Source: a virus. Taken from it: a stretch of DNA of 22,908 nt. Location of the stretch: the IMG/VR virus record IMGVR_UViG_3300020183_000490, positions 1 through 22,908 of that record; one strand, 5' to 3'. The notes under the pieces were generated by a model. The model was not told the origin of the DNA. It did no database searches and saw only the letters and a list, made by a program, of their open reading frames with translations. Shown here piece by piece: positions 1 to 22,908 of the stretch. Both the position numbers and the translations under genes were made by a program. Within the stretch, counting starts at the first letter, position 1. Each line of letters opens with the position of its first letter.

Positions 1-68
1 TAGAACATTGTGCCAGCAAATACCAGTAATAGAACTATGCCTATTATTTCAGGGTAATGTTGAGCCAT
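1..68 (-). CDS. Partial membrane protein, cut by left window edge
   Basis: An open frame starts at the ATG at 68 on the minus strand and runs off the window after 22 codons. It reads MAQHYPEIIGIVLLLVFAGT and then MF. After six polar residues it is uninterrupted hydrophobic sequence, as in an N-terminal membrane anchor or signal peptide. It overlaps the last 25 bases of the preceding 72-aa gene in another frame. The best ribosome-binding stretch (AGGAG) lies about 19 bases upstream, which is further than usual, so the start is uncertain. I do not recognise the family. It could be a chance frame, but the clean hydrophobic run is typical of the small membrane proteins cyanophages carry. Confidence 0.4.
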   Translation of the reverse strand, partial: MAQHYPEIIGIVLLLVFAGTMF

Positions 69-262
69 GGTAGTAGTGGGGGAATAACTCCTATAAGTCG
101 TAAAAGTCCTTCGGCAAATAAAGCAAGGACAAACCAACCGACAAACATAGAAATAATGGAGGCATTTCTATTATGCCTTCGTATGGCAGCATCAATCATC
201 TCTTGACACTCTTTATGGGTGACTAGGTGTTCTGGTTTAATTTGATTCATTCTATGCGCCAT
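44..262 (-). CDS. Small single-pass membrane protein, unknown function
   Basis: This 72-aa protein has an ATG start and TAA stop. The first 33 residues are charged (many His, Lys, Arg and Glu). A hydrophobic segment follows at about residues 36-66 (SMFVGWFVLALFAEGLLRLI and on), which should form one long or two short membrane passes. The basic N-terminus suggests that end stays in the cytoplasm. I do not recognise a family. Its 3' end overlaps the start of the gene cut by the window edge, so the two may be co-translated. TATAAT occurs about 15 bases upstream of the start without a convincing -35 box, so no promoter is called. Confidence 0.6.
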   Translation of the reverse strand: MAHRMNQIKPEHLVTHKECQEMIDAAIRRHNRNASIISMFVGWFVLALFAEGLLRLIGVIPPLLPWLNITLK

Positions 263-313
263 TTCACATATATCTAATTATAATTTTACTTAACTAAAGT
301 TATCTATTTTTGT

Positions 314-529
314 TCATTCAATGACATTTGATTGTGATGTCTCTCTATCAATAAAACATTCTATTGGTTTGGGAGTTTCTTGGTCAAAATTTTGTTCCAA
401 ACAAGTACAAAGTTTTTTGATAATTTTAATATATTCATCATGCATCCATTCACTACCAGTTTCCTCGAAGGCGTAATGCTTACACGCAACGATGATGCGA
501 TTAATATCTTTGCTTGATAAATTGTACAT
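314..529 (-). CDS. Hypothetical protein, 71 aa
   Basis: The frame can be extended upstream to a TTG at 556. The ATG at 529 is the better start because GAGGG sits 7 bases before it. The protein is soluble and mixed-charge, begins MYNLSSKDINRIIVACKHYA, and holds two cysteines near the middle (KKLCTCLEQN). A CxC pair could bind metal, but there are too few ligands to claim it. It probably forms two helices. I recognise no family. It lies downstream of the spike gene, after a short A/T hairpin. CATAAATC at 582-589, one base off the late motif, might serve it. Confidence 0.6.
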   Translation of the reverse strand: MYNLSSKDINRIIVACKHYAFEETGSEWMHDEYIKIIKKLCTCLEQNFDQETPKPIECFIDRETSQSNVIE

Positions 530-600
530 TTTAATACCCTCAACTTTTTTTATCAATTTTTGCTGGAAATTTTTTTTTCCAGATTTATGGTTTCTGTTTT

Positions 601-1683
601 TTAATTTAGTAAAATCTTAGCAGATTTTATTTCAACTAGTGTAGCTCCACTAAGGACTATATTTTTGGTGGATGTGACTTTAAAATCTCCAGGTGTAGCA
701 GTAACTTCAACGTCACCACCAGCATCTACTTTTATGGACGGTTTTCCAGGAGTTCCTGTTTTTAAAAGAAATGTTTCTTTTTGTTTTATGGCAGGAACTG
801 ATGGAGTTCCATCAAATGTTACTGCTCCTTTACCAGATGCTTTCAAATTAAAATTTCCGTTGCCAACTGTCATGAACAGATTTTTTTTAGCAGACAATCC
901 TATTGCACCCTCAGACACAATATTTAAATCACCTTTAACACCAAATTCATAGTTACCACCAACTGTATAGTTAATTCCTCCTGGAGTAGAAAATGCTTGC
1001 GAAGCCCCAGGTTTGTTCTGTTCAATTGCAACTTCACCAGTTCCTTCTACATATTCAGCACCAGAAACATTTCTCCTAAAATAATTTGCTGATAAATTGA
1101 AATTACTTGTATAAAAATTTATGTTTCCAGAACCTTTGCTGCCAGTTTGGATTGTTATATTTTCCGTTGCTTGGAGAGATAAATTATTATTTGCTTTTAT
1201 GCTGACATTTTTGCCTTTGAGTCCAATGTCACCACCAATTGCTTCAATTGCAACATCTCCATAAACTGCAATTGAAAATGGAGGAACTTTTTTTATTTCT
1301 GTATCTCCTTTTGACCCCTCACTCGAAGTAGCATCACCATCATTTCCTTTAATCTCTATCGCATAAGTATTATATTTTTGAATCGCTTCTTCGGCAGCAA
1401 TAACTAACTTGCCACCGCACCCACTGTTTCCTGATTTACCAGCACCAAGAATAAGATTACCATTGCTGTCAAAATGCATAATATTTGTTCCATTAGTTAC
1501 CATGAACCCATGAGAACCGTCTTCATTTTCATATCTAGCAATAGTAAGTTCTTTTTCTTTAAAAATTACGGTAAAATTTTTCGGTCCTGATTCGGGACCT
1601 GGAGGAGTGCCGCCTGGAGCTGCTGGTGGTGTTGTTCCTGCGGGGGGAGTTTTAACTGGTGATTTTGAATCTGATGCTGACAT
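601..1683 (-). CDS. Beta-helical baseplate spike protein (gp5/VgrG C-terminus-like)
   Basis: This 360-aa protein has a flexible Pro/Gly/Thr-rich N-terminus (residues 1-35). A long series of short alternating strands follows, such as GDVAIEAIGGDIGLKGKNVS and NNLSLQATENITIQT, and the pattern continues to the last residues (VEIKSAKILLN). Such repeats are characteristic of the intertwined beta-prism needle at the C-terminus of T4 gp5 and of VgrG spikes, which pierce the outer membrane. No PAAR-type His/Cys tip motif is visible, so a separate tip protein is likely. The gene starts 4 bases after the stop of the OB-fold hub gene. The frame also extends to a TTG at 1719 that would overlap that gene by 32 bases. 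I prefer the ATG at 1683, although neither has a strong ribosome-binding site. The spike role is inferred from the repeats and from adjacency. Confidence 0.65.
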   Translation of the reverse strand: MSASDSKSPVKTPPAGTTPPAAPGGTPPGPESGPKNFTVIFKEKELTIARYENEDGSHGFMVTNGTNIMHFDSNGNLILGAGKSGNSGCGGKLVIAAEEAIQKYNTYAIEIKGNDGDATSSEGSKGDTEIKKVPPFSIAVYGDVAIEAIGGDIGLKGKNVSIKANNNLSLQATENITIQTGSKGSGNINFYTSNFNLSANYFRRNVSGAEYVEGTGEVAIEQNKPGASQAFSTPGGINYTVGGNYEFGVKGDLNIVSEGAIGLSAKKNLFMTVGNGNFNLKASGKGAVTFDGTPSVPAIKQKETFLLKTGTPGKPSIKVDAGGDVEVTATPGDFKVTSTKNIVLSGATLVEIKSAKILLN

Positions 1684-1687
1684 AATT

Positions 1688-4600
1688 TTACGGGCAATCG
1701 ATGTATTTTCCTGTGCCAATCTTGGCGTAATCTCTTAGTTCTAGTTCTACAATATCTAGACATGCTAATGATGGTAGAAACTTTGCTCCAGTACCGCCTC
1801 CACCAGTAATTAATATTTTTGGCAATTCTTTATATGATTTGGTTCTATCCAAAACTTCAACGCTAAAAACTATTCCATTTTGTATGATTGCTCTTGCAAC
1901 ATTTGGGTCTCCATTTACAAGTACAGTTGGAGGTTCTGTATAACCAGATCCTGGTCTTATCATAGTGAAAGAATCTATGATACAAGTTAAATTATCTGGA
2001 GTATCTTTCTTGTAATTAAATCCAGTCCTAGTGATTCGAATTTCTGTCACATATCCATCTGCATCTAATAATGGGAACGCACCAGCACCATATCCATTGC
2101 CGCCAATAATTACTTTTGGAGGGTTATCATAGGGACATCCTGGGTCAATGATTGGGATGCTAATAATTGCACCAGTACTATCTGTCAGTGCTTTAGCAGT
2201 TGGTTTAGTTAAACAAGGAGTGATACGTGGTGGTGGTTCAGGAGGATTAACAATTTTATCACCAATGATTACAAATCCAGCAAATGCACTTGTTCCATTG
2301 ACAAAAAATGTTGCAGATTCGTCGGTCTCAACTTTTCTATCTTCTGATATAGTGAGAAATACTTTTGCAGAATTACCAATAACTATGAATGATCCCGCCA
2401 AAGTTTTTGTAACAAAGTCGTCGGGTGTGATGTCAGTTCCGAAAATTGTGTAGGCAAATGTAGATCCATCAGCAACATTAGTTGTTGATATAGTTAGTGT
2501 TACTGTTTCCCCTTCTTTATATTCTAATTTATCAGCAGTTACACTGTAGCTCGGTACAACTGTTGTGGTGGGAGCGGTAAAAGTAGTAACAGCATTAATA
2601 GTTACTGTCGCTTCTGCTGTAGTTCCCACTATTAAAAATTGTATTACTTCTGCATCCTCAACTACTGTTGATGCCGTTGTTACAATTGGTATAGTAGCGG
2701 TGCCTCCAAATATACGGAAGGTTCCAGTCAATAGTCCGCCAACAATGTCAGATGCATCTATTGTTCCACCCAGTTGATAAGATAGTAATGTATTATCTGC
2801 AACATTATTTGTTGTTACAATAAAGTTTACTGTTTCACCACCATTTATATTAGATTTGTCTGCTGTGACAAAATATTGTGGTGTTGTATCTATCTCTTCT
2901 GTAATTAATACAGTGGCAAAAGCTGAAGTTCCATTTATAGTAAAAGTAAATACTTCTGGCAAATCTAATCCAGGGTTATCATCGTTTGATGCAATTGTTT
3001 TTGATACTGTTGCTGTGCCAGTTGGTCCAATAATTCCAGATCCCGTCAATGCATTGTCGGTAAAATCACTTCCAGTTATATTTGTTCCAGTTATTGTAAA
3101 ATTAAATGGAGTTCCATTTAATACATTGGTGGTGCTAATAGTAAACACAACTGTTTCGGTTTCAGCAACGCTAGTTTTATCTGCATTTACACTAAATGTT
3201 GGTAGCGGAGGCACTGAACTTGTTAAGGGAACAGTTGGAATAATTGGTGCCACAGTTGTTACCCCAGGTGGAATTGTACCCACTGGTACAGTGACAGGTG
3301 TTCCAGTCGGAGTGGTAGAGGGAATAGTGGTTCCAGGAGTACGTGCTCCTGGTGTAATCGCTCCTGGAGGAGGAGGAATAGGTTTTGACACAGGTGTTGT
3401 TGGTGTAGTTGATTCAGTAATTGTTCCAACGTAATCTTCAGCACTAATTATAGCAACAATTCCATCTGGTGTATAATCTTCTATAATTTTAAAATTAAAT
3501 GTTTCTGCGCCTTCAGTTAAAGCATCAGCATATGCTTGTATGTTTACACGCTTTTCTTTTTCCGCTGGACCAAATGCTAGAACTCCTTTTGCAGTAGAAA
3601 GGGTGCCAGTAGTTCCTAGAATGTCGTAATCAGTTCCTCTAATTGCAGTATCATTTGATATCTCATATATAAGGCTAGAAGCCTTATCAATATTCCCACT
3701 TCTAGTTACAATAAATTCGTTAGTTGATCCTTCAACAACAATAATATTTGATGAAGTATATCTCATTGTATTGTCTGGAATTGCAGGAGTTCCCCCAATA
3801 AATATGATCTCAGTTGGAGTTTCTACTGGATAATTTTTTGCTTCTTCACAGATACCTTCTGAAAAATCTAGGTTGCCATTTTCTATACCATCAATTAAAT
3901 CATCTAAAAAGTCATCATTTGTTTCCGAACTTGTGCAGTCAACACAAATTGTTTTTAATTTTGAACATGATTGTGGTAATCCAGAACAAGATATACCAAG
4001 TAAAGCCATGATGCCTGCTATTGCATTACCTACAATATCAATTGCTGATGCTATTGGTCCTAGTAATGCTGTAATTGAAGCTAATATTGTGTCAATTAAT
4101 TCATTTATAGCAGAAAGAATTTCGGATATGATTCCATTAACAATATTACCAACTAAGCATAAGGCGGCGTTATAAGCTTCGGATATTATTGCATTCAATA
4201 GGTCGCTTAACCATGATACTAATCTGTCAGTAATATCTTCAATACTACAACCTATCGTTTTTAAAATATTATCCAACCATTCCTGTACCTCTTTTAATCT
4301 TGCTTGTTTTGTTTTAACTGGAGGATGCCCACGCTGTCCAGTAACTTCCTCTAATAACGCCACATATGCCTCTCCAAGAACTTCTGCAGTTGCAATATCT
4401 CCAGCAGCCAAAGCTGCATCAAACGCCCCCGCAGTTGCTCCTAGCGCAACAAGAGATTCTGTTGGAATATCAATATCTGAAGGAATAATTGGAAGAACTA
4501 ATGCCTCTTTGTATAAAGCTAAATCTGTTAGTTGTTTAGCGCCCTCCTTCATTGCGTTTAAAAGTTCTCCTTTTACTCTAGCAATAGTAGATTTTACTAA

Positions 4601-5410
4601 CCTGGCAGCTTTGTGTATGTATTTTGTTTGCGCTTCTTGTACCGAAGTATTAATTGCGCCAGTTGCTTTATTCAAATAATATGATCCAACATTTCCACCA
4701 GAAGCTGATACAATACCTAAAAAATCACCTAAAATTTTTGTTAATCCAGTTTCTAAATCACTCTCTGCTCCACAAGTTGGATCTGCTATTGTGATACAAA
4801 ATTTAGCCCCAGTTGGATTTGCTTCAGAATTTTTACCAAATGCTGCAAGTATTTCTGGGGGCAATCCATCTGCTTGTGCGGCATAAGAAGAAGCGGCAGG
4901 TTCAGCACCAGTTGTATTAGATCCAGGATCTAATCCAGAAGCAGCTGAAGCACTACTTGGAGAATGTTTGGGTTGATCTGTGGCAGAATTTATTTCTGGA
5001 TCTAAGTACGTTGTAAATGATTTGCAAGTAGATCCAGGATTGGGATCCTCTTTAATTGCTTTTGTAGATCCTTGAGTATGCCCAACAGATCCAAGAATAA
5101 TTGGTTTTTGTTGGTCGTTATCAAGGTAAAATCCAATAACCCAATTACCTTGTCTTAAATTACATGTTGCACCAGTAACGCCGCCATCAGAATGTGGCGT
5201 AGTAACTGGCATCATTACACTTGCCCACGGGAGTTGATCCGTTGGTGTAACATCACAATCCTTAAGATGTGTTCCTACGATACGAACTTTATATCTACCA
5301 GAAAACTTAGGGTTTGTAGATTTTTCTGATTCTACTTGCCCTATCCACCAATTGAATCCATCGGCACCAATTTGATGTACAGGAAATAGTGAAGATAATA
5401 CAGGATCCAT
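1688..5410 (-). CDS. 5: Baseplate hub OB-fold protein (gp5-like) with Ig/Calx-beta-type repeats
   Basis: This is a 1240-aa hub protein. Residues about 18-115 match the gp5 OB-fold domain, with landmarks WWIGQVES, GRYKVRIVGTH, LPWASVMMPVT and GNWVIGFYLDNDQQKPIILG. An Ala/Leu/Ile-rich helical stretch (about 200-480) holds several Cys. A Calx-beta-like domain follows (YEISNDTAIRGTDYDILG, then ALTEGAETFNF), then a Pro/Thr-rich linker. Three tandem repeats of about 108 aa come next (TADK...GETV...STTNVADG). The C-terminal region has a 'GSGYTEPPTV' motif. T4 gp5 is 575 aa with a lysozyme domain after the OB fold; I see no lysozyme here. The needle seems to be the next gene downstream. A late-type promoter motif lies 18 bases upstream of the ATG. 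Its expected partner is the gp27-like protein encoded directly upstream. Confidence 0.8.
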   Translation of the reverse strand: MDPVLSSLFPVHQIGADGFNWWIGQVESEKSTNPKFSGRYKVRIVGTHLKDCDVTPTDQLPWASVMMPVTTPHSDGGVTGATCNLRQGNWVIGFYLDNDQQKPIILGSVGHTQGSTKAIKEDPNPGSTCKSFTTYLDPEINSATDQPKHSPSSASAASGLDPGSNTTGAEPAASSYAAQADGLPPEILAAFGKNSEANPTGAKFCITIADPTCGAESDLETGLTKILGDFLGIVSASGGNVGSYYLNKATGAINTSVQEAQTKYIHKAARLVKSTIARVKGELLNAMKEGAKQLTDLALYKEALVLPIIPSDIDIPTESLVALGATAGAFDAALAAGDIATAEVLGEAYVALLEEVTGQRGHPPVKTKQARLKEVQEWLDNILKTIGCSIEDITDRLVSWLSDLLNAIISEAYNAALCLVGNIVNGIISEILSAINELIDTILASITALLGPIASAIDIVGNAIAGIMALLGISCSGLPQSCSKLKTICVDCTSSETNDDFLDDLIDGIENGNLDFSEGICEEAKNYPVETPTEIIFIGGTPAIPDNTMRYTSSNIIVVEGSTNEFIVTRSGNIDKASSLIYEISNDTAIRGTDYDILGTTGTLSTAKGVLAFGPAEKEKRVNIQAYADALTEGAETFNFKIIEDYTPDGIVAIISAEDYVGTITESTTPTTPVSKPIPPPPGAITPGARTPGTTIPSTTPTGTPVTVPVGTIPPGVTTVAPIIPTVPLTSSVPPLPTFSVNADKTSVAETETVVFTISTTNVLNGTPFNFTITGTNITGSDFTDNALTGSGIIGPTGTATVSKTIASNDDNPGLDLPEVFTFTINGTSAFATVLITEEIDTTPQYFVTADKSNINGGETVNFIVTTNNVADNTLLSYQLGGTIDASDIVGGLLTGTFRIFGGTATIPIVTTASTVVEDAEVIQFLIVGTTAEATVTINAVTTFTAPTTTVVPSYSVTADKLEYKEGETVTLTISTTNVADGSTFAYTIFGTDITPDDFVTKTLAGSFIVIGNSAKVFLTISEDRKVETDESATFFVNGTSAFAGFVIIGDKIVNPPEPPPRITPCLTKPTAKALTDSTGAIISIPIIDPGCPYDNPPKVIIGGNGYGAGAFPLLDADGYVTEIRITRTGFNYKKDTPDNLTCIIDSFTMIRPGSGYTEPPTVLVNGDPNVARAIIQNGIVFSVEVLDRTKSYKELPKILITGGGGTGAKFLPSLACLDIVELELRDYAKIGTGKYIDCP
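2250..3215 (-). repeat. Three tandem ~108-aa beta-sandwich repeats inside the gp5-like gene
   Basis: The core phrase is FSVNADKTS, YFVTADKSN and SYSVTADKLEY in the three copies. It recurs at about 3190, 2865 and 2540, a period near 325 bases. Each copy continues with ETVxFxISTTNVxxGTxFxYxIxGTxI, a 'DF...LTGSF' stretch and a final FxxNGTSAFA-type strand. The copies differ at many positions, so this is an old protein-level duplication rather than a recent DNA repeat. The fold is probably Ig-like or Calx-beta-like. Such domains on tail proteins often bind carbohydrate or stabilise the particle surface, but the role here is unknown. Confidence 0.75.
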
Positions 5411-5427
5411 TTACAAAACTTTTTTAG

Positions 5428-5435
5428 TATTTATT
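5428..5435 (-). promoter_or_regulatory. Late promoter motif AATAAATA before the gp5-like gene
   Basis: On the minus strand the bases AATAAATA match the T4-type/cyanophage late motif NATAAATA. They contain the TAA stop codon of the gp27-like gene (AAA TAA ATA) and lie 18 bases before the ATG of the gp5-like gene. The motif is short and expected by chance in AT-rich DNA, so position is the main support. Confidence 0.45.
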
Positions 5436-6861
5436 TAACTTTGGAAGCAATTTCTTGACTTCCATATGTATCCCTTATCAATGATAAACAACTGCTGGAA
5501 ATTCTTTTTTTAAAATCAAATACATGATTGACTTTTGATATTAAATAATCTCCGCTGTGCTCTGGGTCATATGCTACTGTAGCTCTATCTGATGATGGTA
5601 TTTGATTGGGCAATTTAATTGTAATTTTTGTACCAATTCGAATTGATGGGTCGCCACTTATTTGTATATTTAATTTTTGATTTGTCAAACTAGAAATCCT
5701 TGATATAGATTGTGCTATATAATTTTTTTGGAAATCTGGAAATGGTGCTGTTGATGATGTAGATCCATCTCTTGCATCTGGAGATGCAATTGTTGATTCA
5801 CTAAACCACGTCTCATGGTCTAATAGTACGCTCATAACTCTTGTTGGATATTTAGAAAGTTCTTTTTGCCCAGCACCTAATTTATTTTGAGATCCCAAAT
5901 GGTTCATACTAGAGAAAGAATTTGAAAGAGAATATACAAACTCTTCATATCCACCAGTGCTTAAATTGTAAAAGCATATTAAAGAAGAGAACGCGCCCAT
6001 TCGTAATTTTCCTAGCACATTAAGTTCACTATTATAATCCATGTCGTAAATTCTTTTTGTTGGATCCACTCCCTTCGCTTCTGTTTCTAAGTAATATGTT
6101 CCAATACTTACGTTTTCTCTGGAACACAATGCATCAATTGATCTGAAAAAATATCCATCACGATTTTCGTAAAACAGATATCCAGCAGTTCCAGATGACT
6201 GAGTATATTTTCCAGAAGAAACTTCTGCTATAGGCGTAGTTGGTGTAACCCCTGTTCTAACAACTGCTCCTGCTCCAGTTGCACTTATAGATGGTGTCGC
6301 CCCAAGCGTAGACGTACTGCCAGAAGGAACTGCTTTGGTCTGAAGGTGATTAATAATAGAGAATACGGTTTTCTTGCCAGGACTAAACGAGATCTGAAAC
6401 ATTGATGGATCAACAGAAACTGTTTTAGTTGTTTTTAAATATTGTTTTAATAAATTTGATGCTATAGCTTCTGGTTTTTCTTGCAAAAGTTTAGGAACTC
6501 TTACGCCTTCATTATATAATGCTTCAAGTGAGATCAATCCCAAAACATATGTTTGAAATCTTTCAGCAGAAAATCTATTACTAACCTTAAATACTCTAAA
6601 CTCATAAGTGTGATTCACATTTTTAGAATCTTTAATTTCTATTTCCACCTTTTCAAATCCTTGAATTGGTAATGAAGATATTAAGTTATCCCCGTTATCA
6701 ACAATGGTTAATGTTCCTGCAATAGATGGACAGAAAATATCTTCAAAATAATCAAACCTCATAACCATATCGGTTATAACTTTTGGGTCATTAGAATCTA
6801 CAGCGTATATTTTTACGACAGTTGGTGTAAAACTAACTGCATATGAATTTTCTTGTGTCAT
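5431..6861 (-). CDS. 27: Baseplate hub protein, gp27-like
   Basis: This 476-aa protein begins with a typical hub-ring beta domain: FDYFEDIFCPSIAGTLTIVD, 'LPIQGFEKVEIEI', then a Y-E-F-R-V-F strand. Proteins of this plan (T4 gp27, Mu gp44) form the trimeric torus that joins the tail tube to the OB-fold spike protein. Here the gene lies directly upstream of the gp5-like gene, which fits. A Ser/Thr/Gly-rich loop sits at about residues 180-225, and the C-terminus returns to beta structure. The ATG overlaps the previous gene's TAA by one base (TAATG), suggesting coupled translation. The assignment rests on domain style and context rather than on a diagnostic motif. Confidence 0.65.
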   Translation of the reverse strand: MTQENSYAVSFTPTVVKIYAVDSNDPKVITDMVMRFDYFEDIFCPSIAGTLTIVDNGDNLISSLPIQGFEKVEIEIKDSKNVNHTYEFRVFKVSNRFSAERFQTYVLGLISLEALYNEGVRVPKLLQEKPEAIASNLLKQYLKTTKTVSVDPSMFQISFSPGKKTVFSIINHLQTKAVPSGSTSTLGATPSISATGAGAVVRTGVTPTTPIAEVSSGKYTQSSGTAGYLFYENRDGYFFRSIDALCSRENVSIGTYYLETEAKGVDPTKRIYDMDYNSELNVLGKLRMGAFSSLICFYNLSTGGYEEFVYSLSNSFSSMNHLGSQNKLGAGQKELSKYPTRVMSVLLDHETWFSESTIASPDARDGSTSSTAPFPDFQKNYIAQSISRISSLTNQKLNIQISGDPSIRIGTKITIKLPNQIPSSDRATVAYDPEHSGDYLISKVNHVFDFKKRISSSCLSLIRDTYGSQEIASKVK

Positions 6862-9404
6862 TATCCTATTGTTTCTGCGTAAACTTTCTGAACGTTATGG
6901 TAGATGTCTTGTACGGGATTGGTGCCTGGGCGTGGTAAAACTTCTGCTGTTGATTGCGGTGACGTTCCAGTAGTACTAGGACTACCACCAAGATTTAATG
7001 CAGCAATCATAGGTGACTGATTGCTAGAAGATTCGTCTGTGGATGCTGCAGCTGTAGGTGATCGAGGTTGAGTAGGTGGTGCCATCGCTTGTGATGTCTC
7101 GTCTACACGAGTTCTTCCGCCATTACTGTTAATAAAATAATCCACAATTGATTTTGCTTGTGCAGTATTAGATTGCATATTCAATACATTATTGATTCCA
7201 GGTCCAAAGAACTTAAATCCTTTAGCAGTTTTATGTGCTTTTATCTCTCCATATTTTGGATGCTGGAAGGTTCTTTCTTCGCCAACTTGCATACCAAAAT
7301 TTTGTGTGATTTCTTGACCCAAATCTTTTTGTGCAGGAGGAGGATTTGGTGGGGGAGATGGTTGAGCTACTGTCGCGGATGAATATGGTGATAACAATCC
7401 AGGATTTCCTGCTGTATTAAATGTGTGTCTTCCTGCTATAAATTCATTTACTTGCTGAGATGCATCTTCTGGAGCTATTGATGCATTTCTAAATCCAGTT
7501 GCCGCAGCAGCTTTTTTAACATCAGATTCAGATAAATTAAATTTTGTTTTAATTGCTGTTCTAAACTCAGGATCATTCATCATCAATTGATATGCTGCTT
7601 CCGCTCTAGCATTCTCTTCGGCATTTAATGGTCTATTCAACTTCCCTTCACGATAAGGTTGATATTGAAGAGGTGCTTGAATAATATCAGTAACACTACC
7701 ACTTTCAGCATTAAATTGTCCAGCGCCAAGTTTACCAGATTGAACTAATCCTGCTCTATTTAATACCGATCTACCTACCATAGCCATTCCCTCTATTCCT
7801 TCACCACCAGCTTCTGCTATCATCAATCTTTTTAATAATTCCTTTTCATTCCCGCTAATATCAGCTGGTTGAGGAAGTCCTCCAGTTGGATCTGGTTGAT
7901 TCTCTTCAATCTTTTTACCCATACTTTCAAGTAACTTACCAAATCCTTCTGTAAGTTTTGCAAGAATGTTTTTAGATCCCATTCCATCTTCACCATCCTC
8001 TTCCGCAGAGGTTTCTGTTGATTTACCAGCGGTTGCTTTCTGTACAATTGATGATGGTAATCCAAATACATTTGCTATTGGTCTAGCAATCCTACTTATA
8101 TCAGCACCCAATCCAGTATCTCCAACGCTTTTCATGTACTCAGTAGTTGTTGCTAATATACGACCACCAGTAGCAACCATAGGTAATGACATTGCATCCA
8201 TTAATGATTGTGACATGGCAGACGCTTGTGTTGTTCCACCCACCGCTAACTTATTTGTAAGATTAAATCCCAGTTTTCCACCCATAGAGGGGGGCGGTGC
8301 AGTGGTTCCAATCTCATAAGATTGTTTGGGCATCATAGGAGTAATTCCTTCCATATTAGATACTCCTGCTGATTCTGCCCGCTTTCCTGCCTCAGTAACA
8401 GCTGGTTTTTTTGGATCTGTAAATGCATTATCAAGTGGTATAACAGCTTCATTACCATGCAACTCCACGGGGTATCCAGAATCTGGTCCAGAAAATATAG
8501 CACCAGTTTCTGCTTGTGGATAGTTTTGTTGTTTATCAATAAGTTGTTCCAATTTCTCAACTCTTTCTTCAATAGGTTCATTACCTTGTGTTGTTACATC
8601 ATCAAATGTTTCTGTAGAGGAAGAATCTTTCGTATCTTCTAATTTTTTTTCTGCCGCAGATATTTTTTTGATTTGTTGTTGTGACTTTCTAGTTTTAGTT
8701 TGTTCTGATATAACTTTAATTAAGTTGTCAAGTTTTTCTTCTAATGTGTTTGCTCTATATTTTAATTGATCTGCTATACTGTCTTGTGCATCTGCTGCTT
8801 TAATTATGCCAGCAGATGATGCTGCCACATTACTATTCAAAGATTTAGCAGTTGCTTCTAATGAGGTTAACAATTTCGTAAGAACTTCAAATAATTCTTC
8901 TTTGCTAACTTTTTTCCTGCCAGTTGCTTTCTGTATCTTCTTAACAGATCCCGAAAGCATAGAAGATTTTGGTTCTACACTTGGATCATCAAGAGAAACT
9001 TTATATAATTCTTTAAACTTATCTCTAAAAGTTGGCGCTTTGGGTCCCTTTTTAAATAAGGACCAAATCATATCTATTCTTTCTGATTTATCATATTTTC
9101 TGTTTCCAGATTTGCCAAGCATAATTGCTTTAGCAGTATTCTTTTTTTCAAGAAAATTTTTCAGTTGATTCTTTTTTTTATCAACAAATTCTCCACCAAA
9201 TTTATACTTCAGTGCTTGTTTAAAGAAATACCCTCGTTCAATTCCTGCTTCTTCTAATGATGTTTGATTTTCTTCTGCAATTTGAGATGCATATTCACGT
9301 TCCTCTTCAGCCATTTTTCTGGCTTGAAGCATCTTGGAAATAATACTTCCAATTGGGTTTACATTTCCTCTGGTATCTCTAAAACCTTCAGTTCCTGCTC
9401 CCAT
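6861..9404 (-). CDS. Tail protein with SleB-type cell-wall hydrolase domain
   Basis: This is an 847-aa protein. Residues 4-14 read GTEGFRDTRGN, a tag also found inside the 1261-aa neighbour. Residues about 165-295 are coiled coil. A tape-measure-like motif HGNEAVIPLDN follows at 316-326 and YEIGT at 363-367. Residues about 519-668 resemble the SleB/Hydrolase_2 family: LMIAEAGGEGIEGMAMVGRS then VLNR, with Glu531 the likely catalytic acid. That family cuts peptidoglycan. The C-terminal 180 residues are Pro/Ser/Thr-rich. A strong ribosome-binding site (GAGGAGG) precedes the ATG by 8 bases. Likely roles are a tape-measure-associated tail protein and local cell-wall opening at DNA entry. The hydrolase call is fairly firm; the structural role is inferred. 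Confidence 0.7.
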   Translation of the reverse strand: MGAGTEGFRDTRGNVNPIGSIISKMLQARKMAEEEREYASQIAEENQTSLEEAGIERGYFFKQALKYKFGGEFVDKKKNQLKNFLEKKNTAKAIMLGKSGNRKYDKSERIDMIWSLFKKGPKAPTFRDKFKELYKVSLDDPSVEPKSSMLSGSVKKIQKATGRKKVSKEELFEVLTKLLTSLEATAKSLNSNVAASSAGIIKAADAQDSIADQLKYRANTLEEKLDNLIKVISEQTKTRKSQQQIKKISAAEKKLEDTKDSSSTETFDDVTTQGNEPIEERVEKLEQLIDKQQNYPQAETGAIFSGPDSGYPVELHGNEAVIPLDNAFTDPKKPAVTEAGKRAESAGVSNMEGITPMMPKQSYEIGTTAPPPSMGGKLGFNLTNKLAVGGTTQASAMSQSLMDAMSLPMVATGGRILATTTEYMKSVGDTGLGADISRIARPIANVFGLPSSIVQKATAGKSTETSAEEDGEDGMGSKNILAKLTEGFGKLLESMGKKIEENQPDPTGGLPQPADISGNEKELLKRLMIAEAGGEGIEGMAMVGRSVLNRAGLVQSGKLGAGQFNAESGSVTDIIQAPLQYQPYREGKLNRPLNAEENARAEAAYQLMMNDPEFRTAIKTKFNLSESDVKKAAAATGFRNASIAPEDASQQVNEFIAGRHTFNTAGNPGLLSPYSSATVAQPSPPPNPPPAQKDLGQEITQNFGMQVGEERTFQHPKYGEIKAHKTAKGFKFFGPGINNVLNMQSNTAQAKSIVDYFINSNGGRTRVDETSQAMAPPTQPRSPTAAASTDESSSNQSPMIAALNLGGSPSTTGTSPQSTAEVLPRPGTNPVQDIYHNVQKVYAETIG

Positions 9405-9424
9405 TTATAAATCCTCCTCTATCA

Positions 9425-9432
9425 TATTTATC
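9425..9432 (-). promoter_or_regulatory. Late promoter motif GATAAATA before the 847-aa tail gene
   Basis: The minus strand reads GGATAAATATG here. The motif GATAAATA contains the TAA stop of the upstream 1261-aa gene (GGA TAA ATA). It lies 21 bases before the ATG of the 847-aa gene, with a strong ribosome-binding site in between. Confidence 0.5.
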
Positions 9433-12400
9433 CCACAAGTCGCTGCATAACTATGTTTGCAAGGGTACTATTTGATTCATAATAATTTTGGTGAATCTGC
9501 TGCACACCTCCTGACATTTTTGCCATTGCAACTTGTGCGGGTGGTTGTTGATTTATAATCATGATCTGCCCACCAGAATAATTCTGATCCTGTTTTAAAT
9601 AAGTAGCAATCTCAGATGTATTTTTTTCTGGATTGCTGTTTTTCTTATCTAGCATCGCACCATATCCTGTTGGTCTTCCAAACATATCGTACTGACCAGT
9701 AAATCCTTTCCCAGGTGGAAGATTCATTTGTTTTTTAACTCTTTCCAACTCAACTTGTTTCATATATGGATGTTCTTGTAAGGACGAACCAGTTCCTTTA
9801 AAGAAATTACTAAACAATCCAGCTATCTGTCGAGTTTTTTCTGCATCAAATACAAATCCATCGGTGTCTGTGCTAATCAACTCTGGTCCTTTTTCTCCAG
9901 TTAAATATGTTTTACCTTTTTTTATTGAACCACCATTTTCTCTTCCTGGTATTAAATTTGAGAGTGCATCCAATCCCAGTTGTACTGGGTTCTTCTGATC
10001 AGGTTGAACTTGAATAGAGGAGGGACCCATAACGTCCTCAACCATCTCAGCTTTTTCTTTTTCTTTATCATAAACGTTTTTGGTAACTTCTTTACCATCC
10101 ATAAAATATCTTCCACCTTCTCTTTCTGTAAAAGTTTTATCATTGATTTTAGTAGAACTAATTACTTTAGGTGCTGCTCCTGGGGGTGGTGGTGCTGTTC
10201 CATCGTAGTTTTCTATCGTTAACCCAGGAACTTTTCCAGCAGCAATATCTTTCAGTTTAAGTGAACCTTTTAATAAAGGTTCTGGATCAACATGTTGTCC
10301 ATTTACTATCACTTCAAAATGAAGATGTGCAACTGTACTAATACTATCCTTCTCAGTTAGTACCCCCAATTTTTGTCCTGCTTTAACTTTATCACCTACT
10401 TTAACAGATGGGATTACATGCAAATATCTTGTCTCCATTCCATTATCATGTTTAACATAAACACCCTTACTAACTCCACCACCAGGAAGATCAGCAACCT
10501 CAATAATAGCTGATACAGTTCCAGGTAAAGCAGCACTAAATTTCATACCAGCAGGACCAACAATATCTCTACCCAGATGTTTTCTGTCCATTTTACCAGT
10601 TCTCCCCATTCTAGGAGCACCAAACTTTGCTCCAGGGTAATCTTGCATATCACCTTCTTCCATGGGATTAACAATGTTTCCTTTTAAATCACCAGCGACA
10701 ACCGTTCCATCATATTGATCTGGTCCAGGATTTGGATTTCCGCTTTTAATCTGTTCTAATAATTGCTGGAACCTACCTCCTGGATCCAGCATCTTCAAAA
10801 GTTTTTCGGAAAACTTTTCTGGGTTTTGTTCTTCCAATAAAGACCTTTCCATTTCAGATAGTTCTTCTTCTGGGGTTTTTGTTTTTCTTTTGTTTATAAT
10901 TTCTTTTAAAGAAGGAATCGTTCCGCCAGAATCACTCTGCACCAGAATGTTTGGTTTGCCATATTTTTTAATCAACGGAGATGCCAACTGTTTAATCACG
11001 GGAGTTATTGAAGCAGCAGCAGGTCCAGATTGATTAAGGAATCCAACAGTAGCACCAAGAAGAGTTCTTGCTATTGTAGATTCTTGATTATATAACTCTT
11101 GGTTGTCTTTATTGTTTTTGTTTACAACTAATTCTGTACCATGCAATATTGCTGTACCTGGTTTTGTACTTTCGGTTCCTATTTCATATTGATCTGAACC
11201 AACACCTAAAGCTTCACTAAAAAATGCTGCGAAATGTTCATCTTTTGGAGCAGGAAGATTTGGTTCAATATTTTTTGTGTATGCAGCAACGTCAATATCA
11301 CGAAGGATATCAATTGCGGCAAACCCCCAACCAGCAACAGGTATGGCACTACCAAATGATAAGAACCCACCCTTGACATCACCCATTGCAATGCGTGCAA
11401 GTCCTTCTCCCAATCCATAGGCAGTAGAAATTCCAGGAACTAATTTAGCAGCAATTTTAACTGTTAATTTTTCTGCTCCCTCTTTACCAATTTTGCCAAC
11501 CAATGCCTTTTGAATAGCAGGACTCTTAAGTGCTCGCTGCAACACATCTTGCCCCGCTCCCCTAGTCACCCTGTCGGCGCTGCCGACAGCGCCAGCAACT
11601 GGGCGAGAAATACCACCAGCAAGGTTTCCTACTGGAGTTTTAGATAGAAATTTTGCTGCAACTTTAGGATTTGTTATTGCGGTTTTTACTACTTTTGAAC
11701 CAGGAATTTTTGCTAAAATTTTAGATCCAAATTTTTTCGCTGCTATTCTTCCCAAACGAGCAGCAGCTCTCCACTTTCTTGGCAATCTTTTCCACAACCA
11801 TCTTGCTAATCTCTTACCAAAGAATCTAATTAAGTTATTAATTAATCCGCCATTCCCTCTGGTATCTTTAAATCCTTCGGTGCCAGCAGCATCTTTTGTT
11901 TTTTCTAAATTACTTTCTGCAGTAATATTTTCTTGTTCATCTAATAAAGCTTTTTCTATTTCATTTTGTTTTCTATACTCATTTGCAAGAGCATCAATTT
12001 GATTAATCAGCATAGAATCTTGAGATTCTATACTTTGAAGCATTGATGATGTAGAGGCAAAATTTGCAGAAAGAATTTGATTCTGTTTTTGTATGGACTT
12101 ATCAATACTTTCAAAGGTTTTTTGTATTTGAGTTAAATTTTTTACAAGAAAATTATATATTTTTGCATTGGAAACATAAGAACTTGAATTTTGTTTTTCA
12201 GAACTATTATTTTTTCTTCTGTTTAAAATTTTCTGCAAATCTTCTTTAATAGAATCAGGTAAATCTTCTAATACCTCTTCATTAATTACTTCTTGCTTTG
12301 CTTCTTCTGCTTGATCTAAAGTATCTACAGCAACATTAACTTGTTCTTGTAATTCTTTTTCTTCTTCTTGTTCTAAAGCTTCATTACTAGGTTCACTTCG

Positions 12401-13213
12401 TATCTCTCCAAGTAAATTATCTAAATTCTGTCCATAAAGATCATCATTTTCTACCTCTTCCTCTTCAGGTTCTTCTGGTTCTTGATAGTACCCAGTATAA
12501 ACTGGGGGAACAGTGATTTCTCGCTGAGATGGAGTTAATTTTTTTACTAGTTTTAGAATTAGTTCAAGAATATTGGTGCGATATTTTTTAACCTCTTCAT
12601 AATCCTCGTAAACATCTAGTCCAGTAACCAAAAATAACCATTCTCTAACTGCAATTTTATCTTGACTACCTTTACTGTTACTATCTAACTTACCAGTAAA
12701 ATAAATTGCTCTATCAATATCTGATTTAAAATCCAAATCATAAAGTCCATTCTGTCCCCACATGTAACGTGGTTTAATATATTGTAATTCTGGATATAAT
12801 TTGGGATGATTTACTTTTCTTTTCAGTTTCTTTTCAAATTGTATTTCTTCTAGTCGCTTTTCAACTTCTGCTTCTTCAATTTTTTTATTAGTTTGTTCTC
12901 TAAAAGGTTTCTCAAGGAACTCTTCTACCAACCACTTTTGATATGCTTCATTATTATATGCACCACCATACTTATCATTCTCATTTATTTGAGGATACTT
13001 ACCCCATTTTTTAACGTTTTCAATTACTCTATCAGCATCAGCATCACTAAGTTTTACATAGGATGTATGTTGCTCACCACTCAACTCTGGAATTTTTCTA
13101 CCAGTTAGTTTACCTTTCAGACGCAACCAAGTTGCCTCGCCAACCCTATCAGCAGACCAATAAGGTTTTTTGGGATCTAGTATTCCTTCTGGTGCTGGTG
13201 CTGGATCTATCAT
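9428..13213 (-). CDS. Very large tail (tape-measure-like) protein with M23 peptidase domain
   Basis: This is a 1261-aa protein. The N-terminus (1-240) is soluble and charged, followed by an acidic stretch (245-330, many Glu) and a coiled coil (about 345-440). The tag GTEGFKDTRGN is at 444-454. A basic then Gly/Ala-rich amphipathic region follows (460-645), then YEIGT (676-680) and HGTELVV (691-697). The M23 metallopeptidase domain covers about 860-980, with zinc ligands His879 and Asp883 (KHLGRD) and His965 in HLHFEV, all intact. A GEKGPEL motif (1106-1112) is typical of tape-measure C-termini. M23 enzymes cut peptide cross-links of peptidoglycan. The ATG follows the stop of the gp26 frameshift frame directly (TAAATG). 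Position just after the assembly-chaperone gene is the classic place for a tape measure. Confidence 0.75.
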   Translation of the reverse strand: MIDPAPAPEGILDPKKPYWSADRVGEATWLRLKGKLTGRKIPELSGEQHTSYVKLSDADADRVIENVKKWGKYPQINENDKYGGAYNNEAYQKWLVEEFLEKPFREQTNKKIEEAEVEKRLEEIQFEKKLKRKVNHPKLYPELQYIKPRYMWGQNGLYDLDFKSDIDRAIYFTGKLDSNSKGSQDKIAVREWLFLVTGLDVYEDYEEVKKYRTNILELILKLVKKLTPSQREITVPPVYTGYYQEPEEPEEEEVENDDLYGQNLDNLLGEIRSEPSNEALEQEEEKELQEQVNVAVDTLDQAEEAKQEVINEEVLEDLPDSIKEDLQKILNRRKNNSSEKQNSSSYVSNAKIYNFLVKNLTQIQKTFESIDKSIQKQNQILSANFASTSSMLQSIESQDSMLINQIDALANEYRKQNEIEKALLDEQENITAESNLEKTKDAAGTEGFKDTRGNGGLINNLIRFFGKRLARWLWKRLPRKWRAAARLGRIAAKKFGSKILAKIPGSKVVKTAITNPKVAAKFLSKTPVGNLAGGISRPVAGAVGSADRVTRGAGQDVLQRALKSPAIQKALVGKIGKEGAEKLTVKIAAKLVPGISTAYGLGEGLARIAMGDVKGGFLSFGSAIPVAGWGFAAIDILRDIDVAAYTKNIEPNLPAPKDEHFAAFFSEALGVGSDQYEIGTESTKPGTAILHGTELVVNKNNKDNQELYNQESTIARTLLGATVGFLNQSGPAAASITPVIKQLASPLIKKYGKPNILVQSDSGGTIPSLKEIINKRKTKTPEEELSEMERSLLEEQNPEKFSEKLLKMLDPGGRFQQLLEQIKSGNPNPGPDQYDGTVVAGDLKGNIVNPMEEGDMQDYPGAKFGAPRMGRTGKMDRKHLGRDIVGPAGMKFSAALPGTVSAIIEVADLPGGGVSKGVYVKHDNGMETRYLHVIPSVKVGDKVKAGQKLGVLTEKDSISTVAHLHFEVIVNGQHVDPEPLLKGSLKLKDIAAGKVPGLTIENYDGTAPPPPGAAPKVISSTKINDKTFTEREGGRYFMDGKEVTKNVYDKEKEKAEMVEDVMGPSSIQVQPDQKNPVQLGLDALSNLIPGRENGGSIKKGKTYLTGEKGPELISTDTDGFVFDAEKTRQIAGLFSNFFKGTGSSLQEHPYMKQVELERVKKQMNLPPGKGFTGQYDMFGRPTGYGAMLDKKNSNPEKNTSEIATYLKQDQNYSGGQIMIINQQPPAQVAMAKMSGGVQQIHQNYYESNSTLANIVMQRLVG

Positions 13214-14106
13214 TTAACGTTTAGAAGCTTCTTGCTTTGCTTTTTCTTCTTGAATGTGCTGCATTAATAAGGATGTGTAAACCTCTCGTTCCCAAGGCAT
13301 CCAATTTTCAATTTCAGTCAAACTATATTTATGATACTGCATCAAAGCAAAGTTAGTTCTAAAATACCCCTCCAAACTATTTTGAAAGAGTGCTACGCGA
13401 AAAAAGATTGTAACCCTTCAATAGTATATGTTGATTCAACTCCAGTATTTGGATTAGTCACTTTAAATTCGTGCCTTAATTTTGGCATAGTTTCATAAAA
13501 ATTACTAATTTGTTCAAACTGTTTTGTAGTAAATGTTTCAATCCATGCCTTCAATTCTTTTTTCGTTACTGTAGTCATGTCCCAAACATTATCTCCTTGA
13601 TATACCTGGTCAATGCAATCAGCAACAAAATCAAATACTTCTTCTGTTTTAACATCCTTATTTAAAAATTCTGCTTCAATGAATCTATCCATACTAGGAT
13701 ACTTCATGATGATACCAATTGTATCATCAAGCATAATTTTATTTGTGTGACCTTCTGGTTTAAAAACTTCTACCGTGTTAATATCAATATCAGTTTCTAC
13801 TACTGTCTTACCATCATCAAGACAAGTAATATTCATACTAATAATTTCACCAACTGCTGCCGCTCTTATTTTTAAAAACAAATATTCTAAATCAAACGCG
13901 GGAAGTTCCTCTACTTTGATTCTAGAAAGAACACACCCCTTAATTAAATCTTTTACCGCTGCACTAATCTGTTTATCATCTTCAGATTCTAATGCTAATA
14001 GTAAAACCTTTTCTTCTTTAACTAAAAACGGTCTATACTTAACTGATTTGCCATTTGAAGGCAATTCCATCTCATAAGTTGGTACTCCAAGTTTAGGTAA
14101 TGCCAT
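13214..14106 (-). CDS. Predicted gp26 frameshift fusion (tail assembly chaperone, long form, 297 aa)
   Basis: A -1 shift at the heptamer at 13405-13399 would join 236 residues of gp26 to 61 residues read from 13399 to 13214. The extension begins RVALFQNSLEGYFRTNFALM and contains LTEIENWMPWEREVY, ending EEKAKQEASKR. The -1 frame opens only after a TGA about 18 bases before the slip site. It has no ATG with a ribosome-binding site before 13342, and its TAA touches the ATG of the 1261-aa gene. It may correspond to the small proteins annotated as gp51 in related phages, as a separate 42-aa product from the ATG at 13342. The arrangement equals that of G/GT tail chaperones in other long-tailed phages. 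The fusion is predicted, not proven. Confidence 0.6.
13393..14106 (-). CDS. 26: Baseplate hub assembly protein gp26-like
   Basis: This 237-aa protein from the ATG at 14106 begins MALPKLGVPTYEMELPSNGK, followed by VKYRPFLVKEEKVLLLA. That opening is characteristic of the T4 gp26-type baseplate assembly family in cyanophages (T4 gp26 is 208 aa). The frame can be read from a TTG at 14121, but the ATG fits the family start. It has mixed alpha/beta character and no membrane segments. In T4, gp26 acts in hub assembly with gp51 and gp28. Here it precedes the two huge tail proteins, as tail assembly chaperones precede tape measures. A late motif sits 26 bases upstream. The last codons contain a slippery heptamer, so the protein probably also exists in an extended form. 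Confidence 0.8.
   Translation of the reverse strand: MALPKLGVPTYEMELPSNGKSVKYRPFLVKEEKVLLLALESEDDKQISAAVKDLIKGCVLSRIKVEELPAFDLEYLFLKIRAAAVGEIISMNITCLDDGKTVVETDIDINTVEVFKPEGHTNKIMLDDTIGIIMKYPSMDRFIEAEFLNKDVKTEEVFDFVADCIDQVYQGDNVWDMTTVTKKELKAWIETFTTKQFEQISNFYETMPKLRHEFKVTNPNTGVESTYTIEGLQSFFA
13399..13405 (-). promoter_or_regulatory. Predicted programmed -1 ribosomal frameshift site (T TTT TTC)
   Basis: In the gp26 frame the minus strand reads TCT TTT TTC GCG TAG. The heptamer T TTT TTC fits the canonical X XXY YYZ pattern, letting both tRNAs re-pair after a one-base back-slip. A purine-rich, anti-SD-complementary element GAAGGG (13414-13419) lies 8 bases upstream of the heptamer, in the range known to stimulate -1 shifting in dnaX. 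Downstream, AAAATA and TATTTT could pair around an 11-base loop, but that stem is weak. Confidence 0.6.
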
Positions 14107-14131
14107 GTATTTTAAAATCAATTCGTAATAT

Positions 14132-14139
14132 TATTTATC
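14132..14139 (-). promoter_or_regulatory. Late promoter motif GATAAATA before gp26
   Basis: The minus strand reads GGATAAATAAT. The motif includes the TAA stop of the gp54 gene (GGA TAA ATA) and ends 25 bases before the gp26 ATG. It has the same geometry as the motifs at 5428 and 9425. Confidence 0.5.
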
Positions 14140-14941
14140 CAGTAAACGAAACAGGTATATTGTTGAAAATAACAGATTGTTTGGCATAATAAAAGTTTGC
14201 GCTCACCTTAGTAATTTGAGATGCCCCATAAGATAGCGGTACTGCGTCAATAGAATATGGAAAACAATCTTCTAAAATATATGTTGCAGATGCCCTTCCG
14301 TTCGGTGCATTTGCCGAGCGTTCTGTTTTTGTAATCTGAACATTACATTGATAAGATGATGGAAATTTTAATCTCACATTTCTACTTGGATTTCTAGCCG
14401 CTTCTGACTTAAGATTATCTAATGTTTTACCATTAACAAACTTAGGTAGATTGCTATATGAACTATCTGGATCTGGAGTAAACCCAGGTCTATCCGCAGA
14501 AAAAATATAACTGTGCCATACAGTTAAAAATTTCAATGGTATCATATTAGAATCACACATCCAAGATAATGTAAAGTCACTATACAATCTTGTGTGAGGA
14601 TAATATACTGTACCTTCTCCCAAAAGCCTGCCGTTAATTTGTCCAGTCGCAGCTTGAACATTGGGTAATTGAGCCTCATCACATAATACTTTTAATAAGT
14701 ATCCTCCATTAGAAGGAGTCCCAGTATCTGGATCTATTCCCAATCCTCGTTTTCCTGTATCTTTAAAAAACTTTGTAAGTTCGGACGTTCCTGCTCCAAA
14801 TTTAAATTCTACATCATATCCATTTGACATGGACATTCCACCTTGAGCAGCTATTCCCGATATAAAATTAGAAATTGAACTGGCTATTGGCACTCTAAAT
14901 ATAGATGAAGATGTATCTTTATTTATGGCATATTCTGGCAT
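14135..14941 (-). CDS. 54: Baseplate tail-tube initiator, gp54-like
   Basis: This 268-aa protein carries the tail-tube (gp19-type) fold signature: 'LCDEAQLPNVQAATGQINGR', a YYPHTRLYSDF strand and MIPLKFLTVWHSYIF. T4 gp54 and gp48 are both related to the tube protein gp19 and form the platform on which tube polymerisation starts. gp48 is separately recognisable on the plus strand, so this is best read as gp54 (T4 gp54 is 320 aa). The ATG at 14941 lies inside the first codons of gp4 on the opposite strand, so the two divergent genes overlap by 17 bases at their 5' ends. The minus-strand bases CTATAAAT at 14998-14991, within gp4, are a possible late promoter about 50 bases upstream. Confidence 0.75.
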   Translation of the reverse strand: MPEYAINKDTSSSIFRVPIASSISNFISGIAAQGGMSMSNGYDVEFKFGAGTSELTKFFKDTGKRGLGIDPDTGTPSNGGYLLKVLCDEAQLPNVQAATGQINGRLLGEGTVYYPHTRLYSDFTLSWMCDSNMIPLKFLTVWHSYIFSADRPGFTPDPDSSYSNLPKFVNGKTLDNLKSEAARNPSRNVRLKFPSSYQCNVQITKTERSANAPNGRASATYILEDCFPYSIDAVPLSYGASQITKVSANFYYAKQSVIFNNIPVSFTG

Positions 14942-15362
14942 TTACAAACCAGTAAATCCAAAAAAATATAAAGGAAATCCTACAAGAATAATTTATAGAT
15001 CTATGTGGGAAAGAAAATTATTTGTTTATTGTGATTTGACCGATAGTATTCTTGAGTGGGGGAGTGAGGAAATTATTATCCCGTATCGTTGCCCTACAGA
15101 TGGTAGAGTCCATCGTTATTATCCAGATGTTTACATAAAAGTTAAAAGTACATCTGGCGACTGCAAAAAATATCTGGTTGAAGTTAAACCAAAAAGACAG
15201 GTGCAGGGTCCTTCCCCAACCCCCAAAAGAAAAACTACTGCATGGAAGAGAGAGGTTTTAACCTTTATGAAGAACCAGGCAAAGTGGGAAGCAGCAAAAG
15301 ATTTCTGCGAGGATCGTCAAATGAAATTCATAATCTTAACAGAAGATCATTTAAAGGTATAA
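14925..15362 (+). CDS. 4: Head completion protein gp4
   Basis: This 145-aa protein begins MAYSGIYKPVNPKKYKGNPT, then RIIYRSMWERK, closely following T4 gp4 (150 aa), which is added to the full head before tail joining. It has a TnsA/PD-(D/E)XK-like arrangement: a Glu in SMWERK, 'EWGSEEIIIPY', the YYPDVY aspartate and a final VEVKP strand. An endonuclease-like core is therefore likely and could serve in processing DNA ends. The ATG is inside the start of the divergent gp54 gene, and no clear ribosome-binding site is visible. It heads a four-gene plus-strand run (gp4, the 285-aa protein, gp48, gp53) with gaps of 1 base or small overlaps. TATAAAAT at 14861-14868 is a weak candidate promoter element. 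Confidence 0.9.
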   Translation: MAYSGIYKPVNPKKYKGNPTRIIYRSMWERKLFVYCDLTDSILEWGSEEIIIPYRCPTDGRVHRYYPDVYIKVKSTSGDCKKYLVEVKPKRQVQGPSPTPKRKTTAWKREVLTFMKNQAKWEAAKDFCEDRQMKFIILTEDHLKV

Positions 15363-15363
15363 G

Positions 15364-16221
15364 ATGGCAAGGTCACAAGTAAAAAATAATCTAAAACCTA
15401 AAGATAATTTTAAAAATAATATTGATAAGTGGTCTAATTTAACTGGCAAAGAATTGCCAATAGAAGAATACACCAGAGATCAAATTCGTTCTCTTGCTGC
15501 TACTTATGGTATTAAAAACTATTCTAGTTTTACTCAACCTCAATTAGTAGAAAAATTATTAGAAATATTTGAAGTAGAAGCATCATCTTTTAAAACAATT
15601 TTTGAAACGATCAAAGAAAAAGCAGAAGGAAAATCTAGAAGCGTTTCTTGGTATAGAACAAATTTAAATTCCTTATCATCAAAATTTAAACGAGATCCAG
15701 AAAAAATAATTAAACAAGAATTACTAGACAGTTTAGATCGAGAACAATTTCACGATGAAAATTTGAGGGCAAGAAAAGTATATCAAGGGCATTTAATATT
15801 TTTTAAATACAAAGCAGAGACACAATCACTACCGTATTATGATAAATTTCCTTTAGTATATGTTCTTGCGGTTGCAGGTAAACATTTTTATGGTGCCAAT
15901 TTACATTATGTTGCACCGCAAAAAAGAATAATTATTGTACAAAAATTATTGAACGGAAGAATAGATATACCTAAGAAAATCATACATAAATATCTAAACG
16001 AACGGTGCGAAAGTTTTTTTCTTGATTTAGCGAAAGTAGAATGGGAGACAGCAGTGCTGTTGCCAGTTGAAGATTTTGTTTTAATGCGTGGTAGTGGAAA
16101 ATTTCCTTACGATAAAGAATTAGTTTGGGAAGAGATGAAGCAATACTACAACGACCGTCTCTTAGGAGATAGGATAGTTAAAGGAAAATCTAAATCTGAT
16201 GTTAACAGAGTCAAAAAATGA
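15364..16221 (+). CDS. T4-like phage conserved protein, possible DNA end protector (gp2-like)
   Basis: This 285-aa basic protein lies one base after gp4, with AAAGG before its ATG. Residues about 36-70 (YTRDQIRSLAATYGIKNYSS then FTQPQLVEKLLE) resemble a SAP-type DNA-binding helix-turn-helix. Residues 136-190 hold the strongest motif: ARKVYQGHLIFFKY, LPYYDKFPLVYVL and YGANLHYVAPQKR. I recognise this motif as recurring in T4-like phages but cannot tie it firmly to one product. T4 gp2, the DNA end protector, is of similar length (274 aa) and lies next to gene 4, so gp2-like is the best guess. The DNA-binding look fits that. The TGA overlaps the next ATG (ATGA). Confidence 0.55.
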   Translation: MARSQVKNNLKPKDNFKNNIDKWSNLTGKELPIEEYTRDQIRSLAATYGIKNYSSFTQPQLVEKLLEIFEVEASSFKTIFETIKEKAEGKSRSVSWYRTNLNSLSSKFKRDPEKIIKQELLDSLDREQFHDENLRARKVYQGHLIFFKYKAETQSLPYYDKFPLVYVLAVAGKHFYGANLHYVAPQKRIIIVQKLLNGRIDIPKKIIHKYLNERCESFFLDLAKVEWETAVLLPVEDFVLMRGSGKFPYDKELVWEEMKQYYNDRLLGDRIVKGKSKSDVNRVKK

Positions 16222-17474
16222 CAACAGCAAGTAGCGCAACAGGAATTTATCGTAGAGGAGATCCACCATGGGGTGCTTCTACAAGATATGTGCAAATGTC
16301 TACTGGCAGTGGAATATTTTATGATCGTAATACGGGTAACGTAGTTAATGAGACGCCACTTGGTTCTGGTACTTTCAAACCATTAAAAAATCAAGCTACT
16401 GCTAAAGTAACATACGAAACAGATATTAGGGGGATTGTAGCTGCTGGTCCAGTAGGAACTCCGCCAGCTTCTCCAACAGCGGCTGCAGCGGCATTGGCAG
16501 GGCCAGCGGGGGCACCGCCAGATCCTGCTGGACCAAATGTAACGATAATATCAAAAGCATCAGTAACGGCGGGTGCTGGTACAGCACTTAGATATCCATC
16601 TGAAAGAGCAATAACTCCAGATAGTGACTATGTAGTATTTGAATTTTTTGCTTACGAACCTCCTTTTGGTGTGGCGGCAGGAAGTTCAGGTGGATCTGCA
16701 GTTACTACATCTGGAGTTGCTGGTTATATAAATTATCAAGGAAACAGAGGTGACAAAACATTTGATCCGATAATACTGTATATGCCAGAGGACATACAAA
16801 CTCAATTTTCTGCAAGATGGGGCGGAATGGGAACTGGAGCAATGGGGAGTGGTATAGCAAATTTGATGGGTTCGGCGGGGGGAGCGGACCTTAGTGAACT
16901 AGCAAATAAAATAACAACTGGTCTTAATACAATTCCTGGGATGCTTAAAACAGCAACTTTTAAAGCGGCAGTAGATTTAATTAATACAGGATTGGGTTCA
17001 TCTATAACTGAAAATCAATTACTTGGAGGAGTAACTGGCACAGTAATTAATCCAAACGTTGAGATGATGTTCGAGGCTCCCGACTTAAGAAATTTTTCCT
17101 TAACGTTTAAAATGAGTCCTCATAGTCAAAATGAAGCAATTCAAATACGTAAAATTTGTAGAAGATTTAGAAAGGCAATGCTTCCAGCGTTTGGGGGAAA
17201 GGCAATTTTTGGTGCAGTAGAGGTTCCAAATTTACTTACAATACCAAGTTTATGTCAAGTAACGTTTATGAAAGGAGATTCTCCTCATCCTACGTTACCT
17301 CATTACAAACAATGTGCAATAGTTAATGTTGATGTTAATTACACACCCGATGGATCTTATGCAACATTTGGCGACGCGGATGCAAGTCCAGTTGCAACTA
17401 CACTCCAAGTATCATTTAAAGAAACAAAGGTAATTTTCTCAGACGAAATAAACGAAGACGGAGCTTCATACTAA
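16218..17474 (+). CDS. 48: Baseplate tail-tube cap protein gp48
   Basis: This 418-aa protein has the gp48/T4 tail-cap signature in its second half: 'NPNVEMMFEAPDLRNFSLTF', then KMSPHSQNEAIQIRKICRRF and RKAMLPAFGG. A YMPEDIQTQFSARWGG block comes earlier. gp48 sits on the hub platform with gp54, starts the tail tube and holds the tape measure. T4 gp48 is 364 aa. The excess here is a Pro/Ala/Gly-rich low-complexity stretch (about residues 75-105) plus a Gly-rich region around 200-220. Start and stop are linked to neighbours by an ATGA overlap upstream and a one-base gap to gp53 downstream, so the proteins are probably co-translated. Confidence 0.85.
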   Translation: MTTASSATGIYRRGDPPWGASTRYVQMSTGSGIFYDRNTGNVVNETPLGSGTFKPLKNQATAKVTYETDIRGIVAAGPVGTPPASPTAAAAALAGPAGAPPDPAGPNVTIISKASVTAGAGTALRYPSERAITPDSDYVVFEFFAYEPPFGVAAGSSGGSAVTTSGVAGYINYQGNRGDKTFDPIILYMPEDIQTQFSARWGGMGTGAMGSGIANLMGSAGGADLSELANKITTGLNTIPGMLKTATFKAAVDLINTGLGSSITENQLLGGVTGTVINPNVEMMFEAPDLRNFSLTFKMSPHSQNEAIQIRKICRRFRKAMLPAFGGKAIFGAVEVPNLLTIPSLCQVTFMKGDSPHPTLPHYKQCAIVNVDVNYTPDGSYATFGDADASPVATTLQVSFKETKVIFSDEINEDGASY

Positions 17475-17475
17475 A

Positions 17476-18126
17476 ATGTATTTTTCCACTATTCCAGACA
17501 TAGAATACGATTTGAAACCAATTCAATATCCGTTTTCTAATTCAGATTTTATTGTAGCAAAAAATTTCTTCAGAAGATATCAAATCAATCCAGATGTATT
17601 TTCTTATTCAGTATTTTTTAAAAAATATGCTGTTCAAGATGGTGAACGATTGGATAGTATTGCCGAAAAAGCATATGGAGATCCGTTTTTAGATTGGATT
17701 ATTGTCCTCACAAATAATATGATTGATCCATTATTTGGATTACCCATGAGTGAATATGCTTTGAGAAAGTCGTGCGAAAAGGAATATGATGATCCTTACG
17801 GAACAGTAAAATACTACAAAACAATTGATGTAGTAAATAAGAACGGAGATCCCGTTTTACAAGGAGGATTAATCGTAGATAAATTTTTTTATGATGGTAT
17901 ATTTACTTACTATGATGTCAATGACCTAGAAGTTGTGCCTGGAAATTTGGTATCTTTTCCTGTCACAATTTTTGAGTACGAACAAGAATTGAACGAAAAG
18001 AAAAGAGAGATTTGGATTCTAAAACCACAATACTTACAGGGATTTTTATTGGAGTTTCAACAATCAACTCTGTACAAACAATGTTCTGGTTTTATTTCCA
18101 ATAAATTAAAGAAAACTGGCGTATAA
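17476..18126 (+). CDS. 53: Baseplate wedge protein gp53
   Basis: This 216-aa protein matches T4 gp53 (196 aa) in plan. The N-terminal phrase MYFSTIPDIEYDLKPIQYPF is followed by a LysM-like segment: 'VQDGERLDSIAEKAYGDPFL', then DWIIVLTNNMIDP. gp53 joins adjacent wedges to the hub and completes the baseplate ring. The C-terminus (KKREIWILKPQYLQGFLLEF) is typical of the family. It is the last gene of the plus-strand run, and a strong G/C hairpin follows 5 bases after its stop. Confidence 0.88.
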   Translation: MYFSTIPDIEYDLKPIQYPFSNSDFIVAKNFFRRYQINPDVFSYSVFFKKYAVQDGERLDSIAEKAYGDPFLDWIIVLTNNMIDPLFGLPMSEYALRKSCEKEYDDPYGTVKYYKTIDVVNKNGDPVLQGGLIVDKFFYDGIFTYYDVNDLEVVPGNLVSFPVTIFEYEQELNEKKREIWILKPQYLQGFLLEFQQSTLYKQCSGFISNKLKKTGV

Positions 18127-18130
18127 AAAT

Positions 18131-18151
18131 AGGGGGGTCTGTGACCCCCCT
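18131..18151. terminator. Bidirectional G/C hairpin terminator between gp53 and gp32
   Basis: A perfect 9-bp stem AGGGGGGTC/GACCCCCCT has a TGT loop. It sits between the convergent stops of gp53 (18126) and gp32 (18160). On the minus strand it is followed by TATTTTTAT, on the plus strand by CAATAATTTT. It is therefore a better intrinsic terminator for gp32 but probably works for both. Confidence 0.8.
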
Positions 18152-18159
18152 CAATAATT

Positions 18160-19050
18160 TTAATCTTCTTCGGCAAGGCGAGCAAAGTAACTCAATGCAT
18201 CATCATCGTCATCGTCGGAACTTTTTTTAGAACTAGAATTTGAACGAGTTGCTACAGCAGTTGCAATAGGTTCTTCATTTTCATCCTGCTCAAAAAATTC
18301 TTGACTAGAAACAGGTGCTTTATTTCCAAGTACAATCGAAAGACGAGCTTGCAATTCTTCGTAATGTTTGAATTGATCTGGTTTGGTAAATGCTTCAAGG
18401 GAATATGCTTGGCGCCAAATTGCTTCAAGGTTGCCGTCATCTTTATTCAATGCTGCAGGAGCAGCAAATTCAGATGAATCGTAATTCCAATAACCACCAA
18501 TAGTACAAATCTTCAATTTGAAGTTAGCTCCTTCCCACAGATCAAAAGGATCAATGGGAACATCTTCAGGAAACTTGGGTTGCAAGGCATCAACTATTTT
18601 ATCATGGATCTTCTTACCATACTTATACAAGAACACTTTTCCGTTGTTATCTGGATTCTTAGAATCATTCAGAACATAAATGTTACTATAGTAAGAAAGT
18701 TTGCGCTTCCGTTGACGTGCAATCTCTTTATCAGATTCAATTCCGCTGTTCCACAGTTTGTTGTTTGCGGCACAGATAGGGCATTGATCTTTATTTGTGG
18801 TAAGGCAGTTGTCAATTAACCAACCACCAGGACCTTGGAAAGCGTGGGAATACAATTTTGCCCAAGGTAACTTCTCCCCATCGGGAGCAGGAAGGAAACG
18901 AATAACTGCGTATCCATTTCCAGAAGCATCAAGTTCGGGTTTCCAAAATCTTTCGTCGGCGCCACCTGAAGTAGTACTGGACCTTTCAAGTTCTTTTTGA
19001 AGGAACTCAAAACTGTTTTGGGACTTGTGCTTAAGATCTGCAAAAGACAT
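18160..19050 (-). CDS. 32: Single-stranded DNA-binding protein gp32
   Basis: This 296-aa protein from the ATG at 19050 begins MSFADLKHKSQNSFEFLQKE. Its OB-fold core contains the T4 gp32 zinc site pattern His69, Cys82, Cys90, Cys93 (SHAF, then DNC, then DQCPIC). A basic patch ARQRKRKLSYYSN resembles the LAST-like DNA/cooperativity motif. The C-terminus is strongly acidic (a run of six Asp, then FARLAEED), as used in T4 to recruit other replication proteins. It coats single-stranded DNA in replication and recombination. The frame extends upstream to 19131, but that would read through the terminator/promoter element, so the ATG after a leader of about 46 bases is chosen. It has its own sigma70-type promoter and its own terminator. 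Confidence 0.92.
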   Translation of the reverse strand: MSFADLKHKSQNSFEFLQKELERSSTTSGGADERFWKPELDASGNGYAVIRFLPAPDGEKLPWAKLYSHAFQGPGGWLIDNCLTTNKDQCPICAANNKLWNSGIESDKEIARQRKRKLSYYSNIYVLNDSKNPDNNGKVFLYKYGKKIHDKIVDALQPKFPEDVPIDPFDLWEGANFKLKICTIGGYWNYDSSEFAAPAALNKDDGNLEAIWRQAYSLEAFTKPDQFKHYEELQARLSIVLGNKAPVSSQEFFEQDENEEPIATAVATRSNSSSKKSSDDDDDDALSYFARLAEED

Positions 19051-19102
19051 ATTTTTTCTCGGATATTTTGGATTTGGCTTTTGTGGTGCTTGCCACTCAT
19101 AT

Positions 19103-19131
19103 ATAATAGCATAAAAAAAGGGGGGTGTCAA
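19103..19131 (-). promoter_or_regulatory. Sigma70-type promoter of gp32, -35 box inside a terminator loop
   Basis: TTGACA (19131-19126), a 17-base spacer and TATTAT (19108-19103) make a near-consensus promoter on the minus strand. Expected start is near 19096, leaving a leader of about 46 bases before the gp32 ATG. The -35 box occupies the loop of the preceding hairpin, and most of the spacer is its 3' arm plus the T-run. Confidence 0.75.
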
Positions 19132-19136
19132 CCCCC
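19113..19136 (-). terminator. Intrinsic terminator of the gp33/DUF1825 transcript
   Basis: On the minus strand the 6-bp stem GGGGGT/ACCCCC with loop TGAC is followed by C and seven T. The 5' arm encodes the last two glycines of the DUF1825-like gene, whose TGA stop lies in the loop. It should end transcripts of the ThyX-to-DUF1825 block. Confidence 0.8.
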
Positions 19137-19469
19137 AGTTTCTTCTAGTTTTTGTTTCATCTCAGAAAGTTTTTTTAATAAATTGTCAAACATTGATAAC
19201 AAATCAACATCTGGATCAGCGCCTAACATAGCAGCAGACATTTTCATGTTCTCTGCCATTTCAATTGCTTCTGGATCATCACTCAACTTCAATCTAGCAT
19301 AAAAAATTTTTTGTTTTTCAATAAGTTGTTCAAGAACACTGAAGTATTCTAATCTTTTATCTGGAGACAAAGCAGGAAACGCTGCCATTGCTCTCATACA
19401 ATATTGTTGTAAATCTGACATTTCTTGCAGATCACCACGAACCATTTCGGACTTAAAAAAATCATTCAT
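19128..19469 (-). CDS. DUF1825-like protein shared with cyanobacteria
   Basis: This 113-aa helical protein begins MNDFFKSEMVRGDLQEMSDL and contains EKQKIFYARLKLSDDPEAIE, then 'MAENMKMSAAMLGADPDVDL', ending in a charged helix. This layout (FF.SE.V at the start, a KxFxxRxxLSDDPEA centre, a Leu/Met-rich end) resembles the cyanobacterial DUF1825 family as I remember it; its function is unknown. The frame extends to a TTG at 19478, but the ATG at 19469 is a better start, right after the gp33 stop (19471). The 3' end is fused into the terminator: its last codons GGG GGT TGA form the hairpin's left arm and loop. Position between gp33 and gp32 suggests a role in the middle or late stage of infection. 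Confidence 0.65.
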   Translation of the reverse strand: MNDFFKSEMVRGDLQEMSDLQQYCMRAMAAFPALSPDKRLEYFSVLEQLIEKQKIFYARLKLSDDPEAIEMAENMKMSAAMLGADPDVDLLSMFDNLLKKLSEMKQKLEETGG

Positions 19470-19470
19470 A

Positions 19471-19689
19471 TTAAACAAGTATTAATTTTGCTCTAGAAGT
19501 TTTCTTAATATAATTTAGTTTTTGTGCGTCAAATTTTAATTTTTCTTTTAGTGGTTTTGAAATCAGTTTAGAAACTGTTTCAATTTCAATGTCATTTGTT
19601 TCACAGTAGTGAACAATCGCATCAATATAATTCATTGAATTTTCGTATGCAATTTTTTCAACTTCCTGCGAGAATCTCGCAGTTGTCAT
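19471..19689 (-). CDS. 33: Late-transcription coactivator gp33
   Basis: This 72-aa protein from the ATG at 19689 is preceded by GGAGGAGAA at ideal spacing. It reads MTTARFSQEVEKIAYENSMN, then YIDAIVHYCETNDIEIETV and SKLISKPLKEKLKFDAQKLN. This matches the cyanophage version of T4 gp33 (T4: 112 aa; same 'M.Y..A' helix, followed by an acidic helix and a LI..PL.EK segment). gp33 bridges the sliding clamp, the late sigma gp55 and the RNA polymerase beta flap, and turns on late promoters. The open frame runs further upstream to 19818, but that part only shadows the nuclease gene. It overlaps the nuclease 3' end by 32 bases. Confidence 0.82.
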   Translation of the reverse strand: MTTARFSQEVEKIAYENSMNYIDAIVHYCETNDIEIETVSKLISKPLKEKLKFDAQKLNYIKKTSRAKLILV

Positions 19690-20386
19690 AAACTTCTCCT
19701 CCAAGTTTTCTATCATATTTTTCTTCGTATTCCCTGAGATACTGCTGTAAAGTAACAAAATATTCTTTTTTGGGGGGCACGATACTGACTTGAACATCAC
19801 CAGTTTCACAGGCAACAATGGTAACTAATTGTTCCACTTTTAAGTTGTATAATTCCTGCAACATGCAGGCGTAAGCAACCTCTTGCACATAGTAATCATA
19901 AAGATATTCTTCTTTTTTTTCTTCTGCTGAAGTTTTAAAATCAATAACCGAAAGTTTGCCATTATATTCTGCAATACAATCAACTCGTCCCGCGATTTTT
20001 AAATAGTCAGAATATAATGCTGCCTCTTGAAGATATATGTTATTTATATTTTCTAGAGTTTTAAGAGAAGAATTAAACATCAACCAAATAAGAGGATATT
20101 CTTTATAAAGTTCTGGATCATATTCATTATTTAAATAGTTTTCAACAAGTTTGTGATATCTATTTCCTCTAGTTGTAGATCTAGAGGAAATACGATTTGC
20201 TTCTGCATGACCAACTCGTTCTCTCCACCGTTGTATTATCTGAACTTTTTTAGAGTTATTACTAATCACGGTAGTAACTGATTTATGTTTATTCCCAGTG
20301 GGAGTTAGATAATGCCTTCTGGCGTCAACCATAACTGTCTCCATTTGTATTGGTTGAATGTTACCAACATGATTAAAATTTTTCAT
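19658..20386 (-). CDS. PD-(D/E)XK exonuclease, MGME1-like
   Basis: This 242-aa nuclease has the full RecB-type catalytic set in order: an early 'TRGNRYHKLVE' motif (72-82), Glu121 (LQEAALYS), Asp136 (AGRVDC), Asp149 and Lys151 (VIDFKTS) and Gln168 (YYVQEVAYA). Such proteins in cyanophages resemble the mitochondrial maintenance exonuclease MGME1 and act on single-stranded DNA ends. Here it could process recombination or replication intermediates, or degrade host DNA to feed phage nucleotide synthesis. Its ATG overlaps the PhoH stop (ATGA), and its 3' end covers the gp33 ribosome-binding site, so translation of the three genes is probably linked. Confidence 0.82.
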   Translation of the reverse strand: MKNFNHVGNIQPIQMETVMVDARRHYLTPTGNKHKSVTTVISNNSKKVQIIQRWRERVGHAEANRISSRSTTRGNRYHKLVENYLNNEYDPELYKEYPLIWLMFNSSLKTLENINNIYLQEAALYSDYLKIAGRVDCIAEYNGKLSVIDFKTSAEEKKEEYLYDYYVQEVAYACMLQELYNLKVEQLVTIVACETGDVQVSIVPPKKEYFVTLQQYLREYEEKYDRKLGGEVYDNCEILAGS

Positions 20387-21135
20387 AATCCCAAATTTAT
20401 TTTAGCAATGATATACGATTTAATTAGACCCGAGCGTACAATATCTTCAACTCCAAACTCAATAAGTGACACTTCCTTCATCTGTTGAAGGATGCGTTGG
20501 AAGTCAATGATCCCAGAGCGTTCGTTACTGCGTTGCAGATCTGATTGACTGGCATCACCACAGAACATAATTTTAGTATCTTCACCAACACGGGTGATGA
20601 TAGAATCAAGTTCGTGAAAATTTAAGTTTTGGCATTCATCTACGATAACAATGGATTTATCAAGTGTAGTGCCACGAAGGAACGAAGTAGACCAAAAAGA
20701 AATTGTTTCTTGATTCTTCAAATTCTCATAAAGCATTTCAAAAGAAGTATCGTCTGGCATCTCGAACATATATTTTACCATATTCTTATAAGGAATTTGG
20801 TAAAGTGACGATTTATCCTCGTGTGTACCAGGAAGAAATCCAATCTCTCTTGTGGCAACTAAAGATCTTACCACATAAACTTTCTCATAAGGTGTGTTTT
20901 CATTCAAAACATCTTTAAGTGCTAAGTAAAGAGCTACGAATGTTTTACCTGTACCAGCAGCACCATATACAAATAAGTTCTGCCCCTTCTCATACTCCGC
21001 AAACATTGTTCGTTGGTTGTCAGTCAACGGTTCTATATTTAAAAGATAATCGAAGTTAATTGGTTTCCTACGTTTCATCTGTTTGATGCTCATACCATTA
21101 ATATCTGGTTGATTTCTTTTTCTAGATCTAGGCAT
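20383..21135 (-). CDS. phoH: PhoH-like P-loop ATPase
   Basis: This 250-aa protein has Walker A GAAGTGKT (58-65) and Walker B SIVIVDECQN (161-170). It also has the family's LPGT...K block (IGFLPGTHEDK) and a sensor-like MFCGDASQSDL region. This is the PhoH family, related to the ATPase half of superfamily 1 helicases and common in marine phages, where it is often linked to phosphate stress. Its real activity is unsettled. The ATG at 21135 is used; a GTG at 21150 would add five residues. It has no good ribosome-binding site and overlaps or closely follows the 79-aa gene (stop at 21144), so it depends on upstream translation. Confidence 0.9.
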   Translation of the reverse strand: MPRSRKRNQPDINGMSIKQMKRRKPINFDYLLNIEPLTDNQRTMFAEYEKGQNLFVYGAAGTGKTFVALYLALKDVLNENTPYEKVYVVRSLVATREIGFLPGTHEDKSSLYQIPYKNMVKYMFEMPDDTSFEMLYENLKNQETISFWSTSFLRGTTLDKSIVIVDECQNLNFHELDSIITRVGEDTKIMFCGDASQSDLQRSNERSGIIDFQRILQQMKEVSLIEFGVEDIVRSGLIKSYIIAKINLGL

Positions 21136-21143
21136 AATTGTAT

Positions 21144-21383
21144 TTACCACTGTACATTTGAACCAGGAACATTTTTTACTTTATTCATAATATCGTTCCA
21201 TCCTGGATGGGATTTACTCATCTTGTTTCTCCAATCTCCAACTTCGCCAACTCCAGCGACACCAGCAGACCAATCTTTATCCCAATCTGGATTGTCTTTT
21301 CTCCACTGATCATACTCTACCATGGTCATGTAGAGTTCTTTTTTTTCTCCTGTTATTTTGTTAATTAAAGGGTATGTAGGCAT
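21144..21383 (-). CDS. Small conserved cyanophage protein, 79 aa
   Basis: It begins MPTYPLINKITGEKKELYMT, then MVEYDQWRKDNPDWDKDW, and ends in HPGWNDIMNKVKNVPGS. The N-terminal MPTY.L..K.TGE plan and the HPGW..I..K tail look like a small cyanophage family sometimes annotated as FmdB-like, but the Cys pairs of a zinc ribbon are absent. The function is unknown. The start codon overlaps the thyX stop (TAATG), so the two are translationally coupled. The longer frame running upstream to 21581 is only the shadow of thyX. Confidence 0.72.
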   Translation of the reverse strand: MPTYPLINKITGEKKELYMTMVEYDQWRKDNPDWDKDWSAGVAGVGEVGDWRNKMSKSHPGWNDIMNKVKNVPGSNVQW

Positions 21384-22021
21384 TAGTGACTCCACTCCAA
21401 AGCTTCTGCAACGATCGGAAATTGACCAGCAAATATACATTGACATTCTTTGGCAATATCCATATGTTCTTTTTGAGTACCATGAGCACTCCTTAGATTT
21501 ATATAGTGTATCCACGAACGAGCTGATCCTGTCATGTAGATGCGAGTTGGTGTTGCCAAAGGTAATACAAACCTCGCACACTCCTTTGCTACTCCTTGTG
21601 ATAGAAGGAAATTGTAGACATCCTGGGCATCTCTAAAAAGGTCTTGAATCATTTTGTTCATAACAAATACTTGTTCTTCTCCAAGATCATCGGTAGAATT
21701 CTGCCGATTCTTTTCGTCTTGGCGACGCAACTCTGGAATAGGAATGTCCGATGTTAATAGATTAGTATCAGCATAGCGTTGTGAAAACTCTTGAAATGTA
21801 AATGAGCGATGACGAAGAATCTGTGCTGCAATACCGCGAGTGGTATTAATTTCAAGAGTCATGTGTGCTTGTTCAAATACACTCCAGTGACCATGTTTAA
21901 TGCAATACTTCAACAACCCAGCAACATTAGGATTCTCCTGGTTCAACGGATTGCTCACCCTCGCTATATACCCCATCATCTGCTCTGCTTGTGGCGTCAC
22001 TGATACTAACTTGACCGACAT
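21383..22021 (-). CDS. thyX: Flavin-dependent thymidylate synthase ThyX
   Basis: This 212-aa enzyme makes dTMP from dUMP using FAD, NADPH and methylene-tetrahydrofolate. The diagnostic motif RHRx7S is at residues 70-80 (RHRSFTFQEFS, then QRY). Family features around it include GHWSVFEQAHMTLEI before and a C-terminal 'SWIHYINLRSAHGTQKE' with the arginine that contacts dUMP. Length is normal. AAAGG lies about 9 bases before the ATG at 22021; another ATG at 22048 would add nine residues with a poor ribosome-binding site. It supplies thymidine for the AT-rich phage genome. Its first 95 bases overlap the preceding 83-aa gene. Confidence 0.93.
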   Translation of the reverse strand: MSVKLVSVTPQAEQMMGYIARVSNPLNQENPNVAGLLKYCIKHGHWSVFEQAHMTLEINTTRGIAAQILRHRSFTFQEFSQRYADTNLLTSDIPIPELRRQDEKNRQNSTDDLGEEQVFVMNKMIQDLFRDAQDVYNFLLSQGVAKECARFVLPLATPTRIYMTGSARSWIHYINLRSAHGTQKEHMDIAKECQCIFAGQFPIVAEALEWSH

Positions 22022-22178
22022 ATCCAAATCCTTTTTGTTTTGTTGCATGTTTTTTCATTTCTTTTTTAACTAATTGTTTATAATATCCAGTTAAAAGATA
22101 CTTGTATTCTTCTTCAGAATATAAATCAGGAGATTTAAGTGCTTTCCGCAATGCCCTGATGCCTTGATTTTTTCTCAT
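21927..22178 (-). CDS. Hypothetical protein, 83 aa, overlapping thyX
   Basis: The first half is strongly basic and helical (MRKNQGIRALRKALKSPDLY, then SEEEYKYLLTGYYKQLVKKE and KKHATKQKG). The second half is acidic, Ser/Gly-rich and probably disordered (DATSRADDGVYSEGEQSVEP). That tail is encoded entirely inside the 5' end of thyX in another frame. I recognise no family. The ATG at 22178 lies only about 15 bases after the predicted start of the promoter at 22200-22229 and has no ribosome-binding site, so it would be nearly leaderless. An upstream extension to 22229 runs through the promoter and is rejected. Confidence 0.65.
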   Translation of the reverse strand: MRKNQGIRALRKALKSPDLYSEEEYKYLLTGYYKQLVKKEMKKHATKQKGFGYVGQVSISDATSRADDGVYSEGEQSVEPGES

Positions 22179-22199
22179 ATATGTAAACCAGCACAAGTA

Positions 22200-22229
22200 A
22201 TTATACCATAAAAAAAAGGGGGTAGTCAA
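22200..22229 (-). promoter_or_regulatory. Sigma70-type promoter of the ThyX-PhoH-gp33 block, -35 in terminator loop
   Basis: TTGACT (22229-22224), an 18-base spacer and a perfect TATAAT (22205-22200) lie on the minus strand. Expected transcription start is near 22193. As with the gp32 promoter, the -35 box is in the loop of a G/C hairpin terminator and the spacer contains the hairpin's right arm and T-run. Confidence 0.75.
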
Positions 22230-22234
22230 CCCCC
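22210..22234 (-). terminator. Intrinsic terminator after the small-gene cluster
   Basis: On the minus strand the stem GGGGGT/ACCCCC with a 5-base loop (TGACT) is followed by eight T. It lies 31 bases after the stop of the 57-aa gene and should end that transcript just as the next promoter begins. Confidence 0.8.
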
Positions 22235-22264
22235 AATTTAATTTAACTATTCAATACACGCCTC

Positions 22265-22438
22265 TTAATGAGTTAATAATTCTCTACAGATTTTTTTGCA
22301 CGTATGTGTTTTCTCCTCGCATTCGATTAAACAATTAAAGTAGTCGTTAATTAATTCGTTTTGTTCGTTACATCGATCAATCGTTTGTTCAAATTTTTTC
22401 CATCCTGCTAGTTGATTGTAAGAAATTATGTTATGCAT
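22265..22438 (-). CDS. Small Cys-containing cyanophage protein, 57 aa
   Basis: It reads MHNIISYNQLAGWKKFEQTI, then DRCNEQNELINDYFNCLIEC and EEKTHTCKKICRELLTH. A perfect ribosome-binding site (AGGAGG) lies 6 bases before the ATG at 22438. Five cysteines, including pairs spaced CxxxC, suggest a two-helix hairpin held by disulfides or metal. The family looks like one of the short conserved cyanophage proteins, but I cannot name a function. It is the last gene before the terminator at 22210-22234, separated from the next cluster by a 120-base gap. Confidence 0.75.
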   Translation of the reverse strand: MHNIISYNQLAGWKKFEQTIDRCNEQNELINDYFNCLIECEEKTHTCKKICRELLTH

Positions 22439-22558
22439 AATAACCTCCTAATAAAAAACAACATAACTAAGAGTTTTAAATCATCTTTCTAACCCATAGA
22501 CATACTATCTATAATACTTTGTGTTTATTCACTAACATTTGTATCTTTTACATATAAC
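22439..22558. other. Intergenic gap, about 120 bases
   Basis: The stretch between the 29-aa and 57-aa genes is AT-rich. On the minus strand it holds a TATTAT hexamer (in AAAGTATTATAG) without a good -35 box, the short inverted sequence GTGAATAAACAC, and the ribosome-binding site of the 57-aa gene at its end. I see no convincing RNA gene or terminator. Confidence 0.5.
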
Positions 22559-22648
22559 TTAATACTTATACAACCATTGAATGTAGGTTGAAAGTAAGAT
22601 TGTCCCCAGAGCTGCAGCAGCAGTTAGAGATACGACAGTTTGTATCAT
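22559..22648 (-). CDS. Tiny single-pass membrane protein, 29 aa
   Basis: It reads MIQTVVSLTAAAALGTILLS, then TYIQWLYKY. It is almost entirely one hydrophobic helix with an aromatic, basic end, as in very small membrane peptides such as photosystem-associated subunits, though no such identity is claimed. The ATG overlaps the previous gene's stop (ATGA), and GGGAG lies about 10 bases upstream. Its support is the clean start, coupling and transmembrane composition; the short length limits confidence. Confidence 0.55.
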   Translation of the reverse strand: MIQTVVSLTAAAALGTILLSTYIQWLYKY

Positions 22649-22746
22649 TGCTTTGCTCCCACTAGTTGTGCTAGTTGTGCTTGATGACGACGCTCCTCTT
22701 TTTGCTTTTGTTCCTTAATCAATTGTAGGAAGTTAAGTTTTTTCAT
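22645..22746 (-). CDS. Tiny charged protein, 33 aa
   Basis: It reads MKKLNFLQLIKEQKQKEERR, then HQAQLAQLVGAKQ. It is a single amphipathic, Lys/Gln/Glu-rich helix. GGGAGG precedes the ATG at about 8 bases. Both ends overlap neighbours in ATGA junctions, so the three microgenes 22904-22559 are probably made from one transcript by coupled translation. The family is unknown. Confidence 0.55.
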   Translation of the reverse strand: MKKLNFLQLIKEQKQKEERRHQAQLAQLVGAKQ

Positions 22747-22904
22747 TGCTTTTCCTCCCAGTTCCAGTTGTTACATGGACGGTAGGGAATACCACGATAC
22801 TTATTTGGTGGATGAGATGGTGCATGTGTTTCTGCATACCACTTACGGTACTGCAGTTTTGGAGTGTGAGTATTATACTTCACACCACGATAGGTTGCTG
22901 TCAT
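22743..22904 (-). CDS. DUF4278-like small protein, 53 aa
   Basis: It begins MTATYRGVKYNTHTPKLQYR and ends YRGIPYRPCNNWNWEEKQ. The MT.TYRGVKY opening is the hallmark of a small cyanobacterial family (DUF4278), also present in cyanophages; its function is unknown. A second YRGI.YR phrase near the C-terminus repeats the motif. It is rich in Tyr, Pro and Trp, with few hydrophobic residues. The ATG lies 5 bases from the window edge, so its ribosome-binding site is mostly outside (AGGG is visible). It is the first of three coupled microgenes. Confidence 0.72.
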   Translation of the reverse strand: MTATYRGVKYNTHTPKLQYRKWYAETHAPSHPPNKYRGIPYRPCNNWNWEEKQ

Positions 22905-22908
22905 CCCT

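Follow-up and report, generated by a model that had tools for sequence, protein, structure and literature searches.

Does translation of the gp26 gene of this virus end at the gp26 stop codon, or do some ribosomes pass into the overlapping -1 frame and produce a second, longer tail assembly chaperone (TAC)? A preliminary description of the locus had proposed a -1 programmed frameshift that fuses gp26 to an extension, as in known chaperone pairs. We addressed the question in the whole stretch of DNA analysed (the window, 22,908 nucleotides) and in its relatives. We conclude that the gp26 locus very probably encodes a two-form TAC whose long form arises by -1 programmed frameshifting on T_TTT_TTC. 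The proposal is supported by conservation of the site, the absence of a start for the downstream frame, candidate stimulator elements, the fused gp51 of T4, and a gp26 model that resembles the HK97 chaperone.

Organization of the gp26 Locus

The genes around the junction are as follows.

14135..14941, minus strand: tail tube protein, directly upstream of gp26 (PF23849 Phage_TTP_2, E 3e-48; phrog_45)
13393..14106, minus strand: gp26, probable short form of the TAC (TAC-N), 237 aa (PF12322, phrog_150, HK97 TAC-like model)
9428..13213, minus strand: 1261-aa protein in the tape-measure position, with an M23 peptidase domain inside (PF01551, E 6e-17)

The sense codons of gp26 occupy 14106..13396, and its TAG stop lies at 13395-13393. 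The protein matched the profiles PF12322 (T4_baseplate, E 2e-72) and phrog_150 (E 3e-78). The gene thus sits between the tail tube gene and the gene for the 1261-aa protein, which is long, contains no cysteine, diverges fast, and gave weak matches to the tape-measure profiles phrog_1538 (E 4e-4) and phrog_8892 (E 0.01). In phages Cr30 and phiM12, nearby genes downstream of the junction are annotated as tape measure.

The tape-measure slot of cyanophages (window 9428-13213; loci L083, L085, and L101) carries enzyme-like domains that differ among relatives: an M23 peptidase in the window, an ADP-ribosyltransferase-like match in S-PM2, and annotations as 2OG-Fe(II) oxygenase in ACG-2014j and endolysin in Syn30. 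Cysteine was absent from 16 of the 17 slot proteins compared and almost absent from the remaining one. Elsewhere in the window, positions 1688-5410 encode a 1240-aa protein with an N-terminal gp5 OB domain and a mid-protein Calx-beta domain, which may be an enlarged baseplate hub protein.

An AlphaFold2 model of gp26 had a mean pLDDT of 87.5. The top solved matches to residues 1-94 of the model were YqbN (3klu, Z 7.0), the HK97 TAC (2ob9, Z 6.8), and rbstp2171 (3fgx, Z 6.0), with the next at 4.1 and all Z values below 8. YqbN and rbstp2171 are XkdN-like phage chaperones. Foldseek paired the model with HK97 TAC 2ob9 at a probability of 0.92 and an E value of 0.5. The modelled fold therefore resembles that of the HK97 TAC, a likeness that at Z < 8 is suggestive. 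The resemblance in fold is shown here, as are the sequence and homology of gp26; chaperone action is what we infer. A profile search of gp26 against the sequences of solved structures returned nothing meaningful, and an NCBIfam search returned nothing above the cut-off.

The -1 Frame and Its C-terminal Domain

13214..13417, minus strand: -1 open frame, encoding from the slip site a 61-aa C-terminal domain (TAC-C, "gp51"; phrog_634, E 1.9e-27)

Reading in the -1 frame meets no stop between 13417, immediately after a TGA, and 13217. The TAA that closes this frame (13216-13214) abuts the ATG at 13213 of the 1261-aa gene, a contact noted in the preliminary description; the coordinates given there for the junction were right. 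The 61-residue extension that it predicted corresponds to 61 aa after Phe-Phe, for a fusion of 236 + 61 = 297 aa. The phrog_634 profile matched by this extension is that of the "baseplate hub assembly catalyst" (gp51), and a second match of the extension is to the C-terminal end of phrog_150. A tblastn search with the C-domain found matches in 551 phage records, mainly of cyanophages. Annotation of the domain varies: it is a separate gp51 in P-SSM2, S-PM2, and phiM12, a truncated ORF from an internal start in S-CAM3 and Astolliot, and unannotated in Syn30 and ACG-2014j.

Conservation was assessed in 51 distinct loci, comprising IMG/VR loci and reference phages from which near-duplicates had been taken out. 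All 51 have the C-domain in the -1 frame of gp26, and this frame is uninterrupted through the domain in every one. In all aligned relatives, homology of the C-domain starts exactly at the slip site, where a conserved Met is absent. Substitutions after the slip site follow the codon periodicity of the -1 frame (622/307/1458), and by this measure the frame is under codon-position constraint.

A Conserved Slippery Heptamer at the End of gp26

13399..13405, minus strand: slippery heptamer T_TTT_TTC in the gp26 frame; in phase, kept in 48/51 distinct relatives

The 3' end of gp26 reads GAA GGG TTA CAA TCT TTT TTC GCG TAG on the minus strand. TTTTTTC at 13405-13399 stands in X_XXY_YYZ phase before the 0-frame stop. 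An in-frame T TTT TTC had been predicted among the last sense codons of gp26 and was found there, but the spacing to the TAG is 3 bases (the single codon GCG) and not the 4 originally counted. A heptamer alone is weak evidence in an AT-rich window whose genes contain 62 in-frame X_XXY_YYZ heptamers in 6179 codons, and the case therefore rests on comparison with relatives.

The junction could be read in 79 IMG/VR relatives (42-100% identical), every one of which had TTTTTT[C/A] at the same place and gp51 in the -1 frame. Across the 51 distinct loci the junctions were T_TTT_TTC (42), T_TTT_TTT (4), T_TTT_TTA (2), and non-canonical (3), so that 48 conserve a slippery site in phase, with C after the T run in 42 of these. 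Judged from the alignments, conservation at this level puts the site far beyond chance. The slip signal is present in phages of Caulobacter, Vibrio, Sinorhizobium, Pseudomonas, Citrobacter, Stenotrophomonas, and Aeromonas. The codon preceding TTT is AGT, AAT, GAT, TCT, or GCT; the amino acid is S, N, D, or A, and the last base is always T. With loci taken as independent, the constant T has a log10 P of -11 under background codon use, although the relatives share kinship and the P values for the heptamer, the SD-like element, and the GAG bias (below) overstate the strength. Within the clade of the window (12 sequences), the three slip codons show no variation at their third positions, unlike the codons around them.

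Locus L049 was considered as an exception to the conserved junction and rejected: its stop falls earlier in gp26 and the junction is intact. The internal TAA responsible (L049:2461) may be a genuine nonsense mutation or may stem from an error in sequencing. Three remote relatives, Klebsiella phage Madison, Escherichia phage FEC14 (Ackermannviridae), and Vibrio phage D493, have the C-domain in the -1 frame and an incomplete heptamer (ATTTTC or CTTTTC). Their junctions (L094, L098, and L099) read GAG_ATT_TTC_ATT or TCA_CTT_TTC_AAG, and the C-domain is without annotation in Madison and FEC14.

Start Signals in the Downstream Frame

The GenBank annotation implies a different origin for the C-domain, as a small independent gp51 whose translation begins close to the gp26 stop through reinitiation or coupling. 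In P-SSM2 and S-PM2 an ATG follows 5 nt from the point where the gp26 stop codon begins, and gp51 is annotated from there. The -1 frame of 26 of the 51 relatives has some ATG, GTG, or TTG between -25 and +20 relative to the stop, and reinitiation may therefore act in some of them. The position of the start is nevertheless variable. The window had been described as having no well-placed start for the downstream frame, and we located only a TTG 20 nt and an ATG 53 nt past the gp26 stop, neither with an SD. A scan of all -1-frame ATG, GTG, and TTG codons near the junction in the 51 relatives found no conserved start with an SD, a start plus SD near the stop being present in two. The pattern that the preliminary description had set against its own proposal, loss of the slip site combined with a conserved independent start and ribosome-binding site, is thus not that of the relatives, in which the heptamer is kept and start plus SD is rare. 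A separate gp51 would also leave the invariant heptamer unexplained; the homology continues without interruption as far as the slip site, which precedes any such Met, and in T4 both domains occupy one chain (below). We consider a separately translated gp51 very unlikely.

Candidate Stimulators of the Slip

13414..13419, minus strand: GAAGGG, SD-like element, probable ribosomal stimulator, 8 nt upstream of the heptamer
13366..13391, minus strand: predicted 11-bp hairpin, probable downstream stimulator, starting 7 nt after the heptamer

The GAAGGG noted earlier 8 bases before the slip site was located at 13419-13414. In 45 of the 48 loci, the 20 nt preceding the T run contain an SD-like match, which in 43 of these stands at a distance of 8-10 nt, against a background of 22%. 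At this element the Glu codon is GAG rather than GAA in a ratio of 29:7, compared with 305:888 elsewhere (Fisher p 2e-11, a value likewise inflated by kinship). As a sequence pattern, the element is consistent across distant hosts.

Folding of a 91-nt segment did not give a significant hairpin in the window (z -0.94). Shorter segments gave z -1.9 in the window and a mean of about -2 across relatives, and support for the hairpin comes from these values and from covariation, not from the 91-nt fold. At 9 of the 11 pairs none of the 11 clade members departs from canonical pairing; one of these pairs shows a two-sided compensatory change, and several one-sided changes were also seen. The hairpin belongs to the clade of the window; other clades have different hairpins or none. 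Both the SD-like element and the hairpin are probable stimulators of the slip.

These elements also bear on whether the polymerase, and not the ribosome, slips on the T run to give the long form. A homopolymer of 6-7 T is indeed conserved, as transcriptional slippage would have it, but bacterial RNA polymerase usually needs runs longer than 6 to slip. The run is moreover closed by C in 42 of 48 loci, and both the SD-like element and the hairpin suggest slippage by ribosomes. Transcriptional slippage is accordingly less likely still than a separate gp51.

Natural Controls in T4 and Aeh1

In T4 and Aeromonas phage 50AhydR13PP, gp26 and gp51 are separate genes. T4 gp26 corresponds to the short form, and T4 gp51 joins a PF12322 gp26-like domain and, after it, the C-domain in a single frame; PF12322 is found in the gp26 of the window and in both T4 proteins, and the gp51 C-domain matches phrog_634. 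T4 gp26 ends in GAG TTC TTT GAG, which keeps Phe-Phe in a non-slippery form, and its -1 frame lacks the C-domain and runs into gene 25. Aeh1 was reported to lack gp51 (PMC3037559). Its gp26 has T_TTT_TTC and an unannotated C-domain in the -1 frame (L103:2789-2956), which would be why gp51 looked missing. Across the genomes examined, gp26 thus has a slip site when no other gene encodes the long form and lacks one when another gene does.

The same comparison bears on a further reading, in which conservation of Phe-Phe alone produces the heptamer and the -1 frame is what is left, in decay, of an ancestral fusion. In favour of this reading, gp26 proteins almost always keep Phe-Phe, but synonymous choices are frozen precisely at the slip bases, T4 with its separate long gene encodes the same residues as TTC TTT, and the -1 frame is constrained by codon position and open through the C-domain in 51/51. 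Of the alternatives weighed here it is the least probable, and we give it almost no credence.

Cyanophage gp51 had appeared to be about 20% of the T4 protein (PMC3037559), as expected if it is the C-domain of a frameshifted chaperone. Cyanophage gp26 and the small "gp51" would then be misannotated in public records, gp51 being the tail of a frameshifted chaperone and not a gene of its own. T4 gp51 is needed for assembly and absent from the final particle, and was described in 2010 as essential with function unknown (PMC3004832); a frameshifted chaperone pair supports a tail-chaperone role for it.

Proposed Mechanism

We infer the slip, its efficiency, and the roles of the stimulators from the observed sequence, frame, and conservation. 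Under programmed frameshifting, the majority of ribosomes would halt at the gp26 TAG and release the 237-aa short form (TAC-N). A minority would pause with 16S rRNA paired to the internal SD-like sequence and the downstream hairpin ahead, and would move back one base on T_TTT_TTC, both Phe tRNAs re-pairing with UUU. Continuing in the -1 frame, they would make the 297-aa long form (TAC-NC) with its 61-aa "gp51" domain. By analogy with lambda gpG/gpGT, both forms may coat the putative tape-measure protein made from the next gene, and the C-domain may recruit tail tube subunits.

More tentatively, and with rather less than even confidence, we suggest that the shift signal has diversified in the gp26/gp51 superfamily. 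In cyanophages T_TTT_TTC would be joined by an internal SD and by a hairpin particular to the clade. Phages like the Ackermannviridae and some of those of Vibrio, in which the -1 C-domain follows no canonical heptamer, would rely on a single-tRNA slip or another mechanism, and T4 may have escaped through gene duplication and fusion.

Comparison with Known Systems

Frameshifting is reportedly conserved in several T4-like groups, according to the abstract of the study that described their chaperones, with T4 using genes 26 and 51. Chaperone genes of T4-like phages were identified by Vladimirov, Gautam, and Davidson (Virology 2022, 566:9-15, doi 10.1016/j.virol.2021.11.003), as relayed by PMC10885494 and PMC12846349. 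The latter names them as the source for poly-T slippery sequences within TAC-N genes of T4-like phages, and the PRFect paper (PMC10885494) takes from them that the short and long forms are separate genes in some T4-like phages. As far as these accounts go, the T4-like TACs resemble the window in their gp26-type TAC-N, gp51-type C-domain, and poly-T slip, and we can name no difference in kind. The preliminary description regarded the gp26/gp51 shift as undescribed for T4-like cyanophages; by the same accounts, T4-like phages in general were already covered in 2022, and a frameshifted TAC in such phages is known in kind. Our literature search found no experiment demonstrating the gp26 shift. What the present sequence comparison appears to add is breadth in cyanophage contigs and the candidate SD-like and hairpin elements.

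E. coli dnaX has an SD about 10 nt upstream of an A_AAA_AAG site and a hairpin downstream, and its frameshift product is shortened. The window shares with this general picture of dnaX the internal SD upstream and the hairpin downstream, but differs in its heptamer and in having a product that would be extended. The slip site of lambda, G_GGA_AAG, also differs from T_TTT_TTC, and we liken the window to lambda gpG/gpGT by arrangement and not by sequence homology. The arrangement in common is a -1 shift, in the window a predicted one, near the end of the short-chaperone gene, ahead of the tape-measure gene, which in the window is a putative one (Xu, Hendrix, Duda 2004; PMC5009743). Phage Adele (Vandenendeviridae / Andersonviridae) belongs to other phage families and has the motif GTTTTT, but its TAC locus resembles that of the window in an uninterrupted -1 frame before the gene in the tape-measure position, a conserved poly-T motif, and a misannotated small downstream ORF (PMC12846349).
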